Source: an uncultured Bacilli bacterium (GTDB lineage: Bacteria; Bacillota_I; Bacilli_A; RF39; UBA660). From it: a stretch of 64,000 nt of DNA. The position numbers and the translations under genes were made by a program. The DNA is taken from positions 248,001 through 312,000 of the forward strand of contig CALVKA010000001.1 of assembly GCA_944332475.1 (NCBI GenBank), given 5' to 3'. The notes below the pieces were generated by a model. It was not told the DNA's origin, did no database searches, and saw only the letters and a list, made by a program, of their open reading frames with translations. Shown here piece by piece: positions 1-64,000 of this stretch; the first letter of the stretch is position 1; the number at the start of each line of letters is the position of its first letter.

Positions 1-933
1 AGATGGATCTTCTTTTTTCTCTTGTGTTGGTGTCTCTTGTAATGGTTCTAATTGTTTTGCTAATTGTTTTTGAACAAATCCTAAATTAAATAGTTTTAGT
101 CCCACACGCATATTCATGCGGTCTGTTTTCATTTTTAGTCTTACCATAGCATTTGCTCCGGCATCTACAATTAGAGGAAGACCTGTAATAAAACTTGCCA
201 TATCACTGTTTAAGAAGACTAGTGGTTGTGCCATCTCTTCTGGTTTTGCAAGTCGTTTGGCAGTTCCAGTTTCAGCAACTAACGCATCCATGCCACCTGC
301 TTCTACTTCAAATTCTTTTTTCATACCAGTGTCTGTACTTCCTGGTAATAAAGCATTTACTCTAATTTTTTGTGGTCCTAATTCGATGGCTAGTTTTGCC
401 ATATAATAGTTCATAGCTCTTTTTGATAATGGGTATGCCATCATTCCGATGGTATCTTCTTTTGCTTGTGCGTGTAGAGCCTCTATCATTTCATCCCATG
501 TTCTAGCGTTTGTAAATTTTTCAAATTCGCTAGAATATTTGTCCCAGTATAATCCACCAGTTGAAGTTACATAAGATATTGCTCCTCCATAAGACATTCT
601 TTTCTTTAGGTATTCTTCTGTAATATACTTATTGGCAATATAGTTTACTGTAAATGTTTTGTAATAGTTTGTTTTTGCTCCAGATAGACCAGCAACGCCA
701 AAGAAAGAGTCTATGTGTCTTGGTACATGTTCCATAGCTTCATCAATAGATTCTTTATTACTTAAATCTACTTCAATAAATTCTTTTACTCCTGGAATGT
801 CTTGTTTTGTGATATCTAAAGCATAAACTTCAGCATTTAATTCTACTAGTAGTTCAGCTGTTGCTTTACCAATACCTGATGCAGCACCTGTTACTACACA
901 AATTTTATTATTGTATCCAAAATAATCTTTCAT
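1..933 (-). CDS. SDR-family oxidoreductase, 3' end outside the window
   Basis: Short-chain dehydrogenase/reductase, a cytoplasmic NAD(P)-dependent oxidoreductase. Translated from the ATG at 933, residues 14-21 read VTGAASGI (the TGxxxGIG nucleotide-binding loop). Further on are the catalytic Tyr-x3-Lys (YPLSK, about residue 177), an upstream YVTST serine region, and LLPGSTDTG as in the family's PG motif. The start follows an AGGAGG at 941-946. About 311 codons are visible with no stop, while classical SDRs are about 250-300 residues, so little should be missing. The C-terminal part is Gln/Glu/Lys-rich. Substrate unknown; the sequence resembles SDRs annotated as 3-alpha-hydroxysteroid or coniferyl-alcohol dehydrogenases, which is only a resemblance. 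Confidence 0.88.
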   Translation of the reverse strand, partial: MKDYFGYNNKICVVTGAASGIGKATAELLVELNAEVYALDITKQDIPGVKEFIEVDLSNKESIDEAMEHVPRHIDSFFGVAGLSGAKTNYYKTFTVNYIANKYITEEYLKKRMSYGGAISYVTSTGGLYWDKYSSEFEKFTNARTWDEMIEALHAQAKEDTIGMMAYPLSKRAMNYYMAKLAIELGPQKIRVNALLPGSTDTGMKKEFEVEAGGMDALVAETGTAKRLAKPEEMAQPLVFLNSDMASFITGLPLIVDAGANAMVRLKMKTDRMNMRVGLKLFNLGFVQKQLAKQLEPLQETPTQEKKEDPS

Positions 934-1029
934 ATTTTAACCTCCTACTATAATATTAGTTTATCACTATCGATTTCTATTTTGCATTTTTATTTATGTA
1001 TAGTATGTCTACTTTACATTGTTTTTTAC

Positions 1030-1058
1030 TTGCAAAGTTTATTTATTTATGATATGCT
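1030..1058 (+). promoter_or_regulatory. Promoter of tRNA-Glu
   Basis: TTGCAA (1030-1035), a 17-bp spacer and TATGCT (1053-1058) form a sigma-A type promoter. Transcription would start near 1065, about 12 nt before the tRNA. Confidence 0.6.
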
Positions 1059-1076
1059 TATACTGTTCTTGCAAAT

Positions 1077-1153
1077 GCCATGTTGGTGAAGTGGTTTAAC
1101 ACGCCGCCCTCTCAAGGCGGTATACACGGGTTCGAACCCCGTACATGGTACCA
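1077..1153 (+). tRNA. tRNA-Glu (anticodon CUC)
   Basis: A complete cloverleaf can be folded by eye. The acceptor stem is GCCATGT/ACATGGT with a closing G-U pair. The anticodon arm is CCGCC-CTCTCAA-GGCGG, giving anticodon CTC (Glu, GAG codons). The T arm is ACGGG-TTCGAAC-CCCGT, followed by discriminator A and an encoded CCA end. It stands alone between its own promoter and terminator. A CUC-Glu tRNA normally supplements a UUC-Glu tRNA, which is not in this window. Confidence 0.95.
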
Positions 1154-1163
1154 GTTGAAATAC

Positions 1164-1186
1164 AGAGCTTTTGTAGCTCTTTTTTT
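1164..1186 (+). terminator. Rho-independent terminator of tRNA-Glu
   Basis: Hairpin AGAGCT-TTTGT-AGCTCT followed directly by a run of T. Confidence 0.85.
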
Positions 1187-1192
1187 GTTTTC

Positions 1193-1221
1193 TTGACATC
1201 TTATATATTTCATATTATAGT
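1193..1221 (+). promoter_or_regulatory. Promoter of the corA-like gene
   Basis: TTGACA (1193-1198), a 17-bp spacer and TATAGT (1216-1221), a near-consensus sigma-A promoter. Transcription would start near 1228, about 25 nt before the start codon. Confidence 0.8.
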
Positions 1222-1252
1222 AACTATAGAATAGAATAAGAGGTTGTTTATT

Positions 1253-2197
1253 ATGATGAAAATTTATAAGAATGATTTAGATGATTCTGTTGTTCATGTT
1301 TGTTCTCAGATTGAGGATGATTCCTGGGTTCGTTTGGTTAATCCTACTGATAAGGAAATTGAGGAGGTATCTTCTAAAGTTGGTATTCCGACTACTTTAA
1401 TTTCTCAAGTATTAGTAGAAAAAGAGCTTCCCCGTATTAAACAAATTCCTGGTGCTGTTTTGGTTGTAATGGATGTTCCCTACATGAAGGATAAGAGTAT
1501 AAAAAATAAGTATATTACTTGTCCGTTGGGTATTATTATTTGTGATAATCTACATGTGATTACCGTATCTTTACAAGAACACGCGTTTATGGATGAGTTT
1601 GCTAAAGGGAATGTAGAGACTTTTTTTACGTATAAGAAGAGTCGTTTTTTGATACAAATATTTCTTAAGGCGTCTGAGGTGTACTTATCAACATTAAGTT
1701 TAATTGATGAGGATATTCAAAAAATGGAAAAGAATACGTATTATTCTACTAATAATCGTGTATTAATTAACTTTTTAAATATGCAAAAAACGTTGGTTTA
1801 TTTTCTTACGTCATTGCAGGCAAACAGTCATGTTTTAGAAAGACTATATACGGATGAAATTCTTACTATGTACGATGAAGATAAGGTGTTGTTGGGGGAT
1901 GCGGTTATTGAGAATAAACAGTGTATCGAAACATCTATTGTCTTTCGTGATATTTTGGATTCTACTATGGATACGTATGGTTCTATTATTTCTAATAATT
2001 TGAATGTTATTATGAAATTTTTGGCCGGTATTACGATTGTTTTTTCTATTCCTACCATGATTTCTTCTTTTTTAGGAATGAATGTTCCTTTAGGGGTTAT
2101 TGGACAGAGTGATTATTCTTTTTTAGTGGTCTGTATTGTCTCTTTTTTAGTTTCATTTGTGATAGCCTGTTGGTTAAAGAAAAGAAATATGTTATAA
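1253..2197 (+). CDS. corA: CorA-family divalent cation transporter
   Basis: Inner-membrane Mg2+/Co2+ channel of the CorA family, 314 residues. The first 240 or so residues form the acidic cytoplasmic domain with the long helix. Two C-terminal membrane segments follow, and the family signature GMN sits between them (SFLGMNVPLG). The C-terminus is basic (KKRN), as expected for the cytoplasmic end. The ATG at 1253 is chosen because AGAGG at 1239-1243 is 9 nt upstream; an in-frame TTG at 1244 abuts the ribosome binding site. It has its own promoter. Metal preference cannot be told from sequence. Confidence 0.9.
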   Translation: MMKIYKNDLDDSVVHVCSQIEDDSWVRLVNPTDKEIEEVSSKVGIPTTLISQVLVEKELPRIKQIPGAVLVVMDVPYMKDKSIKNKYITCPLGIIICDNLHVITVSLQEHAFMDEFAKGNVETFFTYKKSRFLIQIFLKASEVYLSTLSLIDEDIQKMEKNTYYSTNNRVLINFLNMQKTLVYFLTSLQANSHVLERLYTDEILTMYDEDKVLLGDAVIENKQCIETSIVFRDILDSTMDTYGSIISNNLNVIMKFLAGITIVFSIPTMISSFLGMNVPLGVIGQSDYSFLVVCIVSFLVSFVIACWLKKRNML

Positions 2198-2228
2198 TTA
2201 ACTAGACTCATTTTATTTTGGAGGTTTT

Positions 2229-2855
2229 ATGGAAAATTTTGTTATTTCGATTATGAATCAATTTGGGTATTTTGGTATGTTTTTCTTAATTTTTATTGAG
2301 AATATTTTTCCGCCAATTCCTTCTGAGGTCGTGTTGTTGTTTGGTGGATTTATGACTACTTATACAAAGCTTCATGTAGCACTTATGATTATATTTTCTA
2401 CCTTGGGTTCTGTTGTGGGGGCTATCGTATTATATTACGTTGGTAAAATTTTAAATAAAGATAGGCTTAAAAAATTAGTTGCGGGAAAAGTTGGTAAAGT
2501 TTTACGTTTAAAAGCAAGTGATATTGATAAAGCAGATCATTGGTTTGATACTAAAGGTAATAAAACAGTTTTCTTTTGTCGATTTGTTCCAGTTGTTAGA
2601 AGTTTGATTTCTATTCCAGCAGGTATGAGTGAAATGCCGATGGCAAAATTTTTGTTATATACGACAGTAGGTTCTGCTATTTGGAATAGTGTTTTATTAA
2701 TTGTTGGAAATAAAGTGGGGGAGAACTGGAAGAGTATTTTAGGTATTATGGATCAGTATTCTCATATTGTTTTGATTTTACTTATTCTTTTATTTATTCT
2801 TTTCTTGGTATATTTTTTCTGTTTTCGTACAAAGAAAAAGAAAAAAGCGAATTAG
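2229..2855 (+). CDS. DedA-family membrane protein
   Basis: DedA/VTT-domain integral membrane protein of 208 residues, a family linked to lipid (undecaprenyl phosphate or phospholipid) flipping and membrane homeostasis. The hallmark re-entrant segments are present: ENIFPPIPSEVVL near the N-terminus and a central FFCRFVPVVRSLISIPAG with the family's conserved arginines. The end is a strong hydrophobic helix followed by a Lys-rich tail. A GGAGG lies before the ATG. It follows the corA-like gene after 31 nt and is probably cotranscribed. Confidence 0.92.
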   Translation: MENFVISIMNQFGYFGMFFLIFIENIFPPIPSEVVLLFGGFMTTYTKLHVALMIIFSTLGSVVGAIVLYYVGKILNKDRLKKLVAGKVGKVLRLKASDIDKADHWFDTKGNKTVFFCRFVPVVRSLISIPAGMSEMPMAKFLLYTTVGSAIWNSVLLIVGNKVGENWKSILGIMDQYSHIVLILLILLFILFLVYFFCFRTKKKKKAN

Positions 2856-2897
2856 TTATGTTTAGAATTAAGGAGACTTAATTCTTTTTTCTTTTTG

Positions 2898-2906
2898 TGG
2901 TATAAT
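2898..2906 (+). promoter_or_regulatory. Extended -10 promoter
   Basis: TGG-TATAAT is an extended -10 element with no good -35. Transcription from about 2913 would lead the gene at 2941. The ATG inside this -10 box at 2905 is therefore not the start codon. Confidence 0.6.
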
Positions 2907-2940
2907 GGTAAGGCTGTTATTTAGAATGTGGGGTGATAGA

Positions 2941-3573
2941 ATGAAAATAAGGCAGTTAAATATTATGAGTATCGATTTTTCTTCGCCGAAGATGTATAAA
3001 CTTTCAGGTCGTGCTAAGGAAATATTACAGAGTGAAAAGATTTATAGATTTTCTTCTTTATTAACTTGTGATGATGTTTCTTATGATGTTGTTTTGGCTC
3101 AAGGAGAAAATGTTAAGGAACAACTTAAGAATGTTAAGGCATTATTTTCGTATAATAAGATTGGAGAAGATCAGGGAAGTGCTCTTATGTATCTTTCTCC
3201 TAATTTGGATGTAGATGATGTTTATGTATCTTCTCAAAGTGCATCTAGCACTATTTCTTTTGGAGATTCATATGTTGATCTTTTTTCTGTTTACTTAAAG
3301 ACTCAGGATGATTTGAATCACTTTTTTAATCAATATGGGAAAAATCATGGAGATTGTGTTATTGGTGGTGTTTTTCCTTCGGAAGATGCTATTCAAAGTT
3401 TTAGTTCTGAAATAAAGGTAGGGGATGTGGTTTCTTACCCATATGTATTTTCTGGAAATGTGTACCGTGTGTTTTCAACAAAGAGTCTTTCTGCACAAGG
3501 ACATTATTTGTTTGATGGTTATTTTAATGGCTTATCTTTACACCCAACTGCTGTTTGTAAGGTAAAAAAGTAG
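2941..3573 (+). CDS. Hypothetical protein
   Basis: A soluble protein of 210 residues that I do not recognise. It has no signal peptide, membrane segment or known catalytic motif. It is rich in Ser, Val, Tyr and Asp, with alternating hydrophobic stretches that suggest a mainly beta fold. A Ser-rich stretch (SSQSASSTISFG, about residues 99-110) may be a loop. The start ATG has a GGGGTGA ribosome binding site, and an extended -10 promoter lies just upstream. It ends 18 nt before the promoter of the tetR operon. Confidence 0.75.
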   Translation: MKIRQLNIMSIDFSSPKMYKLSGRAKEILQSEKIYRFSSLLTCDDVSYDVVLAQGENVKEQLKNVKALFSYNKIGEDQGSALMYLSPNLDVDDVYVSSQSASSTISFGDSYVDLFSVYLKTQDDLNHFFNQYGKNHGDCVIGGVFPSEDAIQSFSSEIKVGDVVSYPYVFSGNVYRVFSTKSLSAQGHYLFDGYFNGLSLHPTAVCKVKK

Positions 3574-3590
3574 AAATGTTAGTTATGATG

Positions 3591-3619
3591 TTGACAAGTT
3601 GTCACTTTATGACTATAAT
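3591..3619 (+). promoter_or_regulatory. Consensus promoter of the tetR-ABC operon
   Basis: TTGACA (3591-3596), exactly 17 bp, TATAAT (3614-3619): a perfect sigma-A consensus. The -35 lies inside the first operator. A second TATAAT at 3644-3649 may be a second, weaker start whose -10 abuts the second operator. Confidence 0.88.
3592..3604 (+). promoter_or_regulatory. TetR-type operator O1
   Basis: Perfect palindrome TGACA-AGT-TGTCA overlapping the -35 box. The same arms with a different 3-bp centre recur 39 bp downstream, which is the main support for it being an operator of the TetR protein encoded next. Confidence 0.75.
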
Positions 3620-3630
3620 GGTTTAATGTA

Positions 3631-3643
3631 TGACACCCTGTCA
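3631..3643 (+). promoter_or_regulatory. TetR-type operator O2
   Basis: Perfect palindrome TGACA-CCC-TGTCA between the promoter and the tetR start codon, next to a second TATAAT. Confidence 0.75.
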
Positions 3644-3669
3644 TATAATGTTGTTAAGGGGGAAATACT

Positions 3670-4266
3670 ATGCCTAGTAAAACATTTTTAAATTTGGATT
3701 CTGGCAAGAAAAGTAAACTATTAGAAGCTGCGATGCATGAGTTTCAAACCGTGTCTTATACTGAGGTATCCATTAATCAAATTATTATGAATGCCGGTAT
3801 TTCTAGAGGAAGCTTTTATACCTATTTTACAGACAAAGATGATTTGTTTGGCTATATTTTAGATTTACAGAAGAAAAAAATATTTGTTATTACAAAAGAT
3901 GTCTTTGATTCTTGTCAGGGGGATATTCGAAAGTCTTTTTTTATGCTTTATGATACTTTTACAAAAATTATTAGAGAGTATGATTTATCTTTCTTTTTAA
4001 AAAATGTTTTTTTGTTTTTTAATATTTATAGAGAGAAATTTGTGCGTCCTGGTCATGATTTGTTTTTGTATGTAAAGTCTTCTATTTCTTGTACTGATTT
4101 AAAGACGGATGATTTGGAGTTTGTTTTTCATTTGTTTATGCATAATTTATTGATTGGTGTTACAGAGGCTGTAAAGCATAATTATATTCCTGATGTTAGG
4201 GAACAATTTAGGCATAAAGTGGATATACTATGTTATGGAATTTATAAGGAGGAGAAAGAATGTTAA
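3670..4266 (+). CDS. TetR/AcrR-family repressor of the adjacent ABC exporter
   Basis: One-component DNA-binding regulator of 198 residues. The N-terminal TetR helix-turn-helix is clear (SINQIIMNAGISRGSFYTYF, about residues 36-55, followed by DKDDLF). The rest is an all-helical ligand domain with many Phe residues, typical of hydrophobic-drug sensors. The ATG follows an AAGGGGG. The gene overlaps the first ABC gene by 7 nt, so the three are one operon. Two identical palindromes in its own promoter indicate autorepression. The inducer is unknown. Confidence 0.92.
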   Translation: MPSKTFLNLDSGKKSKLLEAAMHEFQTVSYTEVSINQIIMNAGISRGSFYTYFTDKDDLFGYILDLQKKKIFVITKDVFDSCQGDIRKSFFMLYDTFTKIIREYDLSFFLKNVFLFFNIYREKFVRPGHDLFLYVKSSISCTDLKTDDLEFVFHLFMHNLLIGVTEAVKHNYIPDVREQFRHKVDILCYGIYKEEKEC

Positions 4267-6434
4267 AGGTTTTTAGGTATTTAAAAAGTTCAATCTTTTC
4301 TGTTTTAGCAGTTATCTTATTACTTGTTGTACAAGCTTATCTTGATTTAACATTACCTGATTATACTTCCAAGATTGTTAATGTTGGTGTACAACAAGGT
4401 GGTATTGAGAATGCTGCGATAGAAGAAATTGGCGAAGATACTCTTGATACTTTGATGTTTTTTATGGGGGAAGATGATCAAGAGTATATTTTGGATCATT
4501 ATCAAAAATCTGATACTTATAAGGGAGAAGCAATTTATAAGTTAGAGGAAGATAGTGATGTGGATAAAGTTAGCTCTATTATGGCTCGTCCTATGATGAT
4601 TTTAAGTTATGCTGAGCAAAATAGTAATTCATCTGATGATAGTGTTGTGTCTTTTGATTTGCCTGAAGGGGTAAGTTTATCACAAGCACTTAGTATGATG
4701 AGTGATGAGCAAAGAGCAGAGATGTTAGATAGTATTGATGAGGCTATTAAAGATATTCCTGATTCTATTGTTGATCAAGCTGCTGTTAGTTTTGTAAGGA
4801 CAGAGTATCAACGAATTGGTGTTGATACAGATCAAATTCAGACTATGTATATTTTTAAAGTTGGTCTTATTATGTTAGGCATTGCGTTAGCGGCCATGGC
4901 TGTTGGAGTTTTGATTGTCTTTATTGGTTCTCGTATGGCGGCAAGACTTGCTAGAACGCTTCGTCATAAAGTATTTACGAAGGTTGTTGGTTTTTCTAAG
5001 AATGAGATTAAAACTTATGGACAATCTTCTTTGATTACAAGAACGACTAATGATGTTCAACAGGTTCAAATGGTTATTGTGTTCTTGTTACGAGTTGTTT
5101 TTTACGCACCTATCATCGGTATTGGTGGAGTTATTAAGGCAATAAGAACGAATGCAGATATGACTTATATTATTGGTGTTGCGGTTGTTGCAATTTTGGC
5201 AGTAGTAATTACTTTATTTGCGATTGCGATGCCTAAATTTAATAAGGTACAAAAATTGATTGATAAGTTGAACTTAGTTACTCGTGAAATTTTATCTGGT
5301 CTTCCAGTTATTCGTGCTTTTTCTAATGAAAAGCATGAAGAAGAAAGATTTGATGAAGCTAATAAACGTTTGACTAAAGTCAATTTGTTTGTTAACCGTG
5401 CAATGAGTTTTATGATGCCAATTATGATGGTCGTTATGAATTTTGTATGTTTAGTTATTGTTTATCAAGGTGCAAAAGGTGTTGATACAGGAGCTATGCA
5501 AGTAGGAGATATCATGGCTTATATTCAATATACGATGCAAATTATTATGGCCTTTTTGATGATTTCTATGATGTCTATTATGTTACCTCGTGCTAATGTT
5601 TCTGCTAAACGTATTATGGAAGTTATCGAAACACCAGATACCATTTACAATGGTGACCATTTACTTGAGTTTAAACCTGAAGAAAAGGGTAAAGTAGAAT
5701 TTAAAAATGTCAGTTTCCGTTATCCAGATGCTGATTATGATGTCATTACGGATGTTAATTTAGTTGCTAATCCAGGAGAGACGACTGCTTTTATTGGTTC
5801 TACTGGTTCAGGTAAATCTACTTTAATTAATTTAATTCCTAGGTTTTATGATGTTACCGATGGTGAATTATTAGTAGATGGTGTTAATATTAAAGATGTA
5901 GATTTACATGTACTTCGTGATAAGATTGGTTTTGTTCCACAGAAGGGTGTTTTGTTTACTGGAACCATTAAAGAAAATATTAAATATGGAAATGATAAAA
6001 TTACGGATGAAGATGTAGATCGTGCTTTGGATGTTGCACAAGCTACTGAGTTTGTTTCTAAACTTAAAGGTGGCGTAGATTATGATATTAGTCAAGGTGG
6101 AACGAATGTTTCTGGTGGACAAAAACAACGTTTGTCTATTGCTAGAGCGATTGCGAAAGATCCTGATATCTATGTCTTTGATGATAGTTTTTCTGCGCTT
6201 GATTTTAAAACTGATGCCAAATTACGTGGGGAACTTGCTAAAATTACAAAAGATAAAACAGTTTTAATTGTTGCACAAAGAATCTCTACTATTATGAATG
6301 CAGATAAAATTGTGGTTTTAGATGAAGGACGTGTTGTTGGTGTTGGTACGCATAAAGAACTAATGAAAAATTGTACTGTGTATAAAGAAATTGCTTTATC
6401 TCAGTTAAGTAAGGAGGAGTTAGAAAATGCCTAG
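4260..6434 (+). CDS. Heterodimeric ABC exporter subunit with degenerate catalytic site
   Basis: Membrane half-transporter of 724 residues, likely a multidrug or lipid exporter paired with the next gene. The permease domain carries an extra acidic loop of about 170 residues between the first and second membrane helices (about residues 35-200), facing the outside. The ATPase domain has Walker A GSTGSGKST (about 517), signature VSGGQKQ (about 617) and Walker B YVFDDSFSALD, with Asp where the catalytic Glu should be. This is the hallmark of the degenerate-site subunit in BmrCD/TM287-288-like exporters. It overlaps tetR by 7 nt and the next gene by 8 nt. Confidence 0.93.
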   Translation: MLKVFRYLKSSIFSVLAVILLLVVQAYLDLTLPDYTSKIVNVGVQQGGIENAAIEEIGEDTLDTLMFFMGEDDQEYILDHYQKSDTYKGEAIYKLEEDSDVDKVSSIMARPMMILSYAEQNSNSSDDSVVSFDLPEGVSLSQALSMMSDEQRAEMLDSIDEAIKDIPDSIVDQAAVSFVRTEYQRIGVDTDQIQTMYIFKVGLIMLGIALAAMAVGVLIVFIGSRMAARLARTLRHKVFTKVVGFSKNEIKTYGQSSLITRTTNDVQQVQMVIVFLLRVVFYAPIIGIGGVIKAIRTNADMTYIIGVAVVAILAVVITLFAIAMPKFNKVQKLIDKLNLVTREILSGLPVIRAFSNEKHEEERFDEANKRLTKVNLFVNRAMSFMMPIMMVVMNFVCLVIVYQGAKGVDTGAMQVGDIMAYIQYTMQIIMAFLMISMMSIMLPRANVSAKRIMEVIETPDTIYNGDHLLEFKPEEKGKVEFKNVSFRYPDADYDVITDVNLVANPGETTAFIGSTGSGKSTLINLIPRFYDVTDGELLVDGVNIKDVDLHVLRDKIGFVPQKGVLFTGTIKENIKYGNDKITDEDVDRALDVAQATEFVSKLKGGVDYDISQGGTNVSGGQKQRLSIARAIAKDPDIYVFDDSFSALDFKTDAKLRGELAKITKDKTVLIVAQRISTIMNADKIVVLDEGRVVGVGTHKELMKNCTVYKEIALSQLSKEELENA

Positions 6435-8250
6435 TGTTGGTCATGGTGGTCCAGGTGGAAGTGGTGCTCCAGAGAAAGCAAAAAACTTTGGAAAAACGTT
6501 AAGGCAACTTTTATCTTACTTAAAAGATTATAAACTTGCGATGTTTTTCGTTGTAGTTTTTGCCATTGGTTCTACTGTACTTACGATTGTTGGGCCTAAA
6601 ATATTAGGAAATATTACAACTGAAATTTTTAATGGGTTGATGAGAAAAATTTCTAATACGGGTGGTATTGATTTTGATCTTATTAATCATACGGTTATTA
6701 TTTTGGTATGTTTATATATTATTAGTGCATTATTTTCTGGTATTCAAGGAGTTATAATGGCTGGAGTATCGAATGATATTTCTTATCGTTTACGTAATTC
6801 TTTGAGTCATAAGATTAATAAACTTCCTATGAAGTATTTTGATAAGAAGACACATGGTGAAGTTTTGTCTATTGTAACAAATGATATTGATACGTTATCT
6901 CAAGCATTAAATCAGTCTATTACTACTATTATTACTAGTATTACTACGATTCTTGGTATCTTTATTATGATGATTTCTATTAATATTCCAATGACGATTG
7001 CGGCTATTTTAATTATACCAGTTTGTATGTTGGTACTTAGAGTAGTTGTAAAACGAAGTCAAAAATACTTTGCTATGCAGCAAGATTATTTAGGACATAT
7101 TAATGGTCATGTAGAAGAAATTTATGGTGGACACGATATTGTCAAAGCGTTTAATGGAGAAGATCAGGCAATTGAAAAGTTTGATCATATTAATCAAACG
7201 TTATATCGTAGTGCTTGGAAGAGTCAATTTTTATCTACTACGATGCATCCTATTATGCAGTTTATTGGTAACTTAGGATATGTTGTTATTTCTATATTGG
7301 GTGGATATATGGTAATTCGTGATCGTATTGAAGTAGGAGATATTTTATCTTTTACACAATATGTTCGTAACTTTACACAACAGATTAACCAGTTATCTCA
7401 GGTTATGAATACGGTTCAGTCTGCAGTTGCAGCTAGTGAGAGGGTTTTTGAGTTCTTGGATTTAAAAGAAGAAGTTCAAGAGATTGAAAATCCATTATCT
7501 ACTGAAGGATTATGTGGTAATATTGAATTTGATCATGTTTGCTTTGGTTATAACAAGAATAAAGTTATTATTCACGATTTTTGTGCTAAGGTTAAAGATG
7601 GTCAAAAGATTGCGATTGTTGGTCCTACTGGTGCGGGTAAGACTACGATTGTTAAATTGTTGATGCGTTTTTATGATTTAAATAGCGGTCGTATTTTGAT
7701 TGATGGAAAAGATATGACTCAGTTTAATCGTAGTGATATTCGTCGTATGTTTGGTATGGTATTACAAGATACGTGGTTATTTAATGGTACGATTAAAGAA
7801 AATATTAAATATGGTAAATTAGATGCTACGGATAGTGAAATTAAGGCTGCTTGTCATACAGCTAGTGTAGATCATTTCATTAGAACTTTGCCTGATGGTT
7901 ATGATATGGTTTTGAATGAAGAGGCAGATAATATTTCTGGTGGTCAAAAACAGTTGCTTACGATTGCGCGTGTTATTTTAGCTGATCCTAAGATTTTAAT
8001 TTTGGATGAGGCGACTAGTAGCGTTGATACTCGTACGGAAGTTTTGATTCAAGAAGCTATGGATAAGTTGATGGAAGGAAGAACTAGTTTCATTATTGCT
8101 CATCGTTTATCAACGATTAAAAATGCAGATTTAATTTTGGTTATGAATGAAGGAGATATTGTAGAACAAGGAACACATGAAGAGCTTCTTAAGAAGAATG
8201 GTTTTTATGCAAACCTTTATAACTCTCAATTCGAAGAAGTAGAGGAGTAA
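6427..8250 (+). CDS. Heterodimeric ABC exporter subunit with canonical catalytic site
   Basis: Partner half-transporter of 607 residues. After a Gly/Pro-rich N-terminus come six membrane helices and an ATPase domain. The latter has Walker A GPTGAGKTT (about 398), signature ISGGQKQ (about 503), Walker B LILDEATSSVD (about 524) with the catalytic Glu, and the switch His in IIAHRLST. It overlaps the previous gene, so translation is coupled. Together the two subunits make one exporter with one active and one degenerate ATP site. Substrate unknown. Confidence 0.93.
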   Translation: MPSVGHGGPGGSGAPEKAKNFGKTLRQLLSYLKDYKLAMFFVVVFAIGSTVLTIVGPKILGNITTEIFNGLMRKISNTGGIDFDLINHTVIILVCLYIISALFSGIQGVIMAGVSNDISYRLRNSLSHKINKLPMKYFDKKTHGEVLSIVTNDIDTLSQALNQSITTIITSITTILGIFIMMISINIPMTIAAILIIPVCMLVLRVVVKRSQKYFAMQQDYLGHINGHVEEIYGGHDIVKAFNGEDQAIEKFDHINQTLYRSAWKSQFLSTTMHPIMQFIGNLGYVVISILGGYMVIRDRIEVGDILSFTQYVRNFTQQINQLSQVMNTVQSAVAASERVFEFLDLKEEVQEIENPLSTEGLCGNIEFDHVCFGYNKNKVIIHDFCAKVKDGQKIAIVGPTGAGKTTIVKLLMRFYDLNSGRILIDGKDMTQFNRSDIRRMFGMVLQDTWLFNGTIKENIKYGKLDATDSEIKAACHTASVDHFIRTLPDGYDMVLNEEADNISGGQKQLLTIARVILADPKILILDEATSSVDTRTEVLIQEAMDKLMEGRTSFIIAHRLSTIKNADLILVMNEGDIVEQGTHEELLKKNGFYANLYNSQFEEVEE

Positions 8251-8262
8251 TCCTCTTTTTCT
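8241..8262 (+). terminator. Terminator of the tetR-ABC operon
   Basis: AGAGGA-GTAA-TCCTCT followed by a T-rich run. The loop contains the stop codon of the second ABC gene. Confidence 0.75.
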
Positions 8263-8285
8263 TTTGTCAAATTTTCATTTTTTTG

Positions 8286-8314
8286 TTGTGAGTTTTTTTA
8301 ATTCGATATATAAT
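8286..8314 (+). promoter_or_regulatory. Promoter of the yitT-like gene
   Basis: TTGTGA (8286-8291), 17 bp, TATAAT (8309-8314), 24 nt before the start codon. Confidence 0.7.
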
Positions 8315-8337
8315 AATTATGATAGGGAGTGGTGCCT

Positions 8338-9228
8338 TTGTTAAAAGTGAAAGCACAAAATACGAAAAGAGTACTTTCTTATATTATGCTTACTTTTGGT
8401 GCTATTTTAGCAGCTTTTTCCTTGGAGACCTTTTTGATTCCCAATACCATTTTGGATGGTGGGGTTACAGGTATTTCTATCATTGTTTCTAAGGTTTTTG
8501 AAATTCCTGTTAGTATGTTGGTACTTCTTTTAAATATTCCTTTTGTCTATGTTGGATATAAGAATTTAGGACGAGGATTTCTATTTCGGGCTGTTTATAG
8601 TATGATACTTTTTTCTTTTGCTTTATCTGTGTTTCAGTATTTTGATTCTCTTACGGAGCAGATGTTATTAGCGACGGTATATGGTGGTGTTTTACTAGGA
8701 ATTGGTGTTGGTATGGTCATTCATTTTGGGGGATGTGTTGATGGTACTGAATCGGTTGCCTTGGTTATTAGTAAAAAAACGTCTTTGTCCGTGGGACAAG
8801 TTGTGTTACTTTTTAATTTGATTATTTTTGGGGTTGCGGGTATTATTTTTGGTCTTGATCGAGCTATGTATTCGTTACTTACTTATTTTATTACTTTCCG
8901 GGTGATTGATTTTGTTGCTGACGGATTTGAGCAAGTAAAAGCAGCTTTGATTGTTACAGAGAAAGGTACGGATATGGCTGAGGAGATATATCGTAGGCTT
9001 GGTAGGACTGTTACTTTGATTCGTGGAAAAGGTCTTATTAGTGGTGATAAAGAGGTCATGTATTGTGTTTTGACAAGACTTGAAATTTATGAACTTCGTC
9101 ATATAGCGGATGAGATGGATGAAAGTGCTTTTATTACAATTATGGATGTTTCTGATATAATTGGTAATCATATTAAATCTTCACAGCATGTGAGTCGTAA
9201 AAAATTAAAGACAATTAAGAAGGGGTGA
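8338..9228 (+). CDS. YitT-family membrane protein (DUF161/DUF2179)
   Basis: YitT-family protein of 296 residues. The N-terminal two thirds are five or six membrane helices with Gly-rich motifs (LDGGVTGISI near the start, GGCVDGTE in the middle). The last 90 residues are the cytoplasmic DUF2179 domain with GRTVTLIRGKG. The function of the family is not established. I place the start at the TTG at 8338, about 8 nt after AGGGAG; the in-frame GTGs at 8329 and 8332 lie within or against that binding site. It ends 5 nt before the next gene. Confidence 0.88.
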   Translation: MLKVKAQNTKRVLSYIMLTFGAILAAFSLETFLIPNTILDGGVTGISIIVSKVFEIPVSMLVLLLNIPFVYVGYKNLGRGFLFRAVYSMILFSFALSVFQYFDSLTEQMLLATVYGGVLLGIGVGMVIHFGGCVDGTESVALVISKKTSLSVGQVVLLFNLIIFGVAGIIFGLDRAMYSLLTYFITFRVIDFVADGFEQVKAALIVTEKGTDMAEEIYRRLGRTVTLIRGKGLISGDKEVMYCVLTRLEIYELRHIADEMDESAFITIMDVSDIIGNHIKSSQHVSRKKLKTIKKG

Positions 9229-9233
9229 ACTAT

Positions 9234-10322
9234 ATGAATCAAGAAAATAAAAATGATGCTATACCATCTGCGACTAGTACTAATGCAGGTGGCAATGTTA
9301 ATCCAAATCCAACTGTTAATTCTGAGCAGGTGCTTGCTGGTAGTCCTGGAATTGTGATTGCACCTGTCAGTAATGAACCAACAGATGCTTCTAGTCAGGA
9401 TAAGGGGCGTGTTTTAGGTGCTTCCACAGTATCCGTACAGGCTCCTCAACAACTAACTACAAAAGCACCGATGGTTAATCCTGCTGGTGTTGTTCCTAGA
9501 GTGGATATTACTTCGGCTGCATCTCCTGCACCACCTCCACCTCCTGTGGAAGAGCCAGAGCAGCCACAACCTATTGCGCCACCTCCTAAGAAAAAGTCTC
9601 GTAAAGCTGGTGCTTTTATCTTTTTGTTGCTATTAGTTATTGCTGGAATGGGTGCTTATATTTATATGGATTATACTAAAGATCAAGCAAGAGGGGAGTG
9701 TAGTCCTTTAGTTGCGAGTGATAATACTTTGCGAGAATTAGATATTAATTCTTCTATTGTTCAAGAGTTATATGATAAAGTAAAAACAACGGTTCAAGAA
9801 GATGTTGCCTATCATAATTTTGATGATACTTTGAAGTTATATTTGGCATTTCGACAGATTCCTCAATCTGATATAAATGATGATTCTACTTGTAATTTAT
9901 ATAATGAAAGTGCTATGACTAACTTCAGTTGTGCTACAGCTACTAATTTTACGCCTAGTTCTTTTAAGGAAGAGGTTTTACAGCGTGAGGTTAAGAAGTT
10001 ATTTGGTGAAAGTGTAGAAATACCAAATCAGAATATCGTTTTGGGTAATAGTTGTTATGGAGGATATCAATATATTGAGGCACGTGGTGAATATGTTGAA
10101 GGATATTGTGGTCAGATTCCAACCACTCCTTATCAAGCAGATAAGGAATTGATTTCTGCTTCTGTACAGGGTGATACGATTACATTAAGAGAACAAGTTC
10201 GTTATTATAGCGCACAAGGGATTGATACTAGTCAATTCCAAAATGGAGTTTATGTTTATACATTTAAATTGGATAATTCTTATCATTATGCTTATATTAA
10301 TCGTACCATTGAAGAAGCTTAA
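9234..10322 (+). CDS. Single-pass membrane protein with Pro-rich cytoplasmic tail
   Basis: Unrecognised protein of 362 residues. The first 120 or so residues are low-complexity (Asn, Ser, Val, then a Pro-rich stretch with PPPPP). A KKKSRK stop-transfer cluster and one membrane helix (about 126-145) follow, then about 215 residues with several Cys, probably outside the cell. The external part has paired Cys (ECSPL, TCNLY, NFSCAT, NSCYGGY, YCGQ) that could form disulfides. The ATG at 9234 follows AAGGGG. Coupled to yitT upstream. Confidence 0.8.
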   Translation: MNQENKNDAIPSATSTNAGGNVNPNPTVNSEQVLAGSPGIVIAPVSNEPTDASSQDKGRVLGASTVSVQAPQQLTTKAPMVNPAGVVPRVDITSAASPAPPPPPVEEPEQPQPIAPPPKKKSRKAGAFIFLLLLVIAGMGAYIYMDYTKDQARGECSPLVASDNTLRELDINSSIVQELYDKVKTTVQEDVAYHNFDDTLKLYLAFRQIPQSDINDDSTCNLYNESAMTNFSCATATNFTPSSFKEEVLQREVKKLFGESVEIPNQNIVLGNSCYGGYQYIEARGEYVEGYCGQIPTTPYQADKELISASVQGDTITLREQVRYYSAQGIDTSQFQNGVYVYTFKLDNSYHYAYINRTIEEA

Positions 10323-10354
10323 AAGTTATGATATATTAGAATAAGGTGATGAGA

Positions 10355-10879
10355 ATGGAAACAGAGAAAATTGTAACAGGATTATTAGATGAAAATTGCT
10401 ATGTATTGAAGAAAAATGGTACATGTTTGGTTGTCGATCCTGGAGATGATTATCATAAGATAAAAGATGTTGTTGGTGATGATAAAGTTTTGGCTGTATT
10501 ATTAACACACTCTCATTTTGATCATATTGGAGCACTTCGAAACTTTTTAACGAAACGAAGTGTTAAGATATTTAAAAAAAGTAGTGTAGAAGAGAAAGAA
10601 TATCAAATTGGGGACTTTTCTTTTCAAGTTATTTATACGCCTGGACATTCTAAGGATTCGATTAGTTTCTATTTTAAAGAAGAAAAACTGATGTTTGTAG
10701 GAGATTTTGTTTTTAAAGAATCTATTGGACGTTGCGATTTGCCTGGTGGCAGTGAAGAAGAAATGCAAGAAAGTCTTTCTAAGATAAAAGGTTATCCTGT
10801 TGATGTTACTTTGTATCCTGGACATGGTGATGCCACAACGCTTGATTATGAATTTAGTCATAATCCTTATTTAAGTTAG
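10355..10879 (+). CDS. Metallo-beta-lactamase-fold hydrolase (glyoxalase II-like)
   Basis: Cytoplasmic MBL-fold metal hydrolase of 174 residues. It has the di-zinc motif THSHFDH (about residue 50) with further ligands in TPGHSKDS, VGDFVF and LYPGHGD. Length and motif order match the short YcbL/YqgX-type group of the glyoxalase II family. The exact substrate is unknown. The ATG at 10355 follows AAGGTGATG. It precedes a small membrane protein by 11 nt. Confidence 0.9.
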   Translation: METEKIVTGLLDENCYVLKKNGTCLVVDPGDDYHKIKDVVGDDKVLAVLLTHSHFDHIGALRNFLTKRSVKIFKKSSVEEKEYQIGDFSFQVIYTPGHSKDSISFYFKEEKLMFVGDFVFKESIGRCDLPGGSEEEMQESLSKIKGYPVDVTLYPGHGDATTLDYEFSHNPYLS

Positions 10880-10890
10880 GAGAAGTGTTT

Positions 10891-11205
10891 ATGTATATTG
10901 ATGTTGTTGTTTTAATTATCTTGATGGTTATTGTTATTATGTTTTTTAAAAGATTTTCTTCTTTTGTCTTTTTCATGGCAATTGTTGATATATTACTTAG
11001 GATTTTAACTTTTATTAAAAATAATATAGGGTTACCTGATGTCAGTGCTTTAATTGGTAAGTATATTCCTGCCAGTATTTCTGCTATTATCGATAAATAT
11101 TGTGATGGTATTTTAAATATAGTATTGCAATGGGCATTTGTTATTTTAATGTGTATTTTCTTAGGATATATCATTAAGATATTTATTCGTAAGAAAAAAA
11201 TTTAA
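10891..11205 (+). CDS. Small membrane protein
   Basis: A 104-residue protein with two N-terminal hydrophobic segments and one C-terminal membrane helix ending in a Lys-rich tail (IRKKKI). The family is not recognised. A middle segment (IPASISAIIDKYCDG) may be amphipathic. The ATG at 10891 has AGGAGAAG upstream. It ends the yitT-to-here gene run, with a terminator directly after. Confidence 0.72.
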   Translation: MYIDVVVLIILMVIVIMFFKRFSSFVFFMAIVDILLRILTFIKNNIGLPDVSALIGKYIPASISAIIDKYCDGILNIVLQWAFVILMCIFLGYIIKIFIRKKKI

Positions 11206-11213
11206 GTTGTTCT

Positions 11214-11243
11214 TAAGAAATGACAAGTTTAGTCATTTCTTTT
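11214..11243 (+). terminator. Terminator
   Basis: AGAAATGAC-AAGTTTA-GTCATTTCT followed by a T run. It closes the preceding operon and overlaps the promoter region of spoIIGA. Confidence 0.85.
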
Positions 11244-11268
11244 TTTTATACTTAGTATGGTGATAGAG

Positions 11269-12039
11269 ATGAAAGTATATTTAGATTTGGTCTTTTTCAT
11301 TAATTTTTTCTTTGATTTTATTATTTTATTAGCAACAAAGTTGGTGTTGAAGGAAAAAACTCCAATTTGGAGAATTGTTGTTGGTAGTTTATTTGCAGGT
11401 TGTACTATTTTTCTTTTGTTTCTGTCACTTTCTACTATAGGTTTGATTGTTTTTAAGATTATTGTTAGTGTTTTTATTATTTTAATTACTTTTGGAAGGA
11501 GGAATTTTTTTACTGATTTCTTGTATTTTTATTTCATTAGTATGATTTTGGGTGGTTTTTTGTATTTGTTTGATATTAGTTTTACTTATGAAAATCAAGG
11601 GATGCTTTTTTTAGGTCATGGTTTGGGATTGAATTTTTTGGCTATTTTGATTTTATCTCCTATTTTTTTATATTTCTATGTAAAAGAATATAAGAGGAGA
11701 AAAGCTATTGTTTCTGTTACTTATCCGGTTGATGTTTTTGTTGGGGATCAAGTGTTTCATTTAAAAGGTATTTTAGATACGGGTAATCAGTTGAAGGATC
11801 CATGTACTGGTAAAAGTGTTGTTTTGGTTAGTTCTGATGTACCTATTTCTATGAAACAGTATTTTTATGTTCCTTATAAAGCGTTAAATACAGAAGGAAT
11901 TATTCCTTGTTGTAAAGCGGATCGAGTGATTGTTGATGATGTCGTTTTTTCTAAGTGTTTGATTGGTGTTAGTAAGAAGACTTTTTCTTTAGGGGGAGTA
12001 GATTGTATTTTACCTAATCAATTTAAGGAGGATTTATGA
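11269..12039 (+). CDS. spoIIGA: Sporulation sigma-E processing peptidase SpoIIGA
   Basis: Membrane aspartic protease that removes the pro-sequence of sigma-E in the mother cell. There are five hydrophobic N-terminal segments (residues about 1-145), then a cytoplasmic half with the retroviral-type active site DTGNQLKDP (Asp at about residue 172). Length is 256 residues, a little short of the usual 300. The ATG at 11269 follows GGTGATAGAG. It overlaps sigE by 4 nt; this gene pair is the standard spoIIG operon and supports the assignment strongly. Confidence 0.93.
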   Translation: MKVYLDLVFFINFFFDFIILLATKLVLKEKTPIWRIVVGSLFAGCTIFLLFLSLSTIGLIVFKIIVSVFIILITFGRRNFFTDFLYFYFISMILGGFLYLFDISFTYENQGMLFLGHGLGLNFLAILILSPIFLYFYVKEYKRRKAIVSVTYPVDVFVGDQVFHLKGILDTGNQLKDPCTGKSVVLVSSDVPISMKQYFYVPYKALNTEGIIPCCKADRVIVDDVVFSKCLIGVSKKTFSLGGVDCILPNQFKEDL

Positions 12040-12728
12040 GAAAATTTATTGCATGGTTAAGATCTTTATTTTCTAAGGTTTGTAGTATTTTTTATGTGGG
12101 AGCAACGGATATGCTTCCGGAACCGTTATCGAAGGAGATGGAAGAATATTATATTGAAAAAATGCAGCTTGGTGATAGTGATGCGAAAGATCAATTGATA
12201 GAACATAATTTGCGGTTAGTTGTGTTTTTAGCAAAGAAATATGAAAATACTGGTGTTGATTTGGAAGATTTGGTTAGTATTGGTACGATTGGTTTAATTA
12301 AAGGTATTCAAACATTCCAGAGTGGTAAAAACATTAAACTGGCAACTTATGCTTCTAGATGTATTGATAATGAAATTTTGATGCATTTAAGAAAAAATAA
12401 GAAGATTAAGACGGAAGTTAGTATTGATGCTTCTTTGTCTTTAGATGGAGAAGGAAATGAACTTCATTTAGAAGATGTTTTAGGAACAGATCCTGATATT
12501 GTTACACGAGAAATTGAAGAGGAAAATGATAAAAAGGTGATGTTGGAGGAGGTTATGAAGTTAAAGCCTAGAGATCGTGATATTATTGTTTTACGTTATG
12601 GTCTTTTAGGGAATGATGAACTTACTCAGAAGGAGGTGGCTGAAAAGTTAGGGATTTCTCAATCTTATATTTCTAGAATTGAAAAAAAGGTGATTAAACG
12701 ATTACGGACTGTTGTTAGTAATTTTTAG
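12036..12728 (+). CDS. sigE: RNA polymerase sporulation sigma factor sigma-E
   Basis: Mother-cell sigma factor, 230 residues. The N-terminal 25 or so residues are basic and hydrophobic (FIAWLRSLFSKVCSIFYV), matching the membrane-associated pro-sequence cut by SpoIIGA. Region 2 is clear (LIEHNLRLVVFLAKKYENTG, DLVSIGTIGLIKGI, KLATYASRCIDNEILMHLR). Region 4 has the helix-turn-helix (LTQKEVAEKLGISQSYISRI). An AAGGAGG precedes the ATG. In Bacillus sigG follows; here an adhesin gene follows. Confidence 0.95.
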   Translation: MRKFIAWLRSLFSKVCSIFYVGATDMLPEPLSKEMEEYYIEKMQLGDSDAKDQLIEHNLRLVVFLAKKYENTGVDLEDLVSIGTIGLIKGIQTFQSGKNIKLATYASRCIDNEILMHLRKNKKIKTEVSIDASLSLDGEGNELHLEDVLGTDPDIVTREIEEENDKKVMLEEVMKLKPRDRDIIVLRYGLLGNDELTQKEVAEKLGISQSYISRIEKKVIKRLRTVVSNF

Positions 12729-12735
12729 TTTCTCC

Positions 12736-12764
12736 TAGACTTGCATATTTGTTTGTGCTATACT
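12736..12764 (+). promoter_or_regulatory. Extended -10 promoter of the adhesin gene
   Basis: TAGACT (12736-12741), 17 bp, and TGC-TATACT (-10 at 12759-12764). The adhesin therefore has its own vegetative-type promoter apart from spoIIG. Confidence 0.7.
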
Positions 12765-12793
12765 TTAAGTAAATGTAAGGTAAGGTGAGAAGC

Positions 12794-15700
12794 ATGTTTC
12801 AAAAGATAAAAAAATGGTGGAATCATGAGCAAAAAGCAAGTAAGATTTTGGTTACTGTTGCTTCTTTGTTGGTGATTTTTTCTTTTGTAGTGGTCGGTAT
12901 TGTTGGTGTTAGTTATGCTGCTGTTGACAGTTTGCCTGACACCTTAAAGACATCTATTGAAATTCATGAGGATGGTTCTCGTACGAATTTGTTTCCTGGA
13001 TTAAGCGGTGATGATATTATTTCTTTGGTTCCTTTTACTGCCCAGGATAGTTCTGGAAATACTTATTATATGTATTGTTTGGAAAGAACAAAAGATTGGG
13101 ATGTGGATACAGTTATTACAAAGGGACAGCGACTAGATTCAGGGTATGCTTATCTTATGCAACATGGTTATCCGGAGGAGTCTTTGACGGGGGATGACTG
13201 GACGGATTCTTATCTTACTCAAGTTGCGGTTTGGTTATATCAAGATCGCTCTAATGGTGTTGCTGATACGGTAGATGGTTCTTTGACTGCCAATCAAAAA
13301 AGAGTTATTATGAGTAATGGAACTTATTATCCGATTATCAATTCCTTGGTTACGGGAGCGGTGAATGCGAAAAATAATAATACTAATGTCAATCCTTCTT
13401 TTTCAGTATCTTCTGGCAGCTTTCATTTAGATAGTACTATGACTTATTTAGAGACGGATTATATTTCTGTTTCTGCTAATGTAGAGTTTAATACATATAC
13501 TGTTGCGCTTGATATGGATGGTGCTCAGGTAATCAATGAACAAAATCAAGTTGTTTCACAAGGTACAAAACTTAATAGTGGTCAGCGTTTTAAGATTCGG
13601 CTTCCATTAACCAATTTATCTACTAATGATTTGTCACTAGGTATTAGTGTTACTACAGATTATGAAGTAGCTGTTGCTTACCAATATGATCCTCCTGCTG
13701 ATATTGCGGATCGAATGCAGGATTCCGTGGCTGGGAAAGTTGCTTATGAAGCCCGTTCTGCTACTACTTCTCAGACGGTTAACATTCCTACGGGAAGTAT
13801 CACGATTTCTAAAGTAAATGCTAATGATGATAGTCAACTATTAGCAGGTGCCAATATTGAAGTGTATCGTGTTATCGGTGATCAAGAAAGCTTAGTTTAT
13901 AGTTTTACTTCTACAAATAGTTCGGAAATTGTTTCTAATCTTTTACCTGGGCAATATCGAATTTATGAAAGAAGTGCTCCAAGTGGTTATATTGTTTCTT
14001 CTAATAGTCAATCTGTTATATTGAATACTTCTACTAGTATGAATGGTACGGTTCGATTGCCTAATACTCCTATTACTGTTCGCATTCAAAAAGTAGATGA
14101 AGATACTGGTGCTGCTGTCAGTGGTGCGGTGATTAAGATATTGGATTCTCTTGGTAGAGAGGTTTATCGCTTTACTTCTATGAATGGTTATACGACAATA
14201 CCTGGATTAGAGGTAGGAGAATATCAAGCGGTGGAAGTTAGTGCTCCAAGCGGTTATTATTTGGATACGACTCCTCATTCTTTCGAGGTCAGTGAAGAAA
14301 ATAATGATGTTTCTATCGAGATGGAAGATAAGAAAAATGAAGTTGAAATTTTGAAGACAGATGCTGAGTCTGGTGAATCTATTGCTGGAGCAGTTTTACG
14401 ATTAGTAAATACGGATACGAATACTACTGTAGATGAGTGGACTACTACGACAAGTGCTTATGTTTTTCGTGGACTTGCTGCTGGAAATTATAGAGTGGAA
14501 GAAGTTAGTCCTCCGACGGGATATATTTTAAGTTCTAATTCTATTAGTTTTACAATTTCTAATACCCAACAAGAAAGAATAGAGGTTAGTTTTCCAAATA
14601 CACAACGTCAAATTGTTATTTCTAAAGTGGATGATGAAGGAAATCTAATTGCTGGTGCAAGACTTGCTATTTATAATTCTAGTGGACAACAAGTACAAAC
14701 GTTTACTTCTAAGACGACACCTATTGTTATTAAAGATTTGGCTGTTGGTAATTATACAGTTCGGGAGATAGAAGCTCCAGATGGTTATCAATTGAACACT
14801 ACTCCTCAATCATTTGAAATTACAAATACTTCTCAAAATATCCAGATTTCTATGCGTAATAGTAAAAATGCTATTTCTTTTGCAAAAGTAGACTCTGATA
14901 GTGGTGCTTATGTATCAGGAGCTAAATTGCGTTTGGTTGATTCTAATGATGATGTAATAGAAGAGTGGACGAGTGATAATAGTTTATATACTATATATGG
15001 ATTAGAACAGGGTACTTATTATTTTGAGGAAGTTAGTGCTCCAAGTGGATATATTCGTAATACGGAAAGAATTAGGGTTACTGTTGATGAAGATACTACA
15101 ACTCATACTTATACAATGGAAAACAAAAAAATTTCTGTTAGGGTTGCAAAAGTGGATGCTGATACCGGTGATTTGGTAGTAGGGGCTACTTTACAACTTT
15201 TAGATTCAAGTTATGAAGTTGTTAAAACATGGACTTCTTCTACCAATTATCAGGTGTTTGATGATTTAGAAGAAGGAGTCTATTATGTTCGAGAGACAGT
15301 TGCTCCAAGTGGTTATCTTGTCAATGAAAATCTACAGAAAATTACTATTGATTCTAGTCATCCTACCGCAACAGTTGATTTTGAAAACGAAAAGACTACG
15401 GTTCGTTTAGGGAAGGTAGATGCTGTTACTGGTAATTATATTGCAGGTGCTACTTTGCGGCTTTCTAGAGAAGATGGAAATATGGAGCCTGTTACGTTTG
15501 TGAGTGAAAATAAGGCTACCGTCTTTCGTGGTCTTGCTACTGGTGTTTATGTATTGGAAGAAATTAGTGCTCCAAGCGGTTATATTACTAGTAATTCTAA
15601 AATTACTTTTGAGTTGGATTCTCTTGGTACTACTAAGAATGTCTCTTTGCGGAGTGATTTTATTTCTATTACTGTTCAAGATAAAAAAGTTGTGATTGAT

Positions 15701-16306
15701 ACCAATGGGGTAGATGGATATGAATTTGAATTACGTGATGCTGCTGGTATTGTAGATACCTATTCTGTAACCGATGAAGTATTTACTTCTGATGTATTAG
15801 ATAATGGTGAATATATCTTGGTACAGACAAAAGTACCGGAGGGGATGATTTTAAATTCGAATCCTTATTCTTTTGTCATTTCTGATACTGGTTCTTCTGA
15901 TGTTATCTATTTTGCTAATGATTATACAAAAGTAGATTTTGAGAAGAAAGAGATGATTGGAGGAGATCAGTTGGCAGGGGCCCACTTTATTTTGCGTAAT
16001 GAAAGTGGCCAAGTTATAGAGGAGTGGGACTCTACAGATCGTGCTAAGCGTATTGAAAAATTAGTTCCTGGAACTTATACTTTGAGTGAAGTAAAAGCTC
16101 CGAATGGTTATCAATTAAATAATTCTGTGTTAACCTTTGAGGTGGATGAGGTTAGTGATGTACAAACCGTTACCATGTTTGATGCTTTAGAGGTAGAAGT
16201 ACCAAATACTGCTCAAAATGCTTTGTTATACTGTTTTATTGGTATTATTATTGTTATGAGTGGTGTTAGTGTATTATGGTATGCTTATTTTAAGAGGCAT
16301 GTGTAA
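12794..16306 (+). CDS. Thioester-domain and Cna-B repeat surface adhesin
   Basis: Cell-surface protein of 1170 residues. A basic N-terminus and one hydrophobic helix (about 20-45) make the export signal. Residues about 50-160 look like a thioester adhesin domain: MYCLE with Cys95 and TQVAVW with Gln143, the pair that forms the covalent-binding thioester in that family. From about 334 to 1135 there are nine Cna-B/SpaA-type repeats of roughly 90 residues. Each starts with a Lys motif (such as KVDADTG) and ends with E-x2-APSGY. Repeat 8 has Gln in place of the Glu. The C-terminus is VPNTAQ, a membrane helix and a KRHV tail, a variant sortase signal. The ATG at 12794 follows AAGGTGAG. Confidence 0.9.
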   Translation: MFQKIKKWWNHEQKASKILVTVASLLVIFSFVVVGIVGVSYAAVDSLPDTLKTSIEIHEDGSRTNLFPGLSGDDIISLVPFTAQDSSGNTYYMYCLERTKDWDVDTVITKGQRLDSGYAYLMQHGYPEESLTGDDWTDSYLTQVAVWLYQDRSNGVADTVDGSLTANQKRVIMSNGTYYPIINSLVTGAVNAKNNNTNVNPSFSVSSGSFHLDSTMTYLETDYISVSANVEFNTYTVALDMDGAQVINEQNQVVSQGTKLNSGQRFKIRLPLTNLSTNDLSLGISVTTDYEVAVAYQYDPPADIADRMQDSVAGKVAYEARSATTSQTVNIPTGSITISKVNANDDSQLLAGANIEVYRVIGDQESLVYSFTSTNSSEIVSNLLPGQYRIYERSAPSGYIVSSNSQSVILNTSTSMNGTVRLPNTPITVRIQKVDEDTGAAVSGAVIKILDSLGREVYRFTSMNGYTTIPGLEVGEYQAVEVSAPSGYYLDTTPHSFEVSEENNDVSIEMEDKKNEVEILKTDAESGESIAGAVLRLVNTDTNTTVDEWTTTTSAYVFRGLAAGNYRVEEVSPPTGYILSSNSISFTISNTQQERIEVSFPNTQRQIVISKVDDEGNLIAGARLAIYNSSGQQVQTFTSKTTPIVIKDLAVGNYTVREIEAPDGYQLNTTPQSFEITNTSQNIQISMRNSKNAISFAKVDSDSGAYVSGAKLRLVDSNDDVIEEWTSDNSLYTIYGLEQGTYYFEEVSAPSGYIRNTERIRVTVDEDTTTHTYTMENKKISVRVAKVDADTGDLVVGATLQLLDSSYEVVKTWTSSTNYQVFDDLEEGVYYVRETVAPSGYLVNENLQKITIDSSHPTATVDFENEKTTVRLGKVDAVTGNYIAGATLRLSREDGNMEPVTFVSENKATVFRGLATGVYVLEEISAPSGYITSNSKITFELDSLGTTKNVSLRSDFISITVQDKKVVIDTNGVDGYEFELRDAAGIVDTYSVTDEVFTSDVLDNGEYILVQTKVPEGMILNSNPYSFVISDTGSSDVIYFANDYTKVDFEKKEMIGGDQLAGAHFILRNESGQVIEEWDSTDRAKRIEKLVPGTYTLSEVKAPNGYQLNNSVLTFEVDEVSDVQTVTMFDALEVEVPNTAQNALLYCFIGIIIVMSGVSVLWYAYFKRHV

Positions 16307-16308
16307 TT

Positions 16309-16881
16309 ATGAGTCGATTGGCATTTAAATATGGTACTGTACATGCATTAAAAAGTGATGATGTTAATAAACTAAAGGAGAAATTTTTAAAGCATCAGTT
16401 GCCAGTTATGGCTATGGCTCCTATTTTGACACATCAAGAGGATATATCTTCTTATGATTATTTAATTGGGAAAGATGAAAATATTTTTCTAACTATAAAA
16501 AGGCAATTTTCTGATTTATGGTTATTGATTATTGATGATGCTCATTTACTTAGTGAGAGACAAGTTGATCAATTGTTGCAAGTGGCTATTAATTTGGATG
16601 TTGCAGTATTATGTTTTGGATTGCGTACGGATTTTCGTACTAGTGGCTTTTGTGGAGCACGTAGACTTTTGGAAATTGCGCCAGTTTTACTAAAAATTCC
16701 TACTTATTGTGAGTGTGGTAGAGAAGCGTTATTTAGCGTACGGAAGGAAAATGGTAAAATTACTTTTTCTGGAAGTCAAATTTTGCGAGGAGATGAGGTT
16801 TCTTATGAGGCGTTATGTGCTCGGTGCTATTATCGAAAGCTTATCCAATATAAGAAGTTAAAAGAAAGTGGAAGAATGTAA
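16309..16881 (+). CDS. Thymidine kinase homologue with a lost P-loop
   Basis: Type II (zinc) thymidine kinase fold, 190 residues. The nucleoside lasso region FGLRTDFR and the zinc ligands Cys134, Cys136, Cys170 and Cys173 are present. The ATP-binding P-loop, normally G-x4-GK(S/T), reads GTVHALKS at residues 9-16, with Leu replacing the critical Gly. The DEAQF motif carrying the catalytic Glu reads DDAHL (76-80). It is probably not a normal thymidine kinase. The frame is intact with no stops, so it is not a simple pseudogene. It starts 3 nt after the adhesin stop and has no obvious ribosome binding site. Confidence 0.85.
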   Translation: MSRLAFKYGTVHALKSDDVNKLKEKFLKHQLPVMAMAPILTHQEDISSYDYLIGKDENIFLTIKRQFSDLWLLIIDDAHLLSERQVDQLLQVAINLDVAVLCFGLRTDFRTSGFCGARRLLEIAPVLLKIPTYCECGREALFSVRKENGKITFSGSQILRGDEVSYEALCARCYYRKLIQYKKLKESGRM

Positions 16882-16916
16882 AAGCTAGATATTTTATTGA
16901 TATCTAGCTTTTTCTA
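16880..16916. terminator. Bidirectional terminator
   Basis: Long inverted repeat AAAAGCTAGATA/TATCTAGCTTTT between convergent genes. It serves the kinase homologue on + and yigZ on -, and reaches into the yigZ 3' end. Confidence 0.85.
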
Positions 16917-17475
16917 TATATGTTTCTTTAATTTTTTCTACTTGTTTTTCCTTTAGTAATGGTGATGTAGTAGAAAGTTTTACTTGATAGGTGATATTTT
17001 CTAAATATGTTTTTGATAAGATGTTTTCCTCTTTTACTTCTTGCTTTATTTCTTTTTCTTTGTTGTATGGAAATGTTATATTACATATTATGGCAGGGAT
17101 TAGTTCTACGATAGTTACTTGATTGATTGCTTCTTTTACTGATTTTGCATAGGCTCTTACTAAACCACCGGCACCTAGTTTAATTCCACCAAAATAACGT
17201 ATGGTAATGGCTAATACGTTGGTTATATCTTCTTTTTCTAAAATATTTAACATGGGCATTCCTGCTGTTCCTCCTGGTTCGCCATCATCAGATGATTTTT
17301 TTATATTTTCTAATTTATAAGCGTAGCAATAGTGATTTGCCTTAGGATAGTCTAGTTTTGCTTTTCTTAAGGCTTCTTCTATTTCTTCTTTTGTTTTGAT
17401 TTTTATTAATTTTGTAATAAATTTTGAATTTTTAATTATTATTTCATGTTCTATATTTTCTTTTATTGTGTTCAT
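16894..17475 (-). CDS. YigZ/IMPACT-family protein
   Basis: UPF0029/YigZ-family protein of 193 residues, homologous to the eukaryotic IMPACT translational regulator; the bacterial role is not firmly known. The family signature is clear: SSDDGEPGGTAGMPML followed by AITIRYFGGIKLGAGGLVRAY. The C-terminal ferredoxin-like DUF1949 part follows. An ATG with GGTGG upstream starts it. It runs against the neighbours and converges on the terminator above. Confidence 0.92.
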   Translation of the reverse strand: MNTIKENIEHEIIIKNSKFITKLIKIKTKEEIEEALRKAKLDYPKANHYCYAYKLENIKKSSDDGEPGGTAGMPMLNILEKEDITNVLAITIRYFGGIKLGAGGLVRAYAKSVKEAINQVTIVELIPAIICNITFPYNKEKEIKQEVKEENILSKTYLENITYQVKLSTTSPLLKEKQVEKIKETYIEKARYQ

Positions 17476-17538
17476 ATTACCACCATGTTTATTATAACAA
17501 AAATCTCTCTTTTTTCCATTTTTATTTTACAAATAGTA

Positions 17539-17547
17539 TGATATAAT
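17539..17547 (+). promoter_or_regulatory. Extended -10 promoter of the AI-2E family gene
   Basis: TGA-TATAAT with a poor -35, 37 nt before the start codon. Confidence 0.55.
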
Positions 17548-17583
17548 CAAATTAGAGTATGGTAGTATTAGGGAGATGAATTT

Positions 17584-18759
17584 ATGTTATTTCGAAAAAG
17601 AAAAGATAATGATGTAGATATTAATAGTTTAAATGATATTTTATTTACAGGGAAAAAAATTGTTCGCATTTTTTATGTTATGACTATTATAGCTTTGATT
17701 CTACTTGGTACTTACTTGGTGAAAGAATGGCATGCTCTAAAATTTATTGGTGAGTTTTTAGTGGTTATTTCTCCAATTTTTATTGGACTTATTATTGCGT
17801 GGTTATTAGATCCCTTGGTTAAGTTTTTACAGGGTAAGAAGATGCCTAGAATTTTAGCTTGTATTTTAGTTTATTTATTATTTATTGCTTTGTTGTTTTT
17901 GACTGTTGCTTTGGTTATTCCAGCGATGGGGGCTCAAGTAAGAGATTTTATAGGAAATATTCCATCGTTAGTGGAGGAAGCAAAAGAATTTTTTAATGGA
18001 GTTATTGGTGATTTGAATCATACGTTTGATTATGATTTTACAGTTCTTAAAGATCGGTTATATCATACAGTTGAAACGTTTGGTGTTAATATGACAACTC
18101 GTATTCCTGATATGGCGATTGGAATTGTATCTTCTGTTGTCAGTGGTGGCGTTTCTTTCTTCTTAGGACTTATGATTGGTTTTTATATGTTGTTTGATTT
18201 TGATAAATTAAATCATGCTTTTATTTCTTTCCTTCCAAAAAGATGGAGACAAGGAGCTACCGAGTTAATCGTTCGTTTGAATGAATCTTTACGTAGTTAT
18301 GTGCAAGGTGTTTTGCTTGTTATGACATTAGTATTTATTACGCAAGCGATTGGTCTTACGTTAAGTGGCATTCAAGCTCCATTGGTATTTGCGTTATTTT
18401 GTGCACTTACAGACATTATTCCTTATTTTGGACCTTATATTGGAGCAATTCCAATCTTAATTGTTGGTTTTATGATGGATCCAATTGTAGGTATTTGTTG
18501 TGTTGTTTCTATTATTGTTGTACAACTTTTGGAGAACAATTTCTATCAACCACTTATTATGGGACACACTATGAAATTACATCCTGTAACAATTATGTTA
18601 GGGCTATTGATTTTCCAGCATTTCTTTGGTATTATAGGTATGATTGTTGCAACACCAGTGATTGCTGCATTAAAAATTATTCTTACCTTTATCAATGAAA
18701 AAATGGATGTGGTAGGAAAGGTTACTGGGTATGAAGATATAAAAGAAAATAAAGCGTAG
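17584..18759 (+). CDS. AI-2E family (PerM/UPF0118) membrane protein
   Basis: Polytopic membrane protein of 391 residues of the AI-2E/PerM family, whose members include AI-2 exporters and Na+/H+ antiporters, so the substrate here is open. It has hydrophobic blocks at about 20-110, a soluble central segment, then helices from about 180 on. The conserved C-terminal half contains DIIPYFGPYIGAIP and a late ATPVIAALK. A GGGAG precedes the ATG. The T-box leader of the next operon begins just after its stop, with no clear terminator between. Confidence 0.88.
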   Translation: MLFRKRKDNDVDINSLNDILFTGKKIVRIFYVMTIIALILLGTYLVKEWHALKFIGEFLVVISPIFIGLIIAWLLDPLVKFLQGKKMPRILACILVYLLFIALLFLTVALVIPAMGAQVRDFIGNIPSLVEEAKEFFNGVIGDLNHTFDYDFTVLKDRLYHTVETFGVNMTTRIPDMAIGIVSSVVSGGVSFFLGLMIGFYMLFDFDKLNHAFISFLPKRWRQGATELIVRLNESLRSYVQGVLLVMTLVFITQAIGLTLSGIQAPLVFALFCALTDIIPYFGPYIGAIPILIVGFMMDPIVGICCVVSIIVVQLLENNFYQPLIMGHTMKLHPVTIMLGLLIFQHFFGIIGMIVATPVIAALKIILTFINEKMDVVGKVTGYEDIKENKA

Positions 18760-18761
18760 AG

Positions 18762-18932
18762 TAAAGATAAGTATTAAAGAAATAGAATATTTAGAGAGAT
18801 CATGGCTGGTGAAAATGATTTATTCTATCTTTAAGAAGCTCCTTTATGAGCTTTATCGGCCATGCCGTTATTAGAATTAAGACCAAGCTAGGATGGTACC
18901 GTGCTTATGCACTCCTAGCTAGGTCTTTTATT
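18762..18932 (+). promoter_or_regulatory. T-box riboswitch, probably alanine-specific
   Basis: tRNA-sensing leader ahead of two kinase genes and alaS. The conserved T-box reads AGGATGGTACCGTG at 18890-18903. The terminator form is a long hairpin from AAGACC (18879) to GGTCTT followed by T. A basal stem pairs GATAA (about 18766) with TTATC (about 18853), and AGAGAG and GGTG stem-I motifs lie between. A GCT codon in GAAGCTCC at 18838-18840 is the likely specifier (Ala), which fits alaS downstream. A small hairpin CGGC-CAT-GCCG at 18857-18867 is in the stem III position. Confidence 0.88.
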
Positions 18933-18949
18933 TGTATTAAGGAGGAACT

Positions 18950-19504
18950 ATGAAGATTTATGTATTAGCAGGTAAGGCGGGTAGCGGTAAAGATTTGATG
19001 GGTAGATATATGAAAACACAGTATGACTTTGCTGGTCATAATGCATGTATTTTACATATTACTACACCGTTATATGAATATGCGAGAAATTATTTTAGTT
19101 GGAATGGTGACATGTCTCAGAAACCTCGTGAGTTTTTGCAGGAAATGGGAATTGAAATTATTCAGAAGAAACTTGATAAGAAATATTTCCTATTAGATCG
19201 CTTATGTGAAGATATTGAGATTTTAAAGAATTTTTTTGATGTTTTTATTATTGCTGATGGACGATTGTTGTTTGAATTTGAGGAGTTAAAGCGTCGTTTT
19301 GATGATGTTGTTATTGTTCATGTGATTCGTGAAAATTATGATAATCATCTTAGTGATGCAGAAAAGAATCATGTTACTGAAGTTGAGATGGAAGAATATA
19401 AAGATTACGATTATATTGTTCGTAATACTTCTAAAGAACGTCTTTTTTCTGAAGCGGATAAAATTATGGGGTTAGAAGCTGCTAAGGAAGGAGAAATTAT
19501 ATGA
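18950..19504 (+). CDS. P-loop (deoxy)nucleotide monophosphate kinase-like protein
   Basis: Cytoplasmic P-loop kinase of 184 residues. Walker A is GKAGSGKD at residues 8-15. An ADGR motif near residue 102 and an Arg-containing lid fit the dNMP kinase/dephospho-CoA kinase-like group. The substrate is unknown. Strong AAGGAGG before the ATG. It overlaps the next gene by 4 nt and sits first in the alanine T-box operon, an unusual place for a nucleotide kinase. Confidence 0.8.
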   Translation: MKIYVLAGKAGSGKDLMGRYMKTQYDFAGHNACILHITTPLYEYARNYFSWNGDMSQKPREFLQEMGIEIIQKKLDKKYFLLDRLCEDIEILKNFFDVFIIADGRLLFEFEELKRRFDDVVIVHVIRENYDNHLSDAEKNHVTEVEMEEYKDYDYIVRNTSKERLFSEADKIMGLEAAKEGEII

Positions 19505-20067
19505 ATCAGTTGATTGCGGTTGTTGGTATGAGTGGTAGTGGTAAAAGTATTGCTACCAATTATTTAGAGGATAAAGGTTGGACAAAATTGTACTTTGGTG
19601 GGATTACTTATAAGTTGATGGAGGAAGCTGGCATCGATCGAACTCCTGATGGAAAGAGCGAAAAAGAGTTTCGTGAAAAATTAAGAAAAGAACATGGCCC
19701 TGAATGTTATGCTAAGTTTTTAGAACCAGATATTAAAGAGGCGCTAACAAAAGGAAATGTTGTATTAGATGGTCTTTATTCCTGGTATGAATATCAGTAT
19801 TTAATCAAACGTTTTCCAAACTTAAAATTGGTTTGTATTGTCGTTGATAAAGAATTACGGTATGAGAGGGTTGGTAATCGAGAAGAAAGACCGTTTTCGA
19901 GAGATGATATTCGTTACCGTGATATTACAGAGATTGAGAATTTAGCGAAGGGCGGACCTATTGCTTTTGCTGATTATTTTTTATTTAATAATGGTAGTTT
20001 AGAAGATTATCATAAGAGATTGTTAGAGATACTAGAAGATATTAAAATACATGAAGGAGAGAAGTAA
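19501..20067 (+). CDS. P-loop kinase, dephospho-CoA kinase-like
   Basis: P-loop kinase of 188 residues with Walker A GMSGSGKS at residues 9-16, a VLDGLYSWYEY segment and an Arg-rich lid (RVGNREERPFSRDD). It resembles the AAA-type kinases annotated as dephospho-CoA kinase-like, but it lacks the full CoaE signature, so I do not call coaE. It is distinct from the preceding kinase although both are in the same superfamily. It is coupled to that gene and is followed by alaS after 1 nt. Confidence 0.8.
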   Translation: MNQLIAVVGMSGSGKSIATNYLEDKGWTKLYFGGITYKLMEEAGIDRTPDGKSEKEFREKLRKEHGPECYAKFLEPDIKEALTKGNVVLDGLYSWYEYQYLIKRFPNLKLVCIVVDKELRYERVGNREERPFSRDDIRYRDITEIENLAKGGPIAFADYFLFNNGSLEDYHKRLLEILEDIKIHEGEK

Positions 20068-20068
20068 T

Positions 20069-22762
20069 ATGAAATATATGAGTCATAATGATATTCGAAA
20101 AATGTGGTTTCAGTTTTTCGAAAGCAAGGAGCATAAAAAAGTAGAAAGTGCTTCTTTAATTCCTGTAAACGATGATAGTTTATTATGGATTAATGCTGGT
20201 GTTACACCATTAAAAAAATATTTTGATGGACGTGAAGTACCAGAGTGTAGAAGAATTGTTAATATTCAAAAGTGTATTCGTACCAATGATATTGAGAATG
20301 TTGGTCTTACGAAACGTCATCAGACTTTTTTTGAAATGATGGGTAATTTTTCTGTTGGTGATTATTTTAAAGAGGAAGCCATTGAGTATGCTTTTGAATT
20401 GTTAACAGGAGAAGAATGGTTTGCTATTCCTAAAGAGTTACTTTATGTTACTGTTTATCCAGAGGATCATGAGGCATATCAAAAATGGGTTGAAGTTGGT
20501 ATGATAGAAGATCATATTATTCCGTTAGAAGAAAACTTCTGGGAGATTGGTGAAGGTCCATGTGGGCCTGATTCTGAGATTTTCTTTGACCGTGGCGAAA
20601 AATATGATCCTAATCATGATGCTTTAGAAAAGTTTAAGAAAGATGAAGACCAAGAACGTTTTGTTGAAATTTGGAATAATGTATTTAGTCAATTTAACGC
20701 TAAAAAAGGTGTTCCAAGAGAAGAGTATAAAGAATTACCTAGTAAGAATATTGATACGGGTGCTGGTCTTGAAAGATGGTGTTGTATTTTCCAAGATGTC
20801 GATAGTAATTTTGAGACAGATTTGTTCCAACCTATTATTAAACATATTGAAGAGTTAGTTGGTTTTAGTTATACGGGTCAAAAAGAATTTAAGATTATTG
20901 CGGATCATATTCGTGCTATTACTTTTGCTTTAGCAGATGGGGCTTTTTTTGATAATACGGGACGTGGTTATGTTTTGAGACGACTTCTACGTCGTAGTGT
21001 TCGTTTTGGTAAGAATTTAGGATTAGAAGGACCTTTCCTATATAAGATTGTTTCTGAAGTTGTTGAGACGATGAAGGATGCCTATCCTTATTTAACGGAT
21101 GCCTGGGTAAAGGTTGAGACCTTGGTATTGGAAGAAGAAAAGCTTTTCTTAAGGACTTTGGAAGCTGGAGAAAGACGTTTAAAAGAGTTGGTAGATGAAT
21201 CTATGGATGGTACGATCAGTGGAGAAGATGCCTTTAAATTATATGATACGTATGGTTTTCCATTTGAACTTACGGAAGAATATCTTGCGGAACTTGGATA
21301 TAAGGTTTCTAAAGAAGAGTTTGATAAATATATGAATATACAAAAAGAACTTGCCAAAAAGAATGCGAAAAACAAGTCTGCAATGGCTAGTCAAAAGAAA
21401 GTATTGCTTGATTTTAAAGAAGAAAGTCAATTTGTCTATGGAATCTATCGTTTGAAGACGAATGTCTTAGCTATTTTTTCTAGGGATAGTATTGTAAAAT
21501 CTAGTGATCATGACTGTTATATTGCATTAAAGAGAACTTGTTGCTATGCAGAAAGTGGTGGTCAAGTTAGTGATACGGGTATGATAATTGGTAAGAATTT
21601 TAAGGCTCGTTTGCTGGACGCTTTTAAGGCTCCTAATGGACAACATATTCATAAAGTAAAACTACTGGATGGAGTTATTTCTGCCAATGATGAATGTGAG
21701 ATTATCTTGGATAAAGATCGTCGTAAGAGAATAGAGTGTAATCACTCAAGCGTTCATATGTTACAATATGCGTTGCAACAGTGTGTTTCTGGTCAGATTC
21801 ATCAAGCAGGTAGTTATGTTGATGGGGATAAGCTTCGTTTTGATTTTACTTATTCTGGTAAGATGACGGATGATAAGATTATTGAAGTTGAAAATTTTGT
21901 TAATGATATGATTGATAAACATCTTATTATATCTACAGAGATTATGCCAATTGATAAGGCAAAACAGATTGGTGCTATGGCACTATTTAATGAAAAATAC
22001 GGAGATGTTGTTCGTGTTGTTAAAATTGGTAAGTCTGTTGAATTATGTGGTGGTACTCATGCTGCTAATACGAGAGATATTGGTAAGTTTGCAATTTATT
22101 CTTATGAGTCTAAAGGAAGTAATTTATATCGAATTGAAGCAGCAACTGGTCCTAAGATAGAAGATACTTTATTTGAGATTATCAAACCTTATAATGATGA
22201 AATGATTAAGCTATTGATGAAGGCAAAAGAGATTTTGGATGAGGCTAAAGATGTGGGTATTACATTAGAATTTGATGTTGATATTGATCATTCAAAACCA
22301 GTATCTTATAAGGATATTATCTTTAATCGTAATGAGTTACAATATATTCAACTAGAGGTTCGTGAATTAGAAAAGAAATATCGTGATTTAAGAGAAAAAC
22401 AGGTATTATCTAATTTAGATGTTTATCGCGAACATATTAAAGATTATAATGGTACATTTGGTCTTTTGATGACGGTTGAGAATAAAGACGTTAATCTATT
22501 AAAGGCTGTTGCGGATGCGATGATTGATGAGATGGGGACTGGATTTGTATTCTTTGCTAATGTTAAAGATGATGGTAGTATCAATTTCTTATCTCGTAGT
22601 AGTTGTCATGTTAATAGTGGTTTGATTGTAAAAGATGCTGCTGTTTCTTCCCTTGGTAATGGAGGAGGTAGTCCAACATTTGCTCAGGGTGGAGGAAAGA
22701 CGAAAGATGCCTTACCAAAGATTTATATGCATATTGAGAAAGTGTTAAGGGATGAAAAATAG
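20069..22762 (+). CDS. alaS: Alanine--tRNA ligase
   Basis: Class II aminoacyl-tRNA synthetase charging tRNA-Ala, 897 residues, full length. The N-terminal catalytic domain begins MSHNDIRKMWFQFFESKEHK and has the motif 2 region QKCIRTNDIENVG. The editing domain has its zinc ligands HSSVH and ELCGGTHAAN (about residue 660). The C-Ala domain ends GGGGSPTFAQGG. The ATG at 20069 is chosen because AAGGAG (20054-20059) is 9 nt upstream; an ATG at 20051 precedes that site. Regulated by the T-box at 18762. Overlaps holA by 11 nt. Confidence 0.97.
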   Translation: MKYMSHNDIRKMWFQFFESKEHKKVESASLIPVNDDSLLWINAGVTPLKKYFDGREVPECRRIVNIQKCIRTNDIENVGLTKRHQTFFEMMGNFSVGDYFKEEAIEYAFELLTGEEWFAIPKELLYVTVYPEDHEAYQKWVEVGMIEDHIIPLEENFWEIGEGPCGPDSEIFFDRGEKYDPNHDALEKFKKDEDQERFVEIWNNVFSQFNAKKGVPREEYKELPSKNIDTGAGLERWCCIFQDVDSNFETDLFQPIIKHIEELVGFSYTGQKEFKIIADHIRAITFALADGAFFDNTGRGYVLRRLLRRSVRFGKNLGLEGPFLYKIVSEVVETMKDAYPYLTDAWVKVETLVLEEEKLFLRTLEAGERRLKELVDESMDGTISGEDAFKLYDTYGFPFELTEEYLAELGYKVSKEEFDKYMNIQKELAKKNAKNKSAMASQKKVLLDFKEESQFVYGIYRLKTNVLAIFSRDSIVKSSDHDCYIALKRTCCYAESGGQVSDTGMIIGKNFKARLLDAFKAPNGQHIHKVKLLDGVISANDECEIILDKDRRKRIECNHSSVHMLQYALQQCVSGQIHQAGSYVDGDKLRFDFTYSGKMTDDKIIEVENFVNDMIDKHLIISTEIMPIDKAKQIGAMALFNEKYGDVVRVVKIGKSVELCGGTHAANTRDIGKFAIYSYESKGSNLYRIEAATGPKIEDTLFEIIKPYNDEMIKLLMKAKEILDEAKDVGITLEFDVDIDHSKPVSYKDIIFNRNELQYIQLEVRELEKKYRDLREKQVLSNLDVYREHIKDYNGTFGLLMTVENKDVNLLKAVADAMIDEMGTGFVFFANVKDDGSINFLSRSSCHVNSGLIVKDAAVSSLGNGGGSPTFAQGGGKTKDALPKIYMHIEKVLRDEK

Positions 22763-23690
22763 TTATTTATTAGAAAGTGATGACGAGTTTTTAATTTCTT
22801 CTAAGATAGGGGAGTTGATTCAAAAAAGGAACTTTTCTTCTGCTGTTGTTCATTCTTATGATTTAGAAGAAGTTTCTCTTTCTTCTGCTTTAGAAGATTT
22901 AGATACCTATGGCCTTTTTTCTGAACAAAAAGTAGTAATCATTTCACATATTGATATGTTATCTAGTGATAGTAATGATCGTGATGTGTTGCATTTTATT
23001 CAATATTTAAAGAATCCCTTAGATAGTGTTTTACTTTTTGTTACTGCTAAGAAGCTAAATAATACAAAAAAGATAACTAAAGAATTAAAGAAGGAATCTG
23101 AAGTTGTTTCTTTAAATTATAATGCTATAGATTTTGTGAAGAAAGAATTAGATGGATATCGTTTAGAAAATGGTGTTGTTCGTAAGTTGGTAACGGATTG
23201 TTTAGAAGATATTGGAAGAATTCATCAGGAGTGTTTAAAGTTAAAGTTGTATCGGTCTGATACCAAAGCTATTTCTATTTCTGATGTAGAAGAGCTGGTT
23301 GTTAAAAAATTAGGAGATTCTAAGGATTTAACATTTGATTTTGTAAGAGTTCTTGCTTCTAAGGATAAAAAAGCGGCTTTAAAAAAATTTCAACAGTTGC
23401 AACAATATTCGATTGAAGCATTGCCTTTGATTGGATTACTTGCTAGTCAGTTTTTAATTATATATCAGGTTAAAATACTGGAAAAAAGAACGGGACTTAA
23501 TCAGGAAATTGCAGATATCTTAGGAGAGAAGCCTTATCGTATTCAGAAGACTAGGGAGTTAACAAAATATTATAGTGAACAAGAGCTAAGAGATATTTTG
23601 AGAAGTCTTTCTGATATGGATTTTAAGATTAAGACTACAGATGTAGATGGGAACTTTTTAATAGAATTATTTATATTAGAAAATACATAA
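22752..23690 (+). CDS. holA: DNA polymerase III subunit delta
   Basis: Clamp-loader delta subunit, 312 residues. The N-terminus opens with the family's YLLESDDEFLI. A degenerate AAA domain follows and then a helical C-terminal collar (FDFVRVLASKDKKAALK, LIGLLASQFLIIYQVK). Low overall conservation is normal for this protein. It begins within the 3' end of alaS and ends at a terminator, so it belongs to the alanine T-box transcript. Confidence 0.9.
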   Translation: MKNSYLLESDDEFLISSKIGELIQKRNFSSAVVHSYDLEEVSLSSALEDLDTYGLFSEQKVVIISHIDMLSSDSNDRDVLHFIQYLKNPLDSVLLFVTAKKLNNTKKITKELKKESEVVSLNYNAIDFVKKELDGYRLENGVVRKLVTDCLEDIGRIHQECLKLKLYRSDTKAISISDVEELVVKKLGDSKDLTFDFVRVLASKDKKAALKKFQQLQQYSIEALPLIGLLASQFLIIYQVKILEKRTGLNQEIADILGEKPYRIQKTRELTKYYSEQELRDILRSLSDMDFKIKTTDVDGNFLIELFILENT

Positions 23691-23691
23691 A

Positions 23692-23718
23692 AACCAAGGA
23701 TTAATTTCCTTGGCTTTT
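23692..23718. terminator. Bidirectional terminator between holA and rarA
   Basis: AACCAAGGA-TTAAT-TTCCTTGG followed by T on the + side. It overlaps the 3' end of the rarA gene on the - strand. Confidence 0.8.
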
Positions 23719-24921
23719 TATTTTTCCTAATCTTTCATATATTTCTTTTATGTTTTTTTCGTATCCAATATCTTTTGGATGATAATATTTTTTATTTTTT
23801 AATTTATCTGGTAGGTATTGTTGGATTACATAGGCTCCTTTATAATCATGAGGATATTTATAATCTGGGGAATTTGTTTTTATGTGTGATGGAATAGTTC
23901 CTACGTTTCCTGCTTCGATATCGGCAATGGCTGCATCAAAAGCGGTATGAGCCGTATTACTTTTTGGAGATAGGGCCATTTCTGTTACGATTGTACCAAG
24001 GGGGATTCTTGCTTCTGGTAGGCCAATTCTTTCAGCGGCGTTAATAGCGGCATCTAGTCTTGGACCGATAGCGGGATTTGCTAGTCCAATATCTTCATAG
24101 GCTATGACTGATAATCGTCTATAGATGGAGTCTAGGTCTCCTTCTACTGTTAGTCTTGCTAGATAGTGTAGAGCAGCATCCACATCACTTCCACGAATAG
24201 ATTTTTGTAATCCACTTAATACGTCATAGTGTCCCTCACCATTTTTATCAGAAAAGAATACTGGTTTGTTGTTTATCTTTCTTATCTTTTCTTCGGTTAT
24301 TTTTTTATTATCCGTAGAGTAGAAGGCTACTTCCAACAAATTATAAGCGTATCTTAGGTCGTTTCCAGAGAGTTTTGCGATAAGTTCAATACTTTTATCA
24401 TCTATTTCTATTCCTTTTAAATCTGGGTGTTTTATGGCTTTTTGTAAGCCTTCTATAATGTCGTTTGTTTCTAGTTCTTTTAATTCAAATAATTGACATC
24501 TACTACGAATGGCCGGATTAATAGCATGATAAGGATTTGATGTTGTCATACCGATTAGTGTTATTAGACCACTTTCTAATTGAGGTAATAAGATATCTTG
24601 CTTATCTTTATTTAAACGATGAATTTCATCCATAATTAGAATCATTCCATCATACATTTTAGCTTCTTCAATTACGACATCTAGGTCTTTTTTTGTATTT
24701 ACTGTTGCATTTAAAAAACGATATCTTTCTCCTAAATCATTTACTATGGCATTGGCGATCGAGGTTTTTCCAATACCAGGTTTTCCGTATAGAATCATAG
24801 AAAATAATTTCTTATTTTTTACTAGATTTGTTAATATTTTTCCTTCTCCTACGAGATGGCTTTGTCCAATTACTTCTGATAGAGTAGTAGGAGCTAGTTT
24901 TAAGGCTAAAGGTTTATTCAT
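23701..24921 (-). CDS. rarA: Replication-associated recombination protein A
   Basis: AAA+ ATPase of the RarA/MgsA (WRNIP1) family, 406 residues, acting at stalled replication forks. Walker A is GKPGIGKTS (about 46-54), Walker B MILIMDEIH, sensor 1 GMTTSNPYH and the arginine region AIRSRCQLFEL. The C-terminal tetramerisation part has RRLSVIAYEDIGLANP. The N-terminus MNKPLALKLAPTTLSEVIGQ is typical. GGTGAT precedes the ATG. Confidence 0.95.
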   Translation of the reverse strand: MNKPLALKLAPTTLSEVIGQSHLVGEGKILTNLVKNKKLFSMILYGKPGIGKTSIANAIVNDLGERYRFLNATVNTKKDLDVVIEEAKMYDGMILIMDEIHRLNKDKQDILLPQLESGLITLIGMTTSNPYHAINPAIRSRCQLFELKELETNDIIEGLQKAIKHPDLKGIEIDDKSIELIAKLSGNDLRYAYNLLEVAFYSTDNKKITEEKIRKINNKPVFFSDKNGEGHYDVLSGLQKSIRGSDVDAALHYLARLTVEGDLDSIYRRLSVIAYEDIGLANPAIGPRLDAAINAAERIGLPEARIPLGTIVTEMALSPKSNTAHTAFDAAIADIEAGNVGTIPSHIKTNSPDYKYPHDYKGAYVIQQYLPDKLKNKKYYHPKDIGYEKNIKEIYERLGKIKSQGN

Positions 24922-24948
24922 ACTATCACCATCTTTATTGTATCATAT

Positions 24949-25887
24949 TTAATGTTTGGTTCTTAATACTTTTTGATATTGGGCATGAAAGTCTTCTTGG
25001 TCTTGTTCTGAGGTTGCGATGATATCTACTAGTTGCTCAAAATATTGGTCGCGTGGGGGTTGGGCATATAGCTCCTCTTCCTGCATATTTGATGTTTTGG
25101 ACAAGACTTTGCTTACTTGTCTATTTAGTTTATATCGTTTAAAACCACCACTATTAATTGCTTGTAATAGTTTTACTGTGAAGTTAATATTATTTTGGAT
25201 TGTTTTTTCAGATAGAGTTCCATTTGGATAACGGAATTCTACTTGATTAGGGTTCTTTTTTCCTTTTATATTTACTGCATCTAAATTGGTGAATACAAAA
25301 GGAAGATATCTTGAGCGTTCGTTTCTAGCTAATGTTTCAAAAAAGAGTTGGGATTTTTGTTCGGTTAGTAGTCTTGGTCTTATTAATTTTGCATAATCAT
25401 CCATAGTTGTGCGTTCTAGATAACTATCCCCCATATAAAATGAGTATATTTCTGGTTCGTAGATTGCTAGCACCTGAGTAAGTGTTTCATATAGTGCTTT
25501 TTGATTTCTTGCTTTTGATACGTCTACGGTGATATGATTACTGCAGCAAGGAGATGCAGTAGCGTTAAGTTGTTGTAGCATATGACAGATTTGTTGAAGT
25601 TCTAACCAGTCACATGGTGTATCGTGTAAGATCTTACTAGATAATTCTCCACCAACGAACCTTTTGATTCCTGGTTTTCCGAACAGTTCTTTCGATACGG
25701 AAGTATCTTCGTCTAAGTACCATACATCATATGGCAGGCGTCTATTATAATGGTGGTACATATATTTTATTGGTAAGTGAGCTTTTTCACTTTGAGTTTT
25801 TACAGCAGATAATGTGGCATCAGCAAATTCTATTTCCACACCAAAGGTTTGGTCTTTATCAATTCCTAAATTTGTTCTATATTCCAT
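24949..25887 (-). CDS. Putative amidoligase (PF12224-like)
   Basis: Glutamine-synthetase-fold carboxylate-amine ligase of the amidoligase family, 312 residues. Family motifs in order: FGVEIEF (about 15-21), LDEDTSV, GGELSS, CCSNHITVDVS in the position of the usual Cys-x-His-Val-His metal site, and a late VEFRYPNGTL. Known relatives sit in phage or peptide-modification gene sets, but here the gene is alone between rarA and xerD. What it ligates is unknown. AAGGAGG before the ATG. Confidence 0.82.
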   Translation of the reverse strand: MEYRTNLGIDKDQTFGVEIEFADATLSAVKTQSEKAHLPIKYMYHHYNRRLPYDVWYLDEDTSVSKELFGKPGIKRFVGGELSSKILHDTPCDWLELQQICHMLQQLNATASPCCSNHITVDVSKARNQKALYETLTQVLAIYEPEIYSFYMGDSYLERTTMDDYAKLIRPRLLTEQKSQLFFETLARNERSRYLPFVFTNLDAVNIKGKKNPNQVEFRYPNGTLSEKTIQNNINFTVKLLQAINSGGFKRYKLNRQVSKVLSKTSNMQEEELYAQPPRDQYFEQLVDIIATSEQDQEDFHAQYQKVLRTKH

Positions 25888-25952
25888 ATGTTGCCTCCTT
25901 TGTCGGTTTCTTCATTATACTACTTTTTTTCTTTTTTTTCAACATGACTCGT

Positions 25953-25981
25953 TTGCGTTTTTTCTTTCTTTGACTTATACT
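25953..25981 (+). promoter_or_regulatory. Promoter of xerD
   Basis: TTGCGT (25953-25958), 17 bp, TATACT (25976-25981), only 18 nt before the start codon. Confidence 0.6.
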
Positions 25982-25998
25982 AAATATTAGGTGATAGT

Positions 25999-26898
25999 AT
26001 GAAAATTGAAGATGCAATTACTGATTTTATTCAATATTGTCTTTTTGAAAGAGGTCTTACTGATCAGACTGTTAAGTCCTATCAAAATGATTTGGATATT
26101 TATTATCAGTTCTTAGATGAACATGGTGCTTATTATGTTAAAGATATTTCTAGTGATCATATTAAAGATTTTTTAAAGAATAGGGGGAGTGCGGAAAGTA
26201 CTAGTACTGTTGCTCATAACTTGACAGTTATTAAAAATTTTCATAAATATTTGGTAAAAGAAAATATTGTGAAAGAGGATGTATCTTTATTTATTTCTAG
26301 ACCTAAATTACAAAAGAGGTTACCTCGTGCTTTGAGTGTTGAAGAAGTAGACTTACTTTTGGATATTCCTCTTGTTAGCCCATTTGACTATCGTAATAAA
26401 GCTATGTTAGAATTGATGTATGGTGCAGGACTTAGAGTGAGTGAGTTAGTAAGTTTAACTTTAAATCAGGTTGATTTAGAGAATGGTATGATTCGTATTA
26501 TGGGAAAAGGTAGAAAAGAAAGGGAAATTCCTATTGGTGAATACGGGGTTTATTATTTGCGATTATATTTGGAACAACGTGGAAATTTGATTAAAAATCA
26601 TCGGCAAGAAGATGCTTTATTTTTAAATAACCATGGTAAACAAATTGCTCGTCAAGGTTTTTTTAAAATTTTGAAAAGCTTATTATTAGAAAAAGGCTTA
26701 AATCCTGATGTTTCTCCTCATACTTTACGCCATAGTTTTGCTACTCACTTATTGAGTCATGGTGCTGATTTGAGAAGTATTCAGGAAATGCTTGGTCATG
26801 CAGATATTTCTACTACTAAGATTTATACTCATGTTAGTGATGAAAAAGTTGAGGCTGATTATAAAAAATATCATCCTAGGGAACATAAAGGAGATTGA
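25999..26898 (+). CDS. xerD: Tyrosine recombinase XerD
   Basis: Site-specific recombinase that resolves chromosome dimers at dif, 299 residues. The N-terminal SAM-like domain (1-85) is followed by the catalytic domain. All active residues are visible: Arg146 (GAGLRVSEL), Lys170, His241 and Arg244 (HTLRHSFATH), His267 (LGHADI) and the nucleophile Tyr276 (STTKIYTHV). Gene order xerD-deoB is common in Bacilli. Its likely substrate, dif, is 3 kb away at 29794. No XerC is in the window. Confidence 0.95.
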   Translation: MKIEDAITDFIQYCLFERGLTDQTVKSYQNDLDIYYQFLDEHGAYYVKDISSDHIKDFLKNRGSAESTSTVAHNLTVIKNFHKYLVKENIVKEDVSLFISRPKLQKRLPRALSVEEVDLLLDIPLVSPFDYRNKAMLELMYGAGLRVSELVSLTLNQVDLENGMIRIMGKGRKEREIPIGEYGVYYLRLYLEQRGNLIKNHRQEDALFLNNHGKQIARQGFFKILKSLLLEKGLNPDVSPHTLRHSFATHLLSHGADLRSIQEMLGHADISTTKIYTHVSDEKVEADYKKYHPREHKGD

Positions 26899-26901
26899 AA
26901 A

Positions 26902-28068
26902 ATGAGATTTAAACGTATATTTTTAATGGTTTTAGATTCATTAGGTGTTGGGGAGGCACAAGATGCAGTCAATTATGGAGATACTGGTGCTAACACATTA
27001 GGCCATGTTAAAGATAATTATGATTTGTTTATTCCTAATTTAAAGAAAATTGGTTTTTTAGATACTTTAAATATGAATGATAATCCAGATGTTGAGGCTT
27101 ATTATACGATTGCAAAACCTAAAAACGCTGGAAAAGATAGTTTAAATGGTCATTATGAGATGATGGGAATTGAGAATCATATTCCTTTTAAAACTTTTAA
27201 TCAAGGGTTTACTTTTGATATTTTAAATGGAATTGAGCAAGTAACTGGACGTAGAGTTATTGGCAATAAATGTTGTCAAGATGATTCTATTATTCAGGAG
27301 CTTGGTGAACGTCAACAAAATTATGGTGCGCTTATTATTTATACTTCTGCAGACTCTGATTTACAGGTTGCTGCTCATGAAGATTGTATTCCTGTTTCTA
27401 CTTTGTATGAGTATTGTGAGCGAATTCGAGCTCTTACTTTACGGGATGAATGGCGTGTTGGAAGAGTGATTGCTAGACCGTTTACTGGGACACCTGGGCA
27501 TTATAAATTTGTTCATAGTGGACGGCGTGATTACTCTGTAAAGCCTCCTGAAAAAAGCGTTTTAGATAGTTTGATGGAACATAAATATAATGTGATTGGT
27601 ATTGGTAAGATTAATGATATTTTTGATGGCCAAGGTATTAATAAACAGATGAAGGCTAATAATAATATGGAGGCTATTAACAAATTTACAGATATTATTG
27701 ATAAGAAATTTACAGGACTTTGTATGGTTAATTTGGCTGATTTTGATAGTATGTATGGTCATACAAGAGATGTTGAAGGTTATGGTAGAGCGTTGGAAGA
27801 ATTGGATGTTGAAATACCTATTATTTTAAATAAGCTTGATACAGGAGATTTGTTAATTATTACAGCAGATCATGGAAACGATCCAACTTTTTCTGGGAGT
27901 GATCACACTAGAGAAAATGTTCCTGTTATTATGTATAGTCGTGACTTTTTAGAACCTAAGAGATTAGAGGCTTTTGATACATTTGCTGATATTGGTGCAA
28001 CGATTGCCGATAATTTTGAAGTAGAAATGCCTTCTATAGGTGTCAGTGTATTGGATGAGTTAGAATAA
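26902..28068 (+). CDS. deoB: Phosphopentomutase
   Basis: Converts ribose/deoxyribose 1-phosphate to the 5-phosphate in nucleoside breakdown, 388 residues. Alkaline-phosphatase fold with the N-terminal metal and nucleophile site LDSLGVGEAQDAVNYGDTGANTLGH (nucleophile Thr in TGANT). The C-terminal metal site is ITADHGNDPTFSGSDHTREN. Full length. Begins 3 nt after xerD and shares 1 nt with the next gene. Confidence 0.96.
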   Translation: MRFKRIFLMVLDSLGVGEAQDAVNYGDTGANTLGHVKDNYDLFIPNLKKIGFLDTLNMNDNPDVEAYYTIAKPKNAGKDSLNGHYEMMGIENHIPFKTFNQGFTFDILNGIEQVTGRRVIGNKCCQDDSIIQELGERQQNYGALIIYTSADSDLQVAAHEDCIPVSTLYEYCERIRALTLRDEWRVGRVIARPFTGTPGHYKFVHSGRRDYSVKPPEKSVLDSLMEHKYNVIGIGKINDIFDGQGINKQMKANNNMEAINKFTDIIDKKFTGLCMVNLADFDSMYGHTRDVEGYGRALEELDVEIPIILNKLDTGDLLIITADHGNDPTFSGSDHTRENVPVIMYSRDFLEPKRLEAFDTFADIGATIADNFEVEMPSIGVSVLDELE

Positions 28069-29075
28069 TGGAAGTTTCTAAAGTATATGTGATCGATTCA
28101 ACAAATTTTCATGAAATTCCTATAGAAAGTAAAGAAGATGCTAATCAAAAAGATATTATGCGTCTTTTTTCACAATACCATAATGCTTATAGCCACATTT
28201 CTTTTGTTCACCATATTTATTCTAATTATTGGGATAAAGGGATTCCTATTATTCAACTTACTAATATGATTGATGAGGGGTTTTCGGAAGTTTTTAATGA
28301 AGGCCCTCAATATCTTACAGTTTTTTTGCCGGCTTTTGTTACTGTGAATAATGGTATTTTATTACAAGATGTTTTACATCAAATTAAAAAGGAATATCCT
28401 TATTTAAGGGAAGAAAAGTTAATTTATATTCAGTCCAAACAGAATTTTGGTTATAATTATGAGGTTTATCCACCACTTCTTCAGGTAAGAGAAATTCCGT
28501 TTGAAGAAGGAGTCGATTTATACCTTCGCGATAGCCATAATCTTACGTCTATGGAAGAAAAAGAAATGTTTTCGTCTTTTCGAGTGTTTAATATGGAATC
28601 TATGTTAACGAATGAGGATTCTTTTTATCTACCTGTTAATCATAATTGTTGTGGTGTTTTAATAGTTGATAGAGAAGGGGAGAGATATACCTCTCCGGTT
28701 ACAAAAACTGGTCATCAAGAGACAGCTAATTATTTACTTTCTTGTATTACTGGGGAGGATGTTGCGAGTAAAAAAATTTCTATGTTACGGGAAGTTAATA
28801 ATTATTCTTGTGCAATTTTGTTGTTTAGAGATGGTGATATTTTTTCTTTTCTTCCCGAAAAGATCAATGATCAGCAGAGTGCTGAATTGAATCAGATAGC
28901 TGATGAGGTTGAAGCAATCGGTATGAAACATCATAAAGAGATTTCTATTGTTGCTTCTAGGGTTCTTTTGAGTGATGATATTGTTGATGAGGAATATTCT
29001 TTTCGTGACGTTGTGTCTATTGCTAATCAAAGCTTTCATAAAGATATAGAAGAGAAGGGGGGAAGCATAAAATAA
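28068..29075 (+). CDS. Hypothetical protein downstream of deoB
   Basis: Soluble protein of 335 residues that I do not recognise. No signal peptide or membrane helix. An aromatic and His-rich N-terminal third (YHNAYSHISFVHHIYSNYWDKG) and a central HNCCGVLIVDREGERYTS stand out. The fold could be enzymatic, but no catalytic signature is evident. Its ATG overlaps the deoB stop (TAATG) without a strong ribosome binding site, so translation is probably coupled to deoB. It ends the xerD operon. Confidence 0.75.
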   Translation: MEVSKVYVIDSTNFHEIPIESKEDANQKDIMRLFSQYHNAYSHISFVHHIYSNYWDKGIPIIQLTNMIDEGFSEVFNEGPQYLTVFLPAFVTVNNGILLQDVLHQIKKEYPYLREEKLIYIQSKQNFGYNYEVYPPLLQVREIPFEEGVDLYLRDSHNLTSMEEKEMFSSFRVFNMESMLTNEDSFYLPVNHNCCGVLIVDREGERYTSPVTKTGHQETANYLLSCITGEDVASKKISMLREVNNYSCAILLFRDGDIFSFLPEKINDQQSAELNQIADEVEAIGMKHHKEISIVASRVLLSDDIVDEEYSFRDVVSIANQSFHKDIEEKGGSIK

Positions 29076-29107
29076 AAATACCTATTTATATATAGGTATT
29101 TTTTTGT
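29076..29107 (+). terminator. Terminator of the xerD-deoB operon
   Basis: AAATACCTAT-TTATAT-ATAGGTATTT followed by T. Confidence 0.85.
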
Positions 29108-29118
29108 TAGCTCTCCCC

Positions 29119-29283
29119 CTACTTTGATTTTTTAAAACTTTGACAGATGGTTTCTTCTGTTTTTTTACAGCAATCATTACCACAGGTACAACTAATTTTG
29201 ATTTCATCTAGTTCGCAGCAACCATTGTCACAATTATTATGCTTACATGTTTCCACATCACATTTAATCGTTCCTTTTTTCAT
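29119..29283 (-). CDS. DUF1540 Cys-rich protein
   Basis: Small Cys-rich protein of 54 residues. The DUF1540 pattern is visible: IKCDVETCKHN, CCELDEIKISC, and ETICQSFKK at the end. It has nine Cys, most likely a metal-binding knuckle. The family is common in spore-forming Bacillota, but its role is unknown. The ATG at 29283 follows GGAGGAGG, which in an upstream-extended reading would encode three glycines and so is not part of the protein. Confidence 0.88.
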   Translation of the reverse strand: MKKGTIKCDVETCKHNNCDNGCCELDEIKISCTCGNDCCKKTEETICQSFKKSK

Positions 29284-29337
29284 TTTTATACCTCCTCCAA
29301 TATTATTATTTCCCATAACAGAAAAATTATGTTTTCT

Positions 29338-29448
29338 AAAATCAATCGAGATGAATAACTGTCCATCTTTTTCATTCTCGATTCATTAGAGAGATTCCTA
29401 AAATAAATCGAGGTGGATAATTATCTATCTTTTTCATTCTCGATTCAT
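29338..29448. repeat. Two 62-bp-period direct repeats with internal hairpins
   Basis: Two similar units about 50 bp long are spaced 62 bp apart. Each begins AATCGAG (29344 and 29406) and ends with TTCATTCTCGATTCAT (29371 and 29433), which is identical in both. Within each unit the ends are inverted (AATCGAG against CTCGATT), so each can form a hairpin. They lie 350-450 bp left of dif. Confidence 0.75.
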
Positions 29449-30139
29449 TTCAGAGCACTTCCCCTATTTATATTATGAAGAGAAAAGAGGGGGAAGGTAG
29501 ATAGATTATAGATATATAATAAATAGGTAGGTAATTTTATTGTCAGTCATCTATAATATATTAAGATAATATGTATGTAAAAGATTATAGGATGAATATA
29601 TATTTATAAAGAAAAAAAATATTATTGTAAAAACTAATTTAAAAAATTTTATTTATAAAAAAATAAATGTTTAAATCACATTTTGAGTTTTTATATATTA
29701 TTTTAGAGAGAATATATAATTCTAATAATAGTATATTATGTATTAGAGTATGAATAAATATGTATTTTTACTTATTTTTAATTATTATACCTAACTTCCT
29801 ATAATTGATATTATGTTAACTTCTTTTAAAACTATCTAAATTAGAGGTATATTGAAGTACTACATTCTGTTAGTATGGTAATATGGAATACTTTATGCTT
29901 TTATTCTTTATTTTATATTTTTTATTATATTTAATTGAAATTGATTACTTAATTATATATATACAATATAATATAAGGTTTGTTAAATCGTTGGTAAAGA
30001 TAAAGATTTTGTAATCTATATTTTATATAATTATTTTTTTAATTTTTTATAATAAAATTTATTTTAGGTTATTTATTTTTTAGACGTGTTACTCATTAGA
30101 AAAAAATCATTTATTTTATTGTGTTCTATCCCCTACACT
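29449..30139. other. Very AT-rich non-coding terminus region
   Basis: About 690 bp with no credible gene on either strand, dominated by A/T runs, holding the dif site. A CTTCCCC/GGGGAAG inverted repeat (29458-29464 and 29490-29496) is the only other GC-containing structure I see. No DnaA box or tRNA was found. Confidence 0.8.
29794..29821 (+). other. dif: dif site for XerC/XerD dimer resolution
   Basis: Twenty-eight bp with left arm ACTTCCTATAA, 6-bp centre TTGATA and right arm TTATGTTAACT. Against the published Bacillus subtilis dif, as I remember it, 24 of 28 positions match and two of the four differences are in the centre. The right (XerD) arm also resembles E. coli dif. Gene direction switches from mostly + to mostly - across this point, as expected at the replication terminus. 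Confidence 0.9.
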
Positions 30140-30526
30140 TTAGATAATTAAACCTATATTTTTTAGGATTCTATTTATTACATAGATTCTTTTGTTTTCT
30201 TTGTCTGTATAAAATTTAATTATTTTTATATTAGCATCCTTTAAAATATTGTCTACTTTTTCATCTCTTAATTTTCTTTCTTTTTTTAAATGAGTTCGAT
30301 CATTTATTTCAATTGCTAATAATAGATGCTCTAAGTTTTTATCAAAGATACCAAAATCTATATTTCTAAATAATTCATTGGCATATTTATGTTTTATGTT
30401 TTTTTCTATAATGCTTGCGAGATTGATTTGGGCCTGTACTTTTACATCATATTCTTTTTCTATTTCTAAAAGTATTTGATAAAAATATTGCTCTGTTTCA
30501 GTTACAAATTTCTTTTGTTTATACAT
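30140..30526 (-). CDS. DUF2726-type protein
   Basis: A 128-residue soluble protein. The pattern (N-terminal TETEQYFYQILLEIE, then VQAQINLASII, FGIFDKNLEHLLLAIEINDRTH, KDANIKIIKF) matches DUF2726. This is a restriction-endonuclease-like fold with D and E-x-N core residues. The function is unknown. The ATG at 30526 follows AAAGGAG. It lies downstream of the XRE-type gene on the same strand. Confidence 0.78.
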   Translation of the reverse strand: MYKQKKFVTETEQYFYQILLEIEKEYDVKVQAQINLASIIEKNIKHKYANELFRNIDFGIFDKNLEHLLLAIEINDRTHLKKERKLRDEKVDNILKDANIKIIKFYTDKENKRIYVINRILKNIGLII

Positions 30527-30578
30527 GGTTACTCCTTTTATTCTTTTTTTATAGCAAAAAAGATTCCTTTTTTGGAAT

Positions 30579-31346
30579 CTATACTTTTCGTGATTGAATT
30601 TCTGCAATTTTTTCGAACACTTCTTTTGCGTTATCTTCGTTAATTTCTGTATAACCAAGTTCTGCTAGTGCTTGTACTTTTGCAGAATTTAATTCTTGTG
30701 TTCTTGATAGTTTTTCTTCTTTTTTATGTTCGATATCTTGTACGAAACGTTTATGAGTTTCACTAATTTTGTTTTTAGATGCACCACCGTTGTTATATAA
30801 AGTCATAGCACTGAACATAATGCTTTCAAAAATAAATTGTTTATCACTATTAAATGCAAATTCCATTGGTTCTGTAAATCCTAGAGATTTAGACATGTAT
30901 GCTAACATGTATTTTAATTCTTCTGTTGTTTCCATTGATTGTAGAAAATGGTGTAGATATAAATAAGTATTATATGTATCTTTTGTTTTATCTGTTGCAA
31001 GTTTCTCTTTTAGTAAGTTAATAATATCAGATAATAATTCCTGTTCCTTTTTATTGAATCCTTTTAAGTCTGCAATTACTTCTTTATTTGAAGAATCTTT
31101 TACTCCTTCTTTTAATCTGTTTTCTACTTCAATGATATATTCTCCATTTATTTTTAAATCAGCTAATTGATCAATACTTTCTATATTTAATAAACTTAGT
31201 AATTTTGCAGCTTTTTCTTTTGGCCAGTCATTTAGGTTTTCGATTGCTAGATAGTTGTATAGCATTTGTCTTGATACTCCAAGGTATTTTGCTAATCTAA
31301 CTTTACTAATTCCTAATTCTGTTAATACTACGTTTAATTCTTTCAT
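30579..31346 (-). CDS. XRE-type helix-turn-helix protein
   Basis: Probable DNA-binding regulator of 255 residues. The N-terminal helix-turn-helix is ISKVRLAKYLGVSRQMLYNYLA (about 13-34). The remaining 200 residues are helical, with a coiled-coil-like basic/acidic C-terminus (EHKKEEKLSRTQELNSAKVQ). The C-terminal domain is not recognised. AGGAGGG precedes the ATG. An 18-bp inverted repeat at its -35 box suggests autoregulation. It is the first regulator right of dif. Confidence 0.82.
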   Translation of the reverse strand: MKELNVVLTELGISKVRLAKYLGVSRQMLYNYLAIENLNDWPKEKAAKLLSLLNIESIDQLADLKINGEYIIEVENRLKEGVKDSSNKEVIADLKGFNKKEQELLSDIINLLKEKLATDKTKDTYNTYLYLHHFLQSMETTEELKYMLAYMSKSLGFTEPMEFAFNSDKQFIFESIMFSAMTLYNNGGASKNKISETHKRFVQDIEHKKEEKLSRTQELNSAKVQALAELGYTEINEDNAKEVFEKIAEIQSRKV

Positions 31347-31369
31347 TTTTTCATTACCCTCCTAATATC

Positions 31370-31398
31370 ATTATAGACATTCTGAGGAGAATAATCAA
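31370..31398 (-). promoter_or_regulatory. Promoter of the XRE-type gene
   Basis: On the - strand: TTGATT (31398-31393), 17 bp, TATAAT (31375-31370). Confidence 0.75.
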
Positions 31399-31414
31399 GT
31401 GTAAATTGACACTT
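31397..31414. promoter_or_regulatory. Candidate XRE operator
   Basis: Inverted repeat AAGTGT-AAATTG-ACACTT abutting the -35 box of the XRE-type gene. Confidence 0.55.
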
Positions 31415-31440
31415 TTTTTGTTTTGATAAAGTTGTCTAGT

Positions 31441-32472
31441 TTACTTTTTAATGACTGCACCACCTAAACATTCTTTCTTTTTATTATAAAATACAATGAA
31501 TTGTCCAGGTGTGATGGCTCTTATTTTGTTTTTAAAAGTAACAATTAATTTATTTTCTTTTTCTTCTATTTTTTCTACTTCTTCTAGTGCACCTCTCGAT
31601 CTTATTTTGGCATATATTGGTTTTTGATAAAACTCTTCTTTTGAAACTAAATAGTTCATATTAGTTGCTTGTAATTGTTGTTTCATTAATTCATCGTTGG
31701 TACCTACAATCACTGTATTATCTTTGGGGTTTATATCTATTACATATAGTGGTTCTTTATATGAGATGTTTAAGCCTTTTCTTTGCCCGATTGTATATTG
31801 GTAGATGCCTTCATGAGTTCCTAGAATTGTTCCGCCTGTTAAAATGATATTACCTGTTTCTTGTTTGATGTGTTGACTTAGAAAGAGTTTGTAGTCATCA
31901 TTTGGTATAAAACATATTTCTTGACTGTCTTTTTTCTCACTAACTGGTAGATGGTACTTTCTTGCTATCTGTCTTATTTCTTCTTTAGATGCATAGTTTT
32001 TTAATGGAAATAGGATGTATGGAAGGATATCTTTTTCTATTTGACATAGAAAATAGGATTGGTCTTTACCATCAGTTTTACTTATCATGAGATGATTATT
32101 TTCAACTTTAGCATAATGACCAGTAGCAATATAATTAGCTCCTAGTTCCTTTGCTTTTTGAAAAAACATTCCAAATTTAAATAATCTATTGCAATTGACA
32201 CAGGGATTTGGTGTTAGACCTTTTTGATAGGACTCTATAAATCCTTTTATGATTTGATCCTTGAATTCTTTTCTTAAATCAAATACGTAATGTGGTATTT
32301 GAAGTTGTTTTGCTATTTTTTTAGCATCCTTAATAGCGGATGTGGTGTCTTCATTATCTAATAGTTGCATGGTAGCTCCTATAACGTTATATCCTTCTTC
32401 TTTTAATATGCAAGCAGCAACAGAGGAGTCTACTCCCCCACTCATCCCTATTACTACAGTTTTTTCTTTCAT
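31441..32472 (-). CDS. mnmA: tRNA-specific 2-thiouridylase
   Basis: Thiolates U34 of Lys, Glu and Gln tRNAs, 343 residues. PP-loop GMSGGVDSS at 9-17. Catalytic cysteines are Cys91 (TPNPCVNC) and Cys187 (SQEICFI). A beta-barrel C-terminus holds AITPGQFIVFY. Slightly shorter than the usual 360-370. GGTGAT before the ATG. It is followed at 60 nt by spoIIM on the same strand, but no shared role is implied. Confidence 0.96.
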   Translation of the reverse strand: MKEKTVVIGMSGGVDSSVAACILKEEGYNVIGATMQLLDNEDTTSAIKDAKKIAKQLQIPHYVFDLRKEFKDQIIKGFIESYQKGLTPNPCVNCNRLFKFGMFFQKAKELGANYIATGHYAKVENNHLMISKTDGKDQSYFLCQIEKDILPYILFPLKNYASKEEIRQIARKYHLPVSEKKDSQEICFIPNDDYKLFLSQHIKQETGNIILTGGTILGTHEGIYQYTIGQRKGLNISYKEPLYVIDINPKDNTVIVGTNDELMKQQLQATNMNYLVSKEEFYQKPIYAKIRSRGALEEVEKIEEKENKLIVTFKNKIRAITPGQFIVFYNKKKECLGGAVIKK

Positions 32473-32506
32473 GTTATCACCTTAGTTTATTATACATTAG
32501 ATTTTA

Positions 32507-32536
32507 AAAAGAAAAAAGATATCTGGTGATATCTTT
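32507..32536 (-). terminator. Terminator of spoIIM
   Basis: On the - strand AAAGATATC-ACCA-GATATCTTT followed by T, immediately after the spoIIM stop. Confidence 0.8.
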
Positions 32537-33131
32537 ATAAAAATCTAAGTATATTGGGAATTATATATACTTCTGCTAAAGAAATTAGAATTTCTATGAG
32601 TAAGAAAAATATCCCAATTTTTATATATCTTTTGATAATTGGTTTATAGTTTTTTGCTTCTTTTTTGAAGATGCTTTTATATATTACTAAAGAAAATGAT
32701 ATTGCATAATATCCTAGTAGTAAAGTTACTGCTAGATTTAGTAAATTAGGGATTGTATAAATTATCGTTATTATTGTCCCTTTTATTCCTTTTGTTATTA
32801 GTATACTTGAAATAGAAAATCCGGTTATAAATCCTTTAAAAAAGATGATTAGAATAAGGATAGGAATTCCTATTAGTGATAGGCCTAGAATCCATGTTAC
32901 TATCGTTACTAATATATTATTTGTTAGACTTGAAATTAGGCTGGAGAAGTTGTTTATATTACCTTTTTCAATGGCTGATAGAAAGTCTGTTATACTTGTT
33001 TGAATTAATTGTTTATCTTCTTGTGATAAGATGGCTGGAAATAAGATTCCTAGAATGATAGAGATTATTATTAATATTGTTAGTAATAGTAGTAGTTTGT
33101 TTTGTTTTAGTTCTTTTTTTATTTTTTTCAT
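32535..33131 (-). CDS. spoIIM: Stage II sporulation protein M
   Basis: Membrane subunit of the SpoIIDMP machine, which thins septal peptidoglycan during engulfment, 198 residues. Five hydrophobic segments with the family's order: an N-terminal helix ending in GILFPAIL, a soluble stretch, then helices containing LSLIGIPILILIIFFKGFITGFS and a C-terminal helix. The start ATG at 33131 has AAAGGAG upstream. In Bacillus it neighbours xerD and deoB homologues; here it lies on the opposite side of dif. Confidence 0.85.
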   Translation of the reverse strand: MKKIKKELKQNKLLLLLTILIIISIILGILFPAILSQEDKQLIQTSITDFLSAIEKGNINNFSSLISSLTNNILVTIVTWILGLSLIGIPILILIIFFKGFITGFSISSILITKGIKGTIITIIYTIPNLLNLAVTLLLGYYAISFSLVIYKSIFKKEAKNYKPIIKRYIKIGIFFLLIEILISLAEVYIIPNILRFL

Positions 33132-33185
33132 AAATTCTCCTTTGTATACTTTATTCGTTTTTTTAGGAACTATGAAAAAAATGAT

Positions 33186-33214
33186 TTTACTTTTTTTGAC
33201 ATTTATTTTATAAT
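33186..33214 (+). promoter_or_regulatory. Promoter of the 28-codon gene
   Basis: TTTACT (33186-33191), 17 bp, TATAAT (33209-33214), facing away from spoIIM. Confidence 0.6.
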
Positions 33215-33234
33215 GGTTACTGAGGTGTATAAAA

Positions 33235-33321
33235 ATGAATGAAAAAGTTGTTAAGATTGTATCTATTATTTTAGTTGTTGTAATGTTCATTACGTTTTTT
33301 AGCGTTTTGTTATATTTATAG
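33235..33321 (+). CDS. 28-residue single-helix membrane peptide
   Basis: Reads MNEKVVKIVS, then a hydrophobic helix (IILVVVMFITFFSVLLY) and a stop. It has everything of a gene in miniature: a promoter at 33186, a GAGGTG ribosome binding site 8 nt before the ATG, and a terminator directly after the stop. It is transcribed against its neighbours. The topology would be a short charged inner N-terminus and one membrane span. No family recognised; it is not SpoVM by sequence. Confidence 0.7.
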   Translation: MNEKVVKIVSIILVVVMFITFFSVLLYL

Positions 33322-33324
33322 AAA

Positions 33325-33352
33325 GAAAAAAGACATTGTATGTCTTTTTTTA
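33325..33352 (+). terminator. Terminator of the 28-codon gene
   Basis: AAAAGACAT-TGT-ATGTCTTTTTT right after the stop codon. It is also usable by the gene ending at 33350 on the - strand. Confidence 0.8.
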
Positions 33353-33652
33353 TCGTTCAATATATCCTTCTAGTTCTGGCATAATATCACTAATAATTCC
33401 TTCGGGAATATTGTATTTATTTACGATGTCATTAATTCTTTTTGTGTCTTTTGCAAGATATAACATTAATATTCCAGCAATTCTATTTGCTGTATATTGA
33501 TCTAGTATTTTTCTGTCTTCTGGTTTGATATGGTATTTTCTTGTGATGTCTAAGATGGGGCCATATCCATATAAGTAGTTTGTTAATGATTTAGCTATTA
33601 ATTCAACATCTTTATTTTTGTCTGTTAATTTTACTTTTGTCCATACTTTCAT
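33350..33652 (-). CDS. Hypothetical protein
   Basis: A 100-residue soluble, basic and helical protein of no recognised family. Notable segments are LIAKSLTNYLYGYGPILDITRKYHIKPEDR and a central LDQYTANRIAGILMLYLAKD. The pattern could fit a small DNA- or RNA-binding helical bundle, but no motif proves it. The ATG at 33652 is preferred over the one at 33661, which abuts the AGGGGATG binding site. It lies between spoIVB (upstream on the same strand) and the membrane peptide. Confidence 0.7.
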   Translation of the reverse strand: MKVWTKVKLTDKNKDVELIAKSLTNYLYGYGPILDITRKYHIKPEDRKILDQYTANRIAGILMLYLAKDTKRINDIVNKYNIPEGIISDIMPELEGYIER

Positions 33653-33703
33653 ATACTTCATCCCCTGTCTGGTTATTTATTCTATCACAAACGTAGGTAA
33701 AAA

Positions 33704-33724
33704 TAAAGAGACAATTGTCTCTTA
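33704..33724 (-). terminator. Terminator of spoIVB
   Basis: Palindrome AAGAGACAATTGTCTCTT followed on the - strand by a T-rich run, overlapping the spoIVB stop region. Confidence 0.65.
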
Positions 33725-34702
33725 TTTATCTCCTTCTTCTAACATTGTGGTGATAAAGATTCCATATCCTTTTTTTGTGTCATTTACAATTACATAATTT
33801 ACTGCTCCAATTATCTTGTCATTTTGAATGATTGGAGATCCACTCATACCTTGAACAACTCCTCCTGTTTTATTTAAGAGGTCTTCATCTGTAATTTCAA
33901 ATAATATATTTTTTGTTTTACTAGTAGTATCAATTCCTATAATGTTGATATTAAATTCTTCTGTTTTATTTTCTTCGATTACTGTTTTTATGGTAGCAGG
34001 GCCTTCTTTTATTTCTTCTTTTGTACCTACTTCCATAGTTTCCATGTTTGCTATTTCTTCTTGATATGTACCATAAATTCCGGTGATGTCATTATTATCT
34101 ATTTCCCCTGCTGTTGTTGTTTTATCATAAGTTGCATTTTTTTCTCCTGCTGTTCCATTTCTGCTTTTTTCAATATTTGATACAGTAGCATTAAAAATTT
34201 TTCCATCTTTAATTTCAAATTTTTGAGCTGTTGTTGTTTCTATGATTTCATGTCCTAATGCACCAAAACGTTTTGTTTCTGGGTCTATATATGTTAACGT
34301 TCCAATTCCATTAATTTGATCTTTTACATATAGACCTGTTTTTAATACTTTGTTTTCATCTTCTTGCAAGGCCATGGATATTGTTTTTTCTTCTTTGTTT
34401 CTAGATATGGTAAATTCTATTTCATTTGTTGTTTGTTTTTCTAGAGCATCTACCATAGAAGAAATACTATCTACGGATTCGTTATTGACCTGGGTAATTT
34501 TATCTCCTACTTCAAAACCGGCATCTTTGGCTAGGTAAGTGTTGTCTACTTCGTAAAACCCTACGACTAAAACACCTTTTGAATTTACTTCAATACCTAT
34601 TGTTTCGCCAGATGCGATAACATAATTTGAATAAGCAAGTGTATTTATGGGAATCATAGTGATAAGAAGGATTAATAGTAGTAATTTATTTTTTAATTTC
34701 AA
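33722..34702 (-). CDS. spoIVB: SpoIVB serine protease
   Basis: Forespore-secreted S55 serine protease that triggers sigma-K activation in Bacillus, 326 residues here. An N-terminal signal helix (KNKLLLLILLITMIPINTLA) is followed by a PDZ domain (about 35-110, GFEVGDKITQVNNESV). The protease domain follows, with the catalytic His in FGALGHEI and the catalytic Ser in GMSGSPI. The start is the TTG at 34702, with AGAGG about 8 nt upstream; the GTG at 34711 is inside that site. It is usually followed by spo0A; here it is not. Confidence 0.92.
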   Translation of the reverse strand: MKLKNKLLLLILLITMIPINTLAYSNYVIASGETIGIEVNSKGVLVVGFYEVDNTYLAKDAGFEVGDKITQVNNESVDSISSMVDALEKQTTNEIEFTISRNKEEKTISMALQEDENKVLKTGLYVKDQINGIGTLTYIDPETKRFGALGHEIIETTTAQKFEIKDGKIFNATVSNIEKSRNGTAGEKNATYDKTTTAGEIDNNDITGIYGTYQEEIANMETMEVGTKEEIKEGPATIKTVIEENKTEEFNINIIGIDTTSKTKNILFEITDEDLLNKTGGVVQGMSGSPIIQNDKIIGAVNYVIVNDTKKGYGIFITTMLEEGDK

Positions 34703-34850
34703 AAAAATCACCTCTTTTCTTTACTACATTTATAGTGTGATTTTTTTATTTTTTATTATGTTAAATAGTTTTTTCCATTTACACTAAAATTTTACATTTT
34801 TTTTGATTTTTTAGATGAGTTTTGCTATAGTTATACTAGAGGTGAATGAT

Positions 34851-35585
34851 ATGAATTACGATGAAGATAGACAAGGTATTCATGGTTTTTATGAGAATAC
34901 TACTTTTGCAGGTAATACTAGACTTAAAAATGTTTCTTTAGTGAGTGCTGAACAAAATTATGAATATGTAAGAAGTCAATCTGTTGGTGGAGAACGAATT
35001 AGGGCGACGGTATCTAAAAGACAGGCCACTCCATCTATTTCAAAGCGTATTAGAGTTGGTATTTATAATTTTATTGTTGGAGCAACGCTAGTTGCTTTAG
35101 GATTTAGTGGTGTCAATGCTATCAGTACAATAAAAAAAGAAAGTGATTACACGAATGCTCCCGCTGTTCAGATGGTAACGGAGGCTGATCATGATAATAC
35201 TCATAGAACTGATGATGGAAAAAACTATTTTATCGATACTATAGGTGCTTCTCAACAGATACAAAGTGGTATTAGAGAAACACAGGAAGAACCAGCGAAA
35301 GTTTTAGGTGCTATTGCTAATGAATATACTACTTCATATGAACAAGATGAGGGAAAAGAAATTGCAGAAGATACTTATGATGTTGATAATATTGATGAAC
35401 GTATAAGTAGTGTTGATCCTGATAGATATGAAGAAGGTCTATTCGATTCTGATTTTCAAAGTGATGCTAAAAACTATATTATTAGTGGTGAGCAACCAGA
35501 AAATAATCCTATGGATGAACTTAACCAAATGATGGAAGAATCTCAAGAACAAATCATATCTGAGAAAGGATATGGTGGTAAATAA
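34851..35585 (+). CDS. Hypothetical single-pass membrane protein
   Basis: A 244-residue protein of unknown family. Residues 1-58 are polar and basic near the end (KRQATPSISKRIRV). One membrane helix (about 60-80, YNFIVGATLVALGFSGV) follows, then an acidic external part rich in Glu, Asp, Gln and Asn. The middle holds an AKVLGAI segment. The ATG at 34851 follows GAGGTGA, and a TATACT (34832-34837) is probably its -10. It overlaps the next gene by 1 nt and is likely cotranscribed with both paralogues after it. Confidence 0.75.
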   Translation: MNYDEDRQGIHGFYENTTFAGNTRLKNVSLVSAEQNYEYVRSQSVGGERIRATVSKRQATPSISKRIRVGIYNFIVGATLVALGFSGVNAISTIKKESDYTNAPAVQMVTEADHDNTHRTDDGKNYFIDTIGASQQIQSGIRETQEEPAKVLGAIANEYTTSYEQDEGKEIAEDTYDVDNIDERISSVDPDRYEEGLFDSDFQSDAKNYIISGEQPENNPMDELNQMMEESQEQIISEKGYGGK

Positions 35586-35809
35586 TGGCTCAGGTTACTG
35601 TTTATTCTTTTGATGGAAAAGATTATTTTTTAGTTACTAAAATTGATTCTTATTTATATCTTTCTAATGAAAAAGATTCTTGTGATATGATGATTCGTAA
35701 AGAAGATCCTAATGACGAAACTATTTTATTACCCTTAGACAATGATGAGGAATTTGAAAAAGCGCTTCTACTTTTGGTAAAACAAAAACATGAACAGGAA
35801 GAGTTGTAA
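35585..35809 (+). CDS. Small acidic protein, first of two tandem paralogues (DUF1292-like?)
   Basis: A 74-residue acidic protein. It shares a core with the gene 80 nt downstream: KID-YLYLSNE, DMMIRKEDP, LLPL, EEF-KALLLL. The pattern of a short beta sheet followed by a helix, and the small size, resemble DUF1292 proteins, but this is a guess. Translation is coupled to the membrane protein before it. Confidence 0.75.
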   Translation: MAQVTVYSFDGKDYFLVTKIDSYLYLSNEKDSCDMMIRKEDPNDETILLPLDNDEEFEKALLLLVKQKHEQEEL

Positions 35810-35888
35810 GCCTTGTTTTCGTTTCGAATAATTGTTATCATTCTATATTTAATAACAAATGACCTAATATGAAAGGTGGTCTTAATTG

Positions 35889-36116
35889 ATGATAGATGAA
35901 ATTAGTATATATACTTTCAATAATGCCAATTATATTTTATTAGATAAAATTGATCATTATTTATATCTTTCTAATGAGAATAATCCTCATGATATGATGA
36001 TTCGTAAAGAAGATCCAGAAGATTCAAGTATGTTGTTGCCGCTTGCAGACGAAGAGGAATTTCAAAAAGCTTTATTATTACTTTTGAAAAAGCAACAGTC
36101 ATTTAAAGAAAATTAA
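35889..36116 (+). CDS. Small acidic protein, second tandem paralogue
   Basis: A 75-residue paralogue of the preceding gene, with roughly half the residues identical by eye and the motif DMMIRKEDP strictly conserved. The gene has its own AAAGGTGG ribosome binding site. Start is the ATG at 35889, though a TTG at 35886 is possible. The copies probably arose by tandem duplication. The terminator at 36115 ends the operon. Confidence 0.75.
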   Translation: MIDEISIYTFNNANYILLDKIDHYLYLSNENNPHDMMIRKEDPEDSSMLLPLADEEEFQKALLLLLKKQQSFKEN

Positions 36117-36144
36117 AAGAAGCAAAATTTTGCTTCTTTTTTAT
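36113..36144. terminator. Bidirectional terminator
   Basis: AAAAGAAGCAAAA/TTTTGCTTCTTTT perfect inverted repeat between convergent genes, serving the paralogue operon on + and xseB on -. Confidence 0.88.
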
Positions 36145-36371
36145 TCCTCTACTTTAAAATCACTTAGAGAACCATCTGGGTTTACAATTTTGGTAATGGC
36201 TTCTTCTGCTGATTTTAGTTTTTCATCACATTGTTTTGCTAGTGTCATTGCGGTATTAAATTCTTTAATTGCATCGTCTAGAGGTACTTCTCCACTTTCT
36301 AGTTTTTTTACGATGTCTTCTAGTTTTTCTAAACTTTCTTCAAATGTTAATTCTTTTTCTTCTTTTGCCAT
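36141..36371 (-). CDS. xseB: Exodeoxyribonuclease VII small subunit
   Basis: Small subunit of ExoVII, 76 residues. The family core TFEESLEKLEDIVKKLESGEVPLDDAIKEF is clear. It binds the large subunit encoded 19 nt upstream. AAAGGA before the ATG. Last gene of mutS-nusB-xseA-xseB. Confidence 0.95.
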   Translation of the reverse strand: MAKEEKELTFEESLEKLEDIVKKLESGEVPLDDAIKEFNTAMTLAKQCDEKLKSAEEAITKIVNPDGSLSDFKVEE

Positions 36372-36390
36372 GTTTTTTATTCCTTTCTTT

Positions 36391-37644
36391 TTATATTACT
36401 TCTGCATTAATTGTTCCATCTGTTAGTGTGATTTCAATTTTATCTTTTTTCTTTACTTCTTTTGTACTTGTTATTACTTTGCCATCTTTTTTTGTCATGG
36501 AGTAGCCTCTTTGAATGGTTAGTAATGGACTTAGTGTTTCTAGTTTTGATATTAGTTGTAGGTACTTATTTTGTTTTGACTCTATTAATCGTTTTGGGTT
36601 TTGGAAAATAGATGAACTCATAATTGATATGAATTTTTTTTCTTTTATTGTAGTTAGGTTTTTACTTGCAAATTTTAAGCGATCTAGGATACTATCAAAT
36701 TGTAGTTCTTTAGCTTGATAAATTGCAATAGGGTTTTGAAAAATATACCTACTTTTTATTTCTTCTAGTTTTTGAGTATTGATATTAATCTTATGTTGCA
36801 TTGCTTTATTTAGTCTTATTTTTAATTGGTTTAGATAATTTTCAACATCTGCTTTCTGGGGTACTGCTAACTCTGCTGCTCCTGTTGGAGTTGGAGCTCT
36901 TAGATCGGCAACGAAATCAGCAATTGTAAAGTCAATTTCATGGCCTACAGCACTTATTATAGGTATATTACAACTAAATATGCTTCTAGCAACGATTTCT
37001 TCGTTAAATGGCCATAAATCTTCGATTGATCCACCGCCTCGACCTACAATTAAGGTATCTAGATTATAGTTTTTAGCATTTTCAATCTGTCTTACAATGT
37101 CTTCTTTTGCATTTTCTCCTTGTACTAGGGATGGAAATAGGATGATTTCTGCTAGTGGCCAGCGTCGTTTAATTGTCGATATAATATCTTTGATTGCAGC
37201 TCCTGTAGGTGCTGTTACAACCCCTACTCTATTTGGAATTTTAGGAATCTTCTTTTTGTATTCTTTCCTAAATAATCCTTCTTGTTCTAGCTTCTTTTTT
37301 AATTGTTCATAGGCTATATATAAATTTCCTATACCATCTTCTAACATATCATTGACATAAATTTGGTATCCGCCGTTTGCTTCAAAAACACTAATTTTTC
37401 CTGTTACTAATACTTTCATTCCGTCTTGAGGCATGAATTTTATTTTTTTTGTGTTGGATGCAAACATAATAGCATTAATTCTTGATCCTTCATCTTTTAA
37501 TGTGAAATAAAAATGTCCTCTACTATGTGCTTTAAAGTTTGAAATTTCTCCTTTTAGGAAAACTTCATTTAGGTTTACATCGTTATCAATTTTATATTTA
37601 ATATATCTTGTTAATTGCGTTACGGTGATATATTTATCATTCAT
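36391..37644 (-). CDS. xseA: Exodeoxyribonuclease VII large subunit
   Basis: Catalytic subunit of the single-strand DNA exonuclease ExoVII, 417 residues. An N-terminal OB fold (VFLKGEISNFKAHSRGHFYFTLKD) is followed by the nuclease core with VVTAPTGAAIKDI, VGRGGGSIEDLWPFN and SAVGHEIDFTIADFVADLRAPTP. A coiled-coil segment binding XseB follows. Complete. AAAGGGA upstream of the ATG. Confidence 0.96.
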   Translation of the reverse strand: MNDKYITVTQLTRYIKYKIDNDVNLNEVFLKGEISNFKAHSRGHFYFTLKDEGSRINAIMFASNTKKIKFMPQDGMKVLVTGKISVFEANGGYQIYVNDMLEDGIGNLYIAYEQLKKKLEQEGLFRKEYKKKIPKIPNRVGVVTAPTGAAIKDIISTIKRRWPLAEIILFPSLVQGENAKEDIVRQIENAKNYNLDTLIVGRGGGSIEDLWPFNEEIVARSIFSCNIPIISAVGHEIDFTIADFVADLRAPTPTGAAELAVPQKADVENYLNQLKIRLNKAMQHKININTQKLEEIKSRYIFQNPIAIYQAKELQFDSILDRLKFASKNLTTIKEKKFISIMSSSIFQNPKRLIESKQNKYLQLISKLETLSPLLTIQRGYSMTKKDGKVITSTKEVKKKDKIEITLTDGTINAEVI

Positions 37645-37658
37645 AGTATGATCCCTTT

Positions 37659-38060
37659 CTATTTTTCTTCTTCGTGATAAATTTTATCTAAGATCCCATT
37701 TATCATTTTTGTTACAGCTTCTTCAGAATATTTCTTAGAAAGTTCAATTGCTTCATTGATTGCTACTACACTGGGGGTATCCGTATACATTAATTCATAA
37801 ATACCAAGAGATAAAATTGCTTTATCGACTTTATTTAATCGGTCTATTGTCCAGTTATTCATATATTTGTCTGCAAAAGCATCTATTTCTTTTTGGTTTT
37901 TTATGATACCTTCTACGCATTGATTTACGTAGTCGTTTTCTACTTCTAGTTGTTCTTTGATTAAGTTTTTTATATCGTATGTATTTTTTGTTTTATCTAA
38001 TATGTAAGTTTGATAAATGACTTTCATGATGATTTCTCTTAATTCACTTCTATTTTTCAT
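37659..38060 (-). CDS. nusB: Transcription antitermination protein NusB
   Basis: All-helical NusB protein of 133 residues, a component of the rRNA antitermination complex. Family features: an N-terminal RSELREIIMKVIYQ, and a C-terminal LSLGIYELMYTDTPSVVAINEAIELSKKYS. 15 nt before xseA, as in many Bacillota. Confidence 0.94.
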   Translation of the reverse strand: MKNRSELREIIMKVIYQTYILDKTKNTYDIKNLIKEQLEVENDYVNQCVEGIIKNQKEIDAFADKYMNNWTIDRLNKVDKAILSLGIYELMYTDTPSVVAINEAIELSKKYSEEAVTKMINGILDKIYHEEEK

Positions 38061-38064
38061 GATT

Positions 38065-40617
38065 TTATTCCTTTCTACTTGCTTCTTTTTTTAATTCATA
38101 TAGATAGTTTAGTGCTTCCATTGGTGTCATTTCTAATGGGTTGATTGCTTTTATTTTTTCTTCTATTGGATTTTTCTTTGGTTCCGCTTCACTTTCCGTT
38201 AATTCGAACAGTGAAGTTTGTGTAAATGTTTCTTTTTTTACATTTTTCTTTTCATATACATTTAGAATTTCATCAGCTCGTTTGATTAGACTTTCTGGTA
38301 GATGAGCAAGACTGGCAACATGAATACCATAACTTTTATCTACAGGGCCATTTTTGACTTTGTGTAGGAATGTTATTTTTCCATCTTTTTCTACAGCTGA
38401 AACATGGACATTTTTTAAATGTTTTAAATCTTTTTCTAAGGCTGTTAGTTCATGGTAGTGAGTAGAAAACATTGTTTTGGCTTTGATTTTGTCATGTATA
38501 TATTCTAGTATTGCTTGTGCTAGACTCATACCATCGTAGGTTGCGGTTCCTCTACCTAATTCATCAAATAAAATTAGACTATGTTCTGTTGCTTCGCTGA
38601 TTGCGGTATTTGCTTCTTTCATTTCTACCATAAAAGTTGACTCTCCAGATACTAAGTCGTCACTTGCTCCAATTCTTGTAAATATTTTATCAAAGATTGG
38701 CATGGTACAACTTTTACATGGAACAAAGCAACCAATCTGGGCCATAATAACAGTAATTGCACATTGTCTCATATATGTAGATTTACCTGCCATATTAGGT
38801 CCAGTAATTAATAGTATATCTGTTGTTTTGTCCATAATAATGTCGTTTGGAATGTACTTATCTTTCATTACTTGTTCTACAACTGGATGACGACATTCTA
38901 TCATTTTGATACTTTTTTCTTCTGTTAATGTTGGTCTTACAAAACGATATTGATCACTTACCATTGAGAAGGATTGTAACATATCGATTTCACTAATTAT
39001 TTTTGCTATCTTTTGTAGTTTAGCAGTATATCGTTTTACAACTTCTCTTATATCCATAAATAATTTATATTCTAGACTGATAATTTTTTCTTCTGCTCCT
39101 AAAATAATATTTTCTTTTTCTTTTAAAAGTGGAGTTGTAAATCTTTCACAATTCGCTAGTGTTTGTTTTCTATCATATCCATATTCTTCTTTGATTAGAT
39201 GAGTCTGTCCTTTTGAAACTTCTATATAATATCCAAATACTTTGTTGAAACCAACTTTTAAATTTTTGATTCCCGTTTTTTCTTTTTCTTTTTGTTCTAG
39301 TTCAAGAATGAAGTCTTTGGATCCACTACTGACTCTTTTTAATTCATCTAATTCTTCATTATATCCTGACTTTATTAAATGACCTTCGTGTAATGTAAAT
39401 GGAGCATCTTCTAGGATGGTTTTATCTAATAACTCGTATAATTCATCTAGGGTTTCTAACTTTTTGTCATAATGAATTTGTTCTAGAATTTCTTTTGTTT
39501 TTGGAAGATGTCCAAGGGAAGTTTTTAGTTGTAATAAATCTTTGGCATTTAAGTTTCCGTAACTAATTCTTCCGGCTAATCTTTCTAGGTCATAAACATT
39601 TCCTAATTCTTTTATTAGATCGTCTCGTAAAATAAATTCTGTAGATAGTTTTTCTACCATATCATAGCGACGCTGTATTTCTTCTTTTCTTGTTAATGGG
39701 TTTTCTATGTTATATTTTAAAAATCTTGAGCCCATGGCAGTTTTATTTTTATCTAGGAGCCATAACAAACTATATTGTCTTTCCCTATTTCTTAGGGTTT
39801 CTGTTAATTCTAGGTTTCTTTTAGTGTTGTTATCGAATTCTAGATATTCACTGTTTTTTATAATTTGACATTTTTGAAGGTGATGTAAGTCTCCTTTTTT
39901 TGTGTCGATAATATAATATAATAAATGTTTTAGGGTTGAAGTGAGTCTAATGTCTTCAATTTCTTTATAGATATATTCATAATTTTTATCATTTAACTCT
40001 TCTTCTGTAATTGTTACTAATACATTATAGTTCGTTCGTAGTATTTGAATGATTTCTCTATCTATGGCATCATTTACAATTACTTCTTTAAAACCATGTT
40101 TTACGACTTCTTTTATTACTTTATCTTTTTCCCCTTCGATTAACATGGCATAGACTTCTCCAGTTGAAATGTCTGCAAAACTGATTCCGTAGCAATAATC
40201 AAAACTATAAATGTTTGCGATGTAATTATTACTTTTAGAATCTATATTTTCATCAATTCTTGTTCCTTTTGTAATGACTTGAATAACGTCACGTTTTACC
40301 ATTCCTTTGGTTTCTTTTGGATCTTCTAGTTGTTCACAAATAGCTACTTTATATCCCTTTTCTATTAAAGTATCTACATATGAGGCATAGGCGTGATGTG
40401 GGACTCCACACATAGGAACTCTTTCTTCTAACCCTGCTTGTTTTCCTGTTAAGGTTAATTCTAGTATGCGGGAAGCAATAATGGCATCTTCAAAAAACAT
40501 TTCATAAAAGTCTCCAAGGCGAAAAAAGATAATACAATCTTCGTATTTATCTTTTATCTCCATATATTGTTGCATCATAGGACTTAATTTTTCTCTTTGT
40601 ACTTCACTACGTTTCAT
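38065..40617 (-). CDS. mutS: DNA mismatch repair protein MutS
   Basis: Mismatch-recognition ATPase, 850 residues. The mismatch-binding wedge reads FFRLGDFYEMF (about residue 35), with the Phe-x-Glu. Walker A is TGPNMAGKST, the Walker B region ILFDELGRGT, and FSTHYHELT follows. The N-terminal connector, lever and clamp domains are all present. The ATG at 40617 is chosen because GTGGTG lies 6-12 nt upstream; an in-frame GTG there is part of that site. mutL is not in the window. Confidence 0.96.
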   Translation of the reverse strand: MKRSEVQREKLSPMMQQYMEIKDKYEDCIIFFRLGDFYEMFFEDAIIASRILELTLTGKQAGLEERVPMCGVPHHAYASYVDTLIEKGYKVAICEQLEDPKETKGMVKRDVIQVITKGTRIDENIDSKSNNYIANIYSFDYCYGISFADISTGEVYAMLIEGEKDKVIKEVVKHGFKEVIVNDAIDREIIQILRTNYNVLVTITEEELNDKNYEYIYKEIEDIRLTSTLKHLLYYIIDTKKGDLHHLQKCQIIKNSEYLEFDNNTKRNLELTETLRNRERQYSLLWLLDKNKTAMGSRFLKYNIENPLTRKEEIQRRYDMVEKLSTEFILRDDLIKELGNVYDLERLAGRISYGNLNAKDLLQLKTSLGHLPKTKEILEQIHYDKKLETLDELYELLDKTILEDAPFTLHEGHLIKSGYNEELDELKRVSSGSKDFILELEQKEKEKTGIKNLKVGFNKVFGYYIEVSKGQTHLIKEEYGYDRKQTLANCERFTTPLLKEKENIILGAEEKIISLEYKLFMDIREVVKRYTAKLQKIAKIISEIDMLQSFSMVSDQYRFVRPTLTEEKSIKMIECRHPVVEQVMKDKYIPNDIIMDKTTDILLITGPNMAGKSTYMRQCAITVIMAQIGCFVPCKSCTMPIFDKIFTRIGASDDLVSGESTFMVEMKEANTAISEATEHSLILFDELGRGTATYDGMSLAQAILEYIHDKIKAKTMFSTHYHELTALEKDLKHLKNVHVSAVEKDGKITFLHKVKNGPVDKSYGIHVASLAHLPESLIKRADEILNVYEKKNVKKETFTQTSLFELTESEAEPKKNPIEEKIKAINPLEMTPMEALNYLYELKKEASRKE

Positions 40618-40680
40618 TTTTTTCACCACTAGTTCTATTATAGCAAAATCTCCTTTTATTTCCTAGTTAAATATTGATTT

Positions 40681-41709
40681 TTATGTATGTAAAAATGTCA
40701 TTTTGTTTGATTTTGATAAAGATGAGTTTTTCTTTTGATAAAAAATATTTTGCCAAATAAATTTTATCTTTTTCTTTTTGGTTGGTAAAGATTGAATATC
40801 CATATCAATTTTTATAATTTCTCCAAAAGAAATTGCTAATTTTTCAATGGGAAAAAAGAGATTGGCATTATCGTTAAATGTTTGTAGTGTTAAGTTCATT
40901 AAAACGGGATAAGAACTTGTTGCTTTTGTTAGTTTAATGGGGATGATTTGTCTTGGAATGATGTTGTTGGCATATTTAATATATAAATGTATTGTTTTGG
41001 CAGAAAGACTATTTTCTCTTAATTTTAAAATATTTAAATCTAATAATTTTTGTAATTCTTTGATACTTTCTTTTCTTGTTTTTATTGGTTTTAATGTCAT
41101 GCAAGAAGAAATTGCTCTAGGAGGTGTTTCTTTTTGTAACTCTTTTATAGTTGCTCCTTCTATTCCTAGAGAATGATTGATTAGATATTCTGCGTTATAT
41201 CCAAATACTTCATATAGTTTCTTGTATGAATAATTTCTAATATCTTCCATGGTGTTAATACCTAATTTTTTTAATTTTAGCATCATACTATTACTAATTT
41301 GCCAAAAGTCTGATAGTGGTTGATGGGTGGAACATGTTGAGATATATTCTTTTTCGTCTAAATACGCAATCGTTGTTTTTTGTATTTTGGTTATGATATT
41401 ACAAGCTGTTTTTGCTAAAAAAAGATTGGTACCTATTCCTATTTTTACGACTATAGGATATTTGGATGTCAATTTGTTTTTTATGTCTAGTGCTAGCTGA
41501 TAAGTGCTTTTTTTATATAATTCCTGATAGTTTGTAATGTCAATAAAGTATTCTGTTGTTGTGTATTGGTAAATATCTTCGTAAAAGAATATGTCCGTTA
41601 TTTTATCGTAGATTTTATCATCTAAAATTGATTTTGTGGTAAGAAACTTTTGACTCCACTTTCCTCTTTTTTCTTTCTCTATTTGTAATACTAAATACTT
41701 TTTTGTCAT
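40681..41709 (-). CDS. Y-family DNA polymerase homologue lacking catalytic acids
   Basis: Similar to UmuC/DinB-type translesion polymerases but only 342 residues. The palm end IGIGTNLFLAKTA (about 90-102), the helix-hairpin-helix-like thumb (KKLGINTMEDIRNYSYKKLYEVFG) and the little-finger region are present. Missing is the N-terminal metal motif (usually D-x-[ND]-x-F-[FY]-A-S-V-E). The second metal motif SIDE reads TTTE (50-53), losing its Asp. So the palm is truncated and polymerase activity is unlikely. The ATG at 41709 follows GGGAGG. The reading frame is intact. Confidence 0.82.
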   Translation of the reverse strand: MTKKYLVLQIEKEKRGKWSQKFLTTKSILDDKIYDKITDIFFYEDIYQYTTTEYFIDITNYQELYKKSTYQLALDIKNKLTSKYPIVVKIGIGTNLFLAKTACNIITKIQKTTIAYLDEKEYISTCSTHQPLSDFWQISNSMMLKLKKLGINTMEDIRNYSYKKLYEVFGYNAEYLINHSLGIEGATIKELQKETPPRAISSCMTLKPIKTRKESIKELQKLLDLNILKLRENSLSAKTIHLYIKYANNIIPRQIIPIKLTKATSSYPVLMNLTLQTFNDNANLFFPIEKLAISFGEIIKIDMDIQSLPTKKKKIKFIWQNIFYQKKNSSLSKSNKMTFLHT

Positions 41710-41739
41710 AATTTTTCCTCCCTTTCTTAATCTATTACT

Positions 41740-41769
41740 ATTATAGTACAATTGTTCGTATAAAAGCAA
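41740..41769 (-). promoter_or_regulatory. Promoter of the Y-family homologue with a LexA-like box
   Basis: On the - strand: TTGCTT (41769-41764), 18 bp, TATAAT (41745-41740). In the spacer CGAACAATTGTAC (41758-41746) resembles the Gram-positive LexA box CGAAC-N4-GTTCG with changes in the right half. A second inverted repeat TTGTTCG/CGAACAA spans 41752-41777. Confidence 0.55.
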
Positions 41770-41813
41770 TCGAACAAAGAAAAAAACCGAAAAAAATTTC
41801 GATAAAAAAGAAA

Positions 41814-41833
41814 AAAGAGGCTAACCTCTTTAT
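41814..41833 (-). terminator. Terminator of murC
   Basis: AAAGAGG-CTAA-CCTCTTT hairpin just after the murC stop, followed by a T run on the - strand. Confidence 0.75.
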
Positions 41834-43134
41834 TTTATTAAGTTTTTGAAACTGTCAATTAAATTGTCAACGTATGCACAACTCATAAAACAGATAACAG
41901 AGTCTTTTTCGTTTTTTAATTTGTCTATAGTATCTAGACTTATCATTTCCCCATTTTTTAGATTATCTACAATCATGTGAGATGTTACACCAGGATAGTC
42001 TTCTTGGCGTTCTCTATTGGAATCAATATCTGTTAAATATGTTTTATCAGCAATGTTAAATGCTTCTACAAATTCTTCTTTAAAATCTTTTGTTCTAGAA
42101 TAAGTATTTGGTACAAATACTACCACTAATCGCTTATTTGGATATTTTTGTTTTACTGCTTCTAATGTGACTTTAATTTCTGTTGGATGATGAGCATAAT
42201 CATCAATAATTACACAGTTTCCCATCTTTGTTTCTGCAAAACGTCTTTTAGCATTATGGAATGTTTCTAATAATTCATGAATGGTATCTTTCGTTAAACC
42301 TAATTCTTTTGCGATGGTAATTGCTGATGCTGCATTCATTACCATGTGACTACCATATAGTGGAATGTCAAAATGACCAAATAGTTCTTTATCTATATAT
42401 AAATCAAATACAGATCCTGTTTCCAATAATTTCATATTTTTAATTACGATGTCATTATTTTCATGAAATCCATAAAATTTCACTGGTGTTTGATAATGAA
42501 TTTTTCTTACTTCTTCATTATCTCCGTTTGCTACTACTAACTTTTTTGTTTGGTTTGCAAACATTTCAAAGGTATTTCTAATATCATCAATATCTTTATA
42601 ACACTCTAGATGTTCTGCTTCTATGTTGGTAATGATAGAATAAGTTGGATAGTAATCGGTAAAGTGACGATTGAATTCATCACTTTCTACGACAAAGTAC
42701 TTATTTTTTTTATCGGCATGACCATCTCCTGCTCCAATAAAATAGTTGCAACCAAGTGTTGGCTCTAATAAATGCCTAATTAATGAAGATGTGGTTGTTT
42801 TCCCATGGGTTCCACTGACACCAATTGTTTCAAACATATCGATGACATCACCCATGATTTCACTATATTTTTTTACTGTTAAACCTAATTTTCTTACTCT
42901 TTTCATTTCTTCGTGATCTTCTTTGAATGCTACACTGTAGGTTACAATTGTATCTGGATCAATTTTATGATTATGGTCATAATAGATAGGAATTCCTCTT
43001 TGTTCTAATCCGTCCTGGGTAAACTTGTGACCTTTTGCATCGTCATATCCACTCACTTCGTTTCCAAGGTCATATAAAATTTGGGCCAGTGTTGACATAC
43101 CAGTCCCTTTGATTCCTATGCAATAATATTTCAT
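41830..43134 (-). CDS. murC: UDP-N-acetylmuramate--L-alanine ligase
   Basis: Adds L-Ala to UDP-MurNAc in peptidoglycan precursor synthesis, 434 residues. The N-terminal Rossmann motif is YCIGIKGTGMSTLAQ, the ATP loop GVSGTHGKTTTSSL, the ESDEFNRHF metal and substrate site follows, and DDYAHHPTEI is in the C-terminal domain. A complete cell wall ligase, so this organism is not a wall-less mollicute. AGGAGTG before the ATG. Confidence 0.95.
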   Translation of the reverse strand: MKYYCIGIKGTGMSTLAQILYDLGNEVSGYDDAKGHKFTQDGLEQRGIPIYYDHNHKIDPDTIVTYSVAFKEDHEEMKRVRKLGLTVKKYSEIMGDVIDMFETIGVSGTHGKTTTSSLIRHLLEPTLGCNYFIGAGDGHADKKNKYFVVESDEFNRHFTDYYPTYSIITNIEAEHLECYKDIDDIRNTFEMFANQTKKLVVANGDNEEVRKIHYQTPVKFYGFHENNDIVIKNMKLLETGSVFDLYIDKELFGHFDIPLYGSHMVMNAASAITIAKELGLTKDTIHELLETFHNAKRRFAETKMGNCVIIDDYAHHPTEIKVTLEAVKQKYPNKRLVVVFVPNTYSRTKDFKEEFVEAFNIADKTYLTDIDSNRERQEDYPGVTSHMIVDNLKNGEMISLDTIDKLKNEKDSVICFMSCAYVDNLIDSFKNLIK

Positions 43135-43200
43135 AATTTCACTCCTCTTATATTTTTCAGTATACGATACTTTTTTCTCTAAGTAAAGTTCTACTTTATT

Positions 43201-43821
43201 TTATGATGTATGTTCTAATTTTGTTTGTTCTCGTTCTTTCTTGGAATAAATACAACCACAATAATCTTGGCGATATAGTCCGAATTTTTTGGATAGTTCA
43301 ATGCTTCTTTTATATCCGTTTTTCTTTTTAAAATCTGCATAAAGGTATGTTGGGGTATATTTATTATTTAGATCTTGCCCTATTTCATTTAGCCATTTGC
43401 TGTTTTTATATGGGCTGATAGAAAGTGTTGTTGTAAAATAGTCAAAGCCTAATTCTTCTGCTACCTTGGCAGTTTCTTCTAATCTTAACTTATAACATTT
43501 GTAGCAACGTTTTCCTCGTTCTTTTTCTTGTTCTAGACCTTTTGCAATATCAAAGAATTCTTTTGGATGATATCTTCCTGGTAACACTTTTACATTATCT
43601 AAATGTAATTCTTTTATAAATCTTTGTATTTCATAAAGTCTTTTTTCATATTCTTCTTTTTCTGTAATATTGGGATTATAATATAGAATCGTAATGTCAA
43701 AATATTTAGCGATTCGTTCTAGAACAGCAGAAGAACACGGTGCACAACAGGCGTGTAATAATAATCTGTTTTTTTTGTCTAGAGTCTCTATTTGGCGTTC
43801 CATTTCTAAATCGTAGTTCAT
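43201..43821 (-). CDS. queH: Epoxyqueuosine reductase QueH
   Basis: Last step of queuosine synthesis in tRNA, 206 residues. The DUF208/QueH Cys motifs are present: LHACCAPCSS (Cys-Cys-x2-Cys), CYKCYKLRLEETAKVAEELGFD in the middle, and DYCGCIYS near the C-terminus. It is the non-orthologous replacement of QueG. No other queuosine gene is nearby. Confidence 0.94.
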   Translation of the reverse strand: MNYDLEMERQIETLDKKNRLLLHACCAPCSSAVLERIAKYFDITILYYNPNITEKEEYEKRLYEIQRFIKELHLDNVKVLPGRYHPKEFFDIAKGLEQEKERGKRCYKCYKLRLEETAKVAEELGFDYFTTTLSISPYKNSKWLNEIGQDLNNKYTPTYLYADFKKKNGYKRSIELSKKFGLYRQDYCGCIYSKKEREQTKLEHTS

Positions 43822-43856
43822 AATCCCTCACCTCTTTTTGTATTATATCATATTTA

Positions 43857-43865
43857 TGTTATACT
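43857..43865 (+). promoter_or_regulatory. Extended -10 promoter of the pyrophosphatase gene
   Basis: TGT-TATACT, 15 nt before the start codon. The sequence TGTTATACTTTAAA is repeated exactly at 61264. Confidence 0.6.
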
Positions 43866-43880
43866 TTAAATGGTGATGTT

Positions 43881-44738
43881 ATGTATATTATATTGGGACA
43901 TGAGAATCCGGATGTAGATAGTATTGTTAGCGGGGTTTTATTAGAACGGTATCTTACTAGACAAGGAAAAGAGGCTCGTTTTATGATTCCGGATCGGAAG
44001 GTTGATGAGGAGAGTGTTTCTATCTGTTTGTCTTTTGGACTAGATCCTAGAAAATACCAAGGAGAGCTACCAAAAGAGAAAAATGAATATATTTTGGTTG
44101 ATCATCATGAAAGGAATGTTCCTGGTCAAGTGGTTGCGGTTTTTGATCATCATCCTACTTTGCAGTCTTATTCTTATCCTTTTTACCGGAATGAAAAAGC
44201 TAGTTCTACAGCTTGTCTATTGGTGAAAGAAAATGAGAGTGCTTATACGAAAGATGAGATTGAATTAGCTGTTCTTGCTAGTATGATGGATACGGTTTCT
44301 TTTCATTCTAGTAAAACGTTGGATGAGGACGTTAATTGGGTACAGGATATGTGTAGAAAATACAAATTTGATTTTAAAAAATTATATCAGATGGGTATAT
44401 CTATTACCGATGTTTCTTCTCCTAAGTCTTTTTTAACTCATGGGTTGAAGCACTATGAGTTTGATGGCCATAAGATTGCTTCTTCTTATGTTTCTCTTTC
44501 TAGTTTAACTGAAAAAGAAGGTGATATTATTCTGGGGTCTTCTTATATTCAAGAGTATATGAAAGAGAAAAACTTAGAGGAGTTTATTATGATTGTGCAT
44601 GATATGAGTTGCTTTACCTCTACTATCTTTACTTATTATCCCAACCGTGTGATTATACAAGGTTGTGATTATATTGTTTCTCGAGGAAAAGATGTTATTC
44701 CGTGTGTAGAGGGGAAAATATTATCTAAAAAAAGATAG
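43881..44738 (+). CDS. ppaC: Manganese-dependent (family II) inorganic pyrophosphatase
   Basis: DHH-superfamily phosphohydrolase, 285 residues, most like family II pyrophosphatase, which drives biosynthesis by removing PPi. Motifs: GHENPDVDSIVS (about 6-17), the DHH motif ILVDHHERN (about 72-80), FDHHP and SSTACLLV. The C-terminal half is shorter and less typical than in PpaC (about 310), so another DHH phosphoesterase is possible. GGTGAT upstream of the ATG. Confidence 0.8.
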   Translation: MYIILGHENPDVDSIVSGVLLERYLTRQGKEARFMIPDRKVDEESVSICLSFGLDPRKYQGELPKEKNEYILVDHHERNVPGQVVAVFDHHPTLQSYSYPFYRNEKASSTACLLVKENESAYTKDEIELAVLASMMDTVSFHSSKTLDEDVNWVQDMCRKYKFDFKKLYQMGISITDVSSPKSFLTHGLKHYEFDGHKIASSYVSLSSLTEKEGDIILGSSYIQEYMKEKNLEEFIMIVHDMSCFTSTIFTYYPNRVIIQGCDYIVSRGKDVIPCVEGKILSKKR

Positions 44739-44763
44739 AAAATATGTATTTTCTATCTTTTTT
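44727..44763 (+). terminator. Terminator of the pyrophosphatase gene
   Basis: AAAGATAGAAAAT-ATGT-ATTTTCTATCTTT followed by T. Confidence 0.88.
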
Positions 44764-44778
44764 TTCATATGTATTAGT

Positions 44779-45528
44779 ATGAATTCTATTTTATTTCCTT
44801 GTTTTCTTACTACTTTTGCTGGCCTTTCTACTATGTTCGGGGTTATTCCTATATATTGGTCAAAATACCAAGAAGGAAAAATTATTCCAAGTTGTTTATT
44901 GTTTGCTGCTGGTGTTATGCTTACGATTTCTTTTTCTTCTTTAATTCCAGAATCTTTTTTTCTAATTTTTGAGACTAATATGTGGTTTCCGAGTCTACTG
45001 TGGTTAGGTATTTTTATTGTACTTGGTATTTTGTTTTCTTCTAAAATTTCACAAAAAATAGAAGAAAAAATTTCTTCTAATTATTTGTATCGATTGGGAC
45101 TGGTATCTGTTATCGCTTTAATGTTTCATAATATTCCAGAAGGAATTACTACTTTTCTTTCGAGTAGTCATGATTTATCATTAGGAATTTCTTTATCTCT
45201 TGGTATTGCGTTACATAATATTCCAGAAGGGATTAGTGTTGCTGTGCCTATTTATTATGCTACAAAGAGTAAAAGGAAAGCTGTTTTCTTTACTTTTATT
45301 TCAGGCTTTTCTGAAACATTAGGTGCTATTCTTGCTTATTTATTTTTGTCTCCTGTTATGACTTCATTTGTTTTAGGTGCTATTTTAGCAGTGGCTGCTG
45401 GTATTATGTTTCATATTTCCTTTTATGAATTACTTCCTACGGCTTTTTCCTATCCTATTACAAGAAAAAAATTATTATGCTTTTTTGTCGGGGTTATTCT
45501 TATGTTATTTTGTCATTTTTTCATTTAA
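44779..45528 (+). CDS. ZIP-family metal transporter
   Basis: Eight-helix ZIP (ZupT/GufA-like) transporter of 249 residues, importing Zn2+ or similar cations. The binding-site motif HNIPEG occurs twice (MFHNIPEGITT and LHNIPEGISVAV), as in the family's fourth and fifth helices. The start ATG lacks a clear ribosome binding site and follows the terminator by only 16 nt, so how it is expressed is unclear. It overlaps the convergent DUF2752 gene by 8 nt. Confidence 0.88.
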   Translation: MNSILFPCFLTTFAGLSTMFGVIPIYWSKYQEGKIIPSCLLFAAGVMLTISFSSLIPESFFLIFETNMWFPSLLWLGIFIVLGILFSSKISQKIEEKISSNYLYRLGLVSVIALMFHNIPEGITTFLSSSHDLSLGISLSLGIALHNIPEGISVAVPIYYATKSKRKAVFFTFISGFSETLGAILAYLFLSPVMTSFVLGAILAVAAGIMFHISFYELLPTAFSYPITRKKLLCFFVGVILMLFCHFFI

Positions 45529-45904
45529 TTAATGTTGGTGCTAAGAAATCGAAGAACGGAATATTTCTTAATATGCCATAAATAATAAGTATTGCAATTA
45601 TCATTACCCATATTTTAGTTGGTATTTTATTATATAGAGGTTCTTTCTTGGAGATAATACCTTCTATTAAAAAAAATATAAAAAATGGTAAACATATAAA
45701 AAGTAATGGATTATATCTAAATGCTTGGTAAAAGTCTAATTGTAATATAGAAAGTAACATTCTAGTAATTCCGCATCCTGGACAGTATAATCCTATTGTT
45801 TTTTTGATAGGACAATCTAAATAAATGTGAAACTTGTTTCCTAAGTAGAGGTAAGTTATTAATAAGATGAGTAAAGAGATACAGATTATTATCTTTTTTT
45901 TCAT
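45521..45904 (-). CDS. DUF2752 membrane protein
   Basis: A 127-residue membrane protein with the DUF2752 signature DCPIKKTIGLYCPGCGITRMLLSILQLDFYQAFRYNP and three hydrophobic helices. The function of the family is unknown. The ribosome binding site is weak, and the gene starts inside the terminator-like region after DUF4234. Such pairs of DUF2752 and DUF4234 genes recur in Bacillota. Confidence 0.88.
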   Translation of the reverse strand: MKKKIIICISLLILLITYLYLGNKFHIYLDCPIKKTIGLYCPGCGITRMLLSILQLDFYQAFRYNPLLFICLPFFIFFLIEGIISKKEPLYNKIPTKIWVMIIAILIIYGILRNIPFFDFLAPTLIK

Positions 45905-45908
45905 AGAA

Positions 45909-45931
45909 AGAAAAAAAGCATTACGCTTTTA
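45909..45931 (-). terminator. Terminator after the DUF4234 gene
   Basis: On the - strand AAAAGC-GTAAT-GCTTTT followed by T. It lies between the two membrane protein genes, so it may attenuate DUF2752. Confidence 0.6.
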
Positions 45932-46288
45932 TCTTACTCCTGCTTCTTTTCCAGCAAGCTGATTTAGTTCATTTTGCATTAAAGCATAATTGACAATTCC
46001 AAGGCCAAACAATTGAAGTATTAAATATAGCACTGAATTATCTTCTACATTGAGACCAGCTTTTTGTTTTGCCATAACAAGGGTTTTGCCCATCTTATAT
46101 GCCCAGTAAATACCATAAATACCACAGGTAACTAAGGTTAATAAGAAAGCAATCCCTCCTGATGGTGCTTGTTGATCTCCGCTTGCTAATCTTGCATCAT
46201 CTGTAAGAACAATAAACCAATAGATTCCATATATTCCACAAGTCACGATTGATAAGATGATAGCAACTGCAATATTTCTCTCTTTCAT
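45929..46288 (-). CDS. DUF4234 membrane protein with internal repeat
   Basis: A 119-residue protein with the DUF4234 pattern. The motif TCGIYGIYW occurs twice (about residues 16-24 and 54-62), showing an internal duplication of helix plus motif. Function unknown. GAGAGGTGAG before the ATG. Confidence 0.88.
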   Translation of the reverse strand: MKERNIAVAIILSIVTCGIYGIYWFIVLTDDARLASGDQQAPSGGIAFLLTLVTCGIYGIYWAYKMGKTLVMAKQKAGLNVEDNSVLYLILQLFGLGIVNYALMQNELNQLAGKEAGVR

Positions 46289-46333
46289 TTTCTCACCTCT
46301 CTATGGTTAAATCATATCATATAAAAATGAAGA

Positions 46334-46359
46334 AAGCTAGCGTTTTTTTATGCTAGCTT
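46334..46359 (-). terminator. Terminator of the MarR-ABC operon
   Basis: AAGCTAGC hairpin with a 10-nt loop, followed on the - strand by TTTCTTC and T-rich sequence. It lies downstream of the frameshifted gene ending at 46461, with about 100 bp of unassigned AT-rich sequence between. Confidence 0.7.
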
Positions 46360-46460
46360 AAATATTTTGACAATAAGTATGAATTTATTTTGCCTTGTTA
46401 TCCTATATGATTATTTTTTTTAGTTTTTTCTTAGAAATTGCTGCTATGATTATTTGTCAA

Positions 46461-46681
46461 TTATTGCACCCAATTGTCTACTTCGATTTCTGTAGCAAGG
46501 TTTAAGTTGAATGTGTTATTTTCTAGATGTTCGATTGAAATAAATGTTCTTTGTGTCATTTGCTTGTCATCGGTTGCACCTTCTATTTTATAATTGTCAA
46601 AATCATTATTTTGGTTTATTACCCCTTCGATAATTTTTATTAATTCTTCTTGCTCTTTTGTTGACGATTTTCTTTTTTCAT
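46461..46681 (-). pseudogene. Small gene with a frameshift at its A-tract
   Basis: An ATG at 46681, well placed after AAGAGGTG, opens only 13 codons. One extra A in the run of six A directly after the ATG would join it to an open frame ending at 46461, giving about 73 residues: an N-terminal MKKRKSSTKEQEELIKII and a C-terminal FISIEHLEN...EIEVDNWVQ. The latter frame has no start codon of its own. It is last in the MarR-ABC operon. It could be a pseudogene, A-tract slippage or a sequencing error. Confidence 0.65.
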
Positions 46682-46717
46682 AAGAGCACCTCTTTTTAAA
46701 CAGTATATTAAACTTTT

Positions 46718-48586
46718 TTACTCTAGCTCAAATGCTCCGGTATATAGTTGGTAATATGTGCCTTTTTGTTCGATTAATTGATTGTGGTCACCGCGCTCAA
46801 TAATTTTACCATGATCTAATACCATGATTGCTTTGGAATTTCTTACAGTTGATAATCTATGAGCAATTACTAAGACAGTTCTTCCTTCCATAAGTTTATC
46901 CATTCCATCTTGAACAATTTTTTCGGTTCTAGTATCGATTGATGAAGTTGCTTCATCTAGAATCATTACTGGAGGATTATTGATAGCACATCTTGCAATA
47001 GCAAGTAATTGGCGTTGTCCTTGTGATAATTCAGAACCATTACCAGTTAACATAGTATCATAACCATTTGGTAATCTTCTAATGAAGTTATCAGCATTAG
47101 CAAGTTTTGCAGCTTGAATTACTTCATCATCTGTAGCGTTACTTTTACCGTACTTGATATTATCTTTAATGGTTCCCGTGAAAAGATTTGTATCTTGTAA
47201 GACCATTCCTAGTGAATGACGTAAGTCATCTTTTTTAATCTTTTCAATATTTATTCCGTCATAACGAATTTTACCACTATTAATATCATAAAAACGATTT
47301 AATAGGTTTGTAATTGTAGTTTTTCCTGCTCCTGTTGCGCCAACGAAAGCTATTTTTTGACCTGGTTTGGCATATAGAGAAATATCGTGTAAAACAATTT
47401 TATCGTCATTATATCCAAATGTTACATTTTCTAGTTCTATTTTACCTTTTAAATCAATATATTCTAGCCTTCCATCATGATGTGGATGTTTCCAAGCCCA
47501 ACTACCTGATTCGTCTTTTGTTTCAACATAGGTTCCATCCTCTTGTTTATGCACCCTAACTAAGGTAACATATCCTTCATCTTGTTCTGGTATTTCATCC
47601 ATCATAGTAAAGATTCTACTTGCTCCAGCCATAGCCATAATAATAGAATTAAATTGGTTCATTACTTGGTTAATAGGTTGCGCAAAGTTTCTTGTTAATT
47701 GTAAGAAAGAAATGATGGTACCAATGGATAATGATAGGTATCCATTGATTGTTAAGATTGTTCCAATAAGAGCGATTACAACATATTGGATGTTTCCTAA
47801 GTTATTAGCAATAGGCATTAAGATATTAATAAATTTATGAGCTTGATACATATTGTTGTATAAATTTTCGTTTAGTTTATCAAAATCTTTTTTAGCTTCT
47901 TCTTCGTGGGTGAAGACTTTAACTACTTTTTGTCCATTTAACATTTCTTCTATATATCCATTTACTTTACCTAGAGTATATTGTTGTTTTAAGAAATATT
48001 TTGAACTTTTTGAAGATATTGTTTTAGTAACGATAATTGTAAGTAGTGTGAAGACTACGACAAATAAAGTTAAAGTAAAACTTAAATAAACCATAGAACA
48101 GAAGATAGCAATGATACTAAAGATGGAAATAATTATTTGTGGAAGTCCTTGTGATAACATTTGTCTTAAGGTATCTGTATCGTTAGTATAATAACTCATA
48201 ATATCTCCATGAGTATTCGTGTCAAAGTATCTAATTGGTAAATGTTCCATTTTAGAAAACATTTCATTTCTAATGTCACGTAGTACTCCTTGAGAGATAA
48301 TAGCCATTAATCTACTATATAAGTATGAAGCAATAATACCAATAATATAAATTGTTGCCATAAAAGTTAGAATTTTAAATAGTTCAGTAAATACAGGATG
48401 TTTCATTTTTAATAAAGGAGTGACATAGTCATCAATTAAAGTTTGTAGGAAAAGTGATCCTGCGACACTGGCAATTGATGAGATTATGATACAAACGAAA
48501 ACAAAGATAAATTGTTTTTTGTAGTTTTTAAAGACATAACTTAATAGTCGTTTAAAAGTACCTTTTTTAATTTCTAATTTTCTCAT
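46718..48586 (-). CDS. Heterodimeric ABC exporter subunit with canonical catalytic site
   Basis: Half-transporter of 622 residues: six membrane helices, then an ATPase with Walker A GATGAGKTT, signature LSQGQRQ, Walker B MILDEATSSID with catalytic Glu, and IAHRLST. An insert of about 40 residues with a Trp/His-rich segment (GSWAWKHPHHDGRLEY, about 355-370) lies just before the ATPase domain and is not usual for the family. It overlaps the partner gene by 4 nt. Its pair with the 579-residue subunit makes a BmrCD-like exporter. Confidence 0.93.
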   Translation of the reverse strand: MRKLEIKKGTFKRLLSYVFKNYKKQFIFVFVCIIISSIASVAGSLFLQTLIDDYVTPLLKMKHPVFTELFKILTFMATIYIIGIIASYLYSRLMAIISQGVLRDIRNEMFSKMEHLPIRYFDTNTHGDIMSYYTNDTDTLRQMLSQGLPQIIISIFSIIAIFCSMVYLSFTLTLFVVVFTLLTIIVTKTISSKSSKYFLKQQYTLGKVNGYIEEMLNGQKVVKVFTHEEEAKKDFDKLNENLYNNMYQAHKFINILMPIANNLGNIQYVVIALIGTILTINGYLSLSIGTIISFLQLTRNFAQPINQVMNQFNSIIMAMAGASRIFTMMDEIPEQDEGYVTLVRVHKQEDGTYVETKDESGSWAWKHPHHDGRLEYIDLKGKIELENVTFGYNDDKIVLHDISLYAKPGQKIAFVGATGAGKTTITNLLNRFYDINSGKIRYDGINIEKIKKDDLRHSLGMVLQDTNLFTGTIKDNIKYGKSNATDDEVIQAAKLANADNFIRRLPNGYDTMLTGNGSELSQGQRQLLAIARCAINNPPVMILDEATSSIDTRTEKIVQDGMDKLMEGRTVLVIAHRLSTVRNSKAIMVLDHGKIIERGDHNQLIEQKGTYYQLYTGAFELE

Positions 48587-50322
48587 TTGTTATCACTTCC
48601 TTTTGTTTGTGAATCATATATTTCTTTATAAATAGCATTTGTTTTTAATAGTTCTTGATGGGTACCAATACCATTTATTTCTCCATGATAAATAACAATA
48701 ATTCTATCACAATTTTCTACAGAAGATATTCTTTGAGCGATAATTAATTTAGTTGTATCAGGAATTTCTTCATTAAAAGCTTTTTGAATTAGACTATCAG
48801 TTTTGGTATCTACTGCAGATGTTGAATCATCTAGTATTAATATCTTAGGTTTTCTAAGTAGAGCTCTGGCGATACATAGTCTTTGTTTTTGACCTCCAGA
48901 GACATTTGTTCCACCTTCTTCGATATATGTATCATACTTTTTAGGGAACTTTTGAATAAATTCATCAGCTTGAGCTAATTTACATACTCTTTCAACGTCT
49001 TTTTTTGTTGCTTTTTCATCTCCCCATCGAATATTTTCTGTAATAGTACCAGAGAATAATACATTTTTTTGTAAGACACAGGCTACTTCTTTTCTTAAGG
49101 ACTCTAGGTCGTAGTTTTTGACATTTTCTCCTCCTACTTTTAGAGTTCCTTCTGTTACATCATATAATCTGGGAATTAGATTTACTAATGTTGACTTACC
49201 AGAACCAGTTCCACCAATGATACCAATTGTCTCCCCTGATTTTATATGCAAGTCAATATTTTTCAAACATTCTTTTTCTTTTTTACCAACGTAACTAAAA
49301 CTTACGTTTTCAAAGTCAATGGATCCATCTTTCACATCAAATATTGGATTATCATTATCTTTTATTGTTGGTTCTTCATTTAATACTTCTGTAATTCTTT
49401 CTATTGATGCTTGAGATATGGTTATCATTACAAAAATCATTGATAGCATCATTAAGCTTGATAGTATTTGAATGCTATAAGTAAACATTGTCATTAACTC
49501 TCCTGTTGTTAGACTTGTCATATTTGTTGTTACAATGATTTTAGCACCAAACCATGATATTAATAAGATACAAGCATAGATTGCAAATTGCATAAGTGGT
49601 CCATTAAAAGCTAATATTTTTTCAGCTTTCGAAAAACCTTGATAAATCTCATTGGATACATGTTTAAATTTAGATATTTCTTCTTTTTCTAAGACAAATG
49701 ATTTAACAACACGAATAGCACCTACGTTTTCTTCTACAACATTATTTAAATCATCATATCTTTTAAATACTCTTTCCATTATTGGATGTACTTTTTTAGA
49801 AATAAAGAATAATCCAAATCCTAATATTGGAATAATAATTAAAAATATTAATGCTAGATCTTTATTTATAGAAAATGCAAAACATAAAGAAATGATTAAC
49901 ATTAGTGGTGCACGTACAGCAATTCTTATAATCATTTGATAGGCCATTTGCACGTTGGTAATGTCGGTTGTTAAACGGGTAATTAAGCTACTAGTTGAAA
50001 ACTTATCAATGTTTGTAAATGAAAAATCTTGAACTTTGTAGTACAAATCTTTTCTTAAGTTTTTAGCAAATCCAGATGATGCTTTCGCAGCAAACATACC
50101 AGATAACATACCAAATATTAGTGATAAAACAGCGCAGATAATTAACTCTAATCCTATTTTATAGACTAAATTCATCTCTCCTTGATAAATACCATCATCA
50201 ATTAAATTAGCCATTAGAAGTGGTATTATTACTTCTAAGACTACTTCTAAGGCAACAAAAAATGGTGCTAGAAGTGATGGTGTTTTATATTCTCTAATTG
50301 ATTTCATTAATTTTTTTATCAT
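48583..50322 (-). CDS. Heterodimeric ABC exporter subunit with degenerate catalytic site
   Basis: Half-transporter of 579 residues. ATPase motifs are Walker A GGTGSGKST, signature VSGGQKQ, and Walker B ILILDDSTSAVD, with Asp in place of the catalytic Glu. This marks the degenerate-site partner. No long external loop is present, unlike the subunit at 4260. Overlaps marR (4 nt) and the next subunit (4 nt). Induced, by inference, when MarR is released. Confidence 0.93.
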   Translation of the reverse strand: MIKKLMKSIREYKTPSLLAPFFVALEVVLEVIIPLLMANLIDDGIYQGEMNLVYKIGLELIICAVLSLIFGMLSGMFAAKASSGFAKNLRKDLYYKVQDFSFTNIDKFSTSSLITRLTTDITNVQMAYQMIIRIAVRAPLMLIISLCFAFSINKDLALIFLIIIPILGFGLFFISKKVHPIMERVFKRYDDLNNVVEENVGAIRVVKSFVLEKEEISKFKHVSNEIYQGFSKAEKILAFNGPLMQFAIYACILLISWFGAKIIVTTNMTSLTTGELMTMFTYSIQILSSLMMLSMIFVMITISQASIERITEVLNEEPTIKDNDNPIFDVKDGSIDFENVSFSYVGKKEKECLKNIDLHIKSGETIGIIGGTGSGKSTLVNLIPRLYDVTEGTLKVGGENVKNYDLESLRKEVACVLQKNVLFSGTITENIRWGDEKATKKDVERVCKLAQADEFIQKFPKKYDTYIEEGGTNVSGGQKQRLCIARALLRKPKILILDDSTSAVDTKTDSLIQKAFNEEIPDTTKLIIAQRISSVENCDRIIVIYHGEINGIGTHQELLKTNAIYKEIYDSQTKGSDNK

Positions 50323-50753
50323 ATATTTTTCTCCCTTTCTAATAAATTTTGTTCTACTTTTTCAAGTAGTCTTATCAATTCTTTTTTTTCTTCCTTCGTT
50401 AAAGATTTGGTCATATGTTTTTCTAGTTCTTTTATTTTCTCTTTTCCTACTTTTTCTAACTTTATTCCTTCTTCTGTAATTTCAATGTTGTTTAATCTTT
50501 TGTCAATTTTAGAAGGTATTCTTTTAATTAAATTTCTTTTTTCCATTAAATTTAATATTTCGGTTGCAGTTGAACGACGTATAGAAAATCTTTTTTCAAT
50601 ATCTTTTTGATAAATTTCTTTATTAGAATTAATATAACTTAATACTAAACTTTGAGTTTTTGTTAAGTTATAATTTTCATTCATTTCTTTATCCATTTTT
50701 CTTTTTAATTGATTAGCTATTTTATTAATTAAAACACCTAGATTTTTTGACAT
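50319..50753 (-). CDS. MarR-family transcriptional repressor
   Basis: Winged-helix regulator of 144 residues. The recognition region is IYQKDIEKRFSIRRSTATEILNLMEKRNLIKRI (about 56-88), then the wing SKIDKRLNNIEITEEG. The C-terminal helix is Lys/Glu-rich and dimer-forming. AAGGAGATG before the ATG. It is first in the operon with two ABC genes and has a palindrome at its own promoter. Confidence 0.93.
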   Translation of the reverse strand: MSKNLGVLINKIANQLKRKMDKEMNENYNLTKTQSLVLSYINSNKEIYQKDIEKRFSIRRSTATEILNLMEKRNLIKRIPSKIDKRLNNIEITEEGIKLEKVGKEKIKELEKHMTKSLTKEEKKELIRLLEKVEQNLLEREKNI

Positions 50754-50768
50754 TTGACCATCTCCTTA

Positions 50769-50784
50769 TGTTAGGACACTAACA
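50769..50784. promoter_or_regulatory. Candidate MarR operator
   Basis: Palindrome TGTTAG-GACA-CTAACA, directly after the -10 box and around the transcription start of marR. Confidence 0.65.
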
Positions 50785-50812
50785 ATTTTATGACTATATT
50801 TTTTATTGTCAA
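50785..50812 (-). promoter_or_regulatory. Promoter of the MarR-ABC operon
   Basis: On the - strand: TTGACA (50812-50807), 16 bp, TAAAAT (50790-50785). Confidence 0.72.
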
Positions 50813-50876
50813 TATTTTTTATTTATTTGTTTTAATTAATTGTTTTTTACTATATAGATATTGTAAAATAATTATC

Positions 50877-50905
50877 TTGACATTTTTTTTTAAATTTTTT
50901 AAAAT
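50877..50905 (+). promoter_or_regulatory. Promoter of the gene at 50927
   Basis: TTGACA (50877-50882), 17 bp, TAAAAT (50900-50905). Confidence 0.7.
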
Positions 50906-50926
50906 ATGTAGAAAAGGAGTTTTCTT

Positions 50927-51709
50927 ATGGATACTAATGAGTTGAATGAGTTAGATATTAAATTAAATTTATATGATGAAATATGTAGAGAGTTTGGAGA
51001 AAATAACTGGGGCAAAGATGATTTGAAAACCAAATTTGCGACTAGAGAAATAATAAAACACTTAGGAGATGAAATTGCTTTTTCATGTCGAATTGAAGAT
51101 TTGCTTTCTTTCATTGCTGATGAATATGGTTTAGATAGCAATTGTATGGTTGTTTCCTTTAAATATAGTGATTTTGCCTTTAAAGATATTAGAGGAATCG
51201 GTTTTCGGAATCCTCGGTACTTTTCAAAATATGAGCTAGTCGAAAATGAAATGGGAAAAATACAAAAGAAAGTAATATCTATTAAAGGCTATTCTGAGAT
51301 GCCACAACATCGAATGGTCAGCTATTATGATGGAACGATTGGAAGCATAAATTTATATGGTAATCCTATTCGACGTAAGGATGGTTTGTTTGGAAATTGT
51401 AAACCTTGTCTTGAGATTTCTATTAATTCCTTATTTGATTTTACTGAACCTCAAGCTGATGGAAAACCTTTATTAGAACACTGTAGGGTATCTTGCTCTT
51501 CTCGTGATGATAGTGTTGGTTTACATCCTGAGTACCGTCATACAAGCAGATTAATACTTGAAAGTGATCCTTATGATGTATTTTTACATATTCCAGTTTC
51601 TTTTCTTGCTGAAGAAAGAAGTAAAAATTCTACTACATATCAATTACTTAGTTCTTATTTTGAAAGTATTCAAGAAAAGGAAGCTACTATTGTAAAGAAA
51701 AAAGCCTAG
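50927..51709 (+). CDS. Hypothetical protein
   Basis: Soluble protein of 260 residues, family not recognised. It has no signal peptide or membrane helix, and an acidic N-terminal third with ELNELDIKLNLYDEICREFG. A central HRMVSYYDGTIGSINLYGNP and a Cys/Ser-rich stretch HCRVSCSSRDDS stand out. AAAGGAG precedes the ATG. It has its own promoter and a terminator shared with the GH13 gene. Confidence 0.78.
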   Translation: MDTNELNELDIKLNLYDEICREFGENNWGKDDLKTKFATREIIKHLGDEIAFSCRIEDLLSFIADEYGLDSNCMVVSFKYSDFAFKDIRGIGFRNPRYFSKYELVENEMGKIQKKVISIKGYSEMPQHRMVSYYDGTIGSINLYGNPIRRKDGLFGNCKPCLEISINSLFDFTEPQADGKPLLEHCRVSCSSRDDSVGLHPEYRHTSRLILESDPYDVFLHIPVSFLAEERSKNSTTYQLLSSYFESIQEKEATIVKKKA

Positions 51710-51725
51710 TTTTAGGCTTTTATTT
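51694..51725. terminator. Bidirectional terminator
   Basis: AAAAGCCTA-GTTT-TAGGCTTTT between convergent genes, covering the end of the gene at 50927 and of the GH13 gene. Confidence 0.85.
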
Positions 51726-53594
51726 TTTTAGAGCAATTCCTCCATATGGAGTTAGAATACGTGGTGTTGATTTTTTTAATGTATAAACTTTACTTGGTGT
51801 TTCATATTCACTTGGTAATATTATTTCACTTGGTGTATTAGTTCTATTTATTGATATAAACATTTGGTCATCATCTGTTAGTCTTTCAAAAGAAAAGTGT
51901 TCTGGTGTTATTTCTTGTACTCTTAAATCTGCTTGTCTTAGAAAGGGTTCTTCTTTTCTAATTTGTCCCATTTCTCGGAAGAAACTTAATAAATTTTCAT
52001 CTATGTTATCCCAGGGGAAGGTTTTCCTATTACATAAATTACCTATTCCTTCTACTCCTACTTCATCTCCTGCAAAAGTTGAGACTATACCTGGAAAAAA
52101 TGTTAAGGTGTATAAAAGAGTTTTTAGTTTTTCAATTGCTTCTTGTCTTTCTTCTTCATTTAAGTGATAATTTTTACAAAAGTCTAGACTTTGATCTTTT
52201 AGGTCCCAGTACCACATTTTTTCTTGACTAAATGGTTCACTATGTAATAAGTTTATAGCTCTTGAAATATCATGAGTTGATGTATAATTCATAGCTGAAA
52301 ACATTGTGGGATCAGGGTATTCATATAATATTTCTTTTATTTTGTTATCTAGAGCAGTAGTATCTCCATAACTAAAATATCTTAGAAGTGCATCCATAAA
52401 ATTATAATTCATAATAGAATCCATTCCTTTAGCACTACTAATTGAAGATCTTCCTTTTTGCATTCCTTGTTCCCAGACTTCACCAATGATATATCCATCT
52501 TTTTTGTTTCTTTTTACAGCTTTTCTAATTAAAGCTACGAATTCATCACTTAATTCATCAGCAACATCTAATCTAAGACCATCTATACCTAGTTGCATCC
52601 ATTGGTCGATAACACCGTTTTCACCAGTAATATATTCTTGCCATTCTTTTGAGGCACAGTCGCATTGCGGCATATTAGTTTGGTCCCACCAGAATTTGTG
52701 TTGTGGTCGTCCATTTTCATAGATAATATTACCAAAATTATCTCTTTTAAATAAATAAAATGGAGCATATGGAGAATCAGTGCTGTGATATGCTCCTAGA
52801 GTATCAAAAGTATTATACTCATTATAATATTTACTGTCACTTCCAGTGTGGTCAAAGACAGCATCTAAGATAACATGCATACCTCTTTTATGTGCTTCAT
52901 CGCATAATTCTTTTAAATCTTTTTTTGTTCCAGCGTAAGGATCAATTTCTTCATAGTCAGAAACATCATAGCGATGTGTTGACTGACTATAACAAATTGG
53001 ACATAAATAAATAATATCTATACCAAGAGATTCGATATAGTCTAATTTTTTTGTTATTCCTTTTATATCTCCACCATAGAAATCATTATTCCATATTCCT
53101 TCTTCATCAGGACCTAACATCATATCTTCATCCCAATTATTATGAATATGACGTCTTGCCATAGGTTTCATTTCTTCACTACTACCACGATTAAAACGAT
53201 CAACAAAGATTTGATACATTGTTGCTCCCTGTGCCCAGTCTGGTACATCAAAATTTACACTTAGTTTAAAACTATCTGATAAGTCAAAATCATTTCTGAT
53301 ATGATATTTAGTTATATTATGTATTAAACCATTTGCTTTAAATGATAAAAAGTAATTATATAAAGCTCTTGTAGGAAGTGATACTTCGCCTTTAAATGTT
53401 ACTTTACCATCCTCATCTTTTACATATTCTAGAGGAATCATTTTATTTTCATCATTTTCTCTTATAATAAAATATGCATCTTCTAACCAGCCATATGTTT
53501 CAGGGATAGTTAGTGTTATTTCATATTTTTCTCCATCTTCTAACTGTTCTTTTTCATTAATTTCAAAATCAATATCTTTTATTCTCTTTTTCAT
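51720..53594 (-). CDS. GH13 alpha-glycosidase (neopullulanase/cyclomaltodextrinase-like)
   Basis: Glycoside hydrolase of the alpha-amylase family, 624 residues, probably cytoplasmic as no signal peptide is seen. Residues 1-115 form an N-terminal beta domain. Then the TIM barrel: DAVFDHTGSD (region I), GLRLDVADE with the nucleophile Asp (about 343), IGEVWEQ with the acid/base Glu (about 372), and YTSTHD (about 442). A CPICYSQSTHRYD loop precedes. A small C-terminal beta domain follows. It would break down maltodextrin or similar alpha-glucans. No sugar transporter is nearby. Confidence 0.92.
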   Translation of the reverse strand: MKKRIKDIDFEINEKEQLEDGEKYEITLTIPETYGWLEDAYFIIRENDENKMIPLEYVKDEDGKVTFKGEVSLPTRALYNYFLSFKANGLIHNITKYHIRNDFDLSDSFKLSVNFDVPDWAQGATMYQIFVDRFNRGSSEEMKPMARRHIHNNWDEDMMLGPDEEGIWNNDFYGGDIKGITKKLDYIESLGIDIIYLCPICYSQSTHRYDVSDYEEIDPYAGTKKDLKELCDEAHKRGMHVILDAVFDHTGSDSKYYNEYNTFDTLGAYHSTDSPYAPFYLFKRDNFGNIIYENGRPQHKFWWDQTNMPQCDCASKEWQEYITGENGVIDQWMQLGIDGLRLDVADELSDEFVALIRKAVKRNKKDGYIIGEVWEQGMQKGRSSISSAKGMDSIMNYNFMDALLRYFSYGDTTALDNKIKEILYEYPDPTMFSAMNYTSTHDISRAINLLHSEPFSQEKMWYWDLKDQSLDFCKNYHLNEEERQEAIEKLKTLLYTLTFFPGIVSTFAGDEVGVEGIGNLCNRKTFPWDNIDENLLSFFREMGQIRKEEPFLRQADLRVQEITPEHFSFERLTDDDQMFISINRTNTPSEIILPSEYETPSKVYTLKKSTPRILTPYGGIALKK

Positions 53595-53642
53595 ACCTTA
53601 CACCCTATCCTCATTATAGCATAGAAAATAAAAAAGATAACA

Positions 53643-54779
53643 TTATTTGTCATCTTTAGACATTAATTTTTTATTTAAAATACAAATATTTTCGACATGA
53701 TAAGTTCTAGGAAACATATTATAAGGTCTTATATATTTAATATTAAATTTTTCTTTTAAAATAGATAAATCTCTAGCAAGAGTTATAGGGTCACATGATA
53801 CATAAATAATGGTTTTAGGAAGAATTTCTAAGAGTTTATTTGTGACTTTTTTATCTAATCCATTGCGTGGTGGATCAACAATTACTGTATCATAATCTTT
53901 TGTTAGGTCTTTGGTTAAATCTTCTACTTTTCCTAATTTAAAAGTAATATTATTACAATTATTTAGTTTTTTATTGTAATTAGCATCTTCTATTGCTTCT
54001 TTACATGATTCTATTCCTAATACCTTATCGACATTATCACTAATATAAATTCCTATAGTTCCCGTACCACAGTATAAATCTAAGACGTTTTTAGAATTAT
54101 TTTTTATTATTTCATCTTTAATATTATTATATAGTTTTTCTGTAATTACACTATTTACTTGAAAAAATGATTTTTCTGATAGACGGTACTTTTTAGAACC
54201 AATATAAGATATTATATTTTTTTTATTTTTAGTACTATCTAATATTTCATTAGTTTTATTACCTATTTTTAAAATTATTTCATTGTTTTTGCTTTTTATA
54301 TTTTTTAAATATTTATTTAGTTCTTTATTTAATAATAAGCATTCTTTTATAGGTATAATATTATTAGTTTTTTTCTCATAAAAACCAAGTTTATTATTTA
54401 TTTGATGAAGAGTTACCTTATTACGATAATGATATGGTTCATCATAGACTATATCTTTTACAATATTTTTATTTGTTTTAGCAAACTTTTCGATTATTTC
54501 TTTTACTTTTTCTTCTTTAAATTCATTTTCTTTTAGAAAAGATATATGTTCTAAATTACAACCTCCACATTTTTCATAATAAGGACAAGGTGGAGTTATT
54601 CTATCTTCACTTGGTTTTATAATTTTAGTAGTTTTTGCTTCAATATATTTTTTATGTTCTTTAATAATTTCTATTTCTACAACTTCATTTGGCAGAGCAT
54701 TTTCTACAAAACAAATTTTATCAGCTACTCTTGTGATTCCTCTACCATAATGATCTAGTTTTTCAATCTCTACTTCCAA
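53643..54779 (-). CDS. 23S rRNA (uracil-C5)-methyltransferase, RlmCD/RumA type
   Basis: SAM-dependent m5U methyltransferase of the TrmA/RlmD family, 378 residues. N-terminal TRAM domain (1-55). Fe-S cysteines are in PPCPYYEKCGGCNLEH and a fourth in IKECLLL. The SAM motif is VLDLYCGTGTIGIY, VDPPRNGLD follows, and the catalytic Cys is in YVSCDP. The TTG at 54779 is the better start, 8 nt after AGAGG; the GTG at 54788 is within that site. Which rRNA uridines it targets is not decided by sequence. Confidence 0.93.
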   Translation of the reverse strand: MEVEIEKLDHYGRGITRVADKICFVENALPNEVVEIEIIKEHKKYIEAKTTKIIKPSEDRITPPCPYYEKCGGCNLEHISFLKENEFKEEKVKEIIEKFAKTNKNIVKDIVYDEPYHYRNKVTLHQINNKLGFYEKKTNNIIPIKECLLLNKELNKYLKNIKSKNNEIILKIGNKTNEILDSTKNKKNIISYIGSKKYRLSEKSFFQVNSVITEKLYNNIKDEIIKNNSKNVLDLYCGTGTIGIYISDNVDKVLGIESCKEAIEDANYNKKLNNCNNITFKLGKVEDLTKDLTKDYDTVIVDPPRNGLDKKVTNKLLEILPKTIIYVSCDPITLARDLSILKEKFNIKYIRPYNMFPRTYHVENICILNKKLMSKDDK

Positions 54780-54808
54780 GTTTCTCACCTCTTTTTTATT
54801 ATATCATA

Positions 54809-54838
54809 TACATAGATTTTTTAGAAAGATTCATACTA
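54809..54838 (+). promoter_or_regulatory. Sigma-G-like forespore promoter of the ger operon
   Basis: TACATA (54809-54814), 17 bp, CATACTA (54832-54838). The -10 fits CAT-A-H-TA and the -35 fits the sigma-G pattern at 5 of 6 positions, while no TTGACA/TATAAT promoter is close. Confidence 0.6.
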
Positions 54839-54852
54839 ATATTGGTGATACT

Positions 54853-56250
54853 ATGTTTTTGATTTCTAGAATAAAACAAGCAATTTCTATTTCTAAAGAT
54901 TATAAAATTAAAGAAATATTAGTAGATAAAAAGAAAGTATATTTGGTCTTTAATGAAGTGTTATGTAGTACGAGTATGATTAATGATTTTATTTTGGATA
55001 ATTTACTTTCTTTATCTAGAAAAGAGTTAAAACATATTCCTAGTGCTTTACCAGATGCAAATATTATACCGATTGAAGAGAAAGATATTTTTCCTTTTGT
55101 TAACCAAGGGTTTGCTGTTGTTATTGCAGGAGGATTATATGCCATTGAGGTAAGGGCTATTTTAGATCGTGGTGTTACTAGTGTCCAAAGTGAATTGTCG
55201 ATTACTGGTCCTAAGGATAGTTTTAGTGAAAATTTTAATACAAATTTAGGGCTTATTCGAAGAAGAATTAAAACGACTAAGTTGGAATCTTTGGATATGG
55301 AAGTTGGGCGTTATACTAGGACTAGGGTTGCGGTTTTAGGGGTTAAAGGTATTGTGAAGGATGGCTTGGTGGAAAAAGTTGTTTCTCAACTAAAGAGGAT
55401 TTCTATTGATGGGATTATTGATTCTAGTTATTTAAAAAGTTATTTAGAAGGAGATCATAGTCTATTTCCTACGGTTATGATGACCGAACGTCCAGATCGT
55501 GCATCTATGGCATTATTAGAAGGAAAAGTCGTTGTTATTACGGATTTAAGTCCCTATGCTTTGATTTTGCCTAGTTTCTTTTTAGATTATTTTCATACAG
55601 TAGATGATTATTATCAGAAAAATTTAAATACTTCTTTTATTCGAGTTGTTAGAGTGATTGCCTTTTTTGTTGCTATTTTTTTACCAGCTATTTATATTGC
55701 GGTTACGACACGGAATTATGATTTGGTTCCGTACCGATTATTGCTTATCTTAAAAGCAGGGCGTACGTTTGTGCCGTTTGCCGCCTATATTGAAGCACTG
55801 TTTATGATTGTCGCTTTTGAAATATTAAAAGAGTCTGATATTCGTATGTCAGCAACCACTGGTAGTGCAGTTTCCATTTTGGGTGGTCTTATTTTGGGAG
55901 ATGCTGCTGTTAGTGCGGGAATTGTTTCGCCTATTATGATTATTATCATTGCGATTTCTTCCATTGCTGCATTAATCTTTCCTTCTAATGAACTTGTCAA
56001 TGCTATCCGTTTTTATAAGATAAGTATTTTATTATTATCAGCTTTTTTTGGTATTTATGGAGTTGTTATAGGTGCTATCTTCTTATTTTATAAGTTGTTG
56101 TCCATGAAGTGTTTTCAGTTTTCTTATTTATCTCCTCTGATACCCTTTGATCGGTATGAGTGGAAGGATTCTTTTTTGAGAAAGGAAGATAAAGTAAAGC
56201 ATCGTAACTCTTATTTAACAGATAATGTTGTTAGAGGGAGGAATTTATGA
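54853..56250 (+). CDS. GerA/SpoVAF-family spore germination protein
   Basis: Spore inner-membrane protein of the GerAA/SpoVAF family, 465 residues. The first half is soluble (STSMINDFILDN, EVRAILDRGVTSVQSE). The conserved PERPDR-type motif is TERPDRASMALLEGKVV (about 215). Four to five C-terminal helices follow, with the signature RKAGR-like LLILKAGRTFVPF. The gene after it is a short GerC-like protein, and no GerB permease gene is present. GGTGATA upstream of the ATG. Confidence 0.92.
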   Translation: MFLISRIKQAISISKDYKIKEILVDKKKVYLVFNEVLCSTSMINDFILDNLLSLSRKELKHIPSALPDANIIPIEEKDIFPFVNQGFAVVIAGGLYAIEVRAILDRGVTSVQSELSITGPKDSFSENFNTNLGLIRRRIKTTKLESLDMEVGRYTRTRVAVLGVKGIVKDGLVEKVVSQLKRISIDGIIDSSYLKSYLEGDHSLFPTVMMTERPDRASMALLEGKVVVITDLSPYALILPSFFLDYFHTVDDYYQKNLNTSFIRVVRVIAFFVAIFLPAIYIAVTTRNYDLVPYRLLLILKAGRTFVPFAAYIEALFMIVAFEILKESDIRMSATTGSAVSILGGLILGDAAVSAGIVSPIMIIIIAISSIAALIFPSNELVNAIRFYKISILLLSAFFGIYGVVIGAIFLFYKLLSMKCFQFSYLSPLIPFDRYEWKDSFLRKEDKVKHRNSYLTDNVVRGRNL

Positions 56251-56654
56251 AAATTATAAAGAGTTTGATTGTTATTTTTTTGTTATTATTACCGGTTGTT
56301 ATTTTTGGTAATCCTGATTATGTGGAGTTAAATGATTTAGCTATTATTCGAGGAATTGGTGTTTCATGTCAAGAGGAGGTTTCTTTATATTTACAAGAAA
56401 TTATTTCTATTAAAGGAGATAGTGGTATCAGTTATGATTATGAATATTATCAGGCAGATGGAAAAAAACTAGGAAATGCTTATCAAAAAATAGAAGAAAA
56501 AACTAAGAAAAAATTATATTTGTCTAAGATAGATTATTTGGTTACTGATTGTAAGAAAAGCTCTTTTATTTTAGATGAGTTTCATTTAAAAGATATTAAA
56601 ATTTATCATGTAAAAGAAGCGGTTTTAGAGCAATTAAAAGAGACTAAGTCGTAG
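56247..56654 (+). CDS. Short GerC-like germination protein
   Basis: A 135-residue exported protein. The N-terminal signal helix (IIKSLIVIFLLLLPVVIF) is followed by YVELNDLAIIRGIGVS, which matches the start of mature GerAC proteins. Full-length GerC is about 350-400 residues; this is only the N-terminal domain. No lipobox Cys is seen at the signal cleavage. The ATG overlaps the GerA stop, so they are coupled. Its stop codon lies in a palindrome shared with the convergent gene. Confidence 0.82.
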   Translation: MKIIKSLIVIFLLLLPVVIFGNPDYVELNDLAIIRGIGVSCQEEVSLYLQEIISIKGDSGISYDYEYYQADGKKLGNAYQKIEEKTKKKLYLSKIDYLVTDCKKSSFILDEFHLKDIKIYHVKEAVLEQLKETKS

Positions 56655-56660
56655 TCTCTT
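56638..56660. terminator. Bidirectional terminator carrying both stop codons
   Basis: AAGAGACTA-AGTCG-TAGTCTCTT. The TAG in the right arm (56652-56654) stops the GerC-like gene, and the CTA in the left arm (56644-56646) is the TAG stop of the - strand gene. It has no strong T run on either side, so termination is inferred from position. Confidence 0.6.
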
Positions 56661-57144
56661 CGCATTCAAAACTTCGGTTGGTAAAATTTAGTCTTTGTGT
56701 GATTCTATCGTTATTAAAATAGGTTTGTTGTAACTCTTGGTTATCTGGATTTTGGTCAATTGTCTCTTGGTTGATAGTAATGATGGTTCTGTCTTCTACT
56801 TGACTGATATCTGCTCCTGGGATAGCTTGAAAGTATGCTAATTCTGCTGATGGTAATAGTTCATCCTCTTCTTGATTGAAGGCTTCTTCTGTTGTAGACA
56901 ATGGAGAATATGTGATTCGTGTCTGATCGATTTTGGCATTAATATATCTTATTTGTACGGTTTCTAATAATGCTTCTGTTCTATATTCTCTAGTACATGT
57001 TAACGTAATAATTACATCGGTATCGCTTGGTACCGTTTCTTCTATTTTTGGAAAGAATGCCCTAAAAAATGGTGGTAAAACAATTAGTAGTAGTAAAACA
57101 AAAATGGCAATGTATGCTCTAATGGGATGAAATGTTTTCGTCAT
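56644..57144 (-). CDS. Hypothetical membrane-anchored protein
   Basis: A 166-residue protein with a membrane helix near the N-terminus (about 10-30, IRAYIAIFVLLLLIVLPPFF) and an acidic external domain rich in Thr, Glu and Gln. Family not recognised. AAAGGAG before the ATG. It overlaps the upstream membrane protein by 26 nt and the convergent GerC-like gene by 11 nt. Confidence 0.78.
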   Translation of the reverse strand: MTKTFHPIRAYIAIFVLLLLIVLPPFFRAFFPKIEETVPSDTDVIITLTCTREYRTEALLETVQIRYINAKIDQTRITYSPLSTTEEAFNQEEDELLPSAELAYFQAIPGADISQVEDRTIITINQETIDQNPDNQELQQTYFNNDRITQRLNFTNRSFECEETTT

Positions 57145-57478
57145 AGGAATCTCCTTTCTCTTTTATTTTGTCATATTTATTTTTTATTATGATTAGAATA
57201 ACAGTTGGTATGATGGGAAGAATAATCCATCCTATGATTTCTATTTTACTGTTAGTAAGTATATTAAATTGTCGTAAGGCAAGTAATCGATTTATGGAAA
57301 GTGCAAGTGAAAATAGAACATAGATACTAAATAATAATCCTAATAATTTTAGAAGTAATAAACTTCTTTTATATATGGATTCTTTTTTCGTTAATACACA
57401 TTTTATGAGTATTATAATCGCTATGATGATAGATATTGGCAGAATTCCAAACAGTAATATTGTTTTATATATCTCCAT
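57119..57478 (-). CDS. Small membrane protein
   Basis: A 119-residue protein with three hydrophobic helices (about 5-30, 43-65, 80-98) and a polar C-terminus (KGDSYDENISSH). Family not recognised. AAGGAGAG before the ATG. Its 3' end overlaps the next gene, which suggests coupled expression and perhaps a shared complex. Confidence 0.75.
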   Translation of the reverse strand: MEIYKTILLFGILPISIIIAIIILIKCVLTKKESIYKRSLLLLKLLGLLFSIYVLFSLALSINRLLALRQFNILTNSKIEIIGWIILPIIPTVILIIIKNKYDKIKEKGDSYDENISSH

Positions 57479-57528
57479 TCTGTTACTCTCCTTATTATAG
57501 GTATATCATATTTTCTTTTTTGAAACAA

Positions 57529-58095
57529 TCATTCTATTGTAATCTGTAAAAATTTTGCTAAAGCTAGAGCTTGTTCTTCATTTACGATTAACCCTTTCAT
57601 ACTTGGAATATCAATTCTAATATGATTGATATTACAAGTTCTAATGTCCACGTTTACTAAGTTTGTTTCAAATACATCAACAGACTCTAAATTACAGTTG
57701 TTTAGCTGTAAATTTTTTTGGTTTATTTTATATAGTGATGCGTCTTTTAGATTACATTGGTCAAATATTACTTTTTCTAATTTTGCTTTTGAAAAGGTAG
57801 TATAAGATAGATTACAGTTGATAAAATTTACTTCTTTTAGGAAGGAAGAAGAAAAATTTGTTCCTACTAGGTTGCAGTTTTGAAATGTTACTTTATAGAA
57901 GGATTGTTCTGATAAGTTTAAATTAGAAAAGTTGGAATTGGTAATAATGGTACTTGTTATTTCTAAATACTGGAATTTTGAGCCTGTATAGTCTATTTTG
58001 TTTAGTTTAGCATTTTTTATTTCTAGTTCGTCAAATATTTCTGATATATTTTTTTCTTCTAATGTTTTGTTGTCTATTTTTTCTACTTTTTCCAT
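57529..58095 (-). CDS. Pentapeptide-repeat protein
   Basis: A 188-residue protein with about 20 pentapeptide-like repeats of the A(D/N)LXX type between about residues 40 and 165 (SNFSNLNLSEQSF, CNLVGTNFSSSF, CNLSYTTFSKAKL). It would fold as a right-handed beta helix. Such proteins often mimic DNA or act in protein contacts; no target is evident. It is coupled to the M23 gene upstream by 2 nt. Confidence 0.9.
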   Translation of the reverse strand: MEKVEKIDNKTLEEKNISEIFDELEIKNAKLNKIDYTGSKFQYLEITSTIITNSNFSNLNLSEQSFYKVTFQNCNLVGTNFSSSFLKEVNFINCNLSYTTFSKAKLEKVIFDQCNLKDASLYKINQKNLQLNNCNLESVDVFETNLVNVDIRTCNINHIRIDIPSMKGLIVNEEQALALAKFLQITIE

Positions 58096-58097
58096 AG

Positions 58098-58682
58098 TTA
58101 CCTACTTTCTATTTCTATTCCTTTTTCTAGATGTCTTTTTTTATGATTATGGTAATAAGCATTTTTAAATGTAATTGGTACTCCTTTACTATAATCCGGA
58201 TCTATTCCTAATTGTATTTGGAAGTGAATGTGGGGTCCCTGCGTATTGCCACTATTTCCTACTTTTCCAATCATGTCCCCTTCTTTTATTCTATCACCTA
58301 TTTTCGCTTTAATTGTTCCTTTTTCTAAATGACAAATAGTGCTGTATTCGCCGTGTTCATGTTGGATTATAATGTGATTTCCTCTAGGATTATCACAATC
58401 ACAGATGATTTCTCTATCTTTTGTAATATGTGTATTTTCATATTGATCTACTATTTCTATAATCCAGCCATCTGCAGGAGCATAAATGTTTTCTAAATAG
58501 GAATAATAGTTTTCGTTTTTAGTGGGGTCATCATGAAATGGTGAGTTATTTTTTCTTATTTCAAAATCATAGGCGTAGCGTTGTCCTGGGATACTCCATG
58601 AGTGAGAATTCTTCTTTTTTGTTCCACCGTATTCGATATACCATATCCCTTGAAATGGTAGTCTATATTTATTTTTACTCAT
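58098..58682 (-). CDS. M23-family (LytM-like) peptidase
   Basis: Peptidoglycan-hydrolase fold of 194 residues. The LytM core reads PRGNHIIIQHEHGEYSTICHLEKG and ends VGNSGNTQGPHIHFQI with the HxH. The position of the first zinc site H-x3-D reads YAYDF (about residue 33), with Tyr for the usual His. No signal peptide is visible, so where it acts is uncertain. The start ATG overlaps the stop region of the DUF3006 gene. Confidence 0.85.
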   Translation of the reverse strand: MSKNKYRLPFQGIWYIEYGGTKKKNSHSWSIPGQRYAYDFEIRKNNSPFHDDPTKNENYYSYLENIYAPADGWIIEIVDQYENTHITKDREIICDCDNPRGNHIIIQHEHGEYSTICHLEKGTIKAKIGDRIKEGDMIGKVGNSGNTQGPHIHFQIQLGIDPDYSKGVPITFKNAYYHNHKKRHLEKGIEIESR

Positions 58683-58893
58683 ATCGTTTTAATCGCTCCA
58701 TTTTTTCTCTTAATGTTCTTCTTCTTTCTTGTTCAATGGTCTCTTCTTTTTGAATAGTCTGGTTATGAATAGAAAACATTGTTCCTTCTTTAATAGGAAA
58801 CGGAAAGTCAGATTTTTTAAATTCTTTCTTTTCTTTTGTCTTTAAGTTTTCTGCTATTACGATATCATTTTCTATTTGGTCGATTGCATACAT
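58675..58893 (-). CDS. DUF3006 protein
   Basis: A 72-residue protein with the DUF3006 pattern: YAIDQIENDIVIAENL, a central FPFPIKEGTMF and a charged, coiled C-terminal tail (RRRTLREKMERLKRYE). The family is very often next to ComEC-type metallo-hydrolases, exactly as here. Function unknown. GGTGATA before the ATG. Confidence 0.88.
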   Translation of the reverse strand: MYAIDQIENDIVIAENLKTKEKKEFKKSDFPFPIKEGTMFSIHNQTIQKEETIEQERRRTLREKMERLKRYE

Positions 58894-58901
58894 GTTATCA
58901 C

Positions 58902-59807
58902 CTACCCGTTTGTATCTGTATTTAATGTATTAATTTCTATGTTTGTGCCATCTGTTATCATTTGGATTGTTCCATCTTCATCCGTACGATAGGTCGTAAT
59001 ATTATGAGCTGCTAATGTGTTTATTACTGTTGTATGTGGATGTTCGTATTGATTGTTTTTTCCTACTGAAATAACAGCATATGTTGGATTTACAATGTTT
59101 AAAAACTCTTCATCTGTTGCTGTAGAGGAACCATGGTGCCCTACTTTTAAGACTGTACTTTCTAATTCTTTTCTATCTAGGTCTCCTTCTACCTTAGTTG
59201 AGGCATCTCCTGTTAATAAAAAGCTAACATTTTGATAAGTTACTTTTAAGACAATAGATGTGTCATTTAAATCGCTTTCTTCTTCATTACCTACATAAAG
59301 TACTTTTACTGTAGCATCTCCTAATTCAAATTTATCATTTTTGTTTGGGATGCTAAGAGAGATGTTTTTTTCTTCTAAAGCGTCTAATACATCTTCAAAT
59401 GTCTTTGTTGTCGTGATGACATCGGGCATATAAAATGTTTGGATGTCAAAATTATGAATGATGTCATCCAATCCGCCAATATGATCTTCATGTGGATGGG
59501 TTCCTATTACATAGTCAAAGGATGTAATATTTTGTTGCTGAAAGTAGGTTGTTAGTTTTGGCCCATCCTCGTTGTTGCCGGCATCTACTAACATATAGTG
59601 GCCAGCACTTTCTAATAAAATAGAATCAGCCTGCCCTACATCCAAAAATGTCACTTCCAATGTATTTTCACTGGTTACTGGAGCTTCTTCTACCCTTTGG
59701 TTTAGGTTGTTTCCTGTATCGGTTATTGGATAATTTTCAAATATATAAAAAATACCTATGATGATTAATGCTAATATTGCTGTTATTATTTTTCTCTTTT
59801 TTCTCAT
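58902..59807 (-). CDS. ComEC/Rec2-like metallo-beta-lactamase-fold protein
   Basis: Membrane-anchored MBL-fold protein of 301 residues. One N-terminal helix (about 7-25) is followed by the hydrolase domain: LDVGQADSIL, GTHPHEDHIGG with zinc ligands, LLTGDAS and VGHHGSS. It resembles the C-terminal nuclease-like domain of the DNA-uptake protein ComEC but lacks the channel. Candidate roles are extracellular nucleotide or DNA hydrolysis. It heads the run of small genes down to 57529. GAGGTAAG before the ATG. Confidence 0.92.
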   Translation of the reverse strand: MRKKRKIITAILALIIIGIFYIFENYPITDTGNNLNQRVEEAPVTSENTLEVTFLDVGQADSILLESAGHYMLVDAGNNEDGPKLTTYFQQQNITSFDYVIGTHPHEDHIGGLDDIIHNFDIQTFYMPDVITTTKTFEDVLDALEEKNISLSIPNKNDKFELGDATVKVLYVGNEEESDLNDTSIVLKVTYQNVSFLLTGDASTKVEGDLDRKELESTVLKVGHHGSSTATDEEFLNIVNPTYAVISVGKNNQYEHPHTTVINTLAAHNITTYRTDEDGTIQMITDGTNIEINTLNTDTNG

Positions 59808-59863
59808 ATTCTTACCTCTATTCTATTTTAATCATATCATATTTTTTTATGATTGAGGTATGA

Positions 59864-59890
59864 AAAAATAACCTTTCGGCTATTCTATTT
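59864..59890 (-). terminator. Terminator of the sigma-factor gene
   Basis: On the - strand AATAGCC-GAAA-GGTTATT (one G-U pair) followed by T, downstream of the sigma-factor stop at 59901. Confidence 0.8.
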
Positions 59891-59900
59891 TTTCTCTATT

Positions 59901-61133
59901 TTATTTTACATATACTTTATAACTAGAACTCCCTGGTGTTTCTTCTACTCTACTAATGGCTTTTTGTTTTATTTGGCGAATGTATTCATGTGAACAACCT
60001 TCCTTTTGGGCTATTTTTCTTAATGGTTGTGCTTCTTTTTCTTCTAGACCATAATACATTGTTAATATTCTTCTTTCTTCTGATGATAAATGTGCCTTGT
60101 TTAATAATCCTGTTACATCGTATGCTAGCAAATCACTTTCTATTTGGCTAGCTGTTTGTGTATCAATGAATGGTAGGTCTGTAGAGATTGATTTAGCTGT
60201 TTCTAAAAGTTTATCTTCTGCATTTTCTTCTAATTCTTCTATACTCACAACGGCATCTATTTTGGCAAGATGAGAAGTGATTTCTTGTTCTGTTAGGCTT
60301 GTTTTTTGTATTAGCCAAATTATGTCTTGTTCATCGATTTGGTCAGTGGTTACTGATAATTTGCGAAGGTAGCCACCTAAGCGTAACATTTTGTTATATG
60401 CCATTACGGATGGTATCATGATGTTTTCTATTCTTCCTAATCTAGACCATTGCCATCCAATATAGTTTCCTATGAAACTAGTAAAATTACATCCTATTTT
60501 TTGATTTCTTGATTTCTTTTCTATATAGTTATCAATTGCAAGTATTAATAATTGAAAAGATATAGAGATTCGTTCTTCTAAGGGTATGGCAGGGTCTATT
60601 TCTCTTATTGCAATTTGGTATGCTAATCTTGTATTATGAGCAATTAAATCTCGTCTTAGACTTTTGTATTTTTGAATGAGTGGAAGATATTCTCTGTTTT
60701 CTTGTAATTCTTCTATTGACTTTTGTTCTATACTTTCTATTTTTTGTATTATTTTTTTATATTTTGTTAGATTATTTATTACTTCTTTCTGCTTTAACTT
60801 ACTGTAGGGATGTGGCAAGGAACATAATAAATTTCGAGAAGAACTGTTATCACTGCTAGATCTATGGTTTTTGGCTGTTGTTACAGTATAGCCTTGATTT
60901 TTCATGTAATGGAAAGCGTATTCTAATTCATTTTCTTTTAATCGTCTTAATATTATTGATAAAGGAATATATACTGTACTTACTCTAGTATCATCTTCTG
61001 AATCGTGACGATATTTTTGAGCTATACGTTCTATTTTCTCTCTAATAATGTTTTTTTCATATTCTGACAACAATAATACGTCGTTATTTGGATTCGATGT
61101 AATTTCTTCATAATCATAATCTTCTACTTTCAT
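59901..61133 (-). CDS. Divergent sigma-70 family factor
   Basis: A 410-residue protein with the two ends of a sigma factor. Region 2 is at about 165-235 (LIAHNTRLAYQIAIREI, then a modified FTSFIGNYIGWQWSRLGRIEN). Region 4 is at about 345-400 (LSSEERRILTMYYGLEEKEA, CSHEYIRQIKQKAISRV). A long N-terminal part (1-160) has no clear homologue, and the aromatic residues of region 2.4 differ from SigA. It is not the housekeeping sigma factor. It may serve a special regulon; target unknown. GGGGGAC before the ATG. Confidence 0.85.
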   Translation of the reverse strand: MKVEDYDYEEITSNPNNDVLLLSEYEKNIIREKIERIAQKYRHDSEDDTRVSTVYIPLSIILRRLKENELEYAFHYMKNQGYTVTTAKNHRSSSDNSSSRNLLCSLPHPYSKLKQKEVINNLTKYKKIIQKIESIEQKSIEELQENREYLPLIQKYKSLRRDLIAHNTRLAYQIAIREIDPAIPLEERISISFQLLILAIDNYIEKKSRNQKIGCNFTSFIGNYIGWQWSRLGRIENIMIPSVMAYNKMLRLGGYLRKLSVTTDQIDEQDIIWLIQKTSLTEQEITSHLAKIDAVVSIEELEENAEDKLLETAKSISTDLPFIDTQTASQIESDLLAYDVTGLLNKAHLSSEERRILTMYYGLEEKEAQPLRKIAQKEGCSHEYIRQIKQKAISRVEETPGSSSYKVYVK

Positions 61134-61263
61134 TTGTAGTCCCCCTTAATACGGGCTTATTATAACTCTAAATGATAAAAATTACAAATCTAATTGTTGT
61201 TGACACCCAAATTGCGAAAGTGTAGTTTCTGTCGTATAAATGGTTTTTCTTTTTGTTAATCAA

Positions 61264-61272
61264 TGTTATACT
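61264..61272 (+). promoter_or_regulatory. Extended -10 promoter of the gene at 61293
   Basis: TGT-TATACT, 20 nt before the start codon. Same sequence as ahead of the pyrophosphatase gene. Confidence 0.6.
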
Positions 61273-61292
61273 TTAAATAGAGGTGCAGGGTT

Positions 61293-61661
61293 ATGAACAA
61301 GGAAAAAATATTGGTTATCTGTGTTATTGGGATTGTGGTGGCGATGAGTCTTTATTTGCTTTTTCAAGTAAGCTATATGGCTAGAGTGGAATCTGCGTTT
61401 GGTGATATCCGTGAAGAAGCAAAAGATTCTTATGTATTGGAAAAAGAACTTGGTGAGATTCAGGATGTAAAATTTGATAATTATATGCAGTGGATTAGTC
61501 AAGACCAAGGAGAAGATTGTGTTAAGATGGTTGTAGTAACAGAAGATAATCGATATCCTATTTGCACTATGGTAGAAAAAAACAATCAAAAATACTATTC
61601 TACTGGTTATATTATTGGAAATCATATTATTTATCAGGAAACAACAAAAAGCTCCGATTAG
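61293..61661 (+). CDS. Hypothetical membrane-anchored protein
   Basis: A 122-residue protein: one N-terminal membrane helix (about 6-27, ILVICVIGIVVAMSLYLLF) and an external domain with two Cys (GEDCVKMVV, YPICTMVE) that may form a disulfide. Family not recognised. GAGGTG before the ATG; transcribed away from the sigma-factor gene. Confidence 0.76.
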   Translation: MNKEKILVICVIGIVVAMSLYLLFQVSYMARVESAFGDIREEAKDSYVLEKELGEIQDVKFDNYMQWISQDQGEDCVKMVVVTEDNRYPICTMVEKNNQKYYSTGYIIGNHIIYQETTKSSD

Positions 61662-61674
61662 AGCTTTTTTATAT
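61650..61674 (+). terminator. Terminator of the gene at 61293
   Basis: AAAAAGCTC-CGATTA-GAGCTTTTTT at the 3' end; the stop codon is in the loop. Confidence 0.85.
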
Positions 61675-61678
61675 GCAA

Positions 61679-62208
61679 TTATGATTCTAACTCACTACAT
61701 TCATATGTTTTTTGCGAACATTTTATATTTTTATCTTTTCCTTCTATGTATATATATCCGTTTTTTATATCTATAATCGAAGCGTTATATATAGAACTAT
61801 TTGTGAAGATAAATCCTTCTTTGTTGTTTCTTCACGATTTAATGTATACTCGTATACTGTTCCTCCAGAACATCTGATGATATATAATTTATTATTATAA
61901 AAATAGTTGTGTTTTTCCGATTTATGTCCGTTTGGATTATTGCATGAACTAAATGAATCTATTAATATATAATCGTTATCCCCTACTTTGTAAAAAAGCC
62001 CGTTAATAATTTCCTCACTATTCTCAGGTGTGATGTTAGTTACTATATATGTTTCTTTTTGATTGTTATCGTTATAGAAGGAGTAGTTTGTTGAGGTTGT
62101 ATCTTTATCTAATAAACCATAATGTTCGAAACTATCATATTTGTCCTGTTTGGTACAACCGCAAAAACATAAAATGCATAATATTAATAATAAAGTAGTT
62201 TTTTTCAC
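61679..62208 (-). pseudogene. Frameshifted lipoprotein gene
   Basis: The 5' part encodes a lipoprotein: signal KKTTLLLILCILCFCGC with the lipid Cys after FCG, then a Tyr/Asn-rich domain. In the first frame it stops at 61771 after a poor tail. A second frame is open from about 61835 and continues to a TAA at 61679 with plausible protein (FIFTNSSIYNASII, GYIYIEGKDKN, CSQKTYECSELES). A 1-nt shift around 61820-61840 would join them into about 175 residues. The start codon is GTG with a weak ribosome binding site. It may be a real mutation or a sequencing error. Confidence 0.65.
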
Positions 62209-62248
62209 CTCAAATTTTGATATTAATATTATATCATTAATTATAGAA

Positions 62249-63082
62249 TCAACAATTACTTGCCTTCCTTTTTTTGCTGATGATATAAACGTTTGCTCCT
62301 AAAATTATAAATAAAATAAACAATTTTATTAATATATCAATTAATAATCTTTTTTTTGCATAGATTCGTTCTAATGTTAAAAAATAATATCCTGCTATTG
62401 TAGATTTTTTTAAATCTTCACTAGTAGTTCCATATCTTCCCATGGAAGTACTTTGTTCAAAATTATAATCAGGTGGAAGTGAGGTGGATATATAGATACT
62501 AACTCTTCTTTCTTCTTGATTCACATACAAATCTATCCAATCATTTGGTCTTTCATGATCAGCTTCATATAATTTCGTTAGGTTATAGGATTCTTGAATA
62601 TTGTTTGATGATATTCCTATTGAAGTCAAAAATTTTTCTAGATCATCTTTCTTTTTATAATATCCATTCATGGTAGCATGTCCATTAGAAAAACGCTCAT
62701 TAGAAATCTTCTTTTCAGAAGATGTAATTTTAATGTGTATTTTAGAATCAAATTTAACGTATTTATTTTTATATTTTAGATTTTTTACTGGAGCCAAAAA
62801 CACATCTTTTTCTGTTTTTGAAATAGGAAGATCTACATCCACTTCATTAATATTATTCATTTTAATTCCTGATAAGGGTATAGATAAAATAGAACGTACG
62901 GGAATTAAAACATATATCCAACAAAATATAAATAATATAATATTATTTAAAATAAACTTTTTCTTATTTCTTTTGATGATTTTGAAATATGATTTTAGAC
63001 AGTAGGATATTTTAGGAACAGATGAGGCAATTAAAACAAAAATTATTAAAGTGATTATTACTATTGATATTACTATTGACAA
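62249..63082 (-). CDS. Hypothetical membrane protein
   Basis: A 277-residue protein. Two membrane helices near the N-terminus (about 2-24 and 42-66), an external domain of about 170 residues with many Lys, Ser and Tyr, and a C-terminal helix (about 246-268) with a KKRK tail. Family not recognised. The start is a TTG at 63082 after AAAGGAA. It lies 40 nt upstream of the lipoprotein gene on the same strand and may be in one operon with it. Confidence 0.75.
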   Translation of the reverse strand: MSIVISIVIITLIIFVLIASSVPKISYCLKSYFKIIKRNKKKFILNNIILFIFCWIYVLIPVRSILSIPLSGIKMNNINEVDVDLPISKTEKDVFLAPVKNLKYKNKYVKFDSKIHIKITSSEKKISNERFSNGHATMNGYYKKKDDLEKFLTSIGISSNNIQESYNLTKLYEADHERPNDWIDLYVNQEERRVSIYISTSLPPDYNFEQSTSMGRYGTTSEDLKKSTIAGYYFLTLERIYAKKRLLIDILIKLFILFIILGANVYIISKKRKASNC

Positions 63083-63248
63083 GATTATTTTCCTTTCTTT
63101 TTCGCTTTGTAATTAATATGATAATACTCGCATTTTTTACTGATTATAGATTACTATATGAAGGAAAATTATACTAGGAATCATTTGGTGATTTAGGTCG
63201 CTGAAATGGAGAATATGTCTTTTTTCGATGTGTTTTTTTGACATTATT

Positions 63249-63836
63249 TTAAACATCTATATTATTTAAAACATCTTCAACTACAGCAGTTCCTATAAAT
63301 AAATATTCGTTTATATTATCTTTTCTTTCACCATTCCAATATTTCCTTGCTTGTTCTTTCTTTTTATTTAAAGAAATATTTTGTCTTAATACAAAGGATG
63401 CATCTCCTTTAAAGATTGTTCCAGTCAAATTTAATTTTACTATTTGGATATCTTTTTTGTTTGTCCTTTGAAAAATATTAATCCAAGTTTCTAATTCTTT
63501 TTTTGTTTTGCAAACATATATACATTTTAATCTAGAAGGCAGGCTTGAATCCCTTTCTTTTCTTACCTCTTCAAACATTAATTCTCTTGTAATCATAGCA
63601 TCATCGTGTATTGTTTGATACACTAATTTGGCAAGGGATTCTGTCAATACTAAATTATTCTTTCTTTTCATTTTCATTAAATATTCATTCGCATCTTTTC
63701 CATTTTCTAGGTGCTCCATATTATAAATTTCATAATAAAAAGGATTATAATCATCACCAATAGTTAAGGTATCCCCTACTTTTAATTTTTTACCTGTATT
63801 AATATGATAATAAATTTCATCTTTTGCTTCTTTCAT
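63249..63836 (-). CDS. DUF2441-like protein
   Basis: A 195-residue soluble protein. The pattern of an N-terminal YYHINTGKKLKVGD, a central LVLTESLAKLVYQTIHDDAMITRELMFEEVRKE, SLPSRLKCIYVCKTKKELETWINIF and a late KYWNGE fits DUF2441. Its function is unknown, and relatives often have ADP-ribosyltransferase-like features, which is a guess here. The ATG at 63836 follows GAGGAG. Confidence 0.72.
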   Translation of the reverse strand: MKEAKDEIYYHINTGKKLKVGDTLTIGDDYNPFYYEIYNMEHLENGKDANEYLMKMKRKNNLVLTESLAKLVYQTIHDDAMITRELMFEEVRKERDSSLPSRLKCIYVCKTKKELETWINIFQRTNKKDIQIVKLNLTGTIFKGDASFVLRQNISLNKKKEQARKYWNGERKDNINEYLFIGTAVVEDVLNNIDV

Positions 63837-63888
63837 ACTGACTCCTCTTGACATCATTCTATCACAATTTATAGATTTAACATAATTT

Positions 63889-64000
63889 TTATTTCACTTT
63901 TTCTATATCTATCAGTTCATTATTGTCATTAAATATTAATTTAAAAGTTTCGCAATAATTCCATTTTCCGTCAAAGAACAACTTACCCTTAAAGGTGTAG
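63889..64000 (-). CDS. 3' end of a gene, rest outside the window
   Basis: The last 36 codons of a gene that enters from the right edge. It ends with a beta-rich tail (KGKLFFDGKWNYCETFKLIF, then NDNNELIDIEKVK and a TAA at 63889). Too short to assign a function. Confidence 0.6.
   Translation of the reverse strand, partial: YTFKGKLFFDGKWNYCETFKLIFNDNNELIDIEKVK

Follow-up and report, generated by a model that had tools for sequence, protein, structure and literature searches.

Inactive members of the Y family of DNA polymerases are described, in the parts of two papers available to us, as components of mutasomes, in which they contact RecA or ImuA and partner with DnaE2. ImuB, the inactive subunit of the ImuA-ImuB-DnaE2 system, and the inactivated PolY paralogs of the scDinB2-like, gbDinB2-like and Kyrpidia types are all associated there with DnaE2, and each has retained the RecA-NT motif (PMC6511836, PMC12926913). 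The active relatives, as set out in the part available of the first of these papers, carry at their C terminus a clamp motif (QLxLF) followed by the RecA-NT motif and a conserved tail that presumably binds YolD, and the B. subtilis members of the YqjW (PolY2)/UvrX (gram-positive Pol V-like) group are predicted or shown to be controlled by LexA (PMC6511836). The protein described here, which we call deadY, is likewise an inactivated PolY paralog, but it is linked to neither DnaE2 nor a RecA-NT motif and so lacks the handles of the described groups. Searching the literature for Y-family pseudoenzymes controlled by the SOS response, we obtained no match.

Gene, domains and lost residues

The deadY gene occupies 40681..41709 on the minus strand of the window, a 64,000-nucleotide stretch of an uncultured Bacilli genome (G000; 1.43 Mb, 95% complete). 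It encodes a fingerless, catalytically dead Y-family protein of 342 residues, starting at an ATG at 41709 and stopping at 40683-40681; the TTG start listed by the gene-finding program at 41769 is unnecessary. Pfam aligns the IMS profile over positions 87-148 of 148 only, leaving the region of the first catalytic Asp and the fingers outside the matched part. IMS_C is matched at nearly full length and the thumb weakly. Among the 15 orthologs, IMS is found in 15 and IMS_C in 14. The composition is basic (K+R = 53 vs D+E = 32).

An AlphaFold2 model (15 orthologs; mean pLDDT 77, pTM 0.65) gives a confident palm, thumb and little finger, and Foldseek with VIA-align returns only Y-family polymerases as top matches (Rev1, Z 20.0; DinB, Z 19.6; Dpo4, Z 19.4). 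The overall rmsd is large, about 10 Å, despite the high Z; in the model this probably reflects an altered orientation of the little finger, as palm and thumb alone superpose on MsDpo4 at 2.8 Å over 180 residues. These domain and structure matches, including the overlay on DinB, bear out a preliminary description of the gene as a Y-family one that retains the end of the palm, the thumb and the little finger.

The catalytic losses that it reported are also present, together with the missing fingers, and the form is the same in 15/15 genomes. The position of the first catalytic Asp is Gln9 (41683..41685, minus strand), as placed by sequence alignment and the end points of structural alignments to DinB and Dpo4; it is Q, K, E or N in the 15 aligned orthologs and D in none. 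Alignment with intact relatives shows T50-T51-T52-E53 (41551..41562, minus strand) replacing SIDE. At this second site the Asp is lost in 15/15 orthologs and the Glu retained in 14/15, with SKxE, SExE, NxKE and TTTE among the forms, so that none of the 15 proteins has either catalytic Asp (palm strand 1 or SIDE) or fingers. The N-terminal beta strand (KKYLVLQI) is present. One sequence alignment put it onto the last strand of the fingers and another was ambiguous; we favor its assignment as the catalytic strand from the end points, and the end points only, of the structural alignments. These alignments begin with model residue 1 against residue 0 of DinB and with model residue 3 against residue 1 of Dpo4, such that Q9 would fall on D8 of DinB and D7 of Dpo4, which we take to be the catalytic Asp in each. 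The first Asp would then have been mutated inside a kept strand and the fingers deleted after it. The palm helix GIGTNLFLAK is retained.

In active Y-family enzymes (Dpo4, HhH motifs), the Gly of the thumb hairpin and an Arg or Lys of the little finger contact DNA. Both are changed in all 15 deadY proteins: the HhH hairpin Gly to Ser139, and the little-finger residue, equivalent to Dpo4 R331 and R or K in 23/23 active proteins, to Glu289. From these changes in the DNA-contact signature, we infer that deadY may have lost DNA binding, a reading against which its basic composition counts. A Gly of the RecA-NT motif, invariant in the 23 active proteins, is mostly Lys in the deadY orthologs.

Residues 303 to 342 (40684..40803, minus strand) form a tail that AlphaFold2 predicts to be disordered and that has a conserved hydrophobic end. 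It stands in the place that the clamp and RecA-NT motifs and the YolD-type tail occupy in YqjW/UvrX. The internal QLxLF is absent from deadY when it is aligned with intact relatives, and the YqjW/UvrX tail profile scores at most 3.6 bits on deadY, whereas RecA itself scores 14.3 bits and most intact relatives, many of them among the sequences it was built from, 64 to 85 bits. The tail ends in a motif of the type [MIV]-[TS]-F-L-[HNQ]-[TI], which one ortholog (L015) lacks. Resemblance to a clamp-binding end is weak, with the usual Gln in 4/15 orthologs (QMSFL, QMTFL twice and QMNYL), and the deadY terminus is a possible candidate for a clamp-type linear motif.

Conservation and origin

An ortholog search of 40 related genomes found the fingerless dead form in the window and in 14 of 15 congeners, at similar short length and 58 to 69% identity. 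In the remaining congener (G005), neither deadY nor mutS was found; with mutS missing too, the locus is probably unassembled, and G005 is unusable as a natural absence. No short form was found outside the genus in 117 genomes sampled from the order, where Y-family matches are ordinary frames of ~390 to 520 aa, save for fragments at contig ends. Short frames in one genome (G064), considered as truncated forms, look like such fragments and were set aside. A pattern search of viral contigs gave 94 matches, none of them to a relative, and among the matches listed from phage records there are only ordinary Y-family proteins, at ≤37% identity. Genome contigs returned congeners only, plus two intact Chlorobiota/Kapaibacterium DinB-like proteins; the named records are uncultured Bacilli and Tenericutes MAGs. 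We file deadY as a new variant of inactive Y-family proteins restricted to one genus.

The locus itself is constant. On the minus strand, murC (41830..43134) lies directly upstream of deadY and mutS (38065..40629) directly downstream in 15/15 genomes. An intrinsic terminator of murC (41814..41831, minus strand) parts it from deadY. The preliminary description had allowed that relatives with intact acids might occupy this locus or that an assembly error had removed the 5' end. Neither is the case: the relatives at the locus are equally dead (15/15), with the closest intact ones (L097-L100) in other gene neighborhoods, and the 15 genomes are alike. Moreover, murC ends 120 bases before the deadY start codon, leaving no room upstream for a missing part; a lost 5' end was excluded, as those 120 bases hold the promoter and terminator only.

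In a midpoint-rooted maximum-likelihood tree with active Y-family relatives, deadY is monophyletic on a long stem and nested among active YqjW/UvrX-like proteins, grouping with L020, an active YqjW/UvrX-like protein (bootstrap 100), and with L097/L098 (76). It is not adjacent to its own genome's YqjW/UvrX copy and is thus not a recent duplicate. The YqjW/UvrX group, taken as ancestral, shares palm, thumb and little finger with deadY but differs in having the RecA-NT motif and the YolD-type C-terminal tail. The three closest pairs of deadY genes have dN/dS values of 0.087, 0.142 and 0.105, and the median pN is 0.244, vs 0.080 for murC and 0.059 for mutS, indicating that deadY evolves faster than its neighbors yet is clearly constrained, under strong purifying selection.

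Promoter, other polymerases and possible roles

Upstream of deadY we read a -35 hexamer, TTGCTT (41764..41769), and a -10 hexamer, TATAAT (41740..41745), both on the minus strand. The LexA-like box noticed earlier between them, CGAACAATTGTAC (41746..41758, minus strand), held up in a promoter comparison and a genus-wide pattern search: CGAAC and GTA are invariant in 15/15 promoters, the central four bases vary (AATT, AAAT or GTAT), and the box directly precedes the -10 in all 15. A generic sigma-70 scan did not list this promoter, owing to its weak -35. In B. subtilis the SOS box has the form CGAAC-N4-GTTCG (PMC9578287); the deadY right half reads GTACT instead of GTTCG and is an imperfect half-site. 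An 11-mer present in the deadY promoter, CGAACAATTGT, has 53 sites across 16 genomes of the genus, vs 5 for the reversed control. The genome encodes LexA, and a search across the genus for further boxes, as the preliminary description had proposed, located them at recA, lexA, ruvA, deadY and a flippase region; in the window's genome they read CGAACAATTGTTTT at recA, CGAACAATTGTATG at the lexA-divergent site and CGAACAATTGTACT at deadY. All 30 of the CGAACAATTGT loci that were read lie at recA (8), lexA and a divergent small membrane gene (8), deadY (7), the flippase region (6) or ruvA (1). Membership of deadY in the LexA regulon, as predicted from its box, is therefore well supported.

Two further Y-family genes are present in the genome, both intact: a YqjW/UvrX-type polymerase (C1:454 kb; 502 aa) that carries QLDLF and a DinB-type polymerase (C2:491 kb; 415 aa). 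Within L002:171-2097 (minus strand), the former overlaps a YolD-like gene directly downstream, whose Pfam score in this genome falls short of the cut-off; an SOS box, CGAACATTTGTTC, is present upstream.

The resemblance of deadY to ImuB is only a broad one, in that both are inactive Y-family proteins behind an SOS-type promoter; unlike ImuB, deadY has its fingers deleted and is a single gene beside mutS in a genome where neither DnaE2 nor ImuA was detected. The DnaE2-like partner that had been suggested did not turn up: in the genome, at 95% completeness, no second DnaE or DnaE2 was found, only PolC and one DnaE (994 aa) that scores 923 bits against the replicative alpha model vs 504 against the error-prone model. 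A search with PF00154 (RecA family) has a single match, RecA itself. An ImuB-C domain is also lacking, as only ~40 disordered residues extend beyond the little finger. Thus, in the earlier reading, the dead Y-family protein and its SOS control stand, and membership in the ImuB type, which would call for DnaE2, a RecA-NT motif or an ImuB-C domain, does not.

These observations bear on what deadY might do. It could still be an ImuB-like helper that binds the clamp and primer-template and recruits PolC, DnaE, DinB or the YqjW-like enzyme for mutagenic bypass. Its basic composition and the clamp-like tail of some orthologs would suit such a helper, and a dead Y-family fold behind an SOS-type promoter fits the ImuB theme (PMC6511836, PMC12926913). 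We consider this reading unlikely, however, with one DnaE plus PolC and one RecA-family match in the genome, without the RecA-NT motif and internal QLxLF, with the HhH Gly and little-finger Arg lost, and with the fingers absent, a loss that the available parts of the two papers do not describe for ImuB. Alternatively, deadY might work in mismatch repair, for example by delivering MutS to, or holding it at, damaged or recently bypassed sites. In 15/15 genomes the two genes are adjacent; in the window the gap is 51 bases with no terminator found in it, making read-through into mutS plausible. Yet mutS has its own promoter in this gap, with an extended -10, TGCTATAAT (40637..40645, minus strand), kept in 14/15 genomes (TGTTATAAT in the other, L017), and on the other side the unrelated murC is equally conserved, close relatives sharing most of their gene order. 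The suggested tie to MutS comes from gene order only, and a mismatch-repair role is in our judgment very unlikely.

The loss of most polymerase interaction motifs also admits a damage-induced role outside replication, in which the Y-family scaffold is reused, e.g., to bind another SOS protein or regulate proteolysis; the conserved hydrophobic C terminus might just as well serve as a tag recognized by a protease. Both the companions that share the LexA box and the preserved palm-thumb-little-finger fold point instead to replication or repair, and we regard such a reuse as improbable. That deadY is a decaying pseudogene, or an assembly artefact of a normal polymerase, would account for the missing domain and lost catalytic residues but is scarcely credible given 15 separate assemblies that agree, open frames and a conserved promoter and operator; dN/dS of ~0.1 in close pairs excludes a pseudogene.

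Our preferred reading, held tentatively and at somewhat less than an even chance, is that deadY is a stable pseudo-polymerase derived from YqjW/UvrX and, induced as part of the SOS response, modulates lesion bypass at the clamp by binding other proteins. A YqjW/UvrX-type ancestor would have lost its catalytic acids and fingers, and the resulting form would have been fixed before the present species of the genus diverged. Upon DNA damage, LexA would leave the operator and deadY would be made along with RecA, UvrA, RuvA and the intact YqjW-type polymerase. Its palm-thumb-little-finger body, with the DNA-contact residues changed, may act as a protein-binding module, while the flexible tail with its conserved hydrophobic end would tether it to a partner, for which the beta clamp is the likeliest candidate. 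In that position, deadY may scaffold or limit the access of the active bypass polymerases (the YqjW-YolD pair and DinB). We lean toward limiting or hand-off over support of synthesis, because the tails thought to build mutasomes by binding RecA and YolD are gone. A bolder form of the proposal, in which deadY founds a DnaE2- and RecA-independent class of fingerless pseudo-polymerases that act as an SOS-induced brake or hand-off at the sliding clamp, in a role unlike that of ImuB, seems to us rather doubtful. With this protein it can be tested whether a dead Y-family scaffold alone controls bypass, and a natural minimal construct, fingerless but with palm, thumb and little finger, is at hand for telling catalytic and noncatalytic Y-family functions apart.

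Other predicted SOS elements in the genus

Overlapping the deadY -35 is a second conserved element, TTGTTCGATTG (41767..41777, minus strand), common to the upstream regions of uvrA, dinB, ruvA and the flippase gene. This 11-mer has 60 sites genus-wide vs 8 for the control; it is located on or close to the -35 of uvrA, dinB, ruvA and deadY and upstream of the flippase gene (L047-L052, L069-L096). Not being a palindrome of the LexA type, it might represent either an extended half-site or another element that responds to damage.

A gene for a membrane protein of 62 to 69 aa points away from lexA, and the region separating the two holds a LexA-type box (L120, L123, L137, L141, L144); its product is possibly a YneA-like SOS division inhibitor. 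Similarly, a polysaccharide-flippase-like gene and its divergent neighbor have a CGAACAATTGT box in the intergenic region (L126, L128, L131, L136, L139, L143), making the flippase gene a candidate for an unusual member of the SOS regulon.
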